From: Methylobacter tundripaludum
Lineage (GTDB): Bacteria; Pseudomonadota; Gammaproteobacteria; Methylococcales; Methylomonadaceae
Assembly (NCBI RefSeq): GCF_002934365.1
Contig: NZ_PTIY01000013.1
Span: forward strand, 1-64,000
Direction: 5' to 3'
DNA: 64,000 bases
The translations under genes and the position numbers were made by a program. Below the pieces are notes generated by a model that saw only the letters and a program-made list of their open reading frames with translations, did not search any database and had not been told where the DNA came from. Shown here one piece after another: positions 1-64,000 of this stretch (position 1 is the first letter of the stretch; each line of letters opens with the position of its first letter).

Positions 1-87
1 AACGATCCCTCTGATGAGGGCTTGAGGTTAAATTTTAATTGTTTTATCGGGGGCTGTTCAGCGGGGTGTTCTCCGCGGTAGCGGCTT

Positions 88-151
88 CGTCCAACCCTAC
101 GCTCAAGCGGGACTGCGCAAAAGTGCGCAGCCCCTTAGCTCCACGTTATGA
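88..151 (+). repeat. Integron attC site 1 (upstream of GNAT cassette)
   Basis: An imperfect inverted repeat with attC architecture. An R''-like CGTCCAAC (88-95) and an R'-like GTTATGAG (145-152) enclose a folded arm with a perfect CTGCGCA/TGCGCAG stem (113-119/124-130). Around it lie GGG/CCC and AAG/CTT pairings, and a GCTcAAG/CTTAGC pairing leaves one extrahelical base, a typical attC feature. The bases starting the following cassette (GTTATGAG) are the exact reverse complement of CTCATAAC in the next attC, the expected signature of a cassette excised and inserted as a circle. This site would belong to a preceding cassette that lies mostly left of the window. Confidence 0.8.
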
Positions 152-163
152 GTTAGTGAAGGC

Positions 164-601
164 ATGAAAGAGTTTCAGTTAATGGATGGTAAAACGTCTG
201 ATAAAGAATGGCTTTACAATCTCTACCAAAACGCGATGAAGCCATGTATTAAAGCCACTTGGGGTTGGAATGAGGAATTTCAAAGCAATGGCTTTGATAA
301 TAACTTGAAGCCCACTGACTGGAAAATAATTAAAAATGGTCTCGAAAGAATTGGCGGATTCGTTTTAAAGGAAAGTAACGACCATCTTTGGCTAGAAATG
401 ATTATTATCAAACCAGAGTACCAACAAAAAGGCGTAGGGCGGCGGGTTCTGACTTACATCCAGAGCATCGCAAAAGAAAAATCTTTACCATTACGGCTTA
501 GTATTATCAAAGCCAATCTGGTCAGACCATTCTATTTAAAATTAGGTTTTTGCCAGTATGATGAAGATGATTCATTTTATAAGATGCAGTGGCACTCATA
601 A
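164..601 (+). CDS. GNAT family N-acetyltransferase (integron cassette gene)
   Basis: A 145-residue GCN5-related N-acetyltransferase, the full length of one GNAT domain. The acetyl-CoA pyrophosphate-binding motif is visible as QQKGVGRR (residues 87-94) after the beta-4 strand WLEMIIIKPEY, and the C-terminal FYLKLGF matches the usual end of the fold (family knowledge). The substrate cannot be told from sequence; cassette GNATs include aminoglycoside and small-molecule acetyltransferases. The gene fills its cassette: the ATG lies about 18 bp after the cassette boundary and the TAA stop overlaps the R'' end of attC2. Such cassettes normally carry no promoter and depend on an upstream one. The codon pattern is AT-richer than the housekeeping genes that follow. 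Confidence 0.85.
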   Translation: MKEFQLMDGKTSDKEWLYNLYQNAMKPCIKATWGWNEEFQSNGFDNNLKPTDWKIIKNGLERIGGFVLKESNDHLWLEMIIIKPEYQQKGVGRRVLTYIQSIAKEKSLPLRLSIIKANLVRPFYLKLGFCQYDEDDSFYKMQWHS

Positions 602-658
602 CACTACGCTCAAGGGGGACGGTCGCTATCGCGACCGCCCCTTAGCTCCACGTTAGTT
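595..658 (+). repeat. Integron attC site 2 (of the GNAT cassette)
   Basis: R'' CTCATAAC (595-602) is perfectly complementary to GTTATGAG at the start of the cassette (145-152). The R' end is GTTAGTT (652-658). Between them lie CTACGCTCAAG and CTTAGCTCCACGTTA, shared almost verbatim with attC1, around a different central hairpin GGTCGC/GCGACC (621-626/631-636). Conserved outer boxes with a variable centre are what distinguish attC sites in a chromosomal array from ordinary terminators. Confidence 0.85.
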
Positions 659-783
659 CGATGAAACAAATTGTGGGTTATGCGCTGGTAATTTGAATTC
701 ACGAAAGCTTATTAATGTGGATCATTAGCTTTGGAAACTCTGGAATAGAAAATATTAGCGCACATAATTTCTGGGAAAATTAA

Positions 784-1338
784 ATGGATACTAAAAATAG
801 CCTGAGTTGGCTTACCCTTATTTTACACTGGATTATCGCTTTCACGATTATTGGGCTTATTGGCTTGGGATTGTGTATGACCAATTTCGAGCTGTATGAC
901 TATTATGATACGCACAAGTCCATCGGTATTATCCTGGTCAGCCTTATTGTGCTTAGAGTGGCTAGGCGCATAAAGCAAGGCTGGCCTGTGCCGATTTCAA
1001 ACTATGATAAACGTGAGATGCTGCTCGCCAAAATTGTACATTGGGTGCTTATCGTTAGTACTGTGCTGATGCCGATTACAGGAATGATCTTCTCTGGTGC
1101 TACCGGACATGGCTTTGGTATCTTTGGCTTTGAAATTCTTCATGAAAATATAGACCCCTCTAACCCAGAAAAAACCATCCCTTTAAGCCAGTTCTGGGGT
1201 TATTTCGGGGAAATTTCCCATGAATATCTCGGCTACCTGCTTATTTTGGCTATTGTTCTACACATTGCGGGAGCACTCAAGCATCATTTAATTTACAAAG
1301 ATTCAACATTACTGAGAATGCTCGGTAAAAAAATATAA
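784..1338 (+). CDS. Cytochrome b561-type di-haem membrane protein (probable cassette gene)
   Basis: A 184-residue four-helix membrane protein of the prokaryotic cytochrome b561 (CybB-like) family. These proteins carry b haems between helices and move electrons between quinol and periplasmic partners, or relieve superoxide (family knowledge). Candidate haem ligands are H15 (helix 1, TLILHWIIAF), H44 or H86, H146 and H160 (LAIVLHIAGALKHH). Length and helix spacing are normal for the family. The gene lies between attC2 and a long attC-like structure whose R'' overlaps its stop codon, so it appears to be the second cassette. About 130 bp of leader separate attC2 from the ATG, room for its own promoter, although none was recognised. 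The electron partner is unknown. Confidence 0.83.
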   Translation: MDTKNSLSWLTLILHWIIAFTIIGLIGLGLCMTNFELYDYYDTHKSIGIILVSLIVLRVARRIKQGWPVPISNYDKREMLLAKIVHWVLIVSTVLMPITGMIFSGATGHGFGIFGFEILHENIDPSNPEKTIPLSQFWGYFGEISHEYLGYLLILAIVLHIAGALKHHLIYKDSTLLRMLGKKI

Positions 1339-1453
1339 CATTGCAGTCATTGGGACGCGCCGACCGTTAGCAATTGTTGAGTTTATTAGTTTGTCCAAGC
1401 TCACAGGTTTTTTATCCTGTGCCAACCGGCGCGCCCTTACTTTTACGTTGAAT
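1334..1453 (+). repeat. Long attC-like site 3 (of the cytochrome b561 cassette)
   Basis: A 120 bp imperfect palindrome. TATAAC (1334-1339), overlapping the preceding stop codon, and GTTGAAT (1447-1453) form the ends. Inside, GGGACGCGCCG near 1352-1362 pairs with CGGCGCGCCC near 1428-1437, and a central perfect hairpin CACAGG/CCTGTG (1402-1407/1416-1421) closes the structure. CCCTTACTTTTACGTTG resembles CCCCTTAGCTCCACGTTA in the other two sites. The length lies within the known attC range but the R''/R' complementarity to the cassette start is only TAAC/GTTA, so the call is weaker than for sites 1 and 2. Confidence 0.6.
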
Positions 1454-1619
1454 GGCTGGTTTGTAGGAAGACCGGTCGTACAAAAGAATGATATGACCGT
1501 CTCTTGATGGCCGAACCCTGCCAATCAAACCGCCGGTGAAATCAGCCAGGTATGCATCGCTTACCTTTTTCGAGCCTGATTTTACCCCGAACGCTTTGAA
1601 AAGGTACGCACAGCGCCCC

Positions 1620-2399
1620 CTACTCTTCCTGCAACAGATTACTTAAACTCGCAAACTCAACCAACGATATGTTTTCAGCCCTCAATGTCGGGTCTATGCC
1701 CAAAGCGGTGATTTCTTCCTCAGTGATCAGTTTTTTCAGCGAATTTCGCAAGGTTTTTCGCCGTTGCGAAAACGCCTGAGTCACAACTCGGTTGAGTTTG
1801 CTCACATCATTAACCGCAACCGGCGGTTGCCGGTGCGGCACCAGCCTTACGATAGCCGACATCACCTGCGGAATCGGATCGAAGCTTTCCGGCGGAACCT
1901 CGAATAACAGCTCAGGCTGGCAATAATATTGCATCATCACGCTGAGCCTACCGTATTTTTTGCTGCCCGGAACCGCGCAAATCCTGTCGACCACTTCTTT
2001 TTGCAGCATGAAATGCATGTCTTCGATGCAATAGGCGTTATCCAGCAGATGGAACATCAGCGGCGTTGAAATGTTATAAGGCAAATTACCGATAACGCGC
2101 AGTTTCCCCCCATCCGCCAGCGACGAAAAATCGAACCTTAACGCATCGGCGCTGTGAATGTTCAGGTCGGGGTATTGCTTGAATTTCTCCCTAAGCAAAA
2201 CCACCAGATCCCGGTCCAGCTCGACCACGTCCAGACGCACGCCTTCGTTCAGCAATGGCTCGGTCAATGCGCCCTGCCCCGGCCCTATCTCAACCCAATG
2301 CTGACCGGGCTCGGCCTGGATGCTGGAGATAATGTTGTAAATAATGTTGTGATCATGAAGAAAATTCTGACCGAAGCGCTTGCGCGGAGTATGTGCCAT
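1620..2399 (-). CDS. rsmA: 16S rRNA (adenine(1518)-N(6)/adenine(1519)-N(6))-dimethyltransferase
   Basis: A 259-residue RsmA/KsgA enzyme that dimethylates two adjacent adenines in helix 45 of 16S rRNA, using S-adenosylmethionine, late in 30S assembly. The N-terminal RFGQNFLHD, SAM-binding motif EIGPGQGALTEPLL, catalytic motif NLPYNISTPL and C-terminal helical domain with SQRRKTLRNSLKKL are all present. Length is about that of the E. coli enzyme. The ATG follows directly on the pdxA stop (TAAATG), so the two genes are translationally coupled, the same pdxA-rsmA order seen in many gammaproteobacteria. Confidence 0.97.
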   Translation of the reverse strand: MAHTPRKRFGQNFLHDHNIIYNIISSIQAEPGQHWVEIGPGQGALTEPLLNEGVRLDVVELDRDLVVLLREKFKQYPDLNIHSADALRFDFSSLADGGKLRVIGNLPYNISTPLMFHLLDNAYCIEDMHFMLQKEVVDRICAVPGSKKYGRLSVMMQYYCQPELLFEVPPESFDPIPQVMSAIVRLVPHRQPPVAVNDVSKLNRVVTQAFSQRRKTLRNSLKKLITEEEITALGIDPTLRAENISLVEFASLSNLLQEE

Positions 2400-3389
2400 T
2401 TAGTGTGCAGCCATTGTTAATGCGGTTTGCAGTGCGAATTGCAGGCTGCCTAAATCGGCCTTACCGCTGCCGGCAAGGTCCAAAGCCGTGCCGTGGTCAA
2501 CCGAAGTGCGGACGATAGGCAATCCCAACGTGATATTGACGGCCCGGCCAAAGCCGATATGCTTAAGCACCGGCAGACCCTGGTCGTGGTACATCGCCAA
2601 TACCGCATCCGCCGAATCCAGGTACTTGGCGGTAAACAGCGTATCGGCCGGCAGCGGCCCGCGCAGGTTCATGCCCTGTTTACGAAAAGTGTTGAGTACG
2701 GGTTCAATAATGTCGATCTCTTCCCTGCCCAGATGGCCGTTTTCTCCGGCATGGGGATTAAGCCCGCACACCAGTATTTTCGGGTAGGCTATGTCAAAGC
2801 GCGAGCGCAAATCCTGCTCCAGTATCCGAATAACCGTGCGTAGCCGGGTATGGGTAATGGCCTTGCTGACTTCCGACAGCGGCAGGTGCGTCGTCACCAG
2901 CGCCACCCGCAAGTCCGGCGTCGCCAGCATCATCACCGGGTGACCGCCGGTAATGTCCGCAATAAATTCGGTATGGCCGCTAAAAGACAGGCCCGCATCG
3001 TTGATAACGCCCTTGTGTACAGGCGCGGTGACCATCGCGTCAAAAACCCCATCCATGCAGCCTTTGGTCGCTTTGGTGATGGTTTTTAACACATAGCGGC
3101 TGTTGGCCGGGTGGAGCTGGCCGCACTGAACCGGTTCGGCCAGCTCCACCGGCAATACGGTCATGCATCCGGCAGTCTGGGCGGCGGCAGGCAGCGCGCT
3201 GTCGAACTCTTTTATTTGCAGCGGCAGGCCTAGCTGTCTGGCGCGTTCTTCCAGCAATTGCGGACTGGCTATAACGACGATTTCGCAAGGTAAATTCTGC
3301 TGTGCAAGCTGAATGCAAAGGTCGGGCCCGATGCCTGCGGGTTCTCCGGGAGTTAATGCGATACGCGGTACGGGTAGCCTGATTGTCAT
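2400..3389 (-). CDS. pdxA: 4-hydroxythreonine-4-phosphate dehydrogenase
   Basis: A 329-residue PdxA. It oxidises 4-phosphohydroxy-L-threonine with NAD(P)+ to the ketone used by PdxJ in the DXP-dependent pyridoxal phosphate pathway. Family motifs are clear: [12 protein letters not shown] near the N terminus, [22 protein letters not shown] and [14 protein letters not shown] and [10 protein letters not shown], which supply metal-binding histidines and the active site. Length is normal. It is the first gene of a pdxA-rsmA pair; surA, often upstream in relatives, is not here, and a tRNA-Asp gene on the same strand lies about 120 bp upstream. Confidence 0.97.
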
Positions 3390-3505
3390 CTGAGAGCTGG
3401 GATAAAAAAGAGTGATTTTACAGCATAACTACCGGGATTATTTAAAAAACACCGGTTTGAACGATAAGAGAGTCGTTTGATAGCTGATTTTATGCGCTGT
3501 TTGGA

Positions 3506-3582
3506 TGGCGGAGCGGACGGGGCTCGAACCCGCGACCACCGGCGTGACAGGCCGGTATTCTAACCAACTGAACTACCGCTCC
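3506..3582 (-). tRNA. tRNA-Asp (GTC)
   Basis: On the minus strand the sequence folds as a complete 77-nt tRNA. The acceptor stem is GGAGCGG/CCGCTCC, the D arm is GTTCAGTTGGTTAGAAT, the anticodon stem GGCCT/ACGCC region carries loop CTGTCAC (anticodon GTC) and the T arm contains GGTTCGAGCC. The 3' CCA is encoded. No second tRNA follows. Confidence 0.97.
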
Positions 3583-3725
3583 GCAGTTCGAGGCGCGTAT
3601 TCTATAAGATTACCCTAATCTGTCAAGCGTTAAGGCTTGGCCTGATCGATTATCGCAATTTATTCAACCCGGCTTGAAGCGCCTAATGCTTCTAATTGAA
3701 CCGTTTTAATTTAATGCTGAGCAGC

Positions 3726-3763
3726 AAAAAGGTGGGTAAACATCTTGTTACTTGTCCACCTTT
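3726..3763 (-). terminator. Possible rho-independent terminator after the lipoprotein hydrolase
   Basis: Read on the minus strand, AAAGGTGG (3756-3763 complement) pairs with CCACCTTT (3728-3735 complement) and is followed by a short T-run ending in TTTTTGC. It starts 13 bp after the hydrolase stop codon. The loop is about 20 nt, so efficiency is uncertain. Confidence 0.5.
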
Positions 3764-3776
3764 GGCAGAATTATCT

Positions 3777-5096
3777 TTATTGCACTGACTGTCCCGGCGA
3801 GGTCGATATCATGATCAGGTCACGCAGGAAACTAACGATTTCATCATGCCAAATATCACTGTGTCCCTCAATCAAATGCTGATCCACCTCGATGTTGAGA
3901 TAAGGATTATTGGGGACTGTTTTCCCCAGATGAATCAGCTCTGTGCTTTCAAATGCAAACGAACCGAGCACTTTTTGTTGTGACCAGCGACTTTGTAAAG
4001 CGTGATAATTGAAATTTACGCTGCGTTCTTCAGTGCTTGTTAAAGGATTGAGGCGGTGCGTGAGATAGGGATCAAAGTGGCCGACGGTATGCCGGTCGGC
4101 TTCGCCCTCTGCAATTTCCATCGGGCTTATTTTGCCCACACCCTTACAATTATGCCGGTCAAGCGTTGTATGGGTTTCGAAAAAAGTTGAAAAAAACCGT
4201 CCTATAGGGAAGGCCCAGCCGGTAGCCCGGTCAGTTTCCGAAGTGAGAATCGCCAGTTTGGGTAATTGACTGGAAAAATAGCTGCGGCAATAGTCCTGCG
4301 AGATGTCGTACAGGGTCGAATAACGCAAAGCTTCAAACGCCGGGTTCATCAATACCACCAGATCGCCCAAACCATTTGCATCGCCCGTAAATGTTTTATT
4401 TTTTCGGCTGTCGATAAAACGGTCTTCAAGAATTTGCTGCAAGGCGGTATAAAGCACGGCCCCGCCGAAGCTGTGCCCAATGGTAACCAATCGACTGTTA
4501 AACGGCTGGGGTTTTGCTGTTTCCATACCGGCTTTGACATTGACTATTTCTTCCAGCCTCAGCAAGACTTCGGTGACGCCTTGCTGGCCCACTTTCTGGG
4601 CGGTATTTTTTCGATCCCAGAAAGTCGCGGCGTTAATCACCGGGATGGTAATGGAGTCTCCGCGCCATCCGATGTAAACCCCTAACACTTTACGTCCTGT
4701 GCCGCCGTGGGATTCAGCCTGGGACAGTTTAGTCAGCAGCCGCCGGAAGTCTTTAATATTGCCGTCTTCAGGATCGGCGTTGTGATGCCAGCCGTGGATA
4801 TACGCGACGAGCAGCACATCGTCGACACCGGCTATGGGAAGGTAACTATCCAACACTTTTCGCATCTGCTCGCGCTCCCATAACTGGCCTTGATCATCAA
4901 ACTCGATAAAAGACAGATAATATTCATCGGGCCGCCCTGGCGCATGATGCTGTATGGCGTGTTTCGCACAATCGCCGGACTGGGCGTATACGCAAGGCTG
5001 ATAATCGGTACGGTATGCGGCGTTTTGCGCACAACCGGTGAGGAACAATACAGACAGTAGCGTTGTTATAAGCAAAATATAATTTTTATTAGACAT
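3777..5096 (-). CDS. Putative lipoprotein alpha/beta-hydrolase
   Basis: About 439 residues from the preferred start. The ATG at 5096 is preceded by AAGGTGA and opens a lipoprotein signal peptide, MSNKNYILLITTLLSVLFLTGC, with lipobox LTGC; an upstream in-frame start at 5126 would add ten residues before this signal and is less likely. The nucleophile elbow GHSFGGAVLY and a downstream Asp/His-bearing C-terminal half suggest a serine esterase or lipase-like alpha/beta fold. The substrate is unknown. The mature protein would be anchored in the outer or inner membrane facing the periplasm. It stands alone between tRNA-Asp and a divergent membrane protein. The functional class is inferred from the nucleophile motif only. 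Confidence 0.7.
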   Translation of the reverse strand: MSNKNYILLITTLLSVLFLTGCAQNAAYRTDYQPCVYAQSGDCAKHAIQHHAPGRPDEYYLSFIEFDDQGQLWEREQMRKVLDSYLPIAGVDDVLLVAYIHGWHHNADPEDGNIKDFRRLLTKLSQAESHGGTGRKVLGVYIGWRGDSITIPVINAATFWDRKNTAQKVGQQGVTEVLLRLEEIVNVKAGMETAKPQPFNSRLVTIGHSFGGAVLYTALQQILEDRFIDSRKNKTFTGDANGLGDLVVLMNPAFEALRYSTLYDISQDYCRSYFSSQLPKLAILTSETDRATGWAFPIGRFFSTFFETHTTLDRHNCKGVGKISPMEIAEGEADRHTVGHFDPYLTHRLNPLTSTEERSVNFNYHALQSRWSQQKVLGSFAFESTELIHLGKTVPNNPYLNIEVDQHLIEGHSDIWHDEIVSFLRDLIMISTSPGQSVQ

Positions 5097-5603
5097 ACAA
5101 TCACCTTCCCCTTGTACTTCGATCAAATACAGCGACCACCGGATATTGACGGGTCAAATTTTATAACGGCAAAGGTCATTACACCGTCAATTTTGATAGT
5201 ACACGCAGATAACAGCGAACGCCATTAATTTAGAGCCGCCAAGAGGTATCGCCTCCAGATTCAACAACAGATATTGAATCATGTTCTCCGGTATAATTCT
5301 CGGCAACTGCTCCATGTCGCCCTACTTTTGACATGCTGCTTCCGGCAGAATCGACAGGATGCGGGGATTTCAGAGCGTATGTCTGTCCGCGCCACCGCTT
5401 TTTTGATCATTCAGCCGGTTAATTTTAAAGTTCCCCCGCTCTGCGGTTCACTTTGCATTACCACGCGGAGCGGGGGAACGATGAAAATTAAAGTTTCGTT
5501 AAGTTATTAACGAACATACCCTAAGCCCGTTTATAATCGGGCGGAACTTGAACATTTTCCCTAAACTCAAAACCTGTGAAAAGTACCTAGGAGCAACCGC
5601 ACC
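5097..5603. other. Intergenic region with a strong GC-rich inverted repeat
   Basis: About 500 bp between divergent genes, without a convincing coding sequence. The main feature is an inverted repeat: GTTCCCCCGCTC at 5430-5441 and GAGCGGGGGAAC at 5468-5479. It extends to a 16-bp stem if one T-G pair is allowed, with a loop of about 19 nt. There is no T-run, so it is not a typical terminator. It may be a member of a REP-like family or a regulatory hairpin about 125 bp upstream of the 5604 gene. Confidence 0.5.
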
Positions 5604-7136
5604 ATGACTGTCGAACTCTTGATTAACTTTGCGGTGCAATCTCTTGGAACCGTCGCCGCATTCTTTCTCGCCTATCGATCCTTCCAGAAACGCCGAATTC
5701 AGCTAGGCGCCGAACCGACGCTACCCCAATACTTTAGCCGCAGAAGCATCTACTGGATAGGGATCGCATCGTACTGTACGCTTATGTCCGCGCTTTATTG
5801 GCTGCTTACTTGGCAGTGGCTGTCCTTGGAACCGCTGGTGACGCTGATCGTAAAGAACCTGCGTTCAGGCGAATTAGTGAATCTTCTGAATGGCTTGGGC
5901 GGAAACACGATCATACCTTTGATTGCCGCCGGGCTGTTCCTGTTTTTTATCGCCTGGGAAAGCGGGTTCAATCCTTTACTTATTCTAAGGGACAGCATCC
6001 ATGACGCTTTCGCAATTCCGACCAAGGCGGTAGAGGTCTATAACGCGTTGATCACATCGAGATTGTCGGCGGTCGATGACACGCTAAAAGCACAAATCAA
6101 CAACCGCCTGCTGGTGCCGAGCATCGACCCCGGCGATTTCGATAAATCCAGCGCCACGGTCGAGTATAAATGGGCTCATAATTGCCTTCTTTTCGACCGT
6201 ATACAAAACTACGCCAACCAACAGTCCTATCGCCGTTTTTTTAACGAACCGTCCCTGAAATGGGGGGAAATCTGCATCTCCTACAATGCGATGTCGGAAA
6301 AAGTGGCCGTCTGGAAAGAAGCCGAACCGCACTATACCAAAACGGTCAACCTGCTGAAGGAACTGGACCACCTGACCGGCCTGCTCTGCCGCTTGCTCGC
6401 CTCTCTGGTCGTATTCGGCAGCGCAAGCGAAAATGAGATATGGGCAACCGTGAAGCAGCTCGGCGGCAACGTCCACGAGGCCCGCCTTAAACACACCTAT
6501 AAATACATCCTGCTGTTTACGGCGGCCACCGCCGCCGGGGCCATGTTGGGCCGGGAGATTTCAGTCTGGCTGCACAATGTTTTCCTGTTTCCCGGTCAAC
6601 CGCTGGCGCACTTTGATTACAATACGCTCCGCTGGGTCGCCTACGCCATCCCGATCTATATTCTTCCGATAGCGCTGGTTTTTATTTCCCGGACGCTTGC
6701 CTTCAGGCATCAACGGGAGCAATCCGATCGATACTATGGCTTCTATATGGCAATGATGGTGATGGGCTTCATTGTCAGCACCTCCGCATCGGCGCTTATA
6801 CTCGAGTTAACTTACTACAAAGATCACTTCAAGTTTCTGGAAAGCTTCATACAACATATGCGCTGGGGAATTCTGCCGGCACTGATGTGCGGTTTTGTGG
6901 CTTACCGTATGGACACGCCGGTCAGCGAATCGGAAGCGCTAGGCAAACTGGTCATGGCCGCGGTGTTGCGTTTTCTTGGCTGGGGATTAGTCTCCGTCAT
7001 CATCATGCTTTATGCGACCGGCGACATGTCCATCCAGGAAACGAATCTGCGTTTCACCCTGGTCGGCACGGCTTTCTTCATGGTCGGCTTGTTGGGAGCG
7101 TCAGCCAGCTTCAAAACGGCGAGGACAAATAATTAG
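5604..7136 (+). CDS. Polytopic membrane protein of unknown function
   Basis: A 510-residue protein that I do not assign to a known family. About nine hydrophobic segments are visible: an N-terminal one (LLINFAVQSLGTVAAFFLAY), two close behind it, then a long soluble stretch (roughly residues 140-295, rich in Asn, Lys and Glu and probably cytoplasmic), followed by six further segments to the C terminus. The start is preceded by GGAGCAACCGCACC, with the GGAG 8-9 nt upstream of the ATG. No transporter signature, catalytic motif or signal peptidase site was recognised. Its neighbours (lipoprotein hydrolase behind, nitrogen cluster ahead) give no functional clue. Confidence 0.8.
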   Translation: MTVELLINFAVQSLGTVAAFFLAYRSFQKRRIQLGAEPTLPQYFSRRSIYWIGIASYCTLMSALYWLLTWQWLSLEPLVTLIVKNLRSGELVNLLNGLGGNTIIPLIAAGLFLFFIAWESGFNPLLILRDSIHDAFAIPTKAVEVYNALITSRLSAVDDTLKAQINNRLLVPSIDPGDFDKSSATVEYKWAHNCLLFDRIQNYANQQSYRRFFNEPSLKWGEICISYNAMSEKVAVWKEAEPHYTKTVNLLKELDHLTGLLCRLLASLVVFGSASENEIWATVKQLGGNVHEARLKHTYKYILLFTAATAAGAMLGREISVWLHNVFLFPGQPLAHFDYNTLRWVAYAIPIYILPIALVFISRTLAFRHQREQSDRYYGFYMAMMVMGFIVSTSASALILELTYYKDHFKFLESFIQHMRWGILPALMCGFVAYRMDTPVSESEALGKLVMAAVLRFLGWGLVSVIIMLYATGDMSIQETNLRFTLVGTAFFMVGLLGASASFKTARTNN

Positions 7137-7776
7137 CTATTCCCTCCCGTGTCATTAAGCTCCGCAAAGGAATCCGCCGATAGATTTTGCGCTGTTCGCA
7201 GCCCCCCGCCATTGGCCTCATCAGTGCCGCTATGTTATCAGTCGAAATCGGTGATGACATCGGCGCTTTTGGCTCACCCGCCAACCGGCCTTGGGCCGGG
7301 GTTTGTCCTGGCAACAACGAATTCGACAGGCTCCGGCGGAGCCCAGGGCGAACGCGGCTAAATGCTCAACTGTTTTTCTAGGCTCATGGAAGTTTCCGGC
7401 CTCATCTTCCCGTTTTGGTGCATACACCATTCATTTCGGTGCAAAGAATGTCCCGCGGTTTTAGCTAAAGCCTCACTCGTCACGCTAAACGGTTGGATTA
7501 ATATGATTGGCACAATCTATGCTTTATTTAGCAATGTGGTGCAATGGCGCATCTTCCCTTCAACAATGGCGTTGAAAAGTCGCTTGTTTTAAACAGGCGG
7601 CGATAATTTTACTCGTCTATTGTTTATGCCTTTTTAATTGGTTATCCGCAAACGAGTAAAAGAACGCTCGTTTCCAAGGGTATCAACAGCTTGCGAAAAC
7701 AAGCTTAATCAAACGAATGAAAGTGTCTTATCCGACACCTCAATTCATTGTGTATCTAATTTTTTAAAGGTGAGTT
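7137..7776. other. 640-bp gene-less leader of the nitrogen cluster with REP-like repeat
   Basis: No convincing gene. It contains a REP-like element at about 7321-7355 (TTCGACAGGCTC followed by CAGGGCGAACG, with a 10-bp insertion that makes a perfect GGCTCC-GGC-GGAGCC hairpin). It also has three GGTGCA motifs (7417, 7438, 7538), the first two 21 bp apart, and a sigma-54-type promoter (listed separately). The motifs resemble NtrC half-sites, but this is only suggestive. Confidence 0.45.
7507..7523 (+). promoter_or_regulatory. Sigma-54-type -24/-12 promoter upstream of the FNT channel gene
   Basis: TTGGCACAATCTATGCTT has GG at 7509-7510 and GC at 7521-7522, separated by exactly 10 bp, as required for RpoN promoters (consensus TGGCAC-N5-TTGCA). 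Transcription would start near 7534, leaving a leader of about 240 nt before the ATG at 7777. The downstream channel and cyanase genes fit nitrogen control. Confidence 0.55.
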
Positions 7777-8586
7777 ATGTCCTATCTGATTCCTTCAGAA
7801 TTTGTCACAAAGATGGTCGACGCAGGTGAATCCAAAATCTTCATGTCAACCAGAGATACTTTGATCAGGGCTTATATGGCCGGAGCGATTCTGGCGTTGG
7901 CTGCGGTATTTGCGGTCGCTGTTGCTGTGCAAACGAATTCGCCGATTTTTGGTGCGATTTTATTCCCGGTTGGTTTTTGCATGCTGTATTTGCTAGGTTT
8001 CGACCTTCTGACCGGTGTTTTTGTTTTGACGCCGCTGGCACTGATTGATAAACGTCCAGGCGTAACCATCGACGGTATTTTCAGGAACTGGGGCTTAGTC
8101 TTTGCAGGTAATTTTCTTGGGGCCTTAACGGTAGCGGTTATGATGTCGATTGTCTACACCTACGGTTTTTCCGTTGAACCTAATGATGTGGGCAAAAAGC
8201 TGGCAGGCATCGGTGAAGCGCGGACGCTGGGCTATGCAAAATATGGCGTGGCCGGCTGGTTTACGATCTTTATCAGGGGCATGCTGTGTAACTGGATGGT
8301 ATCCACCGGTGTGGTCGGGGCGATGATTTCCACGTCCGTTAGCGGCAAGGTGATCGCCATGTGGATGCCGATCATGCTGTTCTTTGGCATGGCCTTCGAG
8401 CACTCGGTCGTCAACATGTTTCTGTTTCCGGCCGGTTTGATCATGGGAGGAAATTTTTCGATTATGGATTACTTTATCTGGAATGAGATTCCGACCGTTT
8501 TGGGCAATCTGATCGGCGGGCTTGCGTTTACCGGGTTGACCCTCTATTCCACGCATATAAAAACCGCGCCTAAACGCGCCTTATAA
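7777..8586 (+). CDS. Formate/nitrite transporter family channel (FocA/NirC type)
   Basis: A 269-residue member of the FNT family, pentameric inner-membrane channels for small monovalent anions such as formate, nitrite or hydrosulfide. Six hydrophobic segments are visible, including the family signatures AYMAGAILALAAVFA near residue 31 and GMAFEHSVVNMFLFPAGL in the last third, which carries the conserved pore histidine region. The start is supported by AAAGGTGAGTT before the ATG. The next gene is cyanase, 86 bp downstream, so nitrite or possibly cyanate is the likelier substrate; formate is possible in a methylotroph. Substrate choice is an inference from context. The gene is probably driven by the RpoN-type promoter upstream. 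Confidence 0.92.
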   Translation: MSYLIPSEFVTKMVDAGESKIFMSTRDTLIRAYMAGAILALAAVFAVAVAVQTNSPIFGAILFPVGFCMLYLLGFDLLTGVFVLTPLALIDKRPGVTIDGIFRNWGLVFAGNFLGALTVAVMMSIVYTYGFSVEPNDVGKKLAGIGEARTLGYAKYGVAGWFTIFIRGMLCNWMVSTGVVGAMISTSVSGKVIAMWMPIMLFFGMAFEHSVVNMFLFPAGLIMGGNFSIMDYFIWNEIPTVLGNLIGGLAFTGLTLYSTHIKTAPKRAL

Positions 8587-8672
8587 TTGATCCGAATGAT
8601 ACAAGAAAGCCTCAGCCCATCAGTGTCTGAGGCTGATTAACAATCACTGTTTACTTTGTAAAAGGGCTCATC

Positions 8673-9116
8673 ATGACACGCAACGAAGTTACCGAATTGA
8701 TCATCACGCACAAACTGCGCAAACAACTGACATGGCCTCAACTGGCCGACGCCATCGGTCAGAGCAAGGAGTGGACGACAGCCGCCCTGTTGGGACAGAT
8801 GACGCTTAACGCCGAACAGGCCGCCAAGATCGGCGCCATGCTGGAGTTGCCCGCCGAGGCTATCGAACAATTGCAAGTTGTTCCCTACAAGGGTTCCCTG
8901 CCCTCCGCAGTGCCGACCGATCCGTTGATTTATCGTTTCTACGAGCTGGTCAGCGTCTACGGCACTACCTTTAAAGCGCTGATTCACGAAGAGTTCGGTG
9001 ACGGCATTATGAGCGCCATCGATTTCAGCATGGATCTTCAACGTGAACCCGATCCCAAAGGAGACCGTGTCAAGATCGTGATGAGCGGTAAATTTCTTCC
9101 TTATAAAAGTTATTGA
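8673..9116 (+). CDS. cynS: Cyanate hydratase (cyanase)
   Basis: A 147-residue cyanase, which converts cyanate and bicarbonate to ammonia and two CO2 through carbamate in a cytoplasmic decamer. The N-terminal helical domain (KQLTWPQLADAIGQSKEWTTAALLGQM) and the C-terminal catalytic domain are present. The family's catalytic Arg, Glu and Ser are seen in YRFYELVSVYGTTFKALIHEEFGDGIMSAIDF. Length is close to the E. coli enzyme. AAAGGG before the ATG serves as ribosome binding site. There is no cynABD-type transporter and no carbonic anhydrase (cynT) beside it; it sits between an FNT channel and a phosphatase-kinase fusion, a nitrogen-assimilation setting. Confidence 0.96.
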   Translation: MTRNEVTELIITHKLRKQLTWPQLADAIGQSKEWTTAALLGQMTLNAEQAAKIGAMLELPAEAIEQLQVVPYKGSLPSAVPTDPLIYRFYELVSVYGTTFKALIHEEFGDGIMSAIDFSMDLQREPDPKGDRVKIVMSGKFLPYKSY

Positions 9117-9159
9117 AGGTCTGAGCCCTGTGAATGACTGCGGCCGCTCGCCATAAAAA

Positions 9160-10881
9160 ATGTCCAGCCGATTAAAAATCTCCGTAGGCCAATGCTCGGA
9201 CAAAGGCCGTAAGGAAATCAACCAGGATTTCCACGGCGTTTATATCCCGAAAGAACCGCAGTTGAGTTCGAAAGGCGTTGCTATTGCCCTGGCCGACGGG
9301 ATCAGCAGCAGCGATGTCAGTCACATTGCCAGTCAAGCCGCCGTGACCGGCTTTTTGGAGGATTATTTTTGCACTTCGGAAGCTTGGTCGGTAAAAAAGT
9401 CGGTACAGCGGGTTTTGATAGCAAGCAACTCATGGTTGCATGCGCAAACCCGGCAAAGCCGGTATTGTTACGATATGGACAGAGGCTATGTCTGTACCTT
9501 AAGCGCGATGGTGATCAAATCCACTACCGCGCATATTTTCCATGTGGGCGATTCACGGATTTACCGATTGCGCGACCATGACCTGGAACAGCTCACCAAC
9601 GATCATCGGCTTTGGATTTCGCAGGATAAAAGCTATCTAAGCCGCGCCTTGGGAATGGATTCCCATCTTGAAATCGATCATAAAGCCCTGCCCGTGGCAA
9701 AAGGCGATATTTTCTTGTTCGCGACCGATGGCGTTTACGAATTTGCCGGCCCGGAATTCATCGTCGACGCCATCAGCAAAGCCGGGGGGAATCTCGATTC
9801 CACAGCCAAAGCGATCGTCGATCAAGCTTACCTGCAAGGCAGTACGGATAACCTCACCGTTCAGATCGTCAGAGTCGAAAACTTACCCAAACAGAGCGCT
9901 AACGAGCTTTACCAGTCGTTAACCGAGCTGCCGTTCCCGCCGGTATTGGAAGCGCGGATGCTGTTTGACGGCTATACCATTGTCAGGAAATTACACGCCA
10001 GCAGCCGCAGCCACATTTATCTGGCGGTATATAACGAAACTAACGCTCAGGTCGTTATAAAAACCCCGTCTATCGACCTTCGGGGCGATCCGGCTTATTT
10101 GGAACGCTTCCTGATGGAAGACTGGATCGCCCGGCGCATCAATAATGCGCATGTGCTCAAACCATGCGCGCAGACGCGCAAGCGCAATTTTTTATACGTG
10201 GTCACCGAATTCATTGACGGACAGACCTTGACGCAGTGGATGATCGACAATCCGAAACCGGACCTGGAAACCGTGCGAGGGATTGTCGAGCAAATAGCGA
10301 AAGGCTTGAGAGCTTTTCACCGGCTGGAAATGCTGCATCAGGATTTGAGACCCGCCAACATCATGATCGACAGCACCGGCACCGTGAAGATTATTGATTT
10401 TGGTTCAACGAGGGTCGCGGGCATTATCGAAATGACCACGCCGATCAGGCGCGACGACATACTGGGTACCGCCCAATATACCGCGCCGGAGTATTTTCTC
10501 GGGGAACAGGGTTCCGAACGTTCGGATATGTTTTCCCTGTCCGTGATTGCCTATCAAATGTTGACCGGCAAGCTGCCCTATGGCGCTGAAGTAGCCAAAT
10601 GCAAGACCAAAGCCGCGCAAAACAAATTAATGTATGACTCTTTGCGTTATGAGAATCGCGAAATTCCAGCCTGGGTTGACGATGCGATCAGGAAGGCGGC
10701 GCATCCGAATCCTTACAAACGCTACGAGGACCTGACCGAATTCATTTTCGATCTGCGTCATCCGAATCAGGCGTTTCTGAACAAGACCCGTCAACCACTT
10801 TTGGAACGAAACCCATTGGCTTTCTGGAAAGGTGTTTCTTTTATCCTCGCGCTTATCATCATAGTATTATTGAATAACTGA
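9160..10881 (+). CDS. Bifunctional PP2C-type phosphatase / Ser-Thr protein kinase, membrane anchored
   Basis: A 573-residue fusion. Residues about 1-235 form a PP2C phosphatase: an N-terminal GRKEINQDF with metal-binding Asp, ALADGISSSDVSH, FHVGDSRIYRL, LFATDGVYEF and STDNLTVQIV. Residues about 265-535 form a eukaryotic-type kinase: VVIKTP (ATP lysine), HQDLRPANIM (catalytic loop, HRDLKPEN-like), IIDFGS and APEYFLGEQGSERSDMFSLS. The C terminus has one membrane helix (FILALIIIVLL), so both enzymatic domains face the cytoplasm. The fusion is known beside nitrate/nitrite assimilation genes in proteobacteria. Here it follows cynS by 43 bp, suggesting that it regulates uptake or assimilation by reversible phosphorylation; its target is unknown. 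Confidence 0.93.
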   Translation: MSSRLKISVGQCSDKGRKEINQDFHGVYIPKEPQLSSKGVAIALADGISSSDVSHIASQAAVTGFLEDYFCTSEAWSVKKSVQRVLIASNSWLHAQTRQSRYCYDMDRGYVCTLSAMVIKSTTAHIFHVGDSRIYRLRDHDLEQLTNDHRLWISQDKSYLSRALGMDSHLEIDHKALPVAKGDIFLFATDGVYEFAGPEFIVDAISKAGGNLDSTAKAIVDQAYLQGSTDNLTVQIVRVENLPKQSANELYQSLTELPFPPVLEARMLFDGYTIVRKLHASSRSHIYLAVYNETNAQVVIKTPSIDLRGDPAYLERFLMEDWIARRINNAHVLKPCAQTRKRNFLYVVTEFIDGQTLTQWMIDNPKPDLETVRGIVEQIAKGLRAFHRLEMLHQDLRPANIMIDSTGTVKIIDFGSTRVAGIIEMTTPIRRDDILGTAQYTAPEYFLGEQGSERSDMFSLSVIAYQMLTGKLPYGAEVAKCKTKAAQNKLMYDSLRYENREIPAWVDDAIRKAAHPNPYKRYEDLTEFIFDLRHPNQAFLNKTRQPLLERNPLAFWKGVSFILALIIIVLLNN

Positions 10882-11066
10882 TGTTACGCACAGATAGTTT
10901 TGTCCTGTTTGCCGCGCTGCATGGATCGAGCGGGTAGAAAGCACTCAATTCGCGGCGTAGCGCGCCGTGCAAATCCAGAACCTGCTATTGCGTATTTATT
11001 GTCCGGCTACTATCAGCCAGATTTCAGGCTTCCAGCTAACAAATTTGCAATTAGCGAAGAATTCAT

Positions 11067-12053
11067 TCACACATTATGACTGCGCAATTGCGTCATCAGC
11101 TCTTCAGCCAAACCCTTTACTTCACCTTGGGTAATAATAACCAGCCGTCCAACGCCGTCATCGGACGTTCTTACCGGCAGCCGCGTTGCCGGATAAAGCC
11201 TTCCGGCACCCCCTTGCACCAGCAAGGGTTGGTTTTGCCCTGGCGTGTAAACCATACCTTTTACGCGGACCAGCTGTTTAGGGTAATGGGCAATCAGGTA
11301 TTCCAATGTTTTTTGCATCCGCTCCCACGGTAACGGATGCTCAAGCTGCAAGGTGATGCTGCTGAAACCGTGATCCGGTAACTCGGGCAGTTCGGTATTA
11401 CGCAGCCGCCTGAATTTGTTCGGCAAATTGAGCAGCGCATTGTGGTCAAGCTCGCCTTGCACTGCGGTCAGACGGGTTGCGGCGGGAGCCAAGACCGACA
11501 AGCGCGCATCCAGTTTGGCAATCGCTTCCGCTGTCGCCAAGTCGGTTTGCGTCATGACCACCGTATCCGCCCAAGCGATTTGGGCCTGGGCTTCGGGAAA
11601 ATAGTCGAAATGATCGGTATCCATGCTCGCCGAAACGGTGGCGATAACGCCTTGCAAGCTGTACCGCGCAGCCAGCCAACGTTCCCTTAACAAAATGTCC
11701 AGCACCGGTTCAGGATTGGCGACGCCGCTGGTTTCGATGATCACCCGCTCGAAAGGCCTGTCCCCGGAATCCCAGGCCATGCGCAGGTTTTTAAGCAAGG
11801 GCGTTAACGAACCTATCACCTGACAGCACAAGCAGCCGCCGACCAAGGTCGATAACGGTACTTTGTGCTCGCGCAGCAATTGTTGGTCGATCGGGGTGGC
11901 GCCGAACTCATTGATAATCACGGCGGATTGGGGCGCATGGCTCAATAAACGATTCAGTAACGTGGTTTTCCCGCTGCCGAGAAAACCGCTGATAATGAAT
12001 ACGGGTATGCGTTCAATAACGTTGGATGACCTGGCTAGACTGTAATTATTCAT
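11067..12053 (-). CDS. COG0523 (CobW/ZNG-like) metallochaperone GTPase, copy 3 of the zinc operon
   Basis: A 328-residue G3E-family GTPase. Walker A is GFLGSGKT (residues 23-30), and the zinc-binding CxCC motif is C74-L-C76-C77 in GGCLCCQ. Switch and Walker B equivalents are VIIETSGVANPEP, and the base-specificity motif is TQTD in place of the usual NKxD/SKxD. A C-terminal CobW domain follows from about residue 230. COG0523 proteins move or insert metal, most often zinc, into client proteins (family knowledge). This is the last gene of the minus-strand zinc series, 5 bp after the FhcA-like gene, so that enzyme is a plausible client; this is inference. It lacks the His-rich stretch found in some members. 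Confidence 0.9.
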   Translation of the reverse strand: MNNYSLARSSNVIERIPVFIISGFLGSGKTTLLNRLLSHAPQSAVIINEFGATPIDQQLLREHKVPLSTLVGGCLCCQVIGSLTPLLKNLRMAWDSGDRPFERVIIETSGVANPEPVLDILLRERWLAARYSLQGVIATVSASMDTDHFDYFPEAQAQIAWADTVVMTQTDLATAEAIAKLDARLSVLAPAATRLTAVQGELDHNALLNLPNKFRRLRNTELPELPDHGFSSITLQLEHPLPWERMQKTLEYLIAHYPKQLVRVKGMVYTPGQNQPLLVQGGAGRLYPATRLPVRTSDDGVGRLVIITQGEVKGLAEELMTQLRSHNV

Positions 12054-12058
12054 GTGAT

Positions 12059-13753
12059 TTATTGATAAATGGTATTTGCGGCGGCTTCCCGACAGGCCGA
12101 ATAAGGCTGTCCGGCATCATGGCTGACAAAGCGTTCACTATCGGCCTGCCTGAAACTGACATCCTCCACCTTAAAATTATCCAGGCTCAGGTTATAAAAG
12201 CGGTCGTAGTAGGCCTGTAGTTCGCGTTTGATTTGCCGATCAAAAGGCAACTGAATCATTTGCGTGGCGCCGTTACGGCGCTGCTGTACAACGCCGTTTT
12301 TTACCGCCAATTCCCCGTTTTTAAAGACCAGGTCGGCAGCGCTGAACATGGCCTCCTTATCGGCTTCCGGGGTGTACACCGCAATATCGGCAATGGCGCC
12401 GGGCATTAAATGGCCTCTATCCTTTAAGCCTAGCATACGCGCCGCTGCGGTACGGGTCATAACGGCGATTTCATACAACGAAAACTCTTTTTTCAGCTCC
12501 TTTAATAAACTCATCGCGACCGCTTCCTGATTCAGTTCGGCCATGCATTCCAAACGAAAATCGTAATCCATTAACAGCCGGATCAAATGCGGATAGCGCG
12601 TAAACGGGCCGCCGTTGGGATGATCGGTAGTAAAAAACAAGCGCCACGGGTCTTCGGCCAGCAAAAATATTTCCAAGCCGATCAACCATTGCAAGCTGTT
12701 AACAAAACTTTTTTGCTGATAACGGTACGGAACAGCGCCGCCGCTGCCTTCGCATTCGGCATCCCACATAACCCATTTGTTGGGCGTCGCATCGTTACGG
12801 CGGCTGTATTGGGCAATCACATCGCCGGAAATAGTCACGGTCTGGCCAAACAACACCTGACCGACGTCCATCGTGATATTGCGATGTTGATTAAATCCGT
12901 CGATTAATTTGGCCGCCGCCGATGAAAAGCCCCGGCCGCCTTCGTTGCCATAGCCGTAAAACTGGATATGCGCCAAATGCATCGGCAAGCCTTGCGCGGC
13001 TTCCATGGTGGCGATAGCGGTATCGACATTGCCGGGGAGACCCAAGTTATTGCAATGCACATGTACAGGGTGCGGCAGTTGAATGTCGCACGCCGCGCGT
13101 TGCAGCGTTTGCAAAATCTGCCGGGAACTCACGCCGTAATCCGGCACCACATCATCCAACGCAAAACTGCGCACATTCGATTTAAAAGCATTGGCGCCGC
13201 CGGCATTAATCACCTTTAATCCCAAACAGCGGGTCGCCTGTAAGGTCCAGGCCACATAATCGTTGACCTGGTTTTGACTAGCCTTAGCGCGCAGCAGCCG
13301 CAACAGGAAATCATCGTTACCGAGAATGGCCAAACCCGCGGTATCGATGATCGGAATGTCGGCCATTTGCAAGTGGGCATCCAGCGCGTTAGCGGGCAAT
13401 ACCGCCGGTTCAACGACGGTCGTGTAACCCATTTGCGCGTAGCGATAGCCGGTTTCGGTGGTTGACCAGCGCGCGGTGCTGAACGCGTGACCCAGCTTGC
13501 GGGCCATGTAGTTGCGGTGCTGTTCGGGCAGCAACAAGCGCGCGGTGTTAACGTTGCCGCCGGCAATGTGGCTATGAATATCAACCGCCCCGGCCATGAC
13601 GATTTTGCCGGAGACGTCATAATCGGCATCAATCGCTACGCCTGAATCGAGCTCGGAAATAATCACGCCATCCCGGATAAACAGATCTTGAACGGTGCCG
13701 TTCAGGCCTTGGGCGGGATCGAACAGCTGCCCGCCTGTTAAACGCGTCAACAT
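12059..13753 (-). CDS. Formylmethanofuran dehydrogenase subunit A-like amidohydrolase (FhcA/FmdA family)
   Basis: A 564-residue amidohydrolase of the FmdA/FwdA/FhcA family. FhcA of methylotrophs, in complex with FhcBCD, handles formyl transfer and hydrolysis between formyl-tetrahydromethanopterin and formate (family knowledge). Binuclear metal-site candidates are all present: H60 and H62 (DIHSH), K180 (LGLKVINAGG, the expected carboxylated lysine), H231/H233 (HVHCNNLG), H259/H262 (MHLAHIQF) and D377 (FTTDHPNGGPF). The ATG at 13753 is chosen because it lies 1 bp after the upstream GTPase stop, with AGGAT ahead; an earlier start would overlap that gene by about 90 bp. No fhcB, fhcC or fhcD lies nearby. 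It is flanked on both sides by COG0523 GTPases in a Zur-type operon, suggesting a zinc-limitation paralogue. Whether another fhcA exists elsewhere cannot be seen. Confidence 0.88.
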   Translation of the reverse strand: MLTRLTGGQLFDPAQGLNGTVQDLFIRDGVIISELDSGVAIDADYDVSGKIVMAGAVDIHSHIAGGNVNTARLLLPEQHRNYMARKLGHAFSTARWSTTETGYRYAQMGYTTVVEPAVLPANALDAHLQMADIPIIDTAGLAILGNDDFLLRLLRAKASQNQVNDYVAWTLQATRCLGLKVINAGGANAFKSNVRSFALDDVVPDYGVSSRQILQTLQRAACDIQLPHPVHVHCNNLGLPGNVDTAIATMEAAQGLPMHLAHIQFYGYGNEGGRGFSSAAAKLIDGFNQHRNITMDVGQVLFGQTVTISGDVIAQYSRRNDATPNKWVMWDAECEGSGGAVPYRYQQKSFVNSLQWLIGLEIFLLAEDPWRLFFTTDHPNGGPFTRYPHLIRLLMDYDFRLECMAELNQEAVAMSLLKELKKEFSLYEIAVMTRTAAARMLGLKDRGHLMPGAIADIAVYTPEADKEAMFSAADLVFKNGELAVKNGVVQQRRNGATQMIQLPFDRQIKRELQAYYDRFYNLSLDNFKVEDVSFRQADSERFVSHDAGQPYSACREAAANTIYQ

Positions 13754-13754
13754 C

Positions 13755-14744
13755 TCAAATGATCCTGCAACTGTCCAGCGCCTCGTGTATGGCCTGTTTG
13801 GGCAGGTTACGCCCGATAAAGACCAAGGTTGACCGACGGATTTCATCGGCCGCCCAAGGCACGCCGATACTGTCTGCCAACAGCATGTGTACGCCCTGGT
13901 AAATCACCTTGCGGTCGCAGCCCGCTATATGGACGATGCCTTTATAGCGCAATAAATCGTTGCCGTAATCCCTGACCATGACATCGATAAAGGCGATCAT
14001 TTTGGCCGCATCGAAAGCCTTGTCGGTGCGGTATACGAAAGACGCGATACCGCCATCGTGTTCATGGCTGACGTCTTCCAGAAAATCGGGTTCAATTTCC
14101 AGAATGGCATTGAGATTGAAACCGCGTATGTCGAGAATTTCACCGATGTCGGTTTCGCCAAAATGGGCATGAGCGATAGGCGCGCGGGCGTTGATTGCGC
14201 GTAACCGCGCTTCCAATGCGGCCAGTTGTTCCGGCGTTATCAAGTCGGTTTTGGATAACAACAAGCGGTCTGCAAAGCCGACCTGCTCTTCCGCTTCATG
14301 GCATTCAGCAAGTTGTTTAAGTGCGTGTTTGGCATCAACGACGGTAATAATCGCATCGAGCAGATAATATTCACCAATATCCTGCTCGACAAAAAACGTT
14401 TGCGCGACAGGCGCGGGGTCCGCCAGTCCGGTGGTTTCGATAACGACCCGCTCAAAGTGCAGCAAACCGTTCTCCCGTTTTTCGGCCAACTCGCCCAAAA
14501 TCCGCACCAAGTCGCCGCGCACGGTGCAGCAAATACAGCCGTTGTTCATTTCAACGATTTGCTCCTCCCCTTGAATCAGTAGGTCGTTATCGATACCGGC
14601 TTCGCCGAATTCATTTTCGATGACTGCAATGCGGCGGCCATGTTCCTCGGACAGGATACGATTTAAAAGCGTCGTTTTTCCTGCGCCTAAAAAACCGGTC
14701 AGAATGGTGACCGGAACAGGTGTGGAGCGGTTAGAATCAGACAT
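13755..14744 (-). CDS. COG0523 (CobW/YjiA-like) metallochaperone GTPase, copy 2 of the zinc operon
   Basis: A 329-residue G3E GTPase with Walker A GFLGAGKT (residues 17-24), the family glutamate motif ENEFGEAGID, metal-binding C70-I-C72-C73 (NNGCICC), VVIETTGLADPAP and SKTDL for guanine recognition, then a CobW C-terminal domain. It resembles the YjiA/YeiR branch of zinc-responsive members. It lies 45 bp after the DUF1826 gene and 1 bp before the FhcA-like gene, so it is almost certainly co-transcribed with the latter. Likely role: GTP-dependent delivery of zinc to a client under scarcity. The client is not known; the adjacent FhcA-like enzyme is the obvious candidate by position. Confidence 0.92.
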   Translation of the reverse strand: MSDSNRSTPVPVTILTGFLGAGKTTLLNRILSEEHGRRIAVIENEFGEAGIDNDLLIQGEEQIVEMNNGCICCTVRGDLVRILGELAEKRENGLLHFERVVIETTGLADPAPVAQTFFVEQDIGEYYLLDAIITVVDAKHALKQLAECHEAEEQVGFADRLLLSKTDLITPEQLAALEARLRAINARAPIAHAHFGETDIGEILDIRGFNLNAILEIEPDFLEDVSHEHDGGIASFVYRTDKAFDAAKMIAFIDVMVRDYGNDLLRYKGIVHIAGCDRKVIYQGVHMLLADSIGVPWAADEIRRSTLVFIGRNLPKQAIHEALDSCRII

Positions 14745-14789
14745 GGATTATCCTATCGGTTGTAAAGAAATAAAGTTTGCGTGACAAAC

Positions 14790-15470
14790 TCAGCCAAAAT
14801 CCAGCGTCAATAACAAGCGCCGGGGGGAATTGAGCGTCAATTTTGGCGAGCGATGTATCGCGCCATGCTGTTCGTTGCCTTCCCATAAACCGCCTTTCAG
14901 CAAACCGATAGCATAAGGCGGCATATTGTGGATCGCGTTAGTGTCCAAAATCAGGCCTGAGAGTTCGTCGCTTAAGCCGCCGGAACCACGGCCCAATTTG
15001 CGCCGGTCGGCATAAGCATCTTCCAGCCATTCGGTGCCGATGCCGCCGTAAGTACACACCAAACGGCAGGTCACCGAATCGACATGAAATTTGGGACACA
15101 TGGCATGATCCAAGGTATTCAAACGCAAGCCGACACGCTTCAACTCGAATAAATCGCAATAAAGCGCGGTTAAAGCGGCCACATCGTTGCAAAATGCCCG
15201 GTAACCCGGTAAATGTGCTGCCCGAGGCTGTAGGCTAAAGAAATCGAATGACGCAAAGTCAATGCTTTCAACAAAAACGATTGGATTGGGAAGTCTTAAC
15301 ACATGCTCGACAAAGCGGCTCAGCTCGTTATCAACCTGTCGCTCTATCAGGCAAAGATTGATGCCGGGTTGATAGATTTGGGCCAAATCGGCCACGTCGT
15401 CAGACAGGTAAGCTTGAGAATAAAGCGGCTTTGTTAAATGCTGCGCGGCAACAACCATGTTTGTCCTCAT
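14790..15470 (-). CDS. DUF1826 family protein (zinc-locus protein)
   Basis: A 226-residue protein recognised as DUF1826 by the block CPKFHVDSVTCRLVCTYGG followed by GTEWLED and, near the end, AIHRSPKLTLNSPRRLLLTLD. The ATG at 15470 is chosen because it overlaps the ZIP transporter stop in an ATGA, a typical translational-coupling junction; longer versions would run deep into that gene. The family is recurrently found beside COG0523 GTPases and zinc-responsive genes (family knowledge, function unproven). Conserved Cys and His residues in the central block could bind metal, or the fold could be oxygenase-like; both are speculation. It is predicted soluble and cytoplasmic. Confidence 0.8.
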   Translation of the reverse strand: MRTNMVVAAQHLTKPLYSQAYLSDDVADLAQIYQPGINLCLIERQVDNELSRFVEHVLRLPNPIVFVESIDFASFDFFSLQPRAAHLPGYRAFCNDVAALTALYCDLFELKRVGLRLNTLDHAMCPKFHVDSVTCRLVCTYGGIGTEWLEDAYADRRKLGRGSGGLSDELSGLILDTNAIHNMPPYAIGLLKGGLWEGNEQHGAIHRSPKLTLNSPRRLLLTLDFG

Positions 15471-16252
15471 TGATTGAATAAAAAACGTTCCAGAATAATA
15501 ATCGACTGCATGAAGCCGATACCGAATGCGAAAATTGTCGTTTGCCCAAACAGATGGGGCAACGTTGAATGTTCGTGTAAAGCGGGAATCATGTCGGTGG
15601 CGGCAATATAGATAAATCCGCCTGCCGCAATTGGTAGTAAAAATACCAAGGACGATTCCGCCACTTGACTGAACAACAGGGTAAATACCGCGCCGGCGAC
15701 AACCGTCAGCGAACAATAAAAGTTATAAAGAACCGCTTTGGCCGGTGGGTACCCGCCATAAACCAGTGCGCCGACATCGCCGATTTCCTGGGGAATTTCA
15801 TGGGCAATGATCGCCAGGGTCGTGGTAAAGCCTAATACCGGATCCACTAAAAAACTGCCCGCAATCAAAATGCCATCGACAAAGTTATGGATGGCGTCGC
15901 CCATTAAGTTCATCTTTGCGATGGGTTTGATGTACCCGGATTGTTCCGATATATCAATGTGATGGTCATGTCGCCAACGCACCACTTTTTCCAGTATAAA
16001 AAAGATAAACACGCCTGCGAGGGTTAGCAAACAAACCGTGGAGACCGAACCCTGCCGGTTTACCGCATCGGGAATCAAATGAATAAAGGCGTCGCCCAAT
16101 AACACGCCGACCGCCAAGGCGACCAGATAAGGAATTATCCGTTTTAATTGTTCCGCCTCGACCCATAAGGCGAACATGCCGCTCATTGAGGTCAGGCTGA
16201 CCAGAAAACTTGCGCCGATAGCGCTCGCAACTATTTCAAATGAAAGATTCAT
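15467..16252 (-). CDS. ZIP family divalent metal transporter
   Basis: A 261-residue ZIP protein, an inner-membrane importer of zinc and related metals. Eight hydrophobic segments are visible. The two metal-binding helices carry GDAIHNFVDGILIAG and IAHEIPQEIGD, the ZIP signature HN-x3-D and HE-x2-QE, and there is a short His-containing loop (RHDHHIDI) between helices 3 and 4, as usual. It is followed by the overlapping DUF1826 gene. A broken ZIP-like fragment and a pair of REP-like elements lie upstream, so the gene may be the retained copy of a duplication. Placement in the zinc operon suggests zinc uptake across the inner membrane. Confidence 0.92.
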   Translation of the reverse strand: MNLSFEIVASAIGASFLVSLTSMSGMFALWVEAEQLKRIIPYLVALAVGVLLGDAFIHLIPDAVNRQGSVSTVCLLTLAGVFIFFILEKVVRWRHDHHIDISEQSGYIKPIAKMNLMGDAIHNFVDGILIAGSFLVDPVLGFTTTLAIIAHEIPQEIGDVGALVYGGYPPAKAVLYNFYCSLTVVAGAVFTLLFSQVAESSLVFLLPIAAGGFIYIAATDMIPALHEHSTLPHLFGQTTIFAFGIGFMQSIIILERFLFNQ

Positions 16253-16339
16253 CGTTATTCATTATTCGGAAATTCTTTTGGGATAAATTTAGGATTTGGT
16301 TAAAAATAACTTCCCGAAATCGCTATTTTCGGCCATCAA

Positions 16340-16432
16340 GCCGTTCGTGCTGAACCTGTCGAAGCATGAGCGGCTTGACGCGGTAGGCCCGAAATTTTTC
16401 CGCTCACCCTTCGACAAGCTCAGGGCGAACGG
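16340..16432. repeat. Pair of inverted REP-like elements
   Basis: Two related elements face each other. The first (16340-16373) reads CCGTTCGTGCTGAACCTGTC then GAAGCATGAGCGG. The second (16401-16432) reads CGCTCACCCTTCGACAAGC then TCAGGGCGAACGG, which on the minus strand becomes CCGTTCGCCCTGAGC then TTGTCGAAGGGTGAGCGG. Each can fold into a hairpin. The pair is separated by about 27 bp, as in BIME-type arrangements. They lie inside the zinc operon between the ZIP remnant and the intact ZIP gene, and could influence transcript stability or termination. A third related copy is at about 7321-7355. Confidence 0.7.
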
Positions 16433-16478
16433 AAAAACTTCACCGTTCCATGTCGAGAAGTTATTACCGGCCATATCC

Positions 16479-16685
16479 TTACCGGTGTGAGCCGTAAATG
16501 AATTCGGCAATGGCATTCGGCAGCAGATGCAATACCGCATCCGCCAATAACACGCCACCCACTACAGCGATTAAATTCGACGCAATGCGTTTTAAACGTT
16601 TGTCCTTAAGCCACGGCGACAACAAGCCCAAGCTTATTAACAGGCCCGCGCCAATGGCATGAACAGTGCGATCAAGACTGCTCAT
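16479..16685 (-). pseudogene. ZIP transporter N-terminal remnant
   Basis: A 68-codon frame resembles the first two helices of ZIP proteins: AIGAGLLISLGLL, KDKRLKRIASNLIAVVGGVLLADAVLHLLPNAI matches ALAVGVLLGDAFIHLIPDAV in the intact ZIP next door. It then ends abruptly at GSHR, far short of the metal-binding helices. Its start overlaps the end of the ZigA-like gene by 14 bp, as an authentic operon gene would. The most likely explanation is a once-functional ZIP gene truncated by deletion or repeat insertion (REP pair just downstream). A small functional membrane protein cannot be excluded. Confidence 0.65.
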
Positions 16686-17880
16686 CGGTCAACCATTCCG
16701 GGAAATTATCCCGGTAGGTTTGCCATGCGCCCTTACCGGCCGATAATTCCTCATCGTTCAACAAACACAGGTCCAATTCCCGGCATGCTTTATCGGCATC
16801 GATGTTTTGACCGATAAAGACCAGTTCTTGCCGGCAATCGCCAAAAGGGGCTTGCCAGTTAGCGCGAATATCCGCGACGTAATCTTCAGGCCATTCCGAT
16901 TCAGGCACCGACGCCCACCAGCGTCCGGCGCAGCCATGTTGTAGGGTGCCGCCGGCTTGCGACCAGTTGCCGACCCATTCGGGCCGCGAGGCCAGCCAGA
17001 AAAAGCCTTTGGAACGCAGCAAGGTGCCGTTGTTCCAATCGTCGCGATGCAGATAATCGTAAAAACGCTCGGGATGAAACGGCTTACGGGCGGCGTAAAC
17101 GAAACTGGCGATGCCGTATTCCTCGGTTTCGGGCTTATGCGTACCGCGCATTTCTTGCAGCCAGCCCGGCGCCTGTTCCGCCTGTTCGAAATTGAAGCGT
17201 CCGGTATTGATGATTTTACGAAGAGGCGCTTGCCCCATGACCATCGGGATGATCTCGGCATCGCGATTCAGGGTGTGCAAAATGGCGGTCAGGTTAGCCA
17301 GCTCGTCACTGCACACCAAATCCGCTTTTGAAATCAGAATCACGTTACTGAATTCCACCTGCTCCACCAGCAAATCGGCGATATTGCGTTCATCCTCCTC
17401 GCCCAGTTCGGCATGGATGTCTTTCAGCGATTGAGCTTCCAGGTAATCCCGCATGAAGTTGACCGCATCGACCACCGTCACCAGGGTATCCAGTTTGGAA
17501 ATATCCGACAAACTAACGCCGTCTTCATCCCTAAAGGCAAAGGTTTCTGCAATCGGCATGGGTTCCGCGATACCGGTCGATTCAATCAACAGATAATCGA
17601 ATCGGCCTTCCTTGGCCAGTTGCCCGACTTCCACCAGCAAGTCTTCGCGTAATGTGCAGCAGATGCAGCCATTGCTCATTTCCACGAGTTTTTCTTCGGC
17701 GCGATTAAGGGTGACTTCGTTTTTAACGAGCGCCGCGTCAATGTTGATCTCGCTCATGTCATTAACGATCACGGCTATTTTTAAGCCCTCGCGGTTGGCG
17801 AGAATGTGATTGAGCAGCGTGGTTTTGCCCGCGCCTAAAAAGCCGGACAATACGGTTACCGGTAAGCGTTTTTCAGTCAT
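16672..17880 (-). CDS. zigA: ZigA-type zinc metallochaperone GTPase (COG0523)
   Basis: A 402-residue member of the long COG0523 branch that includes ZigA of Acinetobacter. Walker A is GFLGAGKT near the N terminus, then [14 protein letters not shown], zinc motif [25 protein letters not shown] and ISKADLV. The long C-terminal domain is rich in Trp and carries GFFWLASRP and [12 protein letters not shown], typical of this branch. An ATG at 17880 follows an in-frame GTG; the ATG is preferred. It is the second gene after the TonB receptor (about 155 bp downstream) and overlaps the ZIP remnant. Role: GTP-dependent metal delivery during zinc starvation (family knowledge). Confidence 0.92.
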
Positions 17881-18035
17881 CACTATGCGCGCTCACGCTG
17901 TTGTTGGTTGATTTTGCTCGAGCAACGCTAAATAGCCGGCCCGCTTTATTAATAGCGATACCGTATAAGGTGCGGCCCAAGTATTCTTTTTGTGCTCAGG
18001 AATTACACTGGCTTGATGGATTCTCGACATTTTCA

Positions 18036-20081
18036 TCAGTAACTCACCCTAATACCTATCTCGGCGCTGCGGCCCGGTTCCGGGGCGAAATTACGCAGAT
18101 ACGATGTCGAATTGCGGATGTTCTCGTTCAGCATGTTCTTGCCTTTTGCAAACAGCAGCATTTCGGAACCGCCAAAACTCGCCAAGCGGTATTGCGCACC
18201 CAAATCCAGCAACAGATAGCCGGGGGTGTTGGAGTCATGCTCGCCCGCATGATTTTGCGCTTCGCCACGGGTTAACCGGGCATTGGTTGACCAATCGTTT
18301 TTCTCGTAGCTCAGTTGCAGCCCATAGCGTAGCGGCGGCATTCGGGGCACGTTGCCGCCCTGCTCAAAGGTGCCTCGGGTATAGTCGCCGAACAAAGTCA
18401 GATCGACCGCGCCGTAACGGTTTTCCATCAGCGGAAACACGGTTTTGGCTTCAAAGCCTTTGAAGGTGGCCGCGGCCTGCCGGCTTTCCAATACCGGAAT
18501 ACAAGTTCCAGAGCAAACATCCTCAAATGCTTCGGCGTCTTCGTTAAACAACGAGCCGGTTCGTTGCTGATAAATGTAGTCGTTGACCCAATTGTGGAAA
18601 AGATTCAGCTCCGCTGCCATCCAATCGGCATTGTAGCGATAGCCCAAATCCAGGTTATTGGACAACTCCTTATTGAGGCCGGCGTTACCCAATTCATAGC
18701 TGTGCGTGGCCTCATGAACGCCGTTGGAAAACAATTCCTGTATCTGCGGCGCGCGCTGCGAATGGGTGAATGCCAGACTAACCTGATGCTGGTCGGTAAT
18801 GTCCCACAATGCGGAAGCCGAGCCGCTGAGCGGTTTATAAGTCAGGCTGTTGCCGTTTTCCGGCGTTATGGTTTGCCATTCGCCGCGCGCGCCCAGCTCA
18901 TAGGTCACATCGCCGATTTTGAACGATTCGACGTCAAACAAGCCGTAGGAATTAAGGTCGGTACGCGGCACCAACGCTTCTGCGCCGATCGCGGAAAACT
19001 GGCTGTTGACCGACTGAAAACCCATCACGCCGTTTAATAAACCGATGGGCTTATGTTCAAGCTCCACGCGGCTTTCGTAGGATTTGTTCAAGAAAGTCGT
19101 GGCCGGGGTGCCGTTGTCCATTTCGACATGCTTGTAGTCGGTATAGCCGAATTTTATCCGCAGCTTTTCCGCCAGCGCGAACGGCCGGTTGAGCTGGCCT
19201 TTAAAATCGTACTTGGTTTGATTCAGATCGATAGTCACCGGCGCGCCGCCGCTGCCGTCCGGCGGGATGCCGTAGTTTTTCTCCAGGCTGTTGATCGAAA
19301 CGCCGACTAAGCCCGCATCGCCGATTTTAGAGATGCCGACCGAGCCGCCGCGCGATCTCGCCTTTGAATTGTCAATCAGGCCGTTGGGATTGTTCACAAT
19401 ATTCAGACTGGAATCGATAGAGCGGGCGGCATCCTCGTCTATCGCAGAGCCGCCGATATGGGTGTTGCCCTGATCGCGGTAAAAACCGTCGACATGATAG
19501 GCCACGCCGCTTTTTCCGCCTTCCAGCTTGACGGCGCTGGAGGTCTCGTTGGTTGCCGAATCATAGCGCTGCTCGCCGGCGCCGCCGAGCAGCTTGTCCG
19601 GCACCTGCTCGGGAATCCGGTTGTCGATCACGTTGACCACGCCGCCGATGGCGCCGTTTCCGTACAACAGCGTCGACGGCCCGCGCAACACTTCAATCCG
19701 TTCCGCCAGAATCGGTTCCACGCCGTTGGCATGATCCGGGCTTAATGACGAGACATCATTATTGCCCAGGCTGTTCTGCATGACCCGTACCCGAGGCCCC
19801 GATTGCCCGCGGATGACCGGCGAACCAACACCCGCGCCGAACGACTGGCTGGTAATGCCGAGTTCATTCTTCAGCGTGTCGCCGATGGTTGTCCCCGTTT
19901 TCATCCGCAACTGGTCTCCCGTCAGCACCGTTACCGGCTTGGCCGATTTGGCGGTGGACTGCTTGATGCCGGTACTGATGACGACGATGTCCTCCAGTTT
20001 GTGGGCGTCATTATCAGCCGCATGGGCATTGGTTGCTATCGCACTTGTCGATAAGAAAATAACAGTGAGTTTTTTATTCAT
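18036..20081 (-). CDS. TonB-dependent outer-membrane receptor, ZnuD-like
   Basis: A 681-residue TonB-dependent receptor with a Sec signal peptide (MNKKLTVIFLSTSAIATNAHA). The plug domain spans about residues 45-150 (KPVTVLTGDQLRMKTGTTIG, PVIRGQSGPRVRVMQN, ERIEVLRGPSTLLYGNGAIGG). A 22-strand-type barrel ends in an aromatic C terminus (GIRVSY). A Cys pair in an external loop (DVCSGTC) and the overall pattern resemble ZnuD, a zinc and haem receptor. A strong Zur box lies about 60 bp upstream of the start, and zur itself follows upstream, making zinc the most likely ligand. It opens the minus-strand series that continues through zigA to the FhcA-like gene. Confidence 0.92.
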   Translation of the reverse strand: MNKKLTVIFLSTSAIATNAHAADNDAHKLEDIVVISTGIKQSTAKSAKPVTVLTGDQLRMKTGTTIGDTLKNELGITSQSFGAGVGSPVIRGQSGPRVRVMQNSLGNNDVSSLSPDHANGVEPILAERIEVLRGPSTLLYGNGAIGGVVNVIDNRIPEQVPDKLLGGAGEQRYDSATNETSSAVKLEGGKSGVAYHVDGFYRDQGNTHIGGSAIDEDAARSIDSSLNIVNNPNGLIDNSKARSRGGSVGISKIGDAGLVGVSINSLEKNYGIPPDGSGGAPVTIDLNQTKYDFKGQLNRPFALAEKLRIKFGYTDYKHVEMDNGTPATTFLNKSYESRVELEHKPIGLLNGVMGFQSVNSQFSAIGAEALVPRTDLNSYGLFDVESFKIGDVTYELGARGEWQTITPENGNSLTYKPLSGSASALWDITDQHQVSLAFTHSQRAPQIQELFSNGVHEATHSYELGNAGLNKELSNNLDLGYRYNADWMAAELNLFHNWVNDYIYQQRTGSLFNEDAEAFEDVCSGTCIPVLESRQAAATFKGFEAKTVFPLMENRYGAVDLTLFGDYTRGTFEQGGNVPRMPPLRYGLQLSYEKNDWSTNARLTRGEAQNHAGEHDSNTPGYLLLDLGAQYRLASFGGSEMLLFAKGKNMLNENIRNSTSYLRNFAPEPGRSAEIGIRVSY

Positions 20082-20142
20082 GGTTTTTATTTATTGTTTA
20101 AAAATGTGAGACATGGACTTGGCTCAAGACGCAGCTATATAA

Positions 20143-20157
20143 TGTTATAACGTAACA
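20143..20157. promoter_or_regulatory. Zur box upstream of the TonB receptor operon
   Basis: TGTTATAACGTAACA matches the gammaproteobacterial Zur consensus core (TGTTATANNNTAACA-like, close to GTTATAACATAAC) with near-perfect dyad symmetry. It lies between the zur stop codon and the receptor start, 62 bp ahead of the ATG, where it would block the promoter of the receptor and the zinc genes behind it when zinc is sufficient. No comparable site was found in the 155 bp ahead of zigA, or in the other gaps of the series, which supports one long regulated unit. Confidence 0.8.
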
Positions 20158-20195
20158 CCCGGTAAGCCTTCCTGCCTGCCAAAAAAATAACGGTA

Positions 20196-20708
20196 TCAGT
20201 TTTGATCGCCCATCGTTTCCGCGCATTGTGCGCAAACGCCATGAATTTCGATGGCTTTGCTGTGAACGATAAAGTCGGCCTGCTTGATTTCTTCCGACAG
20301 CGCCTGCATGACTTCCGGGGCCGGCCGCTCTTCCACTTCCTGGCAGTTATTGCAGATCAGCAATAACTGTTCATGCTGATGAGCGGAGCAATTGCAACCG
20401 ACAAATGCGTTGAGGCTCTCGACCCGGTGAATCAAGCCCTGCTCGATTAGAAAATCCAGCGCGCGGTAAATCGTCGCGGGCTTTGCCGCATCCATCAGAG
20501 GTTTGATCCGATCCAACAGCTCGTAAGCCTTAACCGCTTTGTGACTTTCCCAGATCAGCTCCAGCACTTGCTGGCGTATAGGCGTCAATTGCACGCCGCG
20601 CACCACGCATAGCTGAGCGGCGGTGCCCAATGCCTCGCTGACGCATTTTTTATGATCGTGCCCTAAAGGATGGGAATGGTTGTGGCTTGCTTCGGCTGAT
20701 GTATTCAT
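20196..20708 (-). CDS. zur: Zinc uptake regulator Zur (Fur family)
   Basis: A 170-residue Fur-family repressor. A winged-helix domain (TPIRQQVLELIWESHKAVKAYELL, AKPATIYRALDFLIEQGLIHRV) is followed by the dimerisation domain. That domain has the family CNNC and CAQC pairs (ICNNCQEVEE, GVCAQCAET), which hold structural zinc, and a regulatory-site histidine cluster (SAHQHEQ). The unusual N-terminal HNHSHPLGHDHKKC tail may add metal binding. The context, with two Zur boxes and a TonB/ZIP/COG0523 operon, identifies it as Zur rather than Fur. A perfect Zur palindrome 28 bp upstream implies autorepression. Confidence 0.93.
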   Translation of the reverse strand: MNTSAEASHNHSHPLGHDHKKCVSEALGTAAQLCVVRGVQLTPIRQQVLELIWESHKAVKAYELLDRIKPLMDAAKPATIYRALDFLIEQGLIHRVESLNAFVGCNCSAHQHEQLLLICNNCQEVEERPAPEVMQALSEEIKQADFIVHSKAIEIHGVCAQCAETMGDQN

Positions 20709-20735
20709 TGGAAAAAACCGTTTACTTGAAATCGA

Positions 20736-20752
20736 ATGTTATATTATAACAT
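20736..20752. promoter_or_regulatory. Zur box upstream of zur (perfect palindrome)
   Basis: ATGTTATATTATAACAT is a perfect 17-bp palindrome around a central T. It matches the core of the E. coli znu operator (ATGTTATAnTATAACAT). It lies 28 bp upstream of the zur start and implies that Zur represses its own gene. The nhaD gene starts about 185 bp away on the other strand and could conceivably share it. Confidence 0.88.
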
Positions 20753-20936
20753 CCGCTAAAGCTTTGCAATCACTCTCCACTTAGACAACAAATACGCCGC
20801 ATCCCCACTAGCCACTCTTGATCTCTATCCCACTAAATACTTTCCCCCATGTCCCGGCTATTTCAAATATAATAATCTTATTAAATTGGTCTGGATTTCC
20901 TCCTCAACTAATCTTCTATATTCTTGTGAGTCGTCT

Positions 20937-22550
20937 ATGCAATTTGAAGTGTTTCTTTCCATTTTTACCTTAATGATGATTGCCTTAAATGGTGCACTCT
21001 TGCCCAGCAAAACGCAGCCACTGTTAAACGTACCAGGTAGACATGGCGACACTGCGCGTAAAGCTTATCGGCCTTTTAAGTTATATGGCCCCCTGTTGCT
21101 CGCCCTGTTCTTCCCTTCCCTGTCAACGGCCGCCGAAGACGCGGCCGGCTCCAGCCCAATGGATTTGACCCAGCACTGGGCGGGCTATACGGCCCTGATA
21201 GTGTTCGCGATTGCCTATATTCTCGCGATGACCGAGGAGGTGACTGAGTTAAAAAAATCGAAGCCGATGGTGTTTGCGGCGAGCCTTATCTGGATCTTTA
21301 TTGCCGCCGTTTATACCAGCGGCGGGATGAGCGAACAAGTCGGGATAGCGTTCCGCACCACTCTTGAAAGTTACGGCGAGCTGTTTTTGTTCATCATGGT
21401 GTCGATGACTTACTTGAATGCGATGGAAGACCGGGGCGTATTCGACAGCCTGCGGGTCTGGCTGCTGAGCAAGAATTTCAGCTATCGGCAACTATTCTGG
21501 ATTACCGGCTTTCAGGCGTTCTTTATCTCGTCCGGCTGCAATAACCTTACTACCGCCTTGCTGATGGGTTCGGTTATTCTGGCTATGGGTAAAGAATGCC
21601 CGCGCTTTGTCACCTTATCCTGCATCAATGTCGTGGTCGCCTCCAATGCGGGCGGCTCCTTCAGTCCCTTTGGCGACATCACCACATTATTGGTCTGGCA
21701 AAAAGGCGTAGTGCCTTTCGCCGACTTCTTTTCCCTGCTGATTCCGGCCATCGTCAACTTCGCAATACCCGCAGCGATCATGCATTTCTTTATTCCGCAA
21801 CAAAGACCCGCGGCGGTAATGGAAGCCCAGGACATGAAACGGGGCGGCTGGATAATCATCTTTCTGTTCGTATTGACCATTATTACCTCGGCTTGCTTTG
21901 AAAACTTCCTGGGCCTGCCTCCCGCTGCCGGAATGATGATGGGCCTGACCTATTTGAAATTTTTCAGTTATTACCTGCAAAAAACCCGCGATTCCCATTC
22001 AATATTGATTCCAGTCGATTTGACCGATGCCAAAATCGATCATTTTGCACCGATGAAATATATGAACAATCCGCAAGCCGAGGTAAATCAACAGATTGCA
22101 AAAGAACTGCCTTTCGACATTTTCCAGAAAGTCGCCAACCTGGAATGGGACACCTTGCTGTTTTTTTACGGCGTCATGGTGGGCGTCGGCGGCTTGAGTT
22201 TCATCGGCTATATGGAAGTGGCGTCCCATCATTTATATGACAGCATCGATCCCACTGTAGCCAACATTCTGGTCGGCATCGCCTCAGCGTTCGTGGATAA
22301 CGGCACCATCATGCTGTCCGTACTGACTATGGCGCCGGATATTTCTCAAGGCCAATGGCTGCTGGTGACATTGACCGCCGGTGTCGGCGGCAGCATGTTG
22401 GCGGTCGGTTCCGCAGCGGGAGTCGGCTTGATGGGACAGGCTAAAGGGATTTATACCTTCACCAGCCACTTGAAATGGACGCCGGTCATCGTTCTGGGTT
22501 ACTTCGGCAGTATCGCCGTGCACTTTCTGATTAACGGCCGGTATTTTTAG
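20937..22550 (+). CDS. nhaD: NhaD-type sodium:proton antiporter
   Basis: A 537-residue inner-membrane antiporter of the ion transporter superfamily (ArsB/NhaD). At least eleven hydrophobic segments are visible. NhaD hallmarks include FISSGCNNLTTALLMGSVILAMG and VVASNAGGSFSPFGDITTLLVWQKG (two half-helix signatures) and SAFVDNGTIMLSVL near the end. An ATG at 20937 is preferred over an in-frame TTG 51 bp earlier. The N terminus has a hydrophobic leader then FFPSLSTAAEDAAGSSP, a periplasmic segment often seen in NhaD. Role: Na+ or Li+ export in exchange for protons at neutral to alkaline pH. Confidence 0.92.
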   Translation: MQFEVFLSIFTLMMIALNGALLPSKTQPLLNVPGRHGDTARKAYRPFKLYGPLLLALFFPSLSTAAEDAAGSSPMDLTQHWAGYTALIVFAIAYILAMTEEVTELKKSKPMVFAASLIWIFIAAVYTSGGMSEQVGIAFRTTLESYGELFLFIMVSMTYLNAMEDRGVFDSLRVWLLSKNFSYRQLFWITGFQAFFISSGCNNLTTALLMGSVILAMGKECPRFVTLSCINVVVASNAGGSFSPFGDITTLLVWQKGVVPFADFFSLLIPAIVNFAIPAAIMHFFIPQQRPAAVMEAQDMKRGGWIIIFLFVLTIITSACFENFLGLPPAAGMMMGLTYLKFFSYYLQKTRDSHSILIPVDLTDAKIDHFAPMKYMNNPQAEVNQQIAKELPFDIFQKVANLEWDTLLFFYGVMVGVGGLSFIGYMEVASHHLYDSIDPTVANILVGIASAFVDNGTIMLSVLTMAPDISQGQWLLVTLTAGVGGSMLAVGSAAGVGLMGQAKGIYTFTSHLKWTPVIVLGYFGSIAVHFLINGRYF

Positions 22551-22559
22551 GATCAGCTG

Positions 22560-22601
22560 TTTATGCCGGTTCCAAAGCCCCTGCCTGGGAACCGGCATAA
22601 A
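22560..22601. terminator. Strong hairpin between convergent genes (bidirectional terminator candidate)
   Basis: TTTATGCCGGTTCC (22560-22573) and GGAACCGGCATAAA (22588-22601) form a perfect 14-bp stem with a 14-nt loop, between the convergent nhaD and DUF1254 genes. There is no long T-run on either side, so termination may be partial. Confidence 0.6.
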
Positions 22602-22642
22602 CCATGCCCGCACACGCTTCGCTATCGACACCGGCTACAGCT

Positions 22643-24112
22643 TTATTGAGCTGTATCGTTGCGCACAATCTTCGGTGGCGTCCAGGATTGCGTGACGCTT
22701 ATCGACGGTTCAGGAACATACACCCGGAGAAACAAAAAGAACGTGTCGTCATCGGTGCCGCTAGGCGATTGTAGCCAATAGCTTCCTTCTGGAAGTTCCT
22801 CCGGCTGCTCGCTTTGAATCAGAATAGTCATACCTCCCAACGAATCCCGGCCTTGATACTCAGGATAATAACTATTGATGCTGTAACTGCTGGAGCCGGG
22901 AATAAGATTGTAGGTGGAGTTGTACATCGTGACCGACCAAAAACCATGCTTTGTTGCATCAAACGGCGGAAATTCGCCCGCCTTGAAAGTCAAGGTATAG
23001 CTGGACTGTCCAGTCAGCGTTATATTTTCATTGTCGGTAAAAACATTGATGTAAACCGCCTCAGCCGGGTCATTAGCGCAAATGCCGGCCAATGATTGCA
23101 GCGCTGCGCGGGTGATAAAATCGCTGTGCTGCCCCGCACGACCGATGTCGGTCGGCGGATATGTCCAGCCATTGACCGTTTTCCCCCGGCCTTTGGTCAT
23201 TTTTTGGAGCATCGACAGGCCATCCTTGGCGGCGCGCTGAAGTCCGGCGCGCGTCGCATTGGACTGGTCATCCAGGCTCTGGTTGGGGCCTATGCCTATG
23301 GTCGCAAACAGTTTGAGCATCTGCTCCTGGTTAATGCCGGGCGGCAATCCGGGCGGATTTTCTGTCATTGCCTTGTTCATCGTTTTCCATGCGCCGGCGG
23401 TGTTATTGTAATCAACCCCATAGGGCGCCATTACCTTCGTTGGCTGTGGCGATGGGAGGTTAGGCCAATCGGACAGCGGCGTCAAAAGATATTGCTCCTG
23501 TATGGCGCAGGCTTTGTCCAAATCCTCCTGTGTGGTGTTGTTGACGCCGGTTCGTCCCATCAACAGAATGCCCGCCGTGCGTGAACGCGGCAGGACATCG
23601 AATACACCTTCCGGCGCCTGACCGTTCCAGCCGGGACCTGCGATCAAAAAATTGCCGGCCTGCACCCCCGTGGAACGGGTACCCACATAGGCAAAATTGT
23701 CTGCGTCCATACACACCATTTCGATGCAATAAAAACGATCTGTAACCATCGGCACAGAAATCACAATAGGATCCTGCGCCACATCCAGCCATGCCGTCGA
23801 ATACAGCGTATCGCAATTGGGACAGCCGCCCGTTTGACTAGCCGGGCTTGCAAGTTTGCTTACATGGTGAAACGAGTTGATCGGTGCATATAGATCCGGC
23901 AAGCCCTTTTCTTCGCTCAGCTTTTTGCCGCCGAGGCTGGCCCACAGCCAGCGCAATTGGGTATTGTAAATCCACGGGAAGCCATATATATAGGCTTGTA
24001 TCCCAAGCGAATAAGCATATTCCTCTTCCCAGTCACTGCTTTGGGGCAATGTCCTTTGCGGCAAATCAAGGCAAAAATTGCTCTCGTCCTCGGTTCTTGA
24101 ATAGTCAGTCAT
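22643..24112 (-). CDS. DUF1254/DUF1214 domain protein
   Basis: A 489-residue protein with an N-terminal DUF1254 region (LGIQAYIYGFPWIYNTQLRW, CPNCDTLYSTAWLDV, DRFYCIEMVCMDADNFAYVG) and a C-terminal DUF1214 region (PPFDATKHGFWSVTMYNSTYNLI, WLQSPSGTDDDTFFLFLRVY). The ATG at 24112 has a good AGGAGC six bases ahead; an in-frame start 66 bp upstream would enter the preceding gene. These beta-sandwich proteins are common but functionally undefined. Unlike many members, it has no visible signal peptide. It is 10 bp downstream of a secreted protein of unknown function and presumably in the same transcript. Confidence 0.9.
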   Translation of the reverse strand: MTDYSRTEDESNFCLDLPQRTLPQSSDWEEEYAYSLGIQAYIYGFPWIYNTQLRWLWASLGGKKLSEEKGLPDLYAPINSFHHVSKLASPASQTGGCPNCDTLYSTAWLDVAQDPIVISVPMVTDRFYCIEMVCMDADNFAYVGTRSTGVQAGNFLIAGPGWNGQAPEGVFDVLPRSRTAGILLMGRTGVNNTTQEDLDKACAIQEQYLLTPLSDWPNLPSPQPTKVMAPYGVDYNNTAGAWKTMNKAMTENPPGLPPGINQEQMLKLFATIGIGPNQSLDDQSNATRAGLQRAAKDGLSMLQKMTKGRGKTVNGWTYPPTDIGRAGQHSDFITRAALQSLAGICANDPAEAVYINVFTDNENITLTGQSSYTLTFKAGEFPPFDATKHGFWSVTMYNSTYNLIPGSSSYSINSYYPEYQGRDSLGGMTILIQSEQPEELPEGSYWLQSPSGTDDDTFFLFLRVYVPEPSISVTQSWTPPKIVRNDTAQ

Positions 24113-24122
24113 TGTTAGCTCC

Positions 24123-25559
24123 TTATTTAGCGGGATATTTGCAATCCGTACTGCCGTCATGCCAAGGCGTGACGCCATAGCCGTTTAGCGCAATTTCGCA
24201 AAGCGCCTTGTTACGATCGCCAGCATCAGCCTGCTTTAACGCATTGCCGACCATTTGAACAATTTTTTGGGTTTCATGCAGTTTTGGGTAGCCGGGTCTG
24301 GGCGTCGCGGCTCTTTGTTGCGGGTGGCTTGCAAAGTACTTGCTTGCCTTGACCCAATCCTGAATTTCAAGATAGCTAAAAGCCAGTGTTTTTACTGATC
24401 GCAGGGGCAATTTCTTGTGTCCGGTCTCAGGATAATGCTTCTCCATGTGGTTGATCGTGCCGCATGAGTCCGGGAACCAGACGGAATAGTCGGTACCGGC
24501 CGCCATCTTCTCCGGCATCGGCTGTTTTCTGTCCCAGCCCTCGGTAATGAAGGCGGGGTTTGTGCAGTGATCGTGGGACAATCGATCCGCCATCACATGC
24601 AGGTAGATGCCCAGACTTTTGGGTGTGCCGTGGATTTTGGCCGCGTAGTCGGGATCGTAAACGCAGACTTCCGCAGTATTGTCGCTGTCGATGTCGGTAC
24701 AAGCGCCGGCATTGGTGGGTGATATTTTTTGCCAGGCGACCTTGAAGGTGTTTTCGCCTCTGCATTTGTCGCAATCGATGAAAACATAGGGGATCGAGAC
24801 AAAAATCGTTTTCTTGTCATCTTCGCTAAAGCAGGCCGACAAAGGATTGTTCTGGTCTTTGATCAGCCCAAAATCGCACAGGGTCTGCCGTCTTCCGAAG
24901 GCCCATACGCGCAGGTGGTTGATCAATGCTTCGCTGTTGGCGTAGGGCGATGTCTGCCCGTGCCGCAGGTAGGCCTTGTCATAGGTCAAAGACGTGCTGA
25001 GTGCATGATCTTCGGTGCGCAGCCAAGGCACGAAATGATAGGAATAGCCCCCTGTTTGGGTATTTAAGCGGGTAATTCCCTGTAAATTGTCGGTTTTCCG
25101 AGCCGTCATCGCCTTGCCATACTGATCGGTATTCACATAGCCCCCCACCAGATCGGTGGCCTCAGAATAGGCTGCGGTATCGAAAGCATCGTCGAAGCTC
25201 AGTCCCAGCATTCTGGAAAACAAAAAAAGCGAGTCAAAATGCAAGGTGTTTCTGGCATGCAGGCCTTTTTCTATCGTGGCCTTGAGGTATCTTCCCGTGC
25301 CTTTTACCACGCAGCCTGCCGGTGCGTTTTCCGGCTTGGGGCTGTCGGTGCATTGAACATTCCAACAATTAAATGCATACGGGATAACATCCCCCGATTT
25401 CGCCTGCGGATCGACATAATGAAAGCAGATGTCTTCGGAAAAGGCATGAGCCGCGCTTGGCGCAAAGACGCTTGCAACAATAAGGGCGCTTGCGCCAATA
25501 AAGCTTAGCCAACTCGAGCTTGGAATATTTAGGTGACTTGAACGGGAATTATGAAACAT
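24123..25559 (-). CDS. Secreted protein of unknown function
   Basis: A 478-residue protein with a probable Sec signal peptide (hydrophobic SFIGASALIVASVFA then PSAAHAFSED). The mature part has many Cys residues, including CDKC (IDCDKCRGENTF), and His/Asp-rich stretches such as ICFHYVDP and YLHVMADRLSHDHC. The latter loosely resembles the helix of zinc-dependent phospholipase C/S1-P1-type proteins; this resemblance is not strong enough for an assignment. It is followed after 10 bp by the DUF1254 gene. Location is likely periplasmic or extracellular. No closer family was recognised. Confidence 0.75.
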   Translation of the reverse strand: MFHNSRSSHLNIPSSSWLSFIGASALIVASVFAPSAAHAFSEDICFHYVDPQAKSGDVIPYAFNCWNVQCTDSPKPENAPAGCVVKGTGRYLKATIEKGLHARNTLHFDSLFLFSRMLGLSFDDAFDTAAYSEATDLVGGYVNTDQYGKAMTARKTDNLQGITRLNTQTGGYSYHFVPWLRTEDHALSTSLTYDKAYLRHGQTSPYANSEALINHLRVWAFGRRQTLCDFGLIKDQNNPLSACFSEDDKKTIFVSIPYVFIDCDKCRGENTFKVAWQKISPTNAGACTDIDSDNTAEVCVYDPDYAAKIHGTPKSLGIYLHVMADRLSHDHCTNPAFITEGWDRKQPMPEKMAAGTDYSVWFPDSCGTINHMEKHYPETGHKKLPLRSVKTLAFSYLEIQDWVKASKYFASHPQQRAATPRPGYPKLHETQKIVQMVGNALKQADAGDRNKALCEIALNGYGVTPWHDGSTDCKYPAK

Positions 25560-25862
25560 ATACTGGTCTGTGATAGGTGGTTCGGGCCGTAATTAAGAGG
25601 CGGACTAGATCGCTGAGTCGCCGCATTATCACATACTCAACCATCATGGCCTACATTTATGTCTAACTTACCGAATGTTCTGCAATATATTACGCATTCG
25701 ATACCCGCAACTGAAGCCGGTCTAACTGTCGATCCTAAAAACTGAAGCTGTGAAGTCTAACGCTTATCCATTTGGTAAGCACCTGCGCGGGCTGCGGGGT
25801 ATAATCCAACATCAATGTTTAAGCCTGGCTTCCCTATCCGCAATAAACTGCATGTAACCACT

Positions 25863-27491
25863 ATGGCAAAACTCAAATATCCGCTCCTTTTGAAAGTTGC
25901 CGTGATCGGCTTCTTAAACAGCTGGCATTGTGCGTCTGCCGATGCTTACCATCTCCAGATTGATGAAAAATCCGTCAATTTGATCGGCCTACCGCAACAG
26001 GCGGTCGTTGCCGGCGACAGCTTGCCGGCGCCGACCTTGCATTGGCGGGAAGGCGAACAGGTGACTTTGCAGGTCACCAATAACTTGAAAGAACAGACTT
26101 CAATCCACTGGCACGGCATCGTGTTGCCGTATCAAATGGACGGCGTGCCGGGCATCAGTTTCGGCGGCATTGCGCCCGGCCGGACCTTTACCTATCGATT
26201 TCAAGTCAAGCAAAGCGGCACTTACTGGTATCACGGACATTCCGGGTTTCAGGAACAACAGGGGCTCTTCGGCGCCATCGTCATCGACCCCAAGCATGAC
26301 CATCAACCTGCCGATAGAGATTATGTGGTGATGCTTTCCGATTGGCCCGAAGCGGACCCGCACCGCACCTTGTCGCGACTGAAAATGCAGAGCGATTATT
26401 ACAACTTTCAAAAACGTACCGTCGGCGACTTTTTTACCGACATCCAACGATTGGGATTTTCGGACACCGTCGCCGACCGGCTGGCCTGGGGACAAATGCG
26501 CATGGAGCCAACCGATCTGGCCGATGTGACCGGCGCGACTTATCATTTTTTGATCAACGGCCGGACGCCGGACAGGCATAAAACGTATCTGTTCCGGCCC
26601 GGCGAAAAGCTGCGCCTGCGTTTTATCAATGCCTCGGCGATGACCCATTTCGATCTGCGCATACCGGGTTTAAAAATGCGAGTGATCGCCGCAGACGGTC
26701 AAGCGGTATCGCCAATCGAGGTCGAGGAGTTCCGCATTGCGGTTGCCGAAACTTACGACGTAATAGTCGAGCCGCAAAGCGAGCAGGCTTACAGTATTTT
26801 CGCCGAAGCGTTGGATCGCAGCGGTTATGCCCATGCTTCGCTGACGCCGCGCGAGGATTTGACGGCGGCGGTTCCGCCGTTACGCCCGTTGAAACTATTG
26901 ACGCTGGCCGAGATGGGCGGCGCGCACGGCGGCCACGGCTCGCATCAAGGCCATGACCAGCCGGCGGCCGACAACCCGCAACCGGCGCATGATCCACATG
27001 CCGGGCATCTGTCGCATCAAGCGATGGCTGAAACTGAAACGCCCGCCGCATCTTACCCGGTCTTAAACTATCGGCATTTAAAATCCGCAACGCCTGAGCA
27101 TGGACTGATGGGAGCGCCGGACCGGGAAATCACGTTGCGCTTGACCGGCAACATGAACCGCTACATCTGGTCGTTCGACGATGTTAAATATTCCGACGCC
27201 GAACCGATCCGAGTCAAACTGGGCGAGCGGATTCGTTTTCATTACGTCAACGAAACCATGATGAACCATCCGATTCACATCCACGGCCTTTGGCAATACC
27301 TGGATAACGGCAACGGCATGTACAACCCGAAGAAACATGTGGTCAACGTCAAGCCCGGCGAAACGGTGAGCGTCGATGTGCCGGCCGACGCCGAGGGCGA
27401 ATGGGCGTTTCATTGCCATTTGCTGTATCACATGGATACCGGCATGTTCCGTAAACTGATCGTCGAGAAAGCGGAGTCCGGTCATGAATAA
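25863..27491 (+). CDS. copA: Multicopper oxidase, CopA copper-resistance type
   Basis: About 542 residues from the preferred ATG, which opens a signal peptide (MAKLKYPLLLKVAVIGF then CASADA); an in-frame start 48 bp earlier cannot be ruled out. Three cupredoxin domains carry all copper ligand motifs: HWHGIVLP, WYHGHSGFQEQQGLFG, HPIHIHGLW and HCHLLYHMDTGM with the type-1 axial Met. A His-rich insert (GGHGSHQGHDQP, HDPHAGHLSHQAM, residues about 365-395) may bind extra copper. Role: periplasmic oxidation or sequestration of copper(I). It overlaps copB by 8 bp, so the two form an operon. Confidence 0.92.
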   Translation: MAKLKYPLLLKVAVIGFLNSWHCASADAYHLQIDEKSVNLIGLPQQAVVAGDSLPAPTLHWREGEQVTLQVTNNLKEQTSIHWHGIVLPYQMDGVPGISFGGIAPGRTFTYRFQVKQSGTYWYHGHSGFQEQQGLFGAIVIDPKHDHQPADRDYVVMLSDWPEADPHRTLSRLKMQSDYYNFQKRTVGDFFTDIQRLGFSDTVADRLAWGQMRMEPTDLADVTGATYHFLINGRTPDRHKTYLFRPGEKLRLRFINASAMTHFDLRIPGLKMRVIAADGQAVSPIEVEEFRIAVAETYDVIVEPQSEQAYSIFAEALDRSGYAHASLTPREDLTAAVPPLRPLKLLTLAEMGGAHGGHGSHQGHDQPAADNPQPAHDPHAGHLSHQAMAETETPAASYPVLNYRHLKSATPEHGLMGAPDREITLRLTGNMNRYIWSFDDVKYSDAEPIRVKLGERIRFHYVNETMMNHPIHIHGLWQYLDNGNGMYNPKKHVVNVKPGETVSVDVPADAEGEWAFHCHLLYHMDTGMFRKLIVEKAESGHE

Positions 27492-28158
27492 AGTCTGGTT
27501 ATGCCTACTGTGGGTATTCTGGCATAGCCAAGCATACGCGCACGGCGATGACGAAATTTTCAGTCATTTCAAGGCCGAGCGCCTGGAATACGAGGGCAAC
27601 CAGGATCTGCACCTGTTCAAATGGGACGTGCAGCACTGGATCGGTAACGACGACCACAAGCTGTGGCTGAAAACCGAGGGCGACTATTCCGGCGACCAGG
27701 ACATTTTCGGCCGCGCCGATTTGCAAATGCTGTACAGCCGTAATGTCGATACCTTTTGGGATTTCCAGATCGGCGCGCGGCGGGCGTTTGAACCTGAGCG
27801 GACGTTTGACGCAGTGATCGGCTTTCAAGGTTTGGCGCCGTACTTCATCGAGGTCGACAGCGCCATGTTTATAACCGATACCGGCAATGTATTGGGCCGC
27901 TTGAGTTTGGGCTACGAACTGTTGTTGACGCAACGCCTGATTCTTGCACCGAGATTTGAGGTCAATGTCGCGGCATCGGATTTGGAAATTCGCGGCGTAA
28001 AGGCGGGCGTCACCGAACTTGAAGCCGGCATGCGCTTACGTTACGAGATCGAGCGTGAGTTCGCGCCGTATATCGGTTTCGATTATGTCGAGGAAGAATC
28101 GCTGCGCGAACATCATCACAGTTTGCGCGGCGTGGTGGGAATGAGGATTTGGTATTAA
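27484..28158 (+). CDS. copB: Copper resistance protein B (outer-membrane barrel)
   Basis: A 224-residue CopB with a signal peptide (MNKVWLCLLWVFWHSQAYA) and a barrel-like pattern of alternating residues ending in GVVGMRIWY. Typical family sequences include FSHFKAERLEYE, HKLWLKTEGDYSG and RADLQMLYSRNVDTFWDFQIGARR. Members usually have a longer Met-rich N-terminal region; here it is short, with only a His-containing GDDEIFSHF. It starts inside the copA stop (8-bp overlap), indicating coupling. Role: copper binding or passage at the outer membrane. In a methanotroph copper handling also serves the methane monooxygenase, although that is context only. Confidence 0.9.
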   Translation: MNKVWLCLLWVFWHSQAYAHGDDEIFSHFKAERLEYEGNQDLHLFKWDVQHWIGNDDHKLWLKTEGDYSGDQDIFGRADLQMLYSRNVDTFWDFQIGARRAFEPERTFDAVIGFQGLAPYFIEVDSAMFITDTGNVLGRLSLGYELLLTQRLILAPRFEVNVAASDLEIRGVKAGVTELEAGMRLRYEIEREFAPYIGFDYVEEESLREHHHSLRGVVGMRIWY

Positions 28159-28169
28159 CGCCCCGCTCA

Positions 28170-28880
28170 TCACAAGCCCATCATCAAACTGCCGCCATGC
28201 TTTTTCAGCCAATGCCTGCGGCTTTGGTAGTCCGGCAAATGTTCGGCAACCAAGGCCCAGAAATGGGCGGAATGGTTCCTGACTTTGATATGGCAAAGCT
28301 CGTGTACCACGACGTATTCCAATACTTCGGGCGGAGCTATGATTAACAGCCAATTGATGTTGATGTCGTTATGAATGCCGCAACTGCCCCACCGGCTTTT
28401 TTGGGTCTTGATTTTAATGGTCTGCGGAAATAGCTGCTTTCTTTCCGCATGACGGTTTACCAGCTGCTCCACCTGGATTTTCGATTCCTTTTTCATCCAG
28501 CGGATAAGCGCATCCTTTATCTCGGCGCTGTGGTCTTGAATCATCAAGGCGTCGGGAACGTGGGCAATAAATTCCCGGCTAAATTCTATTTTTATCCTTT
28601 TTAATTTTGTCGGCCGCACCGCCAATTTATATGATTCCCCCTGATAAGGAATGTCGGCGCCATGCCCGTAAACAGTGGGCGCTAAGGTTTTATGTTGATG
28701 AGTTTTAGCTGCGATTTTATCCATCGCCTGGACTATCCACTGCTGCTTGGACTGAACGAATTGATGAATTTTATGTTCGGCAACTTTTACCGGTGCGACG
28801 ACTTCGACTTTGCCGGGCGTCACGATGATGCGCGTCTGCGTGGCCCGCTGACTGCGCCGGATTTGATAAGAGAATGGCAA
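28170..28880 (-). CDS. YgjP-like M48-type metallopeptidase (DUF45)
   Basis: A 236-residue protein of the YgjP/WSS1-like family with zinc motif VVHELCHIKVRNHSAHFW (HExxH, third His downstream), preceded by QKSRWGSCGIHNDININW, a signature of this family. It is soluble, cytoplasmic and of normal length. Members are predicted metallopeptidases of unclear substrate. Its 3' end faces copB with a gap of only 11 bp and no obvious terminator. Confidence 0.9.
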   Translation of the reverse strand: MPFSYQIRRSQRATQTRIIVTPGKVEVVAPVKVAEHKIHQFVQSKQQWIVQAMDKIAAKTHQHKTLAPTVYGHGADIPYQGESYKLAVRPTKLKRIKIEFSREFIAHVPDALMIQDHSAEIKDALIRWMKKESKIQVEQLVNRHAERKQLFPQTIKIKTQKSRWGSCGIHNDININWLLIIAPPEVLEYVVVHELCHIKVRNHSAHFWALVAEHLPDYQSRRHWLKKHGGSLMMGL

Positions 28881-28967
28881 GTTAGAAATGACGGCTCTCT
28901 ATGTGACTGGGGTAAGAAATAGTATTTGCTCTGATATAAACAACGTTGGTTTATTGTGTCACGCGCC

Positions 28968-29363
28968 CTATTCATCCTGATTAATCATGTGCGTCGCCAG
29001 TTGCTGCAATGCCTGGCGTACATTTTCCCTGAAATTCGCATCCATGGGCATTTCATCTAAGGCTTTATTCATGCACAACATCCATTGGTCTCTTGCCGAC
29101 TCGTCAATCGCAAAGGGGAAATGCCGCTGCCGTAACCTTGGATGTCCGAATTCCTGCACAAACAAGTCGGGACCGCCCAGCCAGCCCGACAAAAACTTGA
29201 ACAGCTTGGTGCGCGCGCCCGACAAATCCGCCGCATGCATGGCGCGAATACCGGCGGCTTCGGGCAAAGCGTCCATAAAGAAATAAAACCGGTCCACCAG
29301 GCCAAGTATCGCGGCCTCACCGCCTATCGCTTGATAAGGCGTTATTTGTCTATTTTCTGTCAT
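28968..29363 (-). CDS. Group II truncated haemoglobin
   Basis: A 131-residue truncated globin, class II (GlbO-like). Family residues seen include FYFFMDALPEA, LFKFLSGWLGGPDLFVQEFGHPRLRQRHFPFAI (with the proximal His, distal aromatic and Trp positions) and the C-terminal helix. Likely role: oxygen, nitric oxide or sulfide chemistry in the cytoplasm; the ligand is unknown. It is a single gene between the metallopeptidase and a divergent Bax-inhibitor family gene. Confidence 0.92.
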   Translation of the reverse strand: MTENRQITPYQAIGGEAAILGLVDRFYFFMDALPEAAGIRAMHAADLSGARTKLFKFLSGWLGGPDLFVQEFGHPRLRQRHFPFAIDESARDQWMLCMNKALDEMPMDANFRENVRQALQQLATHMINQDE

Positions 29364-29502
29364 AATCCGTCGTTGTGAAAAATCATTTTGTCAGTAATAT
29401 GCTATTCTACTAAATATTCTTACCGATACGGGCAAACTCTTGTAAGATTTAAAGGTCCGTATCTTTTTTGTTAACCGTTTATTTTTTAGGAGTCCATATA
29501 AA

Positions 29503-30171
29503 ATGAGACTAAATACCGCCATTCCACGCTCGGAAGCCAGTGTTCTGGCTACCAATAAAGTATTGAGAAACACTTACCTGTTGTTGTCGATGACATTGCT
29601 TTTCAGCGCGATGACGGCAGGCGCTGCAATGGTCCTGAATCTGCCGCATTTTGGCCCGATCATTACGCTGGTGGGTTATTTCGGCCTGCTGTTCTTGACG
29701 ACCAAATTCAGCAACAGCAGCTTGGGACTGGTTTTTGTTTTTGCTTTGACCGGTTTTATGGGGTTAACGCTGGGCCCTATTTTATCCATGTACGTTGCCG
29801 CATTCAGTAACGGTCACGAACTGATTATGACCGCATTAGGCGGCACTGGCGTGATATTCCTGGGACTTTCCGGCTACGCCTTAACAACGCGCAAAGATTT
29901 CAGCTTTATGGGCGGCTTCCTGATGGTCGGCGTTCTGGTGGCGTTTCTGGCGGGTCTTGGTGCGATGTTTTTCGCTATCCCGGCTTTATCGCTGGCTGTA
30001 TCGGCCATGTTTATTCTGCTGATGTCCGGCATGATCCTATTCCAAACCAGTGAAATCATCCACGGCGGCGAAACCAACTACATTTTGGCGACTGTTTCGT
30101 TATACGTGTCTATCTACAACCTGTTCCTGAGCTTGTTGCAGTTGCTGGGCGTATTCAGCGGCGAAGACTAA
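29503..30171 (+). CDS. Bax inhibitor-1/YccA family membrane protein
   Basis: A 222-residue protein with seven hydrophobic segments, of the BI-1/YccA (LFG/TMBIM) family. Features include ATNKVLRNTYLLLSMTLLFSA at the N terminus, FTLGP-type GLTLGPILSMY, YALTTRKDFSFMGGFL and the C-terminal YILATVSLYVSIYNLFLSLLQLLG with conserved acidic residues. YccA of E. coli interacts with the FtsH protease; other members conduct calcium (family knowledge). AGGAG lies 12 bases upstream of the ATG. It is followed by a strong terminator. Confidence 0.93.
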   Translation: MRLNTAIPRSEASVLATNKVLRNTYLLLSMTLLFSAMTAGAAMVLNLPHFGPIITLVGYFGLLFLTTKFSNSSLGLVFVFALTGFMGLTLGPILSMYVAAFSNGHELIMTALGGTGVIFLGLSGYALTTRKDFSFMGGFLMVGVLVAFLAGLGAMFFAIPALSLAVSAMFILLMSGMILFQTSEIIHGGETNYILATVSLYVSIYNLFLSLLQLLGVFSGED

Positions 30172-30197
30172 AATAGTTATTTTGCCCATCCCACATA

Positions 30198-30234
30198 AAA
30201 AAGCCCGGCTAACCAAGTTAGCCGGGCTTTTTTA
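30198..30234. terminator. Bidirectional rho-independent terminator
   Basis: AGCCCGGCTAAC (30202-30213) pairs with GTTAGCCGGGCT (30217-30228), a perfect 12-bp stem with a three-base loop. An A-run precedes it and a T-run follows it, so it would stop transcription both from the BI-1 gene and from the DUF2802 gene that ends at 30247 on the other strand. Confidence 0.93.
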
Positions 30235-30246
30235 TGTGCTGTCTTT

Positions 30247-30666
30247 TCACGGCTTGGTTTTAGAACCATGCAAACGGATCAATAAAGCCGCTTCATCATG
30301 GCTTAATCCCGAATTTTGCATCAATTCGTCGACACTGGCCCCGCTTCTTACTTTGCGGATGTCTCCGCTGTAAGGGTGAGAGGACTGGTCATGTTGCCCG
30401 ACTTCCGCAATCTTTGCCGCCAGATCGTCGAGATGTTCGTCCGCAACGGCTATTTTGCTGTCCACTGTGGCTATTCGGCTGTCCACGGTCAAAGCAGCGG
30501 AACACAAACCCGCAATATCATTGGTGTTGCCGTGGACAATATCATTAAGAACGTGATAGTCGTGCTTGAGTTTCAGCAGGGTACGCGCCAGCCAGAAAAG
30601 CGCAACCAGCATGATCGCAATCGCCGCGCCCTCAACGATAAGGGCAATCATCAAAAGATTATTCAT
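30247..30666 (-). CDS. DUF2802 family protein (flagellar-operon tail)
   Basis: A 139-residue protein with one N-terminal membrane helix (LLMIALIVEGAAIAIMLVALFWLARTLL), a coiled-coil-like middle and a C-terminal DUF2802 helical domain (VRSGASVDELMQNSGLSHDEAALLIRLHG), which looks like a small DNA-binding or adaptor fold. DUF2802 proteins regularly end the flagellar/chemotaxis gene block of gammaproteobacteria (family knowledge), and that is the position here. The function is unknown. The start overlaps the stop of the small gene upstream (TAATG). Confidence 0.88.
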   Translation of the reverse strand: MNNLLMIALIVEGAAIAIMLVALFWLARTLLKLKHDYHVLNDIVHGNTNDIAGLCSAALTVDSRIATVDSKIAVADEHLDDLAAKIAEVGQHDQSSHPYSGDIRKVRSGASVDELMQNSGLSHDEAALLIRLHGSKTKP

Positions 30667-30830
30667 TAAACAATCTCGTCAATATGTTGCATGGGTTCTG
30701 CATCATCCAGTTCTTCCACTTCTTGTTTTTTTCTACGCGGCTGTTGTTTCTCAGGGTAACTATCATCCCTTTTAATCTTGTGGGACTTTACGACGGATAA
30801 AGAGGGTAATACCGGTTGTATTTCTAGCAT
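30666..30830 (-). CDS. Small 54-residue protein between motD and the DUF2802 gene
   Basis: A short gene encoding MLEIQPVLPSLSVVKSHKIK followed by a charged, Lys/Glu-rich tail ending in MQHIDEIV. It has a strong GGGAGG seven bases before the ATG, and its TAA overlaps the DUF2802 start codon, so it is translationally coupled. A small gene of similar length and highly charged composition sits at the same position in other gammaproteobacterial flagellar clusters (recollection, not verified). There is no membrane segment or domain signature. Its role may be in stator or flagellar regulation, by position only. Confidence 0.7.
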   Translation of the reverse strand: MLEIQPVLPSLSVVKSHKIKRDDSYPEKQQPRRKKQEVEELDDAEPMQHIDEIV

Positions 30831-30906
30831 ATCGGCCTCCCGTAACTGACATTGCGTGAATCGTAATATTAGCAGGCTTTTTACTTTATTGTTAAGACAT
30901 TCAGTA

Positions 30907-31758
30907 TCATGGCTGAACGGTAGTCTCCACTGTCGGCGCCAAATTCAATAACTTGGCGCGCTCTTCATCGTTAGCGCCATAACGGGCAAAAGCTTGAGCC
31001 ATTAACACCAAAACTACCCGCCTGTTTTTAAATCGCCCTTCCTCTGTCTTGTTATCGCCAATAGGATGAAATTCTCCATAACCGATTGCCGACAAACGGG
31101 GAGGAACAATTCCCTCCTTAACCAACTCATGCACAACGCTGGTCGCACGGGCCGATGACAAATCCCAGTTCGACCTGAACTTCAGGTTATCGATAGGAAC
31201 ATTATCGGTATGACCTTCAATATTAACCATATTGGGTAATGGATTAATCACCTCGGCAATCTTCTTCAGCACGGGTATCGCTTTTTTGGATAATTCCGCC
31301 TCACCGCTCAAGAATAACATTTCGCTATTCATTTCCAACTCTATCCAATAGTCGTGCTTCTTGACTGAAACCAGCTTTTCATCGATAAAGGGCGTTAAAA
31401 CCTGCTCGAATTGATCGGACACCTGGCTCAACTGCTGTCTTTCTTTTAGAATTTCATCACTCAGCTCCCGTCTTTTTTCAACGTCTGCCGTCGCAGGGTT
31501 TTCCAATGGAATGGGATCTATCGTCGTCGGCAAAGTCCCTATCTGAATAGGATCGATCTCATCGCCCTGCTGCCCGTTATTCGAGAATGCATGGCCTAAT
31601 GAATCGGACAGCGTTTTATATTTCCCTTCATTGACCGAAGAGATTGCGTACATGACCACAAAAAACGCAAACAGCAAGGTGATGAAATCTGCATATGACA
31701 CCATCCAGCGGTCATGATTATTAGTGTTCTCTCTATGTCTCTTCCTGCGCCTAGTCAT
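30907..31758 (-). CDS. motD: Flagellar stator protein MotD (MotB family)
   Basis: A 283-residue MotB-type stator subunit. It has a basic N terminus (TRRRKRHREN), one membrane helix with the proton-channel aspartate (WMVSYADFITLLFAFFVVMYA) and an OmpA-like peptidoglycan-binding domain (LFLSGEAELSKKAIPVL, NIEGHTDNVPI, NWDLSSARATSVVHEL, NRRVVLVLM). It follows MotC by 3 bp. The designation MotD rather than MotB is based on its position after fliA, as in Pseudomonas. The ion is presumably H+; the sequence does not settle this. Confidence 0.9.
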   Translation of the reverse strand: MTRRRKRHRENTNNHDRWMVSYADFITLLFAFFVVMYAISSVNEGKYKTLSDSLGHAFSNNGQQGDEIDPIQIGTLPTTIDPIPLENPATADVEKRRELSDEILKERQQLSQVSDQFEQVLTPFIDEKLVSVKKHDYWIELEMNSEMLFLSGEAELSKKAIPVLKKIAEVINPLPNMVNIEGHTDNVPIDNLKFRSNWDLSSARATSVVHELVKEGIVPPRLSAIGYGEFHPIGDNKTEEGRFKNRRVVLVLMAQAFARYGANDEERAKLLNLAPTVETTVQP

Positions 31759-31761
31759 AGC

Positions 31762-32517
31762 CTAGTCTTTATAGGCGCCATTCAGATAGCCGCCCAGTTT
31801 CAACTTGATGTTCCTGGGATTTTCGCCTTCTGCAATGGAAATAATACCCTCTGCCAACATTTCCTTGGCTTGGGTCAATGCAAATACATGGCTTTTTAAT
31901 TTGTTGGCGATCGGCAAAAAAACAAGATTGGCCGAACCCACGCCATAGATTGTCGCGACAAAAGCCGTGGCTATTCCTTCCCCTAAAAGCTCCGGGTTGG
32001 TCAAGTTCTGCATCACATGGATTAAGCCCATCACCGCGCCGAGAATACCGATGGTCGGCGCATAGCCGCCCATCGCCTCGTACAATCCTACCGCCTGTAA
32101 GGCTGTGCTTTCCTTGGCGTCTATATCCAGATCCAATATGTTGCGGATGGCGTCGGACTCATTTCCATCAACCAGCAACTGCAAACTTTTTTTTATAAAC
32201 GGGTCCTTCTCATCGGGTATCGCATTTTCAAGACCTAACAAGCCTTCCTTGCGCGCCAGATGACTCCAGTAAATGACCTTGTCAATTTGCGCCGACAGAT
32301 CGACTTGTTTTGAGATTAACACCCACGACAGCATCTTGACGCTTCTGACAAAAACAGCCGGTGGAAATTGCAACAGCGTCGCCCCCAATGTGCCGCCAAA
32401 CACAATGATAAGCGCGGGCACGTTCACCAACGAATCGATGTCGCCGCCATCCAGTATGATTCCCAACAGAATTGCGCCGACACCGACCAAGATGCCGGCA
32501 ATACTTAAAATATCCAT
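31762..32517 (-). CDS. motC: Flagellar stator protein MotC (MotA family)
   Basis: A 251-residue MotA/PomA-type subunit with four hydrophobic segments. Features include IIVFGGTLGATLLQFPPA, a cytoplasmic region with the charged residues that face FliG (IDKVIYWSHLARKEGLLGLEN), YAPTIGILGAVMGLIHVM and GIATAFVATIYGVGSANL. Length is typical of the PomA/MotC class (about 250), shorter than E. coli MotA. It forms the stator with MotD in the inner membrane. It lies 31 bp downstream of fliA. Confidence 0.92.
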   Translation of the reverse strand: MDILSIAGILVGVGAILLGIILDGGDIDSLVNVPALIIVFGGTLGATLLQFPPAVFVRSVKMLSWVLISKQVDLSAQIDKVIYWSHLARKEGLLGLENAIPDEKDPFIKKSLQLLVDGNESDAIRNILDLDIDAKESTALQAVGLYEAMGGYAPTIGILGAVMGLIHVMQNLTNPELLGEGIATAFVATIYGVGSANLVFLPIANKLKSHVFALTQAKEMLAEGIISIAEGENPRNIKLKLGGYLNGAYKD

Positions 32518-32548
32518 TTTTAGTTTTCAGATGAGCGACTGAAGACCA

Positions 32549-33277
32549 TTAATCGCTTGTCCATTCGGACATTCTTGAACGCAGCCTCAGTACGGCCTGG
32601 GTGCTGATTTGGCTGACTCTGGATTCGCTAATATTCAAAACTTCGCCGATTTCGCGCAAATTAAGTTCTTCATCATAATACAACGATATAACCAGACGCT
32701 CACGTTCGGGCAAACTTGCGATCGCGTTTGCCAACGCCTGCTCAAAACCTTCACGGCTTAAAGCGTCCGCGAGACCTTCTTCATGATCCACGGCTTCATC
32801 GAGATAATGGTCTCCATCTTGCGCCAATTCTTCGACGCTGAACACGCGGCAGCTGCTTGAATCCTGGAGTATGCGGTTATATTCATCGATGGCTATGCCT
32901 AAATGCTCAGCCACGTCGGCGTCTCTGGCCTCGCGGCCGGTGCTGTTCTCGATGGTGCGTATGGCCTCCGAAACCATGCGTGATTTTTTATGCACGGAAC
33001 GAGGCGTCCAGTCGCTGCGCCTGACCTCATCCAGCATAGCACCCCGAATACGGATACCGGCATAGGTGTCAAAACTGGCTCCCTGCGAAACATCATAATT
33101 CTTGATGGCTTCCAGCAAGCCGAGCATCCCGGCCTGAATCAAGTCATCGACTTGGACCGAATCAGGCAGTCTGCTCAATAAGTGGTAGGCAATGCGCTTG
33201 ACTAACGGTGCATGCTGCATGACACGTTCATCCGTGCCTCCAGCTTGCACCGCTGTGTACATTGCCACACCGCTCAT
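32549..33277 (-). CDS. fliA: RNA polymerase sigma-28 factor FliA
   Basis: A 242-residue sigma factor of the FliA type, directing late flagellar genes. Regions 2 (VDDLIQAGMLGLLEAIKNYDVSQGASFDTYAGIRIRGAM-type), 3 and 4 (LPERERLVISLYYDEELNLREIGEVLNISESRVSQI) are complete. It overlaps flhG by 4 bp, so it is translated from the same transcript. Activity is expected to be held in check by FlgM, not present in this window. Confidence 0.97.
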   Translation of the reverse strand: MSGVAMYTAVQAGGTDERVMQHAPLVKRIAYHLLSRLPDSVQVDDLIQAGMLGLLEAIKNYDVSQGASFDTYAGIRIRGAMLDEVRRSDWTPRSVHKKSRMVSEAIRTIENSTGREARDADVAEHLGIAIDEYNRILQDSSSCRVFSVEELAQDGDHYLDEAVDHEEGLADALSREGFEQALANAIASLPERERLVISLYYDEELNLREIGEVLNISESRVSQISTQAVLRLRSRMSEWTSD

Positions 33278-34146
33278 GCGACATCCTTTTGGGAACCGTA
33301 TTGAATCATTCTCTCAATAAAAAACTCAATGTAACCGCCCGCCTGGGATTTCAGCGGCCAGCTGTCAATTCTTGCGGCTATCGTTTTCAGCGCAAGCGCG
33401 GCCTTGCTTCTGGGAAAGCCCATTACTACGGGCATTTGTTTTTGAACGGCCTTACGCAAATATTCGTCGTAAGGCACCGCACCGGCAAACTTCAGCGTAA
33501 CATCGAGATAACGATCGGTTACTTTGCTTAATTTTTGAAATAACGCATGCCCTTGCTGAACGCTTTGAACCATATTGGTTATCACATGAAAATGGGACAA
33601 ACCGTAATCCCGGTTAAGCAGTTTAATGAACGCATAAGCATCGGTTAACGACGTCGGTTCATCGCAGACAACCACGATAATTTCCTGGCAGGCGCGGGCA
33701 AAATTGACCACGCTTGCCGATATACCGGCCGCGGTATCGACAATCAATACGTCGATATTTTGATCGATTTCGCTAAACGCATGAATCACTGAGGCTTGTT
33801 CGATTGTGGTCAGCTCAGACATTTTCTGAATGCCCGAAGCGCCGGGGATCACTCTCAAACCTGCCGGCCCTTCCATCATGATTTCATTTAATGTTTTCTC
33901 GCCTGACAGCACATGGGAAAGGTTGAACTGGGGGTACACGCCTAACAGAATATCAACATTAGCCAAACCCATGTCGGCATCCATTAACACTACATTCTGC
34001 CCCATTTGAGACAGCGCTATACCGACGTTAACCGATAGATTTGTTTTGCCCACTCCACCTTTGCCGCTGGTGACTGCGATGACTCGGACAGGTTTTATTT
34101 TATTCATTTTTCTTATTCCGGCTGCTTGGTCAGGTGGATTATGCAT
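33274..34146 (-). CDS. flhG: Flagellar number regulator FlhG (FleN, MinD-like ATPase)
   Basis: A 290-residue ParA/MinD-type ATPase that limits flagellar number and activates FlhF. The ATG at 34146 is chosen because it retains the N-terminal DQAAGIRKM, matching the conserved DQAxGLR motif that stimulates the FlhF GTPase, and overlaps the flhF stop by 8 bp with AAGG ahead; a longer version would run into flhF. The deviant Walker A is SGKGGVGKTNL, followed by LMDADMGLANVDILLG and VDTAAGISASVV. The C-terminal amphipathic helix is degenerate. Together with FlhF it suggests polar flagellation. Confidence 0.93.
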   Translation of the reverse strand: MHNPPDQAAGIRKMNKIKPVRVIAVTSGKGGVGKTNLSVNVGIALSQMGQNVVLMDADMGLANVDILLGVYPQFNLSHVLSGEKTLNEIMMEGPAGLRVIPGASGIQKMSELTTIEQASVIHAFSEIDQNIDVLIVDTAAGISASVVNFARACQEIIVVVCDEPTSLTDAYAFIKLLNRDYGLSHFHVITNMVQSVQQGHALFQKLSKVTDRYLDVTLKFAGAVPYDEYLRKAVQKQMPVVMGFPRSKAALALKTIAARIDSWPLKSQAGGYIEFFIERMIQYGSQKDVA

Positions 34147-35704
34147 AGCCTTGCGCCACCCAAGCTTCGTTATTTTCATCGTTATAATCGCTTTCCTCAT
34201 CCAGCTCAGCCGCACATCGCGCGACTAAAGTCCGGGCACAAGGGCTGTGCATATCTTCAGGCACTTGCTGGCCGTCGGCAATAAACGACAACGGCAGGTT
34301 ATTCTCTATTATTGAAGAAACCGCCGAGCCAATCGTTGCCGCTTCGTCAAGTTTAGTCAAAATACTGGCTTGCGGCTCAAAAACCTCGAAGGCTTTGATA
34401 ATTTCATTCATAGCTTTGTATTCAGTCGCAGCCGACATCACCAGATAAGATCTAATAGGTTGTCCGCTTTGTTGCAAGGTATTAATCTGCTCGGCCAGCT
34501 TCATATTGCGTTGGCTCATACCGGCAGTATCGATCAAAATAAGACGTTTGTCTGCAAAACCATCGATAAGATTGCGTAACTCCGCAGCGCTGGACGCCAC
34601 CCGAACCGGAACGTCAAGTATACGTCCATAGGTGCTCAATTGCTCATGAGCGCCGATACGGTAGTTATCGGTGGTTATCAATGCAACCTGTCTTGGTCCG
34701 TGTTTCAAAATGAACTTGGCGGCCAGTTTGGCGATCGTTGTGGTTTTTCCGACGCCGGTAGGCCCTACCAGCGCGGCAATACCGCCGTGCTGAAGCAAGT
34801 CGTCGTCAGCCACCGGCAATACTTTAGCCAGCAGCTCTTGAGCTTGGCTAAAAACCAGTTCGGCGTCGGTGTGGTTGGCAAAGCGATTGGCGATTTTGAC
34901 ACTCAATTTTCTCGAAATACTCATGCCGGCCAAACGCTGTAGCAAATCAGCCCTGACCGGGTTGGCTTGAGACATGGCGGCCCAGCTGACGTTGGACAAT
35001 TTGGAATCCATCGCGGATCTTAAAGATTTCAGTTCCTTGCTCATTTCCATTAACAAGTTATCCGCCAGAGTGTTCTGTTTTTCGGTTGCTTCCGCTACAG
35101 AAGACACGCGAGAGGCCTGAGCCGCAGCCTTGGCAGGTTGAATAGGCCTTTCTTTTGCAACAGGCGCAACCGGTTTGGAGACTCTTGCTGTTTCAGAGGC
35201 GCCGCGTAGATGTACTTTTTCCGCATAACCCACATATTCGTCAATATTCCGGCGGCCACTAGCAATGCTGGAAGTATTGGAGTCGGCAAGGAATCGATTC
35301 GCCCGGTTGCTATGGAGGGATGAAGTTTCGTGATCGCTAGAGAATCGTTGTTGCTGCCGCACCGGAGCGCGCTCGGGCACGAATCCTTCCGCGCTTTGTT
35401 TTCTTTGACTGCTTAACACATGCAAATGATTTTTTTCCGTTTCAAAATCAGGCAAATCGAGTTTTCTAGTTTCATGACTGGAAGCATCGCGATACGACCG
35501 AGCAGGAGCAGGAGGCTGTTGCTCTGCGGCCTGTTTTTGCAACTTGCTCTGAATCAGTTGCTCATCAAAGTCTCGCGCTGCAACGATCTCAACACCGCCG
35601 TCGACAGACTTGTTTGACATGATGACTGCATCCGCGCCCAGCTCCTCTTTTACCATTCGCATGGCTTGGCGTATATCCGCTGCAAAAAAACGTTTAATCT
35701 TCAT
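34139..35704 (-). CDS. flhF: Flagellar placement GTPase FlhF (SRP family)
   Basis: A 521-residue SRP-type GTPase. It has an N-terminal basic region (MKIKRFFAADIRQAMRMVKEELG), a long variable linker (about residues 70-220, rich in Ser, Arg and Gln), an N domain and a G domain. The G domain carries VGPTGVGKTTTIAKLAAKF, TTDNYRIGAHEQL, LIDTAGMSQRN and TKLDEA. It marks the cell pole for flagellar assembly. It lies between flhA (16 bp downstream of that gene) and flhG, the conserved order in polar flagellates. Confidence 0.95.
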   Translation of the reverse strand: MKIKRFFAADIRQAMRMVKEELGADAVIMSNKSVDGGVEIVAARDFDEQLIQSKLQKQAAEQQPPAPARSYRDASSHETRKLDLPDFETEKNHLHVLSSQRKQSAEGFVPERAPVRQQQRFSSDHETSSLHSNRANRFLADSNTSSIASGRRNIDEYVGYAEKVHLRGASETARVSKPVAPVAKERPIQPAKAAAQASRVSSVAEATEKQNTLADNLLMEMSKELKSLRSAMDSKLSNVSWAAMSQANPVRADLLQRLAGMSISRKLSVKIANRFANHTDAELVFSQAQELLAKVLPVADDDLLQHGGIAALVGPTGVGKTTTIAKLAAKFILKHGPRQVALITTDNYRIGAHEQLSTYGRILDVPVRVASSAAELRNLIDGFADKRLILIDTAGMSQRNMKLAEQINTLQQSGQPIRSYLVMSAATEYKAMNEIIKAFEVFEPQASILTKLDEAATIGSAVSSIIENNLPLSFIADGQQVPEDMHSPCARTLVARCAAELDEESDYNDENNEAWVAQGYA

Positions 35705-35720
35705 AATTTAGCCCCATGTG

Positions 35721-37820
35721 CTATGTTCGTCGTCCGACTGTTGAAACTACTTTGATCTGCCGATCCGCCGGTATTTCATTGTATGCCAAGACATGTAATC
35801 CGGGAATGGAGTGGCGAACGAACCGGGATAACCACGGACGGATATATGAAGAAACCAGCAACACCGCCGTCTGTCCCTCCATTTCCATTTTTTGCATACT
35901 TTCCTGCAATGACGTATGCATTTGTTCTGCTAACCCCGGCTCGATCCCAACACCGCTTTCACCTGCCGTTTGCAGAGATTTATGCAACAACTGTTCCAAC
36001 TCGTGATCCAATGTAATAACCGGCAATTCATCCTGCATCCCACTGATTTCATGAATAATTAACCGGCCTAATGCCGAGCGTACCGCCGACGTCAAGATGT
36101 CGGGATCTTGACTTCTAAGCCCGTACTCCGCCAAAGTTTCGACTATGCTGCGCATATCCCTAATGGGCACATGCTCTTGTAGCAGGTTTTGCAATACCTT
36201 GACCACCACACCCAGCGGTAATGTTTTCGGCACCAGATCCTCTACCAGCTTGGGAGCTGACTTAGCCAGATTGTCGAGTATTTTATGTGCCTCTTCGTAA
36301 CCGAACAACTCATGAGCATGCGACTGCAAAAGATGACTCAAATGGGTCGCCACCACTGTTCCGGGATCAACCACCGTATAACCCAGGGTTTGCGCATGAT
36401 CTTTCTGGTTGGGTTCTATCCACACCGCATCCAGGCCAAAAGCCGGATCCCGACACTCCCTGCCTTTTAAGGTGCCGAAAACACGCCCCGGATTAATCGC
36501 CATTTCCATGTCCGGCATGATTTCGGCTTCACCTACGGTCACGCCCATCAGAGAAATCCTGTAGGCTGTCGGACTCAAGTCAAGGTTGTCGCGAATATGC
36601 ACCGACGGAATTAAAAAACCCAATTCCTGGGACAGTTTTTTCCTTACGCCTTTGATACGGACCATCAGTTGCCCGCCCTGATTCTTGTCCACCAACGGAA
36701 TCAGCCGATAACCCACTTCCAGGCCGACCACATCAACCGGCATTACATCATCCCAGCCCAGTTCCTTGGTTTCAGGGGGAGGCAGGTTCTGAGTCATCTC
36801 CTGAGGATAATCAAGAGTAACCAATTCAGCGTCTTTCTGTTTCTTTTCAATTAAATAGGCGGCGCCGGCTAAAGCCCCAGCCAGCAAGATAAAAACCAAA
36901 TTAGGCATGCCCGGAATAATACCCAACGCGCCGACCACTGCCGCGGTCACCGTCAAAGCCTTGGGATTCGCAAATAGCTGCGCGGTAACTTGCTGACCGA
37001 TATTCTCACCGGTGCTGCCGACCTTGGTCACAACCAAAGCCGATGCCACCGACAATAACAAGGAAGGGATTTGAGCGACTAAACCGTCACCGATAGACAG
37101 TAAGACATAAATTTTTCCAGCCTCGGCAAAACTCAAATCGTGTTGAAGCACGCCGATGGCCAAACCGCCGATCATATTGACAAATAAAATAATAATCCCG
37201 GCAATCGCATCGCCCCGGACAAATTTGCTCGCACCGTCCATAGAACCGTAGAAATCCGCTTCGGTCGCCACTTCGGCGCGCCGCTCGCGGGCTTCGTCCT
37301 GAGTCAGCAACCCGGCATTCAAATCCGCATCAATAGCCATTTGCTTGCCCGGCATCGCATCCAGCGTAAACCGAGCCCCGACTTCCGCAATCCGCCCGGC
37401 GCCTTTGGTAACGACCATGAAATTGATGATTACGAGGATCGCAAAAACCACCAGACCCACGGCAAAGTTGCCGCCGATAACAAAAGCGCCGAAAGCCTCA
37501 ATCACCTTACCGGCCGCGTCGCCGCCCTTATGCCCTTCCATCAATACGACACGCGTCGAAGCCACGTTCAACGCCAGGCGCAATATCGTTGCCAGCAGAA
37601 TAACGGTTGGAAATGATGCAAACTCCAGCGGTTTAAGCGTATAAACAACAACCAACAGGATGATTAACGAAAAGGCGATATTAAAGGTAAAAAACAGATC
37701 GAGCACAAACGCCGGCAACGGAATTATCAACATCGACAAAACCATCACGATAACTAATGGGGCGCCCAACTCAGCCTTACCCAATACCCCCAATGCTGCT
37801 TTTAATTTAGTAAAATCCAT
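35721..37820 (-). CDS. flhA: Flagellar type III export gate protein FlhA
   Basis: A 699-residue FlhA with eight N-terminal membrane segments, a long cytoplasmic domain after about residue 330 and the family sequence RLALNVASTRVVLMEGHKGG followed by FRGDAIAG-type FVRGDAIAGIIILFVN. It forms the nonameric ring of the export gate and couples proton flow to secretion. The C-terminal domain docks chaperones. It is 6 bp downstream of flhB. Confidence 0.97.
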   Translation of the reverse strand: MDFTKLKAALGVLGKAELGAPLVIVMVLSMLIIPLPAFVLDLFFTFNIAFSLIILLVVVYTLKPLEFASFPTVILLATILRLALNVASTRVVLMEGHKGGDAAGKVIEAFGAFVIGGNFAVGLVVFAILVIINFMVVTKGAGRIAEVGARFTLDAMPGKQMAIDADLNAGLLTQDEARERRAEVATEADFYGSMDGASKFVRGDAIAGIIILFVNMIGGLAIGVLQHDLSFAEAGKIYVLLSIGDGLVAQIPSLLLSVASALVVTKVGSTGENIGQQVTAQLFANPKALTVTAAVVGALGIIPGMPNLVFILLAGALAGAAYLIEKKQKDAELVTLDYPQEMTQNLPPPETKELGWDDVMPVDVVGLEVGYRLIPLVDKNQGGQLMVRIKGVRKKLSQELGFLIPSVHIRDNLDLSPTAYRISLMGVTVGEAEIMPDMEMAINPGRVFGTLKGRECRDPAFGLDAVWIEPNQKDHAQTLGYTVVDPGTVVATHLSHLLQSHAHELFGYEEAHKILDNLAKSAPKLVEDLVPKTLPLGVVVKVLQNLLQEHVPIRDMRSIVETLAEYGLRSQDPDILTSAVRSALGRLIIHEISGMQDELPVITLDHELEQLLHKSLQTAGESGVGIEPGLAEQMHTSLQESMQKMEMEGQTAVLLVSSYIRPWLSRFVRHSIPGLHVLAYNEIPADRQIKVVSTVGRRT

Positions 37821-37826
37821 ACCCTG

Positions 37827-38957
37827 TTAATCCCGTTTAAATTCGTCAGGCACGTTAATGTCTTCCGGCGGCAATGGTGCTCTCCAGTCATTTTTCTGCG
37901 CCGCTTTTAACTGATAAACGTAGGCGAGTATTTGAGCTACCGCCAAATAAAGCCCCTGCGGTATCTCTCTGTCCAGCTCGGTTGAATAATACAAGGCTCG
38001 GGCTAAAGGCGGCGACGCCACCAACGGCACATCGGCGCCTATAGCGACATTACGGATTTGCGCGGCTATCAAATCAACACCTTTGGCAACCAGCTTCGGC
38101 GCACTATTGGAACTTTGGTCATACTTTAAGGCCACCGCATAATGGCTGGGATTGGTCACAATAACATCGGCTTTCGGCACCTCCGCCATCATCCGGTTTT
38201 GCGCCATATCCATTTGCATTCTGCGCTGCCGTCCCTTCACCTCGGGACTGCCCTCGGATTCTTTATGCTCATCCTTGATTTCCTGCAAGGTCATTTTCAG
38301 TTTCTTATTGTGATCCCACAACTGATAAGGCACATCAACCATCGCAATCACGACCAACGAGGCGCTGAGCAGTAAAAAACACATGCCGATGATATTTAGC
38401 GCATGGCCGACCGATTGTTCCAGCGGCTCGGCATCCAAGCCAAGCAACTCGGTTATATAGGACCTGTACAAAGCAACCGCGACGCCAAAAACCAATAAAA
38501 TCTTCAACATCGCTTTCAGCATCTCTATCTGTCCCCGCATCGCAAACAGCCGGGGTATGCCCTTAATGGGATCCATTTTGCCGAACTTCGGTGAAACCGC
38601 ATCCCAGCTAAATAGCCACCCGCCCATCGATATGGGGGCAATAATGGCGACAACAATCATTAGCGCAAAAAACGGCGCAAACATCACGACGCCGTCAATC
38701 ATCGTTTGTTTAAAATGCACAATGATTGTGGCCGGATCGAAAATACTTGCACGGCTCAATTGAAACTCCGTCCGCATCATTGCCAACAGTTCATGGCCGA
38801 TTTTCTCTCCCTGCATAAGCAATAATGAGGCGCTTACTATCATCATCGCAAAGGTATTAAGCTCCCTGGAGCGGGCAATCTGACCTTTTTTCTTAGCGTC
38901 TTCTAAACGCTTACCGGTGGGTTCTTCGGTTTTATCTTCATCAGAATCTTCAGCCAC
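37827..38957 (-). CDS. flhB: Flagellar export switch protein FlhB
   Basis: A 376-residue FlhB with four membrane segments and a cytoplasmic domain. The N-terminal EEPTGKRLEDAKKKGQIARSREL is canonical. The autocleavage motif reads NPSH (VIVTNPSHYAVALKY) instead of the usual NPTH; cleavage between Asn and Pro should still be possible, but the substitution is worth noting. It is 3 bp downstream of fliR. It switches export from rod-hook to filament substrates. Confidence 0.96.
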   Translation of the reverse strand: MAEDSDEDKTEEPTGKRLEDAKKKGQIARSRELNTFAMMIVSASLLLMQGEKIGHELLAMMRTEFQLSRASIFDPATIIVHFKQTMIDGVVMFAPFFALMIVVAIIAPISMGGWLFSWDAVSPKFGKMDPIKGIPRLFAMRGQIEMLKAMLKILLVFGVAVALYRSYITELLGLDAEPLEQSVGHALNIIGMCFLLLSASLVVIAMVDVPYQLWDHNKKLKMTLQEIKDEHKESEGSPEVKGRQRRMQMDMAQNRMMAEVPKADVIVTNPSHYAVALKYDQSSNSAPKLVAKGVDLIAAQIRNVAIGADVPLVASPPLARALYYSTELDREIPQGLYLAVAQILAYVYQLKAAQKNDWRAPLPPEDINVPDEFKRD

Positions 38958-38960
38958 AAC

Positions 38961-39734
38961 TTACAACCTCAACAACTGCCCGATCAACTCGTAGGCATCC
39001 GTTAACATTCCGGAAAACTGATCCAGCACATCAGGCAACGTTTTCCAAACCAACAGCAATCCCAGCATCAACGTCACCGGGAAGCCTACCGAAAAAATTT
39101 GTAATTGCGGAGCCGCTCTGGCCGCAACCCCAAAAATGACATTAACCAACAACAGGCTGGCGACGATAGGCATGGACAACAACAACCCGCCGGAGAACAT
39201 CTGGCTGCTCCAAACGATAATTGACCAAATACCGGTCGCATTGATACCCTCGACGCTAATGGGCAAAGTTTTAAAACTGTCCAGCAGCATTTGTATCAAC
39301 ACCAAGTGTCCGTTCAAACTGATAAAAATTAACGTGGCGGTGACGGTGTAAAGTTGCGCAACTACCGGCACCTGTTGTCCGCTTTGCGGGTCGACCATCA
39401 TCGAAAAGCCCAGGCCCATGCTTAATGCTATGCCTTGACCGGCAAAAACGACCGCCGCAAAAGCCAGCTGTAAAATAAAACCGCTGGTTAATCCGATCAT
39501 GACCTGGGCAATAGCCATCATCAATCCGGTGTAACTGAACATTTCGACAGTCGGCAAAGGCGGAAGCAACGGTATGACGACCAGTGTTATCGCCACCGAA
39601 AGCACCAGCCTGACCCGGGCCGGCACGGACTGAATGCTAAACAACGGCACGGACACAAACATCGCACTGATGCGCATTAACGGCCAGATAAATGACGCCG
39701 TTTGACCGAGAATCTGCTCTTCGGTGAAGTTCAA
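38961..39734 (-). CDS. fliR: Flagellar export gate protein FliR
   Basis: A 257-residue integral membrane protein with six or more hydrophobic segments. Features include RISAMFVSVPLFSIQSVPARVRLVLSVAITLV, a family pattern, and GFSMMVDPQSGQQVPVVAQ. It assembles with FliP and FliQ into the helical export gate core. It is 3 bp downstream of fliQ. Confidence 0.95.
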   Translation of the reverse strand: MNFTEEQILGQTASFIWPLMRISAMFVSVPLFSIQSVPARVRLVLSVAITLVVIPLLPPLPTVEMFSYTGLMMAIAQVMIGLTSGFILQLAFAAVVFAGQGIALSMGLGFSMMVDPQSGQQVPVVAQLYTVTATLIFISLNGHLVLIQMLLDSFKTLPISVEGINATGIWSIIVWSSQMFSGGLLLSMPIVASLLLVNVIFGVAARAAPQLQIFSVGFPVTLMLGLLLVWKTLPDVLDQFSGMLTDAYELIGQLLRL

Positions 39735-39737
39735 TGT

Positions 39738-40007
39738 TTAACCAATCAAATGTGGAATGTCCCTGATCAATTCTTGAAAATAATCAAGGAACATTTGCAG
39801 CATCGACGGCCCCATCAGCATCAAAACTATCGCTATAACGATTAACTTGGGTACAAACGTCAGCGTCGACTCATTAATCTGGGTGGCCGCCTGAAACATC
39901 GCGATAATCAGGCCTACTGCCAAAGATGGAATCAACACCGGCGCAGTCAGCTTGACCGCAACAATCATCGCTTCCTGCCCAACCATATAAACAGTTTCCG
40001 GCGCCAT
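39738..40007 (-). CDS. fliQ: Flagellar export gate protein FliQ
   Basis: An 89-residue protein with two membrane helices: MIVAVKLTAPVLIPSLAVGLIIAMFQAATQINE, then TFVPKLIVIAIVLMLMGPSMLQMF. This is normal FliQ length and pattern, including the FQAATQINESTL loop. It lies 34 bp downstream of fliP, the widest gap in this part of the operon. Confidence 0.95.
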   Translation of the reverse strand: MAPETVYMVGQEAMIVAVKLTAPVLIPSLAVGLIIAMFQAATQINESTLTFVPKLIVIAIVLMLMGPSMLQMFLDYFQELIRDIPHLIG

Positions 40008-40041
40008 AAACTACCTCGAATGGGCGGCCAGCCGGCCGTCC

Positions 40042-40800
40042 CTACACAACATAAAAACTCGCCGCCAGCATTTCCATGATCAAAGACCAGCCATCAGCAA
40101 GAACAAACAACATGATTTTAAACGGCAGGGAAATAACCATCGGCGACAACATCATCATACCCATGGACATCAGTACGCTGGCGACCACCAGATCGATGAT
40201 CAAAAAAGGCAGGAAAATCAGAAAACCTATCTGGAATGCCGTTTTCAATTCACTGGTTACAAAAGCCGGCAGCAATAACGAAAACGGCACATTTTCGGCT
40301 GACTGCAACTCATCATTGCCGGAAATCCTGATAAATAATTCCAGATCGGCCTCTCGGGTCTGTTTCAGCATAAATTGCCGAAATGGCTCTGAAGCCTTTT
40401 CCATGGCGACAGTCACGTCAATTTTCTCTTCAAGATAAGGCTGGACGGCTTCTGCATTCACCTTGTCAAGGACCGGCATCATGATGAAAATAGTCAAAAA
40501 CATGGACAAACCTAACAACACCTGATTGCTCGGCGCCTGCCCGGTTCCTAGAGCTGTTCGCAGCAAACTCAGCACAATCATGATCCGGGTAAACGAGGTC
40601 ATGGTCAACAACAGCGCCGGCAACACCGTTAACAGGGTCATTAACGCCAGAATCTGGATTGTTACCGTATAGGTCTGTGCGCCTTGCTTGCCTGTAGTCA
40701 CGGTGACCGCTTCAATCCCTGCGGCGGCGAAAGCGGGGGTTTCGATAAACAGAAAAGCAATGCCTATAAGCAGCAAGCGAAATAAAATGTTTTTAGCCAT
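40042..40800 (-). CDS. fliP: Flagellar export gate protein FliP
   Basis: A 252-residue FliP with a cleavable leader ([19 protein letters not shown]), four membrane segments and the family signatures [39 protein letters not shown] and [28 protein letters not shown]. It forms the pentameric part of the export gate. The start overlaps the fliO end by 8 bp. Confidence 0.96.
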
Positions 40801-41251
40801 CAGACCGTCCTTTCATTGCTTGCATCAATTTTTGCGCAAATCCGTTGTCTATGCCGGCAGATGGAGATGCCTCCTGCATTCCGGCAGAGGTGCTCAGGCA
40901 ATCGTCGCCCTCCAGCACATGCAAGGCGTCTATACGCCCCGGCGTCACGCCTAAAACGAGCTGTTTCTTTCCAATCTGGAGCAAAATAACTCTTTCCCGT
41001 ACACCCAACGACAGGCTGCCGATAATACGCATTTTTCCCGCGCCGTAGGCGGTAATCCCGCTTAACTTGCGCATACTCCAAACACAAAGAAAAAAAATGC
41101 CTAAAACTATCAGCAGGCCAATCCCCCAATGGAGCATGTCCCCGGAAGAAATTGTCCTGACGGTTTGCTTCGGTACATCAGCGCCCGGTGCGGCAAAGCT
41201 GGGAGAAAACCACAAGAACAACAACCAAGCGACGCACTTTTTTCCAGGCAT
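40793..41251 (-). CDS. fliO: Flagellar assembly protein FliO
   Basis: A 152-residue protein. It has a signal-like leader ([18 protein letters not shown]), a membrane helix ([21 protein letters not shown]) and a small cytoplasmic domain with [35 protein letters not shown], the FliO signature. FliO assists assembly of the FliPQR core. The gene is adjacent to fliN: the fliN stop codon coincides with the FliO start area. Confidence 0.93.
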
Positions 41252-41631
41252 CAGGCTAATCTTTTAACCCGTTCCGACGGGCTTATAACATCGGTTAAGC
41301 GAATACCGAATTTATCATTGATCACCACCACTTCACCGTGCGCAATCAGAGTGCCGTTTACCAACACATCAAGCGGCTCCCCGGCGAAACGCTCCAATTC
41401 AACCACAGAGCCTTGATTTAACTGCAAAAGATTCCTGATGTTAATCTGGGTCCGGCCTATTTCCATCGAAATCGTAACCGGAACGTCCAAAATCACATCC
41501 AGGTTAACTTCATCACTTGAGACCGAGGACGATCTTTTATCTTCAAACTGGTTATTAAATTCCTGAAATGCGGCGGCCTCAAAATCATCAACCGTTTCCC
41601 CATCATCAGGTGCATTTGGATATTCGCTCAT
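41251..41631 (-). CDS. fliN: Flagellar motor switch protein FliN
   Basis: A 126-residue FliN with an acidic variable N terminus (residues 1-45) and a C-terminal SpoA domain: VPVTISMEIGRTQINIRNLLQLNQGSVVELERFAGEPLDVLVNG then IAHGEVVVINDKFGIRLTDVISPSERVKRL. The ATG at 41631 (MSEYPNAPDD) is preferred over a TTG 12 bp upstream. It forms the base of the C-ring with FliM and docks the export ATPase complex. It lies 55 bp downstream of fliM. Confidence 0.95.
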   Translation of the reverse strand: MSEYPNAPDDGETVDDFEAAAFQEFNNQFEDKRSSSVSSDEVNLDVILDVPVTISMEIGRTQINIRNLLQLNQGSVVELERFAGEPLDVLVNGTLIAHGEVVVINDKFGIRLTDVISPSERVKRLA

Positions 41632-41686
41632 CTTATTTCCCAATTTAATATTGTTACCATCAAACCCCGGCGTGCATCGGGTTGAT

Positions 41687-42682
41687 TCAAGATCTTACCT
41701 TATCAATAATCTGTATTGCATAATTGCCGTCCGATATACCAACCTTGCCTTCAAAAACGGGAATTCCTTCCGCTTTCAGAGTCACCGTTTCCGGCATATC
41801 GATAGGTATTACATCGCCTTTTTTTAACCGCATAACGTCTCTTATGGTCATGTTTTTTTCGACCAGAAGACTGTTTATACTCACTTCCGCTCTCAGCACT
41901 TCGCCGCGCAAAGCAGCCTGCCAGCTGCCGTCAACCTCGCCACTGTCGCTACTGATGGCATCCAGCAATTCCCGGATCGGTTCCAGCATCGCATAAGGCA
42001 TAGCAATGTTGACATCGCCGCCTCCGCCTTCCAACTCGACATGAATAGTGGAAATTACAATAATCTCACCAGGGCCGATAATATTGGCAAACCGCGGATT
42101 GATTTCTGCGCCCACATATTCAAAATCGAGCTCCATAACCGGCTTCCAAGCTTCCTTCAAGTCTTTGAAAATCATATCAATGATAATTCTGACCACACGC
42201 ATCTCGGTCGGCGTAAACTCCCTGCCTTCGGTCTGGTTATAAAATTGTCCTGCGCCGCCAAAAAAATTGTCCACCACCGTAAAAACCAGTCGCGGATCGA
42301 TGACGATCAACGCCTTGCCGCGCAAGGGGTTAAACCGGACAATCGTCAGATTGGTGGGAACCAGCAACCCTTGTATATATTCGGAAAACTTTTGAACCTG
42401 AATGCCCGATATAAAAATTTCCGCCGAACGGCGCAAGAAATTAAATAATGAAATACGGATAAACCTGGCAAACCGTTCGTTAACCATTTCCAAGGTCGGC
42501 ATACGCCCGCGAACAATTCTTTCCTGGCTGGCAAAGTCATATTCCCTGACAACGCCTTTTTCATGAAATTCTTCGTCATCCGCTTCAGAATAAAACTCGG
42601 ACTCATCCTCTGTTTCGATGTCTCCGTCGCTGACACCGTTCAGCAACGCATCAATTTCCGCCTGTGAGAGTAAATCACTCAT
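41687..42682 (-). CDS. fliM: Flagellar motor switch protein FliM
   Basis: A 331-residue FliM. It has the N-terminal CheY-P docking motif LLSQAEIDALLNGV, the middle CheC-like domain (RFARFIRISLFNFLRRSAEIF, GKALIVIDPRLVFTVVDNFFGG, EFTPTEMRVVRIIIDMIFKDL) and the C-terminal SpoA domain. The docking motif implies control by phosphorylated CheY, although no che genes are in the window. It is 3 bp downstream of fliL. Confidence 0.97.
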   Translation of the reverse strand: MSDLLSQAEIDALLNGVSDGDIETEDESEFYSEADDEEFHEKGVVREYDFASQERIVRGRMPTLEMVNERFARFIRISLFNFLRRSAEIFISGIQVQKFSEYIQGLLVPTNLTIVRFNPLRGKALIVIDPRLVFTVVDNFFGGAGQFYNQTEGREFTPTEMRVVRIIIDMIFKDLKEAWKPVMELDFEYVGAEINPRFANIIGPGEIIVISTIHVELEGGGGDVNIAMPYAMLEPIRELLDAISSDSGEVDGSWQAALRGEVLRAEVSINSLLVEKNMTIRDVMRLKKGDVIPIDMPETVTLKAEGIPVFEGKVGISDGNYAIQIIDKVRS

Positions 42683-42685
42683 AAG

Positions 42686-43183
42686 TTATTTCATTACAAA
42701 CGAAGTAAAAAATATTTCATCAACCTTGCCCTTCCCTGACATTTTTACTAAAACGGCGGTCACATCATCTAATATGGCTTTACGCAACATCTCTTTGCCT
42801 TCAGCGGTATTTAGCACACTGCTGTCCTTCGCGCCAATCAACATCAACAAATTGTTTTGTATCATGGGTTCATTTTTCTTCAGAACATCAATAGTTTCGG
42901 CGCCTTCAACCAACATGGAAACCGTAATCCTCCCATGTTTGACTGCTGAACCGGAGGGAAAATCAACAATAATGGGCTTACTCATATCAAAATAGAGCTT
43001 TTCTGGATGAACTGCGGCCCCGTCTTCATGTGCAACTTTTTCCCCTTTAGACGAATCCCCTTTCATAAGAAAGAAAGTGACACCGCCCCCGGCAATCAAT
43101 AAAATCAATGCGGCGGCAATTATAATGATAAGTTTTTTAGGAGATTTCTTTTCCTCTCCGTCTTCTTGCTCAAGTTCAGCCAT
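42686..43183 (-). CDS. fliL: Flagellar basal body-associated protein FliL
   Basis: A 165-residue protein with a cytoplasmic acidic N terminus, one membrane helix (KLIIIIAAALILLIAGGGVTFFLM) and a periplasmic FliL domain (YFDMSKPIIVDFPSGSAVKHGRITVSMLV). It supports stator function. It is the first gene of the flagellar block in this window; its promoter should lie in the 345 bp upstream, but no clear -24/-12 element was identified. Confidence 0.94.
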   Translation of the reverse strand: MAELEQEDGEEKKSPKKLIIIIAAALILLIAGGGVTFFLMKGDSSKGEKVAHEDGAAVHPEKLYFDMSKPIIVDFPSGSAVKHGRITVSMLVEGAETIDVLKKNEPMIQNNLLMLIGAKDSSVLNTAEGKEMLRKAILDDVTAVLVKMSGKGKVDEIFFTSFVMK

Positions 43184-43528
43184 GTTGCAACCCCTCCGAT
43201 TTTAATCCATAAATACGCAATTTAAAGACCATAAAACAATAACACATATATAAACAATTATTTATATTGCAACTTCAATCTGCTCATCCCTGCGCTAACA
43301 TTAATTAACAGTTGAATGCTATCATGGATCCACATCAGAAAACCAAATCATACAAGAAAAAAGATCCTTTTAAAAGAACAGGATAGGAATGCTTGTAAAT
43401 GTCAACAATTAACTACATTCAGCGTCATCTATAAGTATCGAATAGTTAAGCAAATAAATTCAGCAAGAGGCACAATCTTAAAATATGAAAGCGTCATAAA
43501 ACCGACACCTCTATCAGGAAACATAAAA
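43184..43528. other. Divergent intergenic region between fliL and the receiver-HPt gene
   Basis: 345 bp, AT-rich, with tracts such as ATATATAAACAATTATTTAT near 43249. It must carry the fliL-block promoter and the promoter of the receiver-HPt gene. No confident sigma-54, sigma-28 or sigma-70 element was found by eye. An in-frame extension of the receiver-HPt gene across the region lacks a convincing start and domain content. Confidence 0.4.
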
Positions 43529-44260
43529 ATGCCTTTAAAAACCAAGCAGCCTGGACAATTTATTGCCTTGCTAACCGGCGACACGGTCCGCTCGCCATTA
43601 AAACGCCACAATCAAAACATTATTGTCGCCAACGAACATGATGACATTTTAAGACTCATTGCAACGACTCAATTCGACCTGATACTGCTGGACTTGACTG
43701 TAAATGGCCACTCCAGGCAGTCTGAGCTTATCGATTACCTCAAAGATCCACTCGGTATAAACAGCAAGACACCGATCATAGCTATCATTGATCGGAAGGA
43801 AAAGCCCCAAAACGAGAAGCAATATCCAGTGGAGTTTGATGATTGGCTGATTAAACCGATAACGGAAGAACGACTTAACGAGATCCTGGATATTTGGCAA
43901 ACAAAGGCTTCGGTTTTTAATTATACCCAAATAATCCTGGGCAAAACCAAAAACAACCCTCATCTTGCTTTAACCATTTTTGAAAAACTGTTCGAGGAAT
44001 TACCGCTACAACTTATTCAAATTAAAGATGCACTGGAAAACAGTCAATATGATCTTGCCCGGGAAGTTACCCATAAACTGAACGGATCTGTAAGTTTTTG
44101 CGGCTTACTCGAGATTCGACAGCCGGCAAACGATCTGGAAATCCGCCTGTTAAACAACAATTATGCCGACACTCATCAGCACTTTTTAACGCTGCAGCAA
44201 TGCATCTTAAATTTCACTCGCCACCAAAAAGCCATCCTGAGTATTCTCGGCCAATCCTAG
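43529..44260 (+). CDS. Response-regulator receiver plus HPt domain protein
   Basis: About 243 residues from the ATG at 43529, preceded by CAGGAAA. The N-terminal half (about 5-115) resembles a receiver domain: LILLDLTVNG carries the phospho-acceptor-like Asp and WLIKPI the conserved Lys-Pro. The C-terminal half (about 135-235) is an HPt domain with the phospho-histidine in EVTHKLNGSVSFCGL. The two-domain layout without a kinase domain is that of a phosphorelay intermediate. The partner kinase is not in the window. Its divergent position next to fliL suggests, but does not show, a motility role. The gene ends in a bidirectional terminator before fimV. Confidence 0.8.
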   Translation: MPLKTKQPGQFIALLTGDTVRSPLKRHNQNIIVANEHDDILRLIATTQFDLILLDLTVNGHSRQSELIDYLKDPLGINSKTPIIAIIDRKEKPQNEKQYPVEFDDWLIKPITEERLNEILDIWQTKASVFNYTQIILGKTKNNPHLALTIFEKLFEELPLQLIQIKDALENSQYDLAREVTHKLNGSVSFCGLLEIRQPANDLEIRLLNNNYADTHQHFLTLQQCILNFTRHQKAILSILGQS

Positions 44261-44261
44261 T

Positions 44262-44298
44262 CCCACAAAAAAAGCCCTTCTAGGGCTTTTTTTGTGGG
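44262..44298. terminator. Bidirectional rho-independent terminator
   Basis: CCCACAAAAAAAGCCCT and AGGGCTTTTTTTGTGGG form a perfect inverted repeat around TCT. It lies between the convergent receiver-HPt and fimV genes and has A- and T-runs suited to termination in both directions. Confidence 0.93.
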
Positions 44299-44311
44299 AA
44301 ACAAAATCCAA

Positions 44312-47300
44312 CTAATCCAACTCGTCAAGTAATCCTTGGGCCGTCTTTTTCTGTTCGGCCGTGCCCCGCTCAAGCACTTCTCTAGCAACATCTTTGGCGG
44401 CATCCGCATCCCCCATATCGATATACGCTTTAGCCAAGTCCAGTTTGGTTTCCAACTCGTCCATATCGGTAAGATCGGAAACGCCAAAGGCGTCATATTG
44501 ATTGGAATCCTTCCCTTTTGTTGTTAGAGGCAGGTCCAAGTCAAAATCAAAGTCAAAGCCGCCCACCCCTTCCAAATCATCATTAAAATCTAAGATTCTA
44601 TCCGCATCAAAGTCAACATTCTTGCTGCTCTTATCGCCAGATTCCAAAGCACTGAAATCAAGGCCGTCGCTTTCATGATTGGGACTGAAATCAAACTCAT
44701 ACGATTCAAACGCCTGCTTCTTGTTGGCCGGGTTTGTTTCTACCGAGGTGATACCCGACAATCCACCGGATGCATTAATATCTTTATCGGTCTTCTCATC
44801 CGCTTCCTGAGCACCACTCGAAAATGAACTTAAATCAAAATCAATGCCGTCTATCTGCATGCTGGAAGCTGCGCCGCCCTTTTCCGCGTCATCCGCAGTT
44901 TCAGCGTCCGTCGAAAACGAACTCAAATCAAAGTCGAGGCCGTCTAACTGCGAACTGAAAGCCGTGTCGTCCTGTTCCGCTTCATCCGCCGCTTTAACGT
45001 CCGTCGAAAACGAACTCAAATCAAAGTCGAGGTCGTCTAACTGCGAACTGAAAGCCGTGTCGTCCTGTTCCGCTTCATCCGCCGCTTTAACGTCCGTCGA
45101 AAACGAACTCAAATCAAAGTCGAGGTCGTCTAACTGCGAACTGAAAGCCGTGTCGTCCTGTTCCGCTTCATCCGCCGCTTTAACGTCCGTCGAAAACGAA
45201 CTCAAATCAAAGTCGAGGTCGTCTAACTGCGAACTGAAAGCCGTGTCGTCCTGTTCCGCATCATCCGCCGCTTTAACGTCCGTCGAAAACGAACTCAAAT
45301 CAAAGTCGAGGCCGTCTAACTGCGAACTGAAAGCCGTGTCGTCCTGTTCCGCTTCATCCGCCGCTTTAACGTCCGTCGAAAACGAACTCAAATCAAAATC
45401 GAGGTCGTCTAACTGCGAACTGAAAGCCGTGTCGTCCTTTTCCGCTTCATCCGCAGTTTCAACGTCAGCGCCCGTCGAAAACGAATTTAAGTCAAAATCA
45501 ATATTTTCTACCTGCGCTACTGAAGAGGCATGCGATTGCGGGGCGGAAGCGATGACGCCCTTTTCCGCTTCATCTGTTTCTTTAAGACCCGCCAAAAACA
45601 AACTTGAATCAAAATCTATGCCGTCATTATTTTTCTGATCGTCAACAAAAGAATCATGTTTAACTCGGTCAACATCGACTGCTTCCTTAACAACATTCTC
45701 ATTGACTAACGTCTCAAAAGAAACCGCTCCCGTATTTGCAGCTTCCCTGTTGACGCCTTCGACAACGATACCTCCATCGCCATGCTCAAGGTCCGCATCG
45801 CCAGCCACCGCAAATAGATCGTCACCGGAAGAAAACAATGGCGAATCAGGACAAATATCACGCCCCATTTCGGTCGCTTGCTCCCAAAACTCGGCCTCAT
45901 TTCGTTTGCCCGCCTCCGCCAGTTCATTGGCGTAGGCGTCAAAAGCGGCTTTGTCTTCGTTGGCGTAAAAAATCTCCAGTAACTTCAGCTTACATTCATC
46001 ACGATTCGGCTGATCTTTAATCGCCTGCCGTATCAATTCCTCAGCTTGCTGATAACGGCCATAAGCAAGATACACATCAGCTTCGGATATAGGATCGATT
46101 TCCCCCTGGTCGGTGTCGAATGAATCAAAATCACTCGGTGTAAATTCGCTTAAGAAAGAACTTTCCCCGACGGTACCCGCATTATGAACCACACCCTCTT
46201 CGACAACCGGTGCAGTAAGAGGCTCATCGACTTCAGGCATTTTAATCAGAGTGGAGGCAAACATACTCTCGGTATTCGTTTCCTCATCGACCTTACGTTT
46301 TCGCCACCAAAGCCAGCCAAGCAGCGTTAAAACTATCGCTCCGGCGCCGCCCATGCCCAACGAGTAGAAGTCAGATGAGCTGTCCACTCCCGGTTGGGCC
46401 GCCTGTTGCGTTTGTTGCGTTTGTTGCGTTTGTTGCGTTTGTTGCGTTTGTTGCGTTTGTTGCGTTTGCTCAGCGGGTTTAGGAACCGCTTGTTGGGAAG
46501 CGACCGCAGCTTGATCTACAGGTTTGGCTACCGCCTCGGCAGGCACTACCCGCTCTTGAACAACAGGATTTGCCTGAACTTGGACTTGGTTCTGCAAAGC
46601 CGCCAGCTGTTGATCTTTTAACGCAATCAACTCCTGCATCATCACCAGTTGTTTTTCCAGCGCTGCTATCTTGCTTTGTATCTCACTATCTGCCGGTGCG
46701 GTTTCACTCGCACCTTCAGCCTTGCCACTAACTACTTTCGACGCATCGGCTGTTTTCTTTTCGGCGCTTACCTGCTCATTCACCGGCGCGACAACGGCAT
46801 GGTCAGCGACCACCGCTTTGGCCGGGGCAACCAGCTTTAACTGATTATCGACAATCTCTTCGGCTTTGCTCTGGACGCGCTCTTCGACTTGACTCGAGAC
46901 CGGCTTTTTCTTTGCCGTTTCCGCCTGGACTGGAACCGAGCGAGTTTTCCAGGCTCTCGTATGTCGGTTGAACTCCTCTAATGCCTGGTTTCGCGATAAT
47001 TTTAGAACGGCCTCTCTTTCAGGAATCTTGAGCATTTTTCCAGTGGTCAATGCATAAACATTCCCCTTATAGAAGGCATGAGGATTGGCTTCAAAAATCG
47101 CCATCATCATTTGCTCCACAGAAACGTCGCTCTGTCCTCTTGCGCGTTCGGCCACGCTCCAAAGCGTATCGTTTCCAAGTGTAGGGCCATATTCTCCGTC
47201 ACTACTTTGCCCATTTGTATACGCTTGCCGTTGAGGCGCGGCAACCGGCGTTTGCGCATAGCTGTCAATACTGGTTGAAATGGGACTGCTTGCCTGGTTA

Positions 47301-47719
47301 TAAACTGATGGAGGGTCCACCAATACGGTAAATTCACGGTACAAACTGCCTTTAGGCCAGCTGACTTCGAGCAGGAAATCCAAAAAAGGTTCTTTTAACG
47401 CTTCCTTCGAAGTCAGCTTAATGACTGCCGAGCCATTAGAACGAGTAACCGTTTCGAATTTAATTTTCGACAGGAAATAGTTCCATGATACTCCTGCCTC
47501 ACTAAATTTTTCAGGTGGAGCCAAATTGACCTTGATGTCGGATACGTTTTCGCCGGACAGTGATAACGAAATTTCAGCATCCAGATTTTGATTAAGAGCC
47601 GAATGTAACTTAATATCGCCAATCCCTAACGAATGGCCGCTAACAGGCGCCAGCAAAGACACAACTGCTAACGTTTTAGTTAACAGTCGCACCTTGCCTT
47701 TCTTCACAATAGTTCCCAC
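44312..47719 (-). CDS. fimV: FimV-type peptidoglycan-binding scaffold protein
   Basis: A 1135-residue protein of the FimV family, a polar hub for type IV pili and cyclic-AMP signalling in Pseudomonas. It has a leader with SLLAPVSGHSLGIGDI, the FimV N-terminal domain (IKLHSALNQNLDAEISLSLSGENVSDIKVNLAP), a LysM-like region (NDTLWSVAERARG then ALTTGKMLKIPE) and a coiled coil (about 350-380). A TQQ repeat, one membrane helix (GGAGAIVLTLLGWLWW) and an acidic cytoplasmic part follow. That part has TPR segments (DVYLAYGRYQQAEELIRQAI), six near-identical 31-residue repeats plus two degenerate ones, and the C-terminal FimV domain (ETKLDLAKAYIDMGDADAAKDVAREVLERG). It is 64 bp downstream of asd. Confidence 0.92.
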   Translation of the reverse strand: MGTIVKKGKVRLLTKTLAVVSLLAPVSGHSLGIGDIKLHSALNQNLDAEISLSLSGENVSDIKVNLAPPEKFSEAGVSWNYFLSKIKFETVTRSNGSAVIKLTSKEALKEPFLDFLLEVSWPKGSLYREFTVLVDPPSVYNQASSPISTSIDSYAQTPVAAPQRQAYTNGQSSDGEYGPTLGNDTLWSVAERARGQSDVSVEQMMMAIFEANPHAFYKGNVYALTTGKMLKIPEREAVLKLSRNQALEEFNRHTRAWKTRSVPVQAETAKKKPVSSQVEERVQSKAEEIVDNQLKLVAPAKAVVADHAVVAPVNEQVSAEKKTADASKVVSGKAEGASETAPADSEIQSKIAALEKQLVMMQELIALKDQQLAALQNQVQVQANPVVQERVVPAEAVAKPVDQAAVASQQAVPKPAEQTQQTQQTQQTQQTQQTQQTQQAAQPGVDSSSDFYSLGMGGAGAIVLTLLGWLWWRKRKVDEETNTESMFASTLIKMPEVDEPLTAPVVEEGVVHNAGTVGESSFLSEFTPSDFDSFDTDQGEIDPISEADVYLAYGRYQQAEELIRQAIKDQPNRDECKLKLLEIFYANEDKAAFDAYANELAEAGKRNEAEFWEQATEMGRDICPDSPLFSSGDDLFAVAGDADLEHGDGGIVVEGVNREAANTGAVSFETLVNENVVKEAVDVDRVKHDSFVDDQKNNDGIDFDSSLFLAGLKETDEAEKGVIASAPQSHASSVAQVENIDFDLNSFSTGADVETADEAEKDDTAFSSQLDDLDFDLSSFSTDVKAADEAEQDDTAFSSQLDGLDFDLSSFSTDVKAADDAEQDDTAFSSQLDDLDFDLSSFSTDVKAADEAEQDDTAFSSQLDDLDFDLSSFSTDVKAADEAEQDDTAFSSQLDDLDFDLSSFSTDVKAADEAEQDDTAFSSQLDGLDFDLSSFSTDAETADDAEKGGAASSMQIDGIDFDLSSFSSGAQEADEKTDKDINASGGLSGITSVETNPANKKQAFESYEFDFSPNHESDGLDFSALESGDKSSKNVDFDADRILDFNDDLEGVGGFDFDFDLDLPLTTKGKDSNQYDAFGVSDLTDMDELETKLDLAKAYIDMGDADAAKDVAREVLERGTAEQKKTAQGLLDELD
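44900..45458 (-). repeat. 93-bp tandem repeat inside fimV (six copies)
   Basis: Six near-identical 93-bp units encode DEAEQDDTAFSSQLDDLDFD followed by LSSFSTDVKAA. Flanking units are degenerate. Differences between copies are mostly D/G in LDDL/LDGL and E/D or K/Q at the unit start. Near-identity at DNA level points to recent expansion and probable length variation between strains. The repeats also leave a long open frame on the opposite strand, which is an artefact. Confidence 0.93.
46404..46469 (-). repeat. 9-bp microsatellite-like repeat in fimV (TQQ tract)
   Basis: The unit TGTTGCGTT (plus strand) is repeated about seven times and encodes alternating Thr-Gln-Gln. Copy number can change by whole codons through slippage without breaking the frame, altering the linker before the membrane helix. 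Confidence 0.9.
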
Positions 47720-47761
47720 AATCTCTTACCGCGTCCAGTCAAATATGTAGACAAGCTTAGC

Positions 47762-48784
47762 CTAGATGTATTTTTTTACTAGCACTTCCGCTATTTGCAC
47801 ACTGTTAAGCGCGGCGCCTTTCCGAACATTGTCGCCCACCACCCATAAATCTATGCCTCGGGGATGCGATATATCTTCCCGGATACGCCCTACAAACACA
47901 TCGTCGTTGCCTGACGACTCGGTCACAGCCGTCGGATAGCCGCCATCCTTGCGCTCGTCCATCAGCGTCACACCGGGCGCTTGCCCAAGCAAAGCCCTGA
48001 CTGTAGCCACATCAATTTTTTTACGGGTCTCGATATGCACGGCCTCGGAGTGTCCGTAAAAAACCGGCACCCGTACTGCGGTCGCATTAACCAACACGCT
48101 GTCATCACCCAAGATCTTTTGGGTTTCCCAAACCATCTTCATTTCTTCTTTGGTATAACCGTTATCCATGAACACATCGATCTGCGGCAATACATTAAAA
48201 GCGATCTGTTTAGGATAGACGTTGGTGATAATGGGCTGCATATTAAGCAGACTGGTCGTTTGCTTAACCAACTCTTCTATCGCTTCCTTACCGGTCCCCG
48301 AAACGGCCTGATAGGTGCAGACATTGATTCGCTCAATCCCGACTGCATCGTATATGGGCTTTAACGCCACCAGCATCTGGATAGTTGAGCAATTCGGATT
48401 GGCGATGATGCCGCGATTTTTATAATCGGCGATTTTTTCAGGATTGACCTCCGGCACTACCAACGGAATATCACCGTCATAGCGAAACTGCGAAGTGTTA
48501 TCGATAACAACGCAGCCGGCCGCGGCAGCCTTGGGCGCATATTCCGCCGAAACGGATGCGCCCGGCGAAAACAAACCGATTTGCGCCTTTGAAAAATCAA
48601 ACGTAGCCAAATCCTGTACGACTAAAGAGCCGCCTTTAAAAGGGATTCTTTTACCGGCTGAATTGCTGCTGGCCAGGGCATACACCTCGCCGACAGGGAA
48701 GTCGCGCTCTTCCAGAATAGACAGCATGGCCTCGCCTACCGCACCGGTCGCGCCAACCACCGCAACATTATATAACTTGGTCAT
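47762..48784 (-). CDS. asd: Aspartate-semialdehyde dehydrogenase
   Basis: A 340-residue Asd, which reduces aspartyl phosphate to the semialdehyde for lysine, methionine, threonine and diaminopimelate synthesis. The Rossmann motif is VVGATGAVGEAML; the catalytic Cys is in ANPNCSTIQM; YQAVSGTGKEAIEEL and a C-terminal active-site region follow. The ATG at 48784 has AAGGGTGG ahead and gives the usual length; an upstream in-frame start adds a 17-residue tail with no homology. The order asd-fimV is normal in gammaproteobacteria. Confidence 0.96.
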   Translation of the reverse strand: MTKLYNVAVVGATGAVGEAMLSILEERDFPVGEVYALASSNSAGKRIPFKGGSLVVQDLATFDFSKAQIGLFSPGASVSAEYAPKAAAAGCVVIDNTSQFRYDGDIPLVVPEVNPEKIADYKNRGIIANPNCSTIQMLVALKPIYDAVGIERINVCTYQAVSGTGKEAIEELVKQTTSLLNMQPIITNVYPKQIAFNVLPQIDVFMDNGYTKEEMKMVWETQKILGDDSVLVNATAVRVPVFYGHSEAVHIETRKKIDVATVRALLGQAPGVTLMDERKDGGYPTAVTESSGNDDVFVGRIREDISHPRGIDLWVVGDNVRKGAALNSVQIAEVLVKKYI

Positions 48785-48908
48785 CTTAGCCACCCTTCCG
48801 TACAACGAAATAACTATCAGCCGGTAAAACTGCAACTTTCTTTATCATGAATTTTAAAAACCTGTAATCCTGAAATTTAAACGCCTTTGGGAGAGGAATA
48901 AAAAACCA

Positions 48909-49613
<705 letters not shown>

Positions 49614-49747
49614 TCAACATACTCAGACCTGCAAAAACCAAACAAAACCGTGACCGATTATTTTATAACACATCAAATTTTATCTCTTGTAAAAATACGT
49701 TTATTTCCCTATTCTTACTCAGTTTTTTACAATCATGGAGAATAATA

Positions 49748-50224
49748 ATGCGTGTTGAAGATTTAATGACTTCAAAAGTATTTACAGTCGAGCAACACGA
49801 TTTGATTGATCGTGTCTTTTTCTTAATTCATTACGAAAGAATCCGCCACTTACCCGTCGTTGAAAAAGGCAAAGTTATCGGCATTGTATCGGACCGGGAC
49901 CTATACAAAGCACTCGGACCTAAAAGCAACTCTAACGCAATTGAAGCGGCAACCGGCACAGGCGCGACAGAACTGCATGTAGTACCGAAAAAAGTACAAC
50001 ATATCATGCACCGCGGCGTGATAACCGTTACCCCTGAAACTTACGCATCGGAAGCGGCGGCAAAAATGGCCGACAATAAAATCGGTGCATTACCTGTCGT
50101 CGATAAAGACAACAAGCTGCTCGGCATTTTATCGTCCACCGACATACTCCGGGTTTTTTCAAAGATCGAAAAAGCCAGCGAAGAAAGAGAGAAAAGAATC
50201 GTAGCCGGCACCAGTCATAAATAA
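49748..50224 (+). CDS. CBS-domain pair protein
   Basis: A 158-residue cytoplasmic protein made of two CBS domains. The first is MRVEDLMTSKVFTVEQHDLIDRVFFLIHYERIRHLPVVEKGKVIGIVSDRDLYKAL, the second from about residue 80 with IMHRGVITVTPETYASEAAAKMADNKIGALPVVDKDNKLLGILSSTDILRVF. Such proteins sense adenine nucleotides or SAM (family knowledge). The regulated partner is unknown. ATGGAGAATAATA precedes the ATG. The gene ends at a good terminator. Confidence 0.93.
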   Translation: MRVEDLMTSKVFTVEQHDLIDRVFFLIHYERIRHLPVVEKGKVIGIVSDRDLYKALGPKSNSNAIEAATGTGATELHVVPKKVQHIMHRGVITVTPETYASEAAAKMADNKIGALPVVDKDNKLLGILSSTDILRVFSKIEKASEEREKRIVAGTSHK

Positions 50225-50247
50225 AATAATATAGACTTGCGCCCTTC

Positions 50248-50276
50248 AAAAGCCCCCATACAACGGGGCTTTTTTG
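50248..50276 (+). terminator. Rho-independent terminator after the CBS gene
   Basis: AGCCCC (50251-50256) pairs with GGGGCT (50265-50270) around ccatacaa, preceded by an A-run and followed by TTTTTTGTTTT. Confidence 0.87.
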
Positions 50277-50295
50277 TTTTAACCGGCAACCGACC

Positions 50296-50862
50296 ATGAC
50301 CGATAAAACCCCTCCAGACCAAAACGTTATAACCGCGACACAAGCCTGGTTAAAATCCGTCATCATTGAATACGGCATCTGCCCGTTCGCACAGCGCGAA
50401 CTGGAACGAGGCAGTGTTTATTTCAGCGTCAATCACGATACGAAAATAGAGCCATGCCTGCTACACCTGATGCTTGAATGCGATAGACTGGATGCGGAAC
50501 CCGGCATTGAAACCACGCTACTGATTTATGCCGATGCCTTTGCAGAATTTGACGACTACCTGGATTTCCTTGAAATCGCCGAGTCCCTGTTGGCTGAACA
50601 GGGCTATGAAGGCGTCTACCAGCTGGCGAGCTTCCATCCCGATTACTGTTTTCAAGGCGCGGAAGCGGACGATGCGGCAAATTACACCAACCGCTCACCT
50701 TATCCCATGCTGCATCTGCTGCGGGAAACCAGCATAGCTCAGGCCGTAGCCAGCCACCCCGACCCGGAAAGCATCCCGCAACACAATATTGAGTTAACCC
50801 GAAAATTAGGCTTGTCCAAAATGCAAGCCTTATTAGCGGCATGTTTTCCGGTTGACCGATAA
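50296..50862 (+). CDS. DUF1415 family protein
   Basis: A 188-residue soluble protein of DUF1415. It has WLKSVIIEYGICPFAQREL at the N terminus (a conserved Cys-Pro-Phe), LIYADAFAEFDDYLDFLEIAESLL in the middle and YQLASFHPDYCFQG with NRSPYPMLHLLRE toward the end. The family is widespread in proteobacteria but uncharacterised. It converges with the LprI-like gene across a 1-bp gap, without a visible terminator. Confidence 0.9.
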   Translation: MTDKTPPDQNVITATQAWLKSVIIEYGICPFAQRELERGSVYFSVNHDTKIEPCLLHLMLECDRLDAEPGIETTLLIYADAFAEFDDYLDFLEIAESLLAEQGYEGVYQLASFHPDYCFQGAEADDAANYTNRSPYPMLHLLRETSIAQAVASHPDPESIPQHNIELTRKLGLSKMQALLAACFPVDR

Positions 50863-50863
50863 C

Positions 50864-51262
50864 TCAATCTTGGGGTTTTAAAGCCTCCAACTCCTTAGCC
50901 CGCGCCGCAGTAGCGGACATGAAACAGTCATTGGCATTGACCCTGGCTATCGTTCCCCCTTCGGGATCATAATAAAAGTCGCAGTTAGCCTTTCTGTATT
51001 TAATCCATAACCATTGGGCTTCCTGCAACTGCTTCTTACGTTCAGCAGAAAGTCCGGCCATAATATCCCTGTAAGCGTTATTCAACCTGAGGTCCTGCCG
51101 CTCCGTTTCAGCGCCGATACACTCAACCATTGATTGGGTACCGCCACCGGCTTGATTCATGCAGTTTGAAAAGGTCTGACTTAGGCCGTCATCAGCCGCG
51201 AAAACCGGTTGAACGAATCCCGCCATCAACCCGGCAACCACCGCGTATTTAAAGCAAAACAT
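50864..51262 (-). CDS. Lysozyme inhibitor LprI-like (DUF1311) protein
   Basis: A 132-residue secreted protein with signal peptide MFCFKYAVVAGLMAGFVQP then VFAADD, and a DUF1311 domain carrying Cys residues in NCMNQAG, ECIGAET, NCDFYY and DCFMS that could form two disulfide bonds. The domain includes LNNAYRDIMAGLSAERKKQLQEAQWLWIKYRKANC, the family hallmark. The ATG at 51262 is favoured by the signal peptide; an in-frame start at 51286 would add eight residues. It is directly downstream of a TPR gene. LprI of mycobacteria inhibits lysozyme; function here is unproven. Confidence 0.85.
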   Translation of the reverse strand: MFCFKYAVVAGLMAGFVQPVFAADDGLSQTFSNCMNQAGGGTQSMVECIGAETERQDLRLNNAYRDIMAGLSAERKKQLQEAQWLWIKYRKANCDFYYDPEGGTIARVNANDCFMSATAARAKELEALKPQD

Positions 51263-51290
51263 CGCTATTTCTCTTCCTGCCGTCATACCA

Positions 51291-52103
51291 CTATTTAACG
51301 CCTTCCGCTACGGCATCCGCTTCAGCCGCGTCTTCATCGGCTTGGGCTTTATGCTCAACAACGGCCTCGGGTTCGGCAACAACAGCGGCATTTTCCACAG
51401 AACCCTGCTCTATTTCGGCCTTTTTAGGCTCATCTGTGGCGCCAGATTCAGCGGCGCTTTCGGCAACCGCCTCGCTAATTTCGGCAGCAGGCTCGGGTTT
51501 TTTATTTAACGACTCTATAAAATCGGCAAACCAATCCTGGTCTTTAACGCGATTAAGGTCCGGGTCGGCAAGAATATCGGCGACAACCGGTAAATAACCC
51601 TTGTTTTTAGAAATTTCCAGCGCATTCAGGCAAGCCTCTTTTTCGCCCCGCAAACCATAAATACAAGCCACATTATAAGAAGCCGAACCGGCCTGAATCG
51701 CATTGGCCTTTTCAAAATAGTTTTTGGCTCTTTCGTATAGACTGTCATTGGGTTCAACCGCTTTAACGCGGGCCAATTCCATATAAGCCACACCGCCATC
51801 CAATGCCGCGCCAAGATAGGCGGGCTCAATAGTCAGGCAAAAAGAGAATTTGGCGATAGCATCCTGATAAAGACTGGCCGCCTGCTCCCGCGATTTGGTT
51901 CTCGCCTGGTGCAGCAACGCAAGCCCCCAGTTATATAAGGCTTCGGCAATCAACGGCTCGTTAGCGACAACCTCGGCATAGTCCTGATAGACTTTTTTGA
52001 ATAATTGGTCGGCCGTACCGCCTTCGCTGCTGCGTGCGTCCATCGTTTGCTTGATAGCGGCCTTCAACTTGGATTTCTTTGTTATTGACTCAAAAAACGA
52101 CAT
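51291..52103 (-). CDS. TPR-repeat protein
   Basis: A 270-residue protein with tetratricopeptide-like repeats between about residues 30 and 180 (EPLIAEALYNWGLALLHQA, SLYQDAIAKFSFCLTIEPAYLGAALDGGVAYMEL, AKNYFEKANAIQAGSASYNVACIYGLRGEKEACLNALE). A low-complexity Ala/Glu-rich tail follows from about 205. No signal peptide is seen. It probably acts as a protein-protein adaptor; partners are unknown. It is upstream of the LprI-like gene with a gap of about 28 bp. Confidence 0.85.
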   Translation of the reverse strand: MSFFESITKKSKLKAAIKQTMDARSSEGGTADQLFKKVYQDYAEVVANEPLIAEALYNWGLALLHQARTKSREQAASLYQDAIAKFSFCLTIEPAYLGAALDGGVAYMELARVKAVEPNDSLYERAKNYFEKANAIQAGSASYNVACIYGLRGEKEACLNALEISKNKGYLPVVADILADPDLNRVKDQDWFADFIESLNKKPEPAAEISEAVAESAAESGATDEPKKAEIEQGSVENAAVVAEPEAVVEHKAQADEDAAEADAVAEGVK

Positions 52104-52223
52104 GATTTATCTCTCTTGACTTAGTAATTTATAATCGCAGGCTATAGAATAACAGCTGAGCTGATAACGACACCATTCAAATGTGTAAATAACGCATTAC
52201 CGACCGACAATAAAGAGAAAGTC

Positions 52224-52523
52224 ATGTACGAATCAAACACTTGCGATATTGACAGAGAAAAAGTCAATCTGGAAACCTCACAAATCGCCTGGAAGGAATT
52301 GCAACGCTTTTTTGCAAGCGGCTCGGCGGTATTTGTCGCCCCGGACCTGGATTTGGTCGAGGTGGCCTACCAGTTTTCGATCGACAATAAAGACCAAGTC
52401 GCATCATGGATGCAAAACAATCAGCTTGCCCTGGTCTCCGATCAACAGGCCATTGCCTGGCTTGAGGAAGATGCCGATGTATGGGCTGTTGTAGTGAAAC
52501 CCTGGATACTGGTTCAGAAGTAA
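52224..52523 (+). CDS. DUF2288 family protein
   Basis: A 99-residue soluble protein of DUF2288, seen in IAWKELQRFFASGSAVFVAPDLDLVEVAYQF, then QLALVSDQQAIAWLEEDADVWAVVVKPWILVQ. The family is small, acidic and uncharacterised. AAAGAGAAAGTC precedes the ATG. The Nudix gene lies 101 bp downstream on the same strand. Confidence 0.9.
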   Translation: MYESNTCDIDREKVNLETSQIAWKELQRFFASGSAVFVAPDLDLVEVAYQFSIDNKDQVASWMQNNQLALVSDQQAIAWLEEDADVWAVVVKPWILVQK

Positions 52524-52624
52524 ACGACCCTCCGCGCGAATCGGTGCGAAAAGCCCGCAAGATGGCTCCACATTCAGCTCCGCCAGAAATTTCAACCACT
52601 CACCCACGGCTTTCAGGAGATAAC

Positions 52625-53062
52625 ATGCCAAAACCCGTCACCCCTTTATTGGCGGCCGATATTTTAATCGAGCTGACCGACCAGCCCGAGCGGCCGTTCG
52701 TGTTGATCGAACGCGCCTATCCGCCATACGGCTGGGCCATACCGGGCGGTTTTGTCGATATTGGCGAAACCGTAGAACATGCCGCGATTCGAGAAGCCAA
52801 GGAAGAAATCTGTTTGGATATTACCCTGACGGCTTTGCTCGGCCTCTACTCCAATCCCGCACGCGATTCCCGCAACCATACGGTCACCGCCGTCTATATT
52901 GCCGAAGCGGCCGGAATGCCGCGGGCCGCCGACGATGCCAAAAATTTCGGTATTTTTACCTTCGACACTCTTCCGGTCGTGCTGGCATTCGACCATGCCC
53001 AGGTTGTCGAAGATTACCGGAATTACCGGATGACAGGAAAAGTTACACCCTTGCGGGTGTAA
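52625..53062 (+). CDS. Nudix hydrolase
   Basis: A 145-residue Nudix domain. The box reads GFVDIGE, TVEHAAI, REAKEEICL: it keeps the Gx5E, RE and EE catalytic residues, but the usual Gly of EExGU is Cys. YPPYGWAIPGG precedes it. The likely class is ADP-ribose or nucleotide pyrophosphatase-like; substrate is unknown. The ATG at 52625 follows AGGAGATAAC, a strong site; a longer in-frame version is rejected. The stop codon is part of a TTACACCC/GGGTGTAA hairpin. Confidence 0.9.
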   Translation: MPKPVTPLLAADILIELTDQPERPFVLIERAYPPYGWAIPGGFVDIGETVEHAAIREAKEEICLDITLTALLGLYSNPARDSRNHTVTAVYIAEAAGMPRAADDAKNFGIFTFDTLPVVLAFDHAQVVEDYRNYRMTGKVTPLRV

Positions 53063-53076
53063 TCGGGAGATAAATT

Positions 53077-53202
53077 ATTCACCACGAACGACTTGCATGG
53101 ATGCAGGAGGTGGAGCAACGCATGGAGCAGTTGTCGAAACACGAAGAACGCGAAGGAAAATAGAGTAAAAAACTTCGAGCTCTTCGTGTCTTCGTGGTGA
53201 AT
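53077..53202. repeat. Inverted repeat flanking a 126-bp spacer (CACGAA-type intergenic repeat)
   Basis: ATTCACCACGAA (53077-53088) and TTCGTGGTGAAT (53191-53202) are perfect inverted copies. The right arm continues as CTTCGTGTCTTCGTGG, the common CACGAAGACACGAAG-type intergenic repeat. It lies between the convergent Nudix and gcvP genes. Related copies are at 56161-56186 (CCACGAAAGACACGAAAAGC) and, degenerate, around 57487-57512. Confidence 0.7.
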
Positions 53203-53224
53203 TTTTTAGTTTACATAACATCAG

Positions 53225-56122
53225 TTATTCATCATCCACCACCGGCGGCGGACAGCTGCAAAACACATGCCTGTCGCCGTAAACATTATCGATACGCCCG
53301 ACCGGCGGCCAATATTTATCGTCATGCTGATCGTTATTTGGAAAAAAGGCTTGTTGCTTGGAGTAAGGCAGATTCCATTCTTCCAATAACAAGCGATGGG
53401 TATGCGGCGCATGATGCAGCAGATTGTTTTCCGCATCGGATTCGCCGGTTTCTATGGCCCTGATTTCCTCGCGGATAGCGATCAGTGCCGCGCAGAATCT
53501 GTCGATCTCCGCCTTATCCTCGCTTTCCGTCGGTTCTATCATCAAGGTGTCGGCGACCGGAAACGACACCGTTGGCGCATGAAAACCGTAATCGATCAAT
53601 CGCTTGGCGATGTCCTCCACGGTGACGTTGCAGGTCTTTTTAAACGCATGGCAATCGATAATACATTCATGCGCGACCCAGCCGTTTTTGCCGGTATATA
53701 AAACCGGGTAATACGGCGCCAGCCGTTTGGCGATGTAGTTGGCGTTCAGGATCGCGGTCAAGGTTGCGCGTTTCAAGCCGGCTGCGCCCATCATTGCGAT
53801 ATAGGCCCAGGAAATAGTGTAGATGCTGGCCGAACCCCAAGGCGCGGCAGACACGGCGCCGATAGTGCCGTGCTCACCCTTCGCAGGATTAACGCCCTCG
53901 ACGACCGGATGGTCGGGCAGGAAAGGGGCCAGGTGCGCCCCTACGCCTATCGGACCGACGCCGGGACCGCCGCCGCCATGCGGAATGCAGAAAGTTTTAT
54001 GCAGATTAAGATGGGCGACGTCGGCGCCGATTTTGCCGGGACGGCTCAAACCCACCAACGCATTGAAGTTGGCGCCATCCAGGTAAACCTGTCCGCCGTG
54101 GCGGTGGATCAGGTCGCAGATTTCCCGGAACGCCTGCTCGAACACGCCGTGCGTGGACGGATAGGTAATCATTAACGCGGCCAGGGTGTCGCGATATTCG
54201 GCGGTTTTCGCGCGCAAATCATCCAGACTGACGTTGCCGTTTTCGTCGCAGGCGACGACCACGACCTTAAGCCCCGCCATCGTGGCGCTGGCCGGATTGG
54301 TGCCGTGCGCGGAAGCGGGTATCAGGCAGATGTTGCGCTGCGCCTGGCCCCTGACCTCATGATATTTGCGGATGACTAACAAGCCGGTGTATTCGCCCTG
54401 GGAACCGGCATTGGGTTGCAGCGAAAAAGCATCGAAACCGGTCAGGTCGCACAGCATATCTTCCAGCTCGGCAAACATTTGTTGGTAGCCGTGGGTTTGG
54501 TACTGCGGCGCGAACGGGTGCAATGCGTTAAATTCATAATAGGAAATGGTCTGCATTTCGGTCGCGGCGTTCAGCTTCATCGTGCATGAACCCAGAGGTA
54601 TCATCGAGCGGTCCAGCGCTATATCGCGCTTGGCCAGACGGCGCATATAACGCATCATTTCGGTTTCGGAATGATAACGGTCGAAAACCGGATGTTGCAG
54701 GATTTGATCGTTCCGCAATAAGGCTTCAGGGATGCACTCGCCCAATGCGGCATCCAACACATTGATGTCCGGGAGATCGGCCGTGGCCGATGCAAACACC
54801 TGCCAGACATCCCTTAAGTTTTCCCGCGTAGTGGTTTCGTCCAGCGATATGCCGATATGATCCGCGTCGATAACACGCAGGTTGATATTGGCTTCCGTGG
54901 CTTGGGCGGCGATGCGTTTCGCCCGGTTCGGGGCGCTGATAACCAGGGTATCGAAATAACATTCGCTCAGCACCTGATGGCCCAGTTGGGTGATGCCCGC
55001 CGCCAGGATCTGCGTATAGCGATGCACCCGGCCGGCAATCAGGCGCAAGCCTTTTGCACCGTGATAAATCGCGTAAAATCCGGCTATTACGGCAAGCAGC
55101 ACCTGGGAGGTGCAGATATTGCTGGTGGCCTTGTCCCGGCGGATATGTTGCTCGCGGGTTTGCAGCGCCATGCGCAACGCAATCTGTCCGTGACTGTCTT
55201 TGGACACGCCGATAATGCGTCCGGGAACCGAGCGCTTGTACTCGTCCTTGGTCGCAAAATACGCGGCATGCGGCCCGCCATACCCCATCGGCACGCCAAA
55301 GCGCTGGGAATTGCCGACGACGATATCGACGCCGAATTCGGCGGGCGGTTTAAGCAGCACCAGCGCCAGCAAATCCGCCGCGACCGTAACCAGCGCCGAC
55401 TTGGCCTGGGCTATCGCGGTGACTTCCGTTAAATCTCTTATTTCGCCGGTGCAGCCGGGATATTGCAGCAGCAGCGCAAAAAAATCATGTTGCTCCAGCT
55501 CCCGGTAAGGATCGGCGACGATAACTTCATACCCGAGGGAACGGGCGCGGGTCTTGATCACCGCGATGGTCTGCGGGTGGCAGTCCCGGTCCACGAAGAT
55601 ACTGTTGGCCCGGCTCTTGGACAAGCGCCGCGACATGGACATGGCTTCCGCCGCCGCCGTGGCTTCATCGAGCAGCGAGGCGTTGGCAAGCGCCATGCCG
55701 GTCAAGTCGATAATGACTTGTTGAAAGTTAAGCAATGCTTCCAGCCGCCCCTGGCTGACTTCGGACTGATAAGGCGTATACGCCGTATACCAGGCGGGAT
55801 TTTCCAGCACATTGCGCTTAATCACCGCCGGCATGACGGTGTCGTAATAGCCCATGCCTATCATCGAAGTGAACACATTATTGCGTTCGCGCATTTTGCG
55901 CAGATGCTTGATCACCGCGCGCTCGCTGACCGTTTCGGTCAACTTTAACGGCTCATGGTTCAGAATATCGGCCGGAATGGCCTGATCGATAATGTCTTCC
56001 AGATCATTTAAGCCCAGCTCCGCCAGCATCTCTTGGATTTGCTGCGAATTGGGACCGATGTGGCGGTTGATGAAATTACCGCGCATTTCCAATTGGGCCA
56101 GGCTGGGACGAAATGGGGTCAT
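53225..56122 (-). CDS. gcvP: Glycine dehydrogenase (decarboxylating), P protein
   Basis: A 965-residue P protein with both halves fused. It decarboxylates glycine and passes the aminomethyl group to lipoylated H protein. The N-terminal [17 protein letters not shown] is typical. The PLP lysine lies in [24 protein letters not shown]. The glycine-rich [17 protein letters not shown] and other family sequences are present. It is downstream of gcvT on the same strand with a gap of about 200 bp that holds a CACGAA repeat. Confidence 0.97.
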
Positions 56123-56160
56123 GATTTTTACCTACTCAGCAGTTTGGGAAACAGCATTGT

Positions 56161-56186
56161 CCACGAAAGACACGAAAAGCACGAAA
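56161..56186. repeat. CACGAA-type intergenic repeat copy
   Basis: CCACGAAAGACACGAAAAGC then ACGAAA lies between gcvT and gcvP. It matches the arms of the inverted repeat at 53077-53202. Its role is unknown. Confidence 0.6.
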
Positions 56187-56319
56187 AAAATCTGTTAGCG
56201 GGTGAGCATGTGCAACCCGGCATGAATGACGGCTTCTCACACCGCTTCAAGCCCCAATATAAAGCCTTTCCCCGGCCGCCATGTCGGTCGCCGCCATCCA
56301 GGTTCCATTGCGGAACCGG

Positions 56320-57423
56320 CTATGCTGGAGCATCCCCATTCTTTCTGTAATAGCGATGAGGGACAAAAGGCAGCGGGGTCACGGCAACTTCAATCCGATG
56401 ATCACGCACTTGAGCATATAACGGATTGCCCAAGTCAACGGTATACGGATCAAGCAGCGCCATAGCAACCGGATAGCCCAAGCTGGGAGAAAAACTGCCG
56501 CTGGTCACATAACCTACACCGATACCTTCGCTGTTACAAATGATACTGCCTTCCCGCACCGGTATTTTGCTATCGACCAGCAAACCCACGCGGATTTTTT
56601 CCGCGCCGTATTGCAATTGAGCCAGAATCTTGTCGGCCCCGGGAAATTGGTCATGGTTTTTTTTAAGCAGCCAATGGAGACCCGCCTCTACCGGCGTAAT
56701 CGATTCATCGATTTCGTGACCGTAAAGGCATAGCCCGGCTTCCAGGCGCAAGGTGTTTCTGGCGGCCAAGCCTATAGGCTCAACCTCGTCTTCGTCCAGC
56801 AGCAGGCGGGCAACTTGTTCGGCATAATGATTGCCTACCAGAATCTCAAAACCGTCCTCGCCGGTATAGCCGTTACGGCTGACGTTGCATTTTATGCCGT
56901 CGATGTAGGCGCCGCAGGCCTGCATAAAGGAAAGCTCAGCGACTTGTGCGGAAAATTTTTTCATGACTGCTGCGGCGGCAGGTCCTTGCAAGGCAAATAA
57001 AGACTGCCCTGTCAATTCGTTAAAACAACACCGGCCGGATAAATGGCTGTAAAAATACTTAAAGACTTTGTCTTTACTAGCGGCATTTACAATAATCATC
57101 AAGCCCGAATCGATACGGGTAATGACGATATCATCGATAATCCCGCCATCGCTGTTGGTTAATACCGTATATTTCTGCTCTCCGGCTTTAAGCCCGGCAA
57201 TGTCGCTGACTATCAGTTGGCCAATTTCATGAACCGCCTCGTCGCCCAGAATCAGGCACTGCCCCATATGGGAAATATCGAAAAAACCGGCATGGCTGCG
57301 ACAGTGCAGGTGTTCGTGCAGCGTGCCTTTACCGTATTGCATAGGCATAAGGTAACCGGCAAACGGCGCCATTTTGGCGCCCAACTCAAGATGAAGATTG
57401 TAAAGCGACGTCTTTTTCAGCAT
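56320..57423 (-). CDS. gcvT: Glycine cleavage system aminomethyltransferase, T protein
   Basis: A 367-residue GcvT. It releases ammonia and transfers the methylene group from H protein to tetrahydrofolate. The start MLKKTSLYNLHLELGAKMAPFAG is canonical for the family; an earlier TTG is disregarded. Features include GFFDISHMGQ, LTNSDGGIIDDIVI, GYTGEDGFEI and RNTLRLEAGLCLYGHE. The H-protein gene (gcvH), usual in this operon, is not between gcvT and gcvP and does not occur in the window. Confidence 0.95.
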   Translation of the reverse strand: MLKKTSLYNLHLELGAKMAPFAGYLMPMQYGKGTLHEHLHCRSHAGFFDISHMGQCLILGDEAVHEIGQLIVSDIAGLKAGEQKYTVLTNSDGGIIDDIVITRIDSGLMIIVNAASKDKVFKYFYSHLSGRCCFNELTGQSLFALQGPAAAAVMKKFSAQVAELSFMQACGAYIDGIKCNVSRNGYTGEDGFEILVGNHYAEQVARLLLDEDEVEPIGLAARNTLRLEAGLCLYGHEIDESITPVEAGLHWLLKKNHDQFPGADKILAQLQYGAEKIRVGLLVDSKIPVREGSIICNSEGIGVGYVTSGSFSPSLGYPVAMALLDPYTVDLGNPLYAQVRDHRIEVAVTPLPFVPHRYYRKNGDAPA

Positions 57424-57512
57424 GTAGTTTTTATCTTGGCGTGTCAGCAATATGCTCTAGTGTAGCCATTTGTTTGATGATTTGCCACGAGCAACGCAAC
57501 GAACGCGAAGAA

Positions 57513-57560
57513 AAAACCTGACGGCTGCAATGAACTCCAGCACAAGCTCCCGCGCCGTCA
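57513..57560 (-). promoter_or_regulatory. Hairpin in the gcvT leader (attenuator or terminator candidate)
   Basis: On the minus strand TGACGGC (57554-57560 complement) pairs with GCCGTCA (57519-57525 complement) and is followed by GGTTTTTTC. It lies about 95 bp upstream of the gcvT start. It could be an attenuator for gcvT. The glycine riboswitch consensus was not recognised here. Confidence 0.35.
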
Positions 57561-57595
57561 TTTGTTTTAGTTTTTTAGATTAAAGCCATAGCTTG

Positions 57596-57601
57596 TATAA
57601 T
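57596..57601 (+). promoter_or_regulatory. Candidate -10 element for ychF
   Basis: TATAAT at 57596-57601 within CTTGTATAATCC, about 67 bp upstream of the ychF start. The -35 region is AT-rich and poorly matched (TTTTAG near 57573). Confidence 0.4.
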
Positions 57602-57667
57602 CCCCGCTTTGTTTCGGCTTGATCATCTTGCCGCACTCACTTCTTATCTAATACCTCAGAGAACCCT

Positions 57668-58759
57668 ATGGCGCTGTATTGTGGAATCGTCGGTTTACCC
57701 AATGTCGGGAAATCGACCTTATTTAATGCATTAACCCGTGCGAAAATCGCGGCCGAAAACTACCCTTTCTGTACAATCGACCCCAATGTAGGCGTAGTTC
57801 CGGTACCCGACACCCGGATGGATAAGCTTGCGGAAATTGTAAAACCCGAGCGAGTGCTGCCGACAACGATTGAGTTTGTCGACATCGCCGGTCTGGTTGC
57901 GGGCGCGTCAAAAGGCGAAGGCTTGGGCAACCAGTTTTTAGCCAATATTCGTGAAACAGATGCGATAGCCCATGTTGTGCGCTGCTTTCAGGATGACAAC
58001 GTGATCCATGTCGCCGGAAAAATCGATCCCCTCTCCGACATTGAGGTCATTAATACCGAATTGGCGCTGGCCGATATGGCTTCCGTTGAAAAAGCCCTGT
58101 TACGCGCCAGCAAGGCCGCCAGAACCGGCAACAAAGACGAACAGGCCAAAAAAGACGTACTGGAAAAGGTCTTCAAGCAACTGGATGCCGGAGAACCCGC
58201 GCGAACATTGCCGTTAACCGAAGACGAAAAAGCCCTGTTTAAAGACCTGTGTCTGATGACGCTCAAACCCGCCATGTACATCGCCAATGTTCAGGATGAC
58301 GGCTTTGAAAACAACCCGTTATTGGATAAAGTGCAGGCCTTGGCCGACAAGGAAGGCGCGATGGTAGTGCCTATCTGCGCCGCGATAGAAGCCGAAATAG
58401 CCCAACTGGATGAAGACGAAAAGAAAGAATTTCTTGATGATTTGGGGCTGGAAGAGCCCGGTTTGAACCGTGTCGTAAGAGCCGGATACAAACTGCTGAA
58501 TCTCGCCACCTATTTCACTGCGGGCGTAAAAGAAGTCAGGGCATGGACCATTCCGGTCGGCGCAACCGCCCCCCAGGCGGCCGGCGTGATTCACAGCGAT
58601 TTTGAAAAAGGCTTTATCCGCGCCGAAGTCATCGCCTATCAGGATTTCATCGACTATAAAGGCGAGCAAGGCGCCAAAGACGCCGGAAAATGGCGGCTTG
58701 AAGGCAAAGATTATATCGTTAAAGACGGCGACGTCGTGCATTTCCGATTCAACGTTTGA
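57668..58759 (+). CDS. ychF: Redox-regulated ATPase YchF (OLA1 family)
   Basis: A 363-residue Obg-like ATPase. The P-loop is [15 protein letters not shown], followed by [18 protein letters not shown] and [26 protein letters not shown]. The NKxD-type motif is replaced by IANVQ, as in ATP-preferring YchF. A coiled-coil arm and a C-terminal TGS-like domain end in [18 protein letters not shown]. It is linked to translation and oxidative-stress control. Length is normal. tRNA-Met follows 53 bp downstream. Confidence 0.97.
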
Positions 58760-58812
58760 CAAAGGAAGAGCGGGTATTTATAATTCCCGCTCTTCAAAAG
58801 GCCTGTCCGAAT

Positions 58813-58889
58813 GGCGATATAGCTCAGCTGGTTAGAGCACGGGATTCATAACCCCGGGGTCGGTGGTTCAATTCCACCTATCGCCACCA
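58813..58889 (+). tRNA. tRNA-Met (CAT), elongator-type
   Basis: A 77-nt tRNA with acceptor stem GGCGATA/TATCGCC, D arm GCTCAGCTGGTTAGAGC, anticodon stem-loop GGGATTCATAACCCC (anticodon CAT), T arm GGTGGTTCAATTCCACC and an encoded CCA. The acceptor begins with a G-C pair, unlike the initiator. tRNA-Ile(CAU) cannot be fully excluded by eye. Everything to its right looks like accessory DNA, and tRNA 3' ends are common integration sites. Confidence 0.95.
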
Positions 58890-58898
58890 TATAAATCA

Positions 58899-58929
58899 AG
58901 TCCTTACGTTTAGACGAAGGGCTTTTTTT
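58899..58929 (+). terminator. Terminator downstream of tRNA-Met
   Basis: AGTCCTT (58899-58905) pairs with AAGGGCT (58917-58923) allowing one G-T, followed by a seven-T run. It is properly placed to end the tRNA transcript. Confidence 0.8.
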
Positions 58930-59016
58930 ATGTCTAAAATTATTCACGTTGCACTCACGTTGCAGTTGAAAATAAAAACCCATAATAACCCGCAACACTT
59001 GCCGATATTTCAGGCA

Positions 59017-59040
59017 CAAAAAAGCCGGTATTCCCCGGCT
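59017..59040 (-). terminator. Terminator after the NYN gene
   Basis: Read on the minus strand: AGCCGG, loop, CCGGCT, then a T-run (TTTTTTGTG). It lies about 55 bp after the NYN-gene stop. Similar GCCGG hairpins with the CACAAAAAAGCCGG flank occur at 61165-61190 and, degenerate, at 60213-60246. Confidence 0.75.
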
Positions 59041-59095
59041 TATATCAAGAAGTGATAACGCTTCACCAAAGTGATTTTCTGTTGATTGGTTAGCC

Positions 59096-59770
59096 TTACC
59101 AATAATCTGGTTTAATCGCGGGCTTTTTCTTAGTAGCGACTTTAACCGCCAACTGAAACCTTTCCAACTCATTATTGAGGATATATGAACGAGTCCAATT
59201 AGCCAGATTGGATAAATTCGAGTTCGGTGGCCGCTCGGTTTTATTTGACTCCCTTCGAGGCAAAATTAAACCAATTGGGTAATCAGGAAAATCTTGCTTT
59301 AAAAAATCCAATGCCGGTACAAGGTCGGAATCACTGGAAACCAAAACGGCATGGTCACAATTCTTAAAAACAGCATCACGATAGAGCTGTAGAGCAATAT
59401 TTACATCGGTTTGTTTTTCTTCAAGCCGCCAGACCTCAACCCGGTCTTGCTTATCGATAGGTTTTTTATAACGTGGAGGACAGCCTTTTTCCAGAAGATA
59501 ATACCCGTTAATAATTTCTATGATTTCTGGGTGACTATTTAGCAGCGCCCTATGATAACTATCCTGAGACTGCAAAGCCTTATCGCCCTTTGTCGCAACT
59601 CGGGTTATTACCGGGGCAGTAAAAAACTTTACGGCAACAATGTCCATTTGTGGGTTTTGGACATGGCAAATATGCTTAACCAAGCTGACAATATCTAACC
59701 ACTTGTAAGCCGTATTTTTTAGGACACCAAAATAAAAATTGTACCCGTCAATATAAACAATTGTGCGCAT
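59096..59770 (-). CDS. NYN-domain (PIN-like) predicted ribonuclease
   Basis: A 224-residue NYN-domain protein of the LabA/DUF88 type. The acidic residues of the PIN-like active site lie in YIDGYNFYFG (residues 6-15), EEKQTDVNIALQLYRDA (centre) and HAVLVSSDSDLVPALDFL. These suggest a metal-dependent nuclease acting on RNA. The ATG follows TAAGGA, a strong ribosome site. It is in the accessory region after tRNA-Met and about 190 bp downstream of a 57-residue protein gene on the same strand. Roles of such proteins include phage defence and toxin-like activity; neither is proven here. Confidence 0.87.
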   Translation of the reverse strand: MRTIVYIDGYNFYFGVLKNTAYKWLDIVSLVKHICHVQNPQMDIVAVKFFTAPVITRVATKGDKALQSQDSYHRALLNSHPEIIEIINGYYLLEKGCPPRYKKPIDKQDRVEVWRLEEKQTDVNIALQLYRDAVFKNCDHAVLVSSDSDLVPALDFLKQDFPDYPIGLILPRRESNKTERPPNSNLSNLANWTRSYILNNELERFQLAVKVATKKKPAIKPDYW

Positions 59771-59786
59771 TCCTTACCCCAGAAAT

Positions 59787-59813
59787 GAAAAAACCGCCAG
59801 AAGGCGGTCTTTT
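59787..59813. terminator. Terminator between the small protein gene and the NYN gene
   Basis: ACCGCC (59793-59798) pairs with GGCGGT (59803-59808), loop AGAA, flanked by an A-run on the left and CTTTT on the right. On the minus strand it would stop transcription from the 57-residue gene, leaving only 17 bp before the NYN start, so it may act as an attenuator rather than a hard stop. Confidence 0.7.
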
Positions 59814-59963
59814 CGTCTTACAGTGAAGCCAACTTAATGACAGCCCCATAAGATGAGTTGTGAATACATTATAGTAGCTAAATTTTACTAAGCAAATAAA
59901 TTTACCCCACGGGACAGACAGCAAAGCACTACCATCTGAACTTGAAAATATCAAAGAGGCCTA

Positions 59964-60137
59964 TCAATTCAGTTTAAACACTTCGCCCTTCTTGATTCTC
60001 TCGCTGATTTCACGACCACGCGCCAACGCCGCAAATGCCAAGGGGTTGGCTTTATCTTCGTTCATGTGCTGGACGAATCGCGCTGCATCTTTGCCGCTTA
60101 ACTCGACTCGACCAAATGTGCTGCTTTTGATTGCCAT
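59964..60137 (-). CDS. Small protein of unknown function (possible antitoxin or NYN partner)
   Basis: A 57-residue protein beginning MAIKSSTFGRVELSGKDAAR and ending GREISERIKKGEVFKLN; a start nine bases upstream is equally possible. It is mixed-charge, with no membrane segment, and the pattern of two helices resembles small antitoxins or DNA-binding ribbon-helix proteins only loosely. It sits upstream of the NYN gene on the same strand, with a terminator-like hairpin between them. The family is not recognised. A toxin-antitoxin link is inference. Confidence 0.55.
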   Translation of the reverse strand: MAIKSSTFGRVELSGKDAARFVQHMNEDKANPLAFAALARGREISERIKKGEVFKLN

Positions 60138-60212
60138 AGGATTCATGCCCCTGATTAATGAATTATTAAAAAAATTATATTATAAACAACTACAAATAAG
60201 TACAACCAACCA

Positions 60213-60246
60213 TAAAAAAGCCGGTGTTACCCGACCTTACTCGGCC
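60213..60246 (-). terminator. Degenerate GCCGG hairpin after the SAP-like protein gene
   Basis: AAAAAAGCCGGTGTTACCCG followed by CTCGGCC gives an imperfect stem whose minus-strand reading ends in a T-run. It lies just past the stop codon of the gene at 60262. Confidence 0.5.
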
Positions 60247-60261
60247 AGCAATCATGAACGT

Positions 60262-61086
60262 TTAATCCTTAAAATTTATAATTGGGTATCCAACACAAGT
60301 ACAAAAAATTAATGTACCTGGTTGGACATACTGGCCATTAATCTCAAGCCCCCGTGATATATCATATATTTCCCCATCCGCTTCCTTGTGGCCTGGATAA
60401 GACCCACGACCTTGACCACAAGAACTGCCAGCGTAACCCCACTTAGCCTTTGTGATTCCTGCCTTGATACTTCGCCTCTGATTGCGCAATTTCAATGCCC
60501 TAAACAAAAGCGTTCTCATAAGAATGGAATATATCGCTTTACGTCTCTGAACAACGTAATCTATTGAGCGCCTTATCAATACAAGAGAATTGGATATGGA
60601 TTCAAATATTAATGGTTGTTTAAACGCCAAAGAAACTAAATCTTTCTTCTTTGTTTTGGGTTCAAACGACACGCCAATGCTCAGTAATCTTTCTTTTATT
60701 TCTGCAACCTTTAGCCTATCAAGAGCGGACATTATTTCATGTTCTTCAATTGGCCGACACGGGTCAAATTGACAATCAAAATCGAAATCAACAAAAACAT
60801 TTTTCAAGCCATCAAATTCCGGCCAAAACCATTCGCGATTCTTAAAATACTGCTCAAAAATTACATGATGGTAGTGCCCTTGGTTTGATGGGCTGCCCCC
60901 TTTTTCGATAAAGGCATATATAGCCATAATTTCTTTTTTAGAAAAAGCTGTAATAGTAGCCATTTCTTTTTGAAGAACTTCTCTATAACAAACCAAATCC
61001 TCTGCATCTAGCTTAATTTGTTGGCTTTTTAGATGAAGATATAACATCGTTGTTTTTTGACTCAATCCTTCTTTTGAAAAAATCAA
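60262..61086 (-). CDS. Unknown accessory protein with SAP-like motif; probable N-terminal frameshift
   Basis: An open frame of about 274 residues with a poor TTG start; the first internal ATG is at 61047. An ATG at 61096 with an excellent AGGTGA ahead opens MGFFDFFKRR in another frame and stops after 27 codons. Removing one T from the homopolymer (61077-61082 or 61085-61090) joins the two as MGFFDFSKEGLSQK. The true gene therefore probably starts at 61096, with a frameshift or phase-variable tract. A segment near residue 125 (LDRLKVAEIKERLLSIGVSF then KTKKKDLVSLA) resembles a SAP helix-turn-helix motif. The C terminus has several Cys and a short CTCVGYP. Function is unknown. Confidence 0.6.
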   Translation of the reverse strand: MIFSKEGLSQKTTMLYLHLKSQQIKLDAEDLVCYREVLQKEMATITAFSKKEIMAIYAFIEKGGSPSNQGHYHHVIFEQYFKNREWFWPEFDGLKNVFVDFDFDCQFDPCRPIEEHEIMSALDRLKVAEIKERLLSIGVSFEPKTKKKDLVSLAFKQPLIFESISNSLVLIRRSIDYVVQRRKAIYSILMRTLLFRALKLRNQRRSIKAGITKAKWGYAGSSCGQGRGSYPGHKEADGEIYDISRGLEINGQYVQPGTLIFCTCVGYPIINFKD

Positions 61087-61164
61087 AAAATCCCATAGAA
61101 ATCACCTGTATTTTGATTAGGGCAATAATGAAAATTGGCCATTAAGAATTGGTATGACATTAGC

Positions 61165-61190
61165 ACAAAAAAGCCGGAATTACCCGGCCT
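61165..61190 (-). terminator. GCCGG terminator without a recognisable upstream gene
   Basis: Minus-strand AGGCCGG, loop, CCGGCTT and a T-run. It is a close copy of the hairpin after the NYN gene. No gene ends just before it, so it may be the leftover of a deleted gene or protect the region from read-through. Confidence 0.7.
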
Positions 61191-61634
61191 TGACTTCTTC
61201 ATTCATGGGTTGGATTTCACAATCTTGATTTATGCGCACCAAGAACCCCAATAACATGACTCAAACCCTTGATGCACCTGTATTTAGGTGCGTACTAACT
61301 GTAAAAATTCAATATGGTAATAGGTGCGCGGTAATCTGCGCGGAAACAATGCAATAAATTACGCCTCAACCTATACAGCTTCTGCGGCTAGCTGCGCGGA
61401 AACTGCCTCATAAAAATTTATTGCATGGGGTTGGTTTTGATAATCCACTTTTAGCGTTGCGTTATTTGTTGCGTTTGACTGTTTCTTTTGCCGCTCCATG
61501 CCGCACCGTACCTATGATTAGCTGTTGCGTTTGGAGTTTCTTTTAGATGACTCATTTAGTGTCCCAAATTCATCTTCAACCCGCGCCATGTCTGTTATAA
61601 GCCGTCCCATATAGATTGCGTTACCGTTATCGCG
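61191..61634. other. Gene-less accessory stretch with short repeats
   Basis: No convincing gene on either strand. CTGCGCGGAAAC occurs twice (near 61337 and 61403), TAGGTGCG occurs twice (near 61287 and 61321), and GTTGCGTT occurs three times between about 61456 and 61531. It may be a decayed gene, a control region or part of an origin. Confidence 0.45.
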
Positions 61635-61769
61635 GTCACGCCATGCTCACCAAGTGCCACCCAGCCTTACTGACGCAAGCCTCCCTTGCTCACAAAGCCG
61701 GTCACGTTACGCTCACGATACCAGCACAAGCAATGTCACACAATGTCACGATGAGTCACAAAAGGTCAC
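61635..61769 (+). repeat. Helically phased GTCAC direct repeats
   Basis: GTCAC occurs at 61735, 61745, 61755 and 61765, exactly 10 bp apart. Upstream copies or one-mismatch variants lie at 61635, 61646 (CTCAC), 61656 (GCCAC), 61666 (CTTAC), 61689 (CTCAC), 61701 (GTCAC) and 61712 (CTCAC), mostly 10-12 bp apart. This phasing puts the motif on one face of the helix, as in multi-site regulators or iteron-like replication origins. Confidence 0.7.
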
Positions 61770-61785
61770 GATTGAGACTGTATTA

Positions 61786-61998
61786 ATGGGGCTTGGTTAT
61801 GTCGCCAACTCGGTTAGTTTGGGTGTGCAAATTTACACAGGCTCCATGCTGCCGTTATTCACCTCGCCAATTTGCAGAAACAATGTTTTAGTCAGTGCGT
61901 TAATCCCAGTCATGAAAGCATGGTCTTTAGTTTTCTATCGTTCCGGCTTTGCGATTGCTGCTGTAGCCCTGATTATTTATCTATGTGTATGGTTATAG
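61786..61998 (+). CDS. Possible small membrane protein
   Basis: About 70 residues from ATG 61786, with one or two hydrophobic segments (MGLGYVANSVSLGVQIYTGS and SGFAIAAVALIIYLCVWL). There is no clear ribosome site and the composition is unremarkable. It is directly after the phased GTCAC repeats, so it might be regulated by them. It could also be a chance frame. Confidence 0.35.
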   Translation: MGLGYVANSVSLGVQIYTGSMLPLFTSPICRNNVLVSALIPVMKAWSLVFYRSGFAIAAVALIIYLCVWL

Positions 61999-62004
61999 TA
62001 GGAG

Positions 62005-62145
62005 TGTCTCAAAATGAAGCACACAAGGGTTTTGTAAGTCATTGATTTTTGCCTGTTGCGTATCTCTTTTTAAGACACAAATCCTATTTGATAAAATTTG
62101 TGTGTCAAAATGAAGCACACAAAATCAATTTGCGTATCTCTTTTT
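62005..62145 (+). repeat. Paired direct repeats between the small ORF and the winged-helix gene
   Basis: Two copies of TCAAAATGAAGCACACAA (62009-62026 and 62105-62122) alternate with two copies of TTGCGTATCTCTTTTT (62056-62071 and 62130-62145). The outer GTGTG/CACAC and GTATC/GATAC ends can form small hairpins. The arrangement suggests a regulator-binding or origin region near the 3' end of the winged-helix gene. Confidence 0.65.
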
Positions 62146-62157
62146 GATACGGTTGAG

Positions 62158-62538
62158 TTAATTTTCTGGTTGCCATTTTTCCCAATTATGTATCGGGTCT
62201 CGATATTCAAACGGCATCCACGTTAATCGCCATTCACGCGACTTGCTGCCCGTTTTACTATTGAAAAGTGACTCAGCATCGCAAACAATGAAACCGCGCT
62301 CAGATAAGATTTTGAACGCCTTAGTCGCTGTATTTGCTGTGCAGCCTATTTTTTGAGCTGCTTCACGTACTCCATAGGCAACTGGCCTATCATTGCGCCA
62401 TTGCATTTGTAATAAGTCCATCAACACTTTTGCAGTGGCAGGCATCGACGCATAAGCGTATGACTCGCGCATTGCCCGAGAGACGGCCAAAACACCGCCC
62501 CTCTGGTCAAAGCCCAGCCTTGGTTTTTTCTTTGCCAT
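62158..62538 (-). CDS. Winged-helix/HTH protein of mobile-element type
   Basis: A 126-residue protein from the ATG at 62538 (MAKKKPRLGFDQRGGVLAVS), with AGG nine bases ahead. The centre and C-terminal half (AKVLMDLLQMQWRNDRPVAYGVREAAQKIGCTANTATKAFKILSERGFIVC) look like a winged-helix DNA-binding fold of the kind found in replication or control proteins of integrative elements. The protein type is recognised only by pattern. It lies in the minus-strand series with the HTH and AlpA-like genes. Confidence 0.7.
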   Translation of the reverse strand: MAKKKPRLGFDQRGGVLAVSRAMRESYAYASMPATAKVLMDLLQMQWRNDRPVAYGVREAAQKIGCTANTATKAFKILSERGFIVCDAESLFNSKTGSKSREWRLTWMPFEYRDPIHNWEKWQPEN

Positions 62539-62651
62539 GACTGGAAACCTGTTTAAAATTGAATAAACGATAACCACGAAGCCAGCAAGATAAACTTGGC
62601 CTTTCCGCGGTCAGTAATTCGGTTACAATGATTTCGCAGTTTTTGAAAGTT

Positions 62652-62688
62652 AGCCTGCTGGATGTTGACGCATCCAGTGGGCTTTTTT
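62652..62688 (+). ncRNA. Candidate small RNA or orphan terminator (plus strand)
   Basis: AGCC-TG-CTGGATG (62652-62664) pairs with CATCCAG-TG-GGCT (62671-62683) and is followed by a T-run, all on the plus strand. Every surrounding gene is on the minus strand, so no messenger needs this terminator. TACAAT at 62624-62629 is a possible -10 for a transcript of about 55 nt. This may be a small or antisense RNA of the element. Transcription has not been shown. Confidence 0.45.
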
Positions 62689-62691
62689 ATG

Positions 62692-63033
62692 TTATGCCGC
62701 ATCGCGCGCCCTTGCTTCAAAGCGTTTCACCGCGTCAATAAATTTATTTATCCGTTCGCCCAGTTCAGCCGGTAACGCTTTCAAAATTTCTGGCTCGATT
62801 AGGTAGCGTCCATAAGTTGTAGCGCGTCCTGTTGGGTCACTGGTTGGGGCTGTTTCTTCCTTGGTTTCAATCTGCCAGCCGTGGCGGTTGCGTAGCTGCT
62901 CGATATACCCTGACAGCCGATAACTTGCTGTCTCGTTCTGAAAGTCTCTGTGTGTGAATTGCTGGCCGGTTACAAGGCGCATTAAGGCGCGGGCTGTAAG
63001 TGTGTCGGTGCGTGGGAATGTAGGAGCTTTCAT
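62692..63033 (-). CDS. Helix-turn-helix-type accessory protein
   Basis: A 113-residue protein with TLTARALMRLVTGQQFTHRDF and SYRLSGYIEQLRNRHGWQIETK, the pattern of a helix-turn-helix protein of phages and integrative elements that affects replication or excision. The ATG at 63033 has GGGGG seven bases ahead, and it overlaps the stop of the AlpA-like gene in TAATG, so the two are coupled. A C-terminal basic helix (ERINKFIDAVKRFEARARDA) completes it. Function is unproven. Confidence 0.75.
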   Translation of the reverse strand: MKAPTFPRTDTLTARALMRLVTGQQFTHRDFQNETASYRLSGYIEQLRNRHGWQIETKEETAPTSDPTGRATTYGRYLIEPEILKALPAELGERINKFIDAVKRFEARARDAA

Positions 63034-63233
63034 TAGTTGCCCCCTTGGTTTTGTGCTTCAATCCAAGTAAAAAACTTGGCTTCATCAATCAAGACTTTGC
63101 GGCCTATCCTTACAACCGCGCCGGACTTGGCAAGACCGTTTGAATTTTCGTTGAAAATCCATGCTCTAAGGCCGCCTATAGTAAAGGCGGGGTGTTTTTC
63201 TGTGAATTGGTTTACTGTTGATAGAACTGGCAT
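63033..63233 (-). CDS. AlpA/excisionase-like DNA-binding protein
   Basis: A 66-residue protein resembling MerR-like excisionases: FTIGGLRAWIFNENSNGLAKSGAVVRIGRKVLIDEAKFFTWIEAQ, a winged-helix layout with an arginine-rich turn (VVRIGRKV). GGAG precedes the ATG by eight bases. Such proteins control integrase direction or early gene expression. It is coupled to the HTH gene downstream. No integrase is in the window. Confidence 0.8.
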   Translation of the reverse strand: MPVLSTVNQFTEKHPAFTIGGLRAWIFNENSNGLAKSGAVVRIGRKVLIDEAKFFTWIEAQNQGGN

Positions 63234-63373
63234 TTTAAATACTCCGAATACGCCGCGTTTTTGCGGTATAAGTATTTAAAGCCCTGTTTTTTTCCTAAAA
63301 TGAGCAAGAGGAAAAAGAAAAACTAGAGGAAAAGCTAGAGGAATGTTTTTTGTATTTTTGGTGGCTTTTCTGG

Positions 63374-64000
63374 TTAATTATCACTTGACAGGTTTTTTCT
63401 CTCCTTCTCCTCACGTCTAAATTTGCTTACTATCTTTTGAATTTGCACCCTTGAAAGTTCAATTTCCCCAGTATTGGTTTTTAGCTTAACCCCAAGGCCT
63501 TTAGTAGAGAAATTCCACCAGTCAATCACAAGGCTATCTTCTTTACCTTTATATTTCTTAAGAGCATTAAAAAATGGCGCACCCGTTGTACAATTTTCCT
63601 TAACCCATGTTTTGCGCAACCACACGGTATATCCGCGTTCATTAGGTTCAGTGTCGTCTTGGCTGCCCTCGTCATCATTCCCCACGGTTTCGCCGTTCTG
63701 GCTCGGTGCATCAGGTAGTGATAATCCAAGCTCTTTTAAATATTTCTCTGCATGTTCACGACTGATTATTGCACCCGGCTCAAGCGTGGTTAATGGGATG
63801 CGTTGCTTCGATAAAATCTTAATCTCTCCATTTTTAGCCGCCCTTTCGAGCTGTATAGAGTGTTCGGCACATAGGTTCCATTGTCTGTTTAACGCCTCAC
63901 TGAGATGGTTTGTAAACGTGGGGAAAATATCCCAATCCGGCTTATTTTCTGACGAATCAAAGGCTATTTGAAATAGCTTGTACTCGCTTTCTGTACAACC
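63374..64000 (-). CDS. Partial gene of unknown function, cut by the right window edge
   Basis: An open minus-strand frame of at least 208 codons that runs off the window. Readable sequence at the edge begins GCTESEYKLFQIAFDSSENK. The C-terminal part includes GYTVWLRKTWVKENCTTG, DSLVIDWWNFSTKGLGVKLK and a basic tail (VSKFRREEKERKNL). An acidic linker (NDDEGSQDDTEPNERG) separates two regions. A GTG within it at 63685 is probably not the true start. The family is not recognised; a mobile-element protein is likely from context. The 140 bp between this gene and the AlpA-like gene hold repeated AGAGGAA motifs. Confidence 0.6.
   Translation of the reverse strand, partial: GCTESEYKLFQIAFDSSENKPDWDIFPTFTNHLSEALNRQWNLCAEHSIQLERAAKNGEIKILSKQRIPLTTLEPGAIISREHAEKYLKELGLSLPDAPSQNGETVGNDDEGSQDDTEPNERGYTVWLRKTWVKENCTTGAPFFNALKKYKGKEDSLVIDWWNFSTKGLGVKLKTNTGEIELSRVQIQKIVSKFRREEKERKNLSSDN

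Follow-up and report, generated by a model that had tools for sequence, protein, structure and literature searches.

A second FhcA encoded in a seemingly zinc-responsive cluster of many methanotrophs suggests protection of formaldehyde oxidation at zinc shortage

The window (the whole stretch of 64,000 nucleotides of Methylobacter tundripaludum DNA that was analysed) contains, on its minus strand, a zinc gene cluster in which a gene for an FhcA-type amidohydrolase is embedded. The cluster opens with the Zur regulator gene (20196..20708; FUR domain; NF008646, E 3.4e-38, with 131 bits below the cut-off of 167) and a ZnuD-like TonB-dependent receptor (18036..20081), for which NF038289 was the best NCBIfam match (E 3.5e-133) with 445.7 bits, below the cut-off of 950. 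These are followed by ZigA, a zinc metallochaperone GTPase starting at GTG 17883 or ATG 17880 (16672..17883; NF038288, 655.7 bits for a cut-off of 600), a ZIP-family zinc transporter (15467..16252; PF02535, E 4.5e-39) and a DUF1826 protein (14790..15458; PF08856, E 4.4e-61), read here from the ATG at 15458 within a longer frame extending to 15716. Two COG0523/G3E GTPases, both with a CobW_C domain, come last, and between them lies fhcAz (12059..13753), encoding a Zur-linked FhcA-type protein of 564 residues. The upstream GTPase (a, 13755..14744) matched Pfam cobW with E 1.3e-57 and scored 306 bits with NF008578, under the cut-off of 361; the downstream one (b, 11067..12053) matched cobW with E 3.4e-39. 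A single base (13754) separates GTPase a from the fhcAz ATG at 13753, and five bases lie between the end of the fhcAz stop codon at 12059 and GTPase b, which begins at 12053. ORF coordinates and profile matches thus agree with the gene order, strand and spacings of the original prediction. A longer ORF would place the fhcAz start at 13846, which is unlikely, as alignment of the FhcA N-terminus (MLTRLTGG) begins at 13753.

With up to 3 mismatches allowed, the box scan detected only two Zur boxes within the 64 kb, both on the minus strand. One is a perfect palindrome before zur (20736..20752), and nowhere else in the genome does TGTTATANTATAACA occur exactly; the other, with 2 mismatches, lies at 20142..20158 before znuD, where a box had been announced. 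Scans of stretches upstream of zigA, the ZIP gene, the DUF1826 gene and the first COG0523 gene of the window gave no Zur box even with 4 mismatches allowed. If zigA to fhcAz depend on the zur and znuD boxes, gaps of 152 and 419 bp would have to be transcribed across. Genome-wide, the box core was no commoner at up to 2 mismatches (5 sites) than its reversed control (12 sites). This core scan alone is not significant, and the Zur argument rests on where the boxes stand in the clusters of the relatives. Among zinc-linked FhcAz loci with at least 4.5 kb of upstream sequence, 28 of 32 have a Zur box upstream, as Zur-regulated paralogues do, the window's own boxes standing before zur and znuD only; the remaining 4 showed none in the stretch scanned. 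In total 46 hits were obtained, against a shuffle mean of 0.3, a number that includes overlapping readings of single palindromes and hence corresponds to fewer than 46 sites.

Linkage to zinc genes extends to the relatives. Leaving the window aside, 47 of 52 distinct FhcAz loci adjoin zinc genes, a conservation that had been proposed as a check and that is shared with known Zur-regulon paralogues; the other 5 are without a zinc gene. With duplicates included, FolE2 is present in 25 of 59 loci, HisI in 11, ThrS in 9 and QueD in 9, and membership in these four families was confirmed in locus L034, that of FolE2 and HisI also in L038. As to the dedicated chaperone that the original prediction also offered, in the Methylomonas and Methylocaldum loci it is DUF1826, not COG0523, that immediately precedes fhcAz. 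None of the 59 loci has fhcB, fhcC or fhcD within the stretch examined.

In the genome of the window these three genes lie elsewhere. Missing from the zinc cluster, as the original prediction had it, they are all found on contig C3, in a canonical fhcB-A-D-C operon with a second fhcA (C3:40657-42267), so that fhcAz is not the only fhcA of the genome. The canonical copy is its zinc-dependent counterpart, the zinc dependence being taken from structures of the family. Of 311 Methylococcales genomes, at least 62 carry FhcAz-type genes, and an additional FhcA match was present in 57 of these 62 among the matches listed.

FhcAz belongs to TIGR03121 (profile search, E 4e-200, 665.7 bits for a cut-off of 392.75), and its nearest solved chain by phmmer is an FhcA, 6s6y_A (E 6.9e-152, 510 bits). 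The candidate metal site put forward earlier is complete, with H60, H62, K180, H231/H233, H259/H262 and D377 all present. Alignment to M. wolfei FwdA points to H60, H62, K180, H233, H262 and D377 as the six ligands, and this putative set of four His, one Lys and one Asp is kept in all 41 FhcAz sequences aligned. Ligand loss of the kind seen in DksA2 and HemB2 is ruled out by this retention as the way in which FhcAz would save zinc, and FhcAz most probably continues to work with a binuclear metal site rather than metal-free. In archaeal subunit A, the [Zn-Zn] site has four His, Asp and carboxylysine as ligands (PMC11656701).

FhcAz shares its family and putative ligands with M. extorquens FhcA (PDB 6s6y), and differs from it in being encoded in a zinc cluster instead of an fhc operon and in a set of clade-specific residues. 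These are E129Q, A314 and R318 in 41 of 41 sequences, S317 and Y424F in 40, and I313 in 39; position 129 is Glu in all 91 rows outside FhcAz. Like archaeal FwdA/FmdA (PDB 5t5i, 8rja, 9sfi, 9sw6, 7bkb), FhcAz would be a subunit A of the binuclear-site amidohydrolase type, whereas the archaeal proteins are paired with a Mo/W formate dehydrogenase module. The archaeal gatekeeper Lys64 aligns with Asn67 of FhcAz, a position that is Lys in 49 of 49 canonical gammaproteobacterial FhcA. Canonical gammaproteobacterial FhcA also have cysteines C238, C337 and C341, and FhcAz is without Cys at two of these three positions. The AlphaFold2 model of FhcAz has a mean pLDDT of 83.0 and a pTM of 0.86, with low segments at 76-95, 312-314 and 321-338. 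The structure of Fhc itself was reportedly described by Hemmann et al. in 2019.

For the phylogeny, 176 proteins were reduced to 132 by removing duplicates, and fragments shorter than 440-450 residues were left out together with split genes (e.g. L017, L054, L061); the tree rows comprised 24 of 41 FhcAz, 17 of 49 canonical, 23 of 35 alphaproteobacterial and 7 of 7 other sequences. FhcAz formed a single clade (support 100/100) that grouped with alphaproteobacterial FhcA and not with the host's own. This placement rules out a recent duplication of the host fhcA: the paralogue that had been predicted exists, as a separate lineage near alphaproteobacterial FhcA. With dN/dS between 0.085 and 0.139 in four pairs, fhcAz is under purifying selection, its ratio exceeding the canonical fhcA value by a factor of three to four.

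Paralogues of HisI, PyrC, Cam, HemB, CysRS, ThrRS, AmiA, QueD and DksA, as well as FolE2, are among those reported in Zur regulons, where such spares have roles in, among others, the synthesis of folate, histidine, pyrimidines and haem, the charging of tRNA, queuosine and carbonic anhydrase (Haas et al. 2009, PMC2770081). Like them, FhcAz is a second copy of a zinc-dependent protein, clustered with zur, COG0523, DUF1826 and transport genes and with Zur boxes, and in relatives fhcAz directly adjoins FolE2, HisI, ThrS and QueD. Unlike the paralogues listed, it is one subunit of a complex in C1 energy metabolism, and the word formylmethanofuran is absent from the main text of that paper. The literature searched contained no description of an FhcA copy in a zinc or Zur cluster, which agrees with the earlier impression that the arrangement is undescribed.

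On balance, we consider it probable that fhcAz encodes a Zur-controlled spare FhcA which, in zinc-starved cells, joins the standard FhcBCD. The conservation of boxes and gene order suggests that at zinc shortage Zur would leave its boxes and the zinc cluster would be transcribed. FhcAz would then stand in for canonical FhcA in the complex, alongside the standard FhcB, FhcC and FhcD. This formyltransferase/hydrolase complex, whose amidohydrolase subunit is A, releases formate from formyl-methylofuran. When metal is scarce, the site may be filled because FhcAz retains its metal more tightly, with the help of the co-encoded COG0523 and ZigA proteins, or through a larger number of copies. We know of no zinc site in bacterial FhcB, FhcC or FhcD; that A holds the binuclear zinc site would explain why only A has a spare. 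A draft genome, G297 (95% complete), supports the exchange, as the one FhcA found in it is of the FhcAz type. It has fhcB (317.4 bits, slightly below the family cut-off of 327.8) followed by a different gene, and fhcDC standing alone. A lone FhcA under Zur control would be odd. A more specific version, to which we give rather less than even chances, is that Zur releases FhcAz, a long-diverged alpha-type A, which is exchanged into the cell's own FhcBCD. The resulting hybrid would need less metal or make other metal demands, for instance by lacking the full C238/C337/C341 set, and zinc would thereby directly tune a central energy pathway.

Other explanations must be weighed against the spare subunit. 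FhcAz could substitute for the zinc enzyme by binding a metal other than zinc (Fe, Mn or Co, for instance) with the same ligands; for Zur-regulon paralogues, reliance on other metals or on no metal at all has been suggested (PMC2770081). The clade-specific A314, R318 and E129Q would fit such a change, but the six putative ligands are invariant, and we regard this as unlikely. The original prediction holds for the second canonical fhcA and the conserved zinc linkage, and its suggestion of another metal finds no support in the sequence, since every putative ligand is retained. Still less likely, in our view, FhcAz would be another amidohydrolase, useful in zinc starvation and no longer part of the Fhc complex. 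Its clade-specific changes may speak against an isoform, namely A314, fixed at the site aligned with M. wolfei Met323, a methanofuran contact, along with E129Q and Y424F. However, FhcAz keeps 119 of the 129 conserved columns common to canonical and alphaproteobacterial FhcA, as well as 13 of the 16 basic columns that are conserved, it sits beside alphaproteobacterial FhcA encoded in fhc operons, and G297 has it as its sole FhcA found.

Least probable of all, to our judgement, is a passenger, that is, an extra FhcA moving with the zinc cluster between lineages and having no zinc-specific role. Near-identical FhcAz occur in genomes of two families (L194 and L195), and one subclade (L024, L027, L066, L188) has neither zinc genes nor Zur boxes, FhcAz loci devoid of zinc genes showing no box nearby at up to 2 mismatches. 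Against this, zinc linkage is retained throughout the clade with one loss, purifying selection acts on the gene, and known Zur-regulon paralogues repeatedly stand alongside it. A plasmid-borne passenger was rejected: 38 plasmid records had a match, none of them as high as 60% identity.

The presence in many methanotrophs of a second FhcA in a seemingly zinc-responsive cluster suggests that formaldehyde oxidation is protected at zinc shortage. A formaldehyde-to-formate subunit of methanotrophs would thereby be added to the known class of Zur-regulon spares, and FhcAz suggests that a single subunit of a four-subunit complex is exchanged. If true, zinc supply would bear on the flow of carbon and energy and on the detoxification of formaldehyde in methane consumers. 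The proposal is directly testable, because FhcAz is carried by cultured methanotrophs, M. buryatense 5G (L038) and Methylomonas sp. LW13 (L033), both open to genetics.

A standalone fhcA is not unique to FhcAz, as 15 marine alphaproteobacterial FhcA loci are also without fhcB, fhcC and fhcD. A new FhcA function, considered for the marine FhcA beside folE-hisI (folE being assigned by reading its sequence, not by a family search), was dropped, because the folE-hisI adjacency looks ordinary in Alphaproteobacteria and 11 of the 15 genomes encode FhcD elsewhere.

Between 20708 and 11067 on its minus strand, the window carries, in this order, zur, a ZnuD-like TonB receptor gene, zigA, genes for ZIP and DUF1826, a COG0523 GTPase gene (COG0523 a), an FhcA-type amidohydrolase gene (fhcAz, encoding FhcAz) and a second COG0523 gene (COG0523 b). 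The ATG of fhcAz, at 13753, is placed 1 base after the preceding gene, and the gene stops 5 bases before the next one; order, strand and the 1 bp and 5 bp spacings are as originally predicted. Against TIGR03121 (cut-off 392.75) FhcAz reaches 665.7 bits; among solved structures the nearest is the FhcA of PDB entry 6s6y (E 6.9e-152), from M. extorquens. Judged by this score and by its metal ligands, FhcAz is a member of the FhcA family. Adjoining the operon on the opposite strand (7777-10881, +) are genes for a formate/nitrite transporter, a cyanate lyase and a PP2C-kinase fusion.

A search of the genome (4.18 Mb in 45 contigs) yielded one other FhcA over the cut-off, on contig C3 (40657-42267, 775 bits). 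The order there is fhcB, fhcA, a 281-aa ORF, fhcD, fhcC, with a Fae-like gene on the opposite strand; fhcB passes its family cut-off, and fhcC, fhcD and Fae were identified from sequence. The genome thus has a second, canonical fhcA in an fhc operon, and the possibility that fhcAz is its sole fhcA, named beforehand as one that would count against the prediction, is set aside. The 281-aa ORF (L071:4504-5349, -) had no Pfam or NCBIfam match.

In a maximum-likelihood tree of 71 rows, 24 of the 41 FhcAz rows among them, FhcAz forms one clade (100/100). It joins alphaproteobacterial FhcA (ten rows, L162-L171, are so labelled from a search with the M. extorquens protein) and is split from canonical gamma-type FhcA and its relatives (100/99). 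The same split came out of a second tree (51 rows), to which FhcA of Rhizobium, Phyllobacterium and Methylocystis plasmids had been added, without fixing the order inside the alpha side. Because the trees separate it from canonical FhcA, and because its mean identity is close to 51% with both groups (51.4% to canonical, 50.8% to alpha FhcA), FhcAz is an old separate lineage and not a recent duplicate. Among 311 genomes of Methylococcales, searched at an E limit of 1e-100, at least 65 matches in at least 62 genomes had 68% identity or more to FhcAz; the other matches listed were at or below 55%, leaving a clean gap. A further FhcA match was found in 57 of these genomes. Of 398 genomes sampled across the phylum, 18 gave an FhcA match at E 1e-80; the FhcAz type was seen in the window's own genome alone. 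Matches were also present in 38 plasmid records, all below 60% identity. A Methylocystis rosea plasmid (L230:7995-9814) carries fhcA and, after it, a short FhcD-like fragment, with no fhcB or fhcC match within 17.6 kb around fhcA. L194 and L195 belong to different families, yet their FhcAz are near-identical, with end branches of 0.0023 and 0.0025; the zinc cluster may thus have been transferred. The FhcAz of L026, a record titled Methyloversatilis universalis, clusters with that of Methylocaldum (L023), and its contig coordinates are nearly those of G218, a genome of the window's order; the title is therefore probably wrong.

The neighbourhood of FhcAz is conserved. In 59 loci, some duplicated from two collections, flanking genes were assigned by best match to seed proteins; many contigs are short and the counts are lower bounds. 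The matches comprised DUF1826 (at least 48), COG0523 a (at least 41), ZIP (at least 37), ZigA (at least 36) and COG0523 b (at least 34), so that the linkage of fhcA to COG0523 is borne out beyond the window. They were joined by ZnuD (at least 26), FolE2 (at least 25), Zur (at least 12), HisI (at least 11), ThrS and QueD (at least 9 each). NCBIfam cut-offs were passed by ThrS, QueD, FolE2 and HisI in L034, and by FolE2 and HisI in L038. These four families are given for Zur regulons by Haas et al. 2009 (PMC2770081), where DUF1826 is named in the Figure 4 legend; the word "formylmethanofuran" was not found in the main text of that paper. The absence of fhcB, fhcC and fhcD, claimed for the window, extends to the available flanks of all 59 loci. 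Seven loci, duplicates included, had no zinc gene. In 28 comparison loci with other FhcA, no zinc gene other than hisI was detected with our gammaproteobacterial seeds, which distant ones could escape. HisI matched in 15 of these, from marine alphaproteobacteria (L039-L051 without L041, L045 and L046; L059, L060, L064, L068, L070), with an adjacent folE in the two inspected. In these small genomes a single FhcA over the cut-off lies near hisI, apart from other fhc genes, and FhcD is found elsewhere in 11 of the 15.

Zinc genes were present in 47 of 52 distinct FhcAz loci, the window excluded, and 28 of the 32 zinc-linked loci with at least 4.5 kb upstream had a predicted Zur box at up to 2 mismatches. 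The 52 loci (370,595 bases) gave 46 box matches, overlapping readings of one palindrome being counted separately, whereas 20 dinucleotide shuffles had a mean of 0.3 and a maximum of 2. At the same threshold, 2 matches came from the 84 canonical and alpha loci, which span 771 kb and often have short flanks. In the window, a perfect palindrome precedes zur (20736-20752), and the box expected before the TonB receptor gene is there, in a weaker form with 2 mismatches (20142-20158). Counting against Zur control of fhcAz, the core pattern had 5 sites genome-wide at up to 2 mismatches, fewer than the 12 of the reversed control, although the site before zur was the sole exact match. Also against it, nothing better than 5-7 mismatches was found before zigA, ZIP, DUF1826 or COG0523 a in the window, so that fhcAz would there rely on read-through that starts at the znuD or zur promoter and spans gaps of 152 and 419 bp. 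The 419-bp gap, between zigA and ZIP (16253-16671), has no clear gene and a repeat-like stretch, which may weaken such read-through. In three close relatives (L004, L007, L009) a box adjoins zigA, with which the fhcAz unit begins.

Four loci without zinc genes (L024, L027, L066, L188) showed no Zur box at up to 2 mismatches upstream of their fhcA-like gene, which in the three inspected adjoins an apparent bioA or cysD, named from sequence. In a quick tree without bootstrap (51 FhcAz rows, five outgroup rows) they form one clade (SH-aLRT 100) inside that of FhcAz, with moderate support (82). Since they form a single clade there, one loss of zinc linkage would suffice. L054, the fifth such locus, is represented by a short fragment.

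In subunit A, a carboxylysine, an Asp and four His residues are described as the ligands of the [Zn-Zn] site (PMC11656701). By alignment, the FhcAz ligands would be H60, H62, H233, H262, D377 and K180, the choice of His being inferred; all six of these candidate ligands, a complete set as predicted, are invariant in 41/41 FhcAz. Methanofuran contacts in M. wolfei are Leu235, Phe274 and Met323, and Lys64 may act as a gatekeeper (PMC11656701). Leu237 and Phe265 of FhcAz keep the contact positions; Met323 aligns with Ala314, where 42/49 canonical and 34/35 alpha rows have Arg or Lys, and Lys64 with Asn67. Of the 129 columns that canonical and alpha FhcA have in common, FhcAz retains 119; among the 16 conserved basic columns it keeps 13, and it has gained Arg318. 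Position 129 is Gln in 41/41 FhcAz and Glu in 91/91 other rows; position 424 is Phe in 40/41 FhcAz, and Tyr in 84/84 canonical and alpha rows and 5/7 others. With dN/dS of 0.085-0.139 versus 0.026-0.038 for canonical fhcA (four pairs each), fhcAz is under constraint, looser than that on the canonical gene. Cysteines C238, C337 and C341 of canonical gamma FhcA (L001 numbering), present in 48, 49 and 49 of 49 rows, could form a further metal site; FhcAz has Asn at the first and Gly at the third (41/41 each) and keeps the second in 37/41.

By its gene context, FhcAz probably belongs to the zinc-protein spares of Zur regulons, and a spare for A alone fits a zinc reason because A carries the zinc site. 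Its retained ligands make it similar to the spares of HisI, ThrRS and QueD, and for those Haas et al. (PMC2770081) name more copies as one explanation. Under scarcity FhcAz may hold zinc more tightly, be loaded by the COG0523 proteins, or use another metal. We found no paper joining Zur, COG0523 and formylmethanofuran dehydrogenase, in a search mostly outside subscription papers whose silence is not proof, and fhcA was not mentioned among the matches listed in a related literature search.

Five of the genomes with FhcAz had a single FhcA match. Four say little because they are less than 90% complete (FhcD was found in G259 and G066, and not in G191 and G255). The fifth, G297, from the window's family, is 95% complete, and the only FhcA found is of the FhcAz type (L193), adjoining ZIP with a 2-mismatch box. 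Its fhcB is full-length (317.4, cut-off 327.8), with 15 kb between it and the contig end, and the gene after it is phosphopantetheinyl-transferase-like; fhcD and fhcC lie on another contig without fhcA. Provided that the assembly is correct, the role of FhcA in this genome must fall to FhcAz. The fhc genes of G297 are scattered (L206, L228, L193), with fhcB alone, fhcDC alone and the FhcAz-type fhcA apart.
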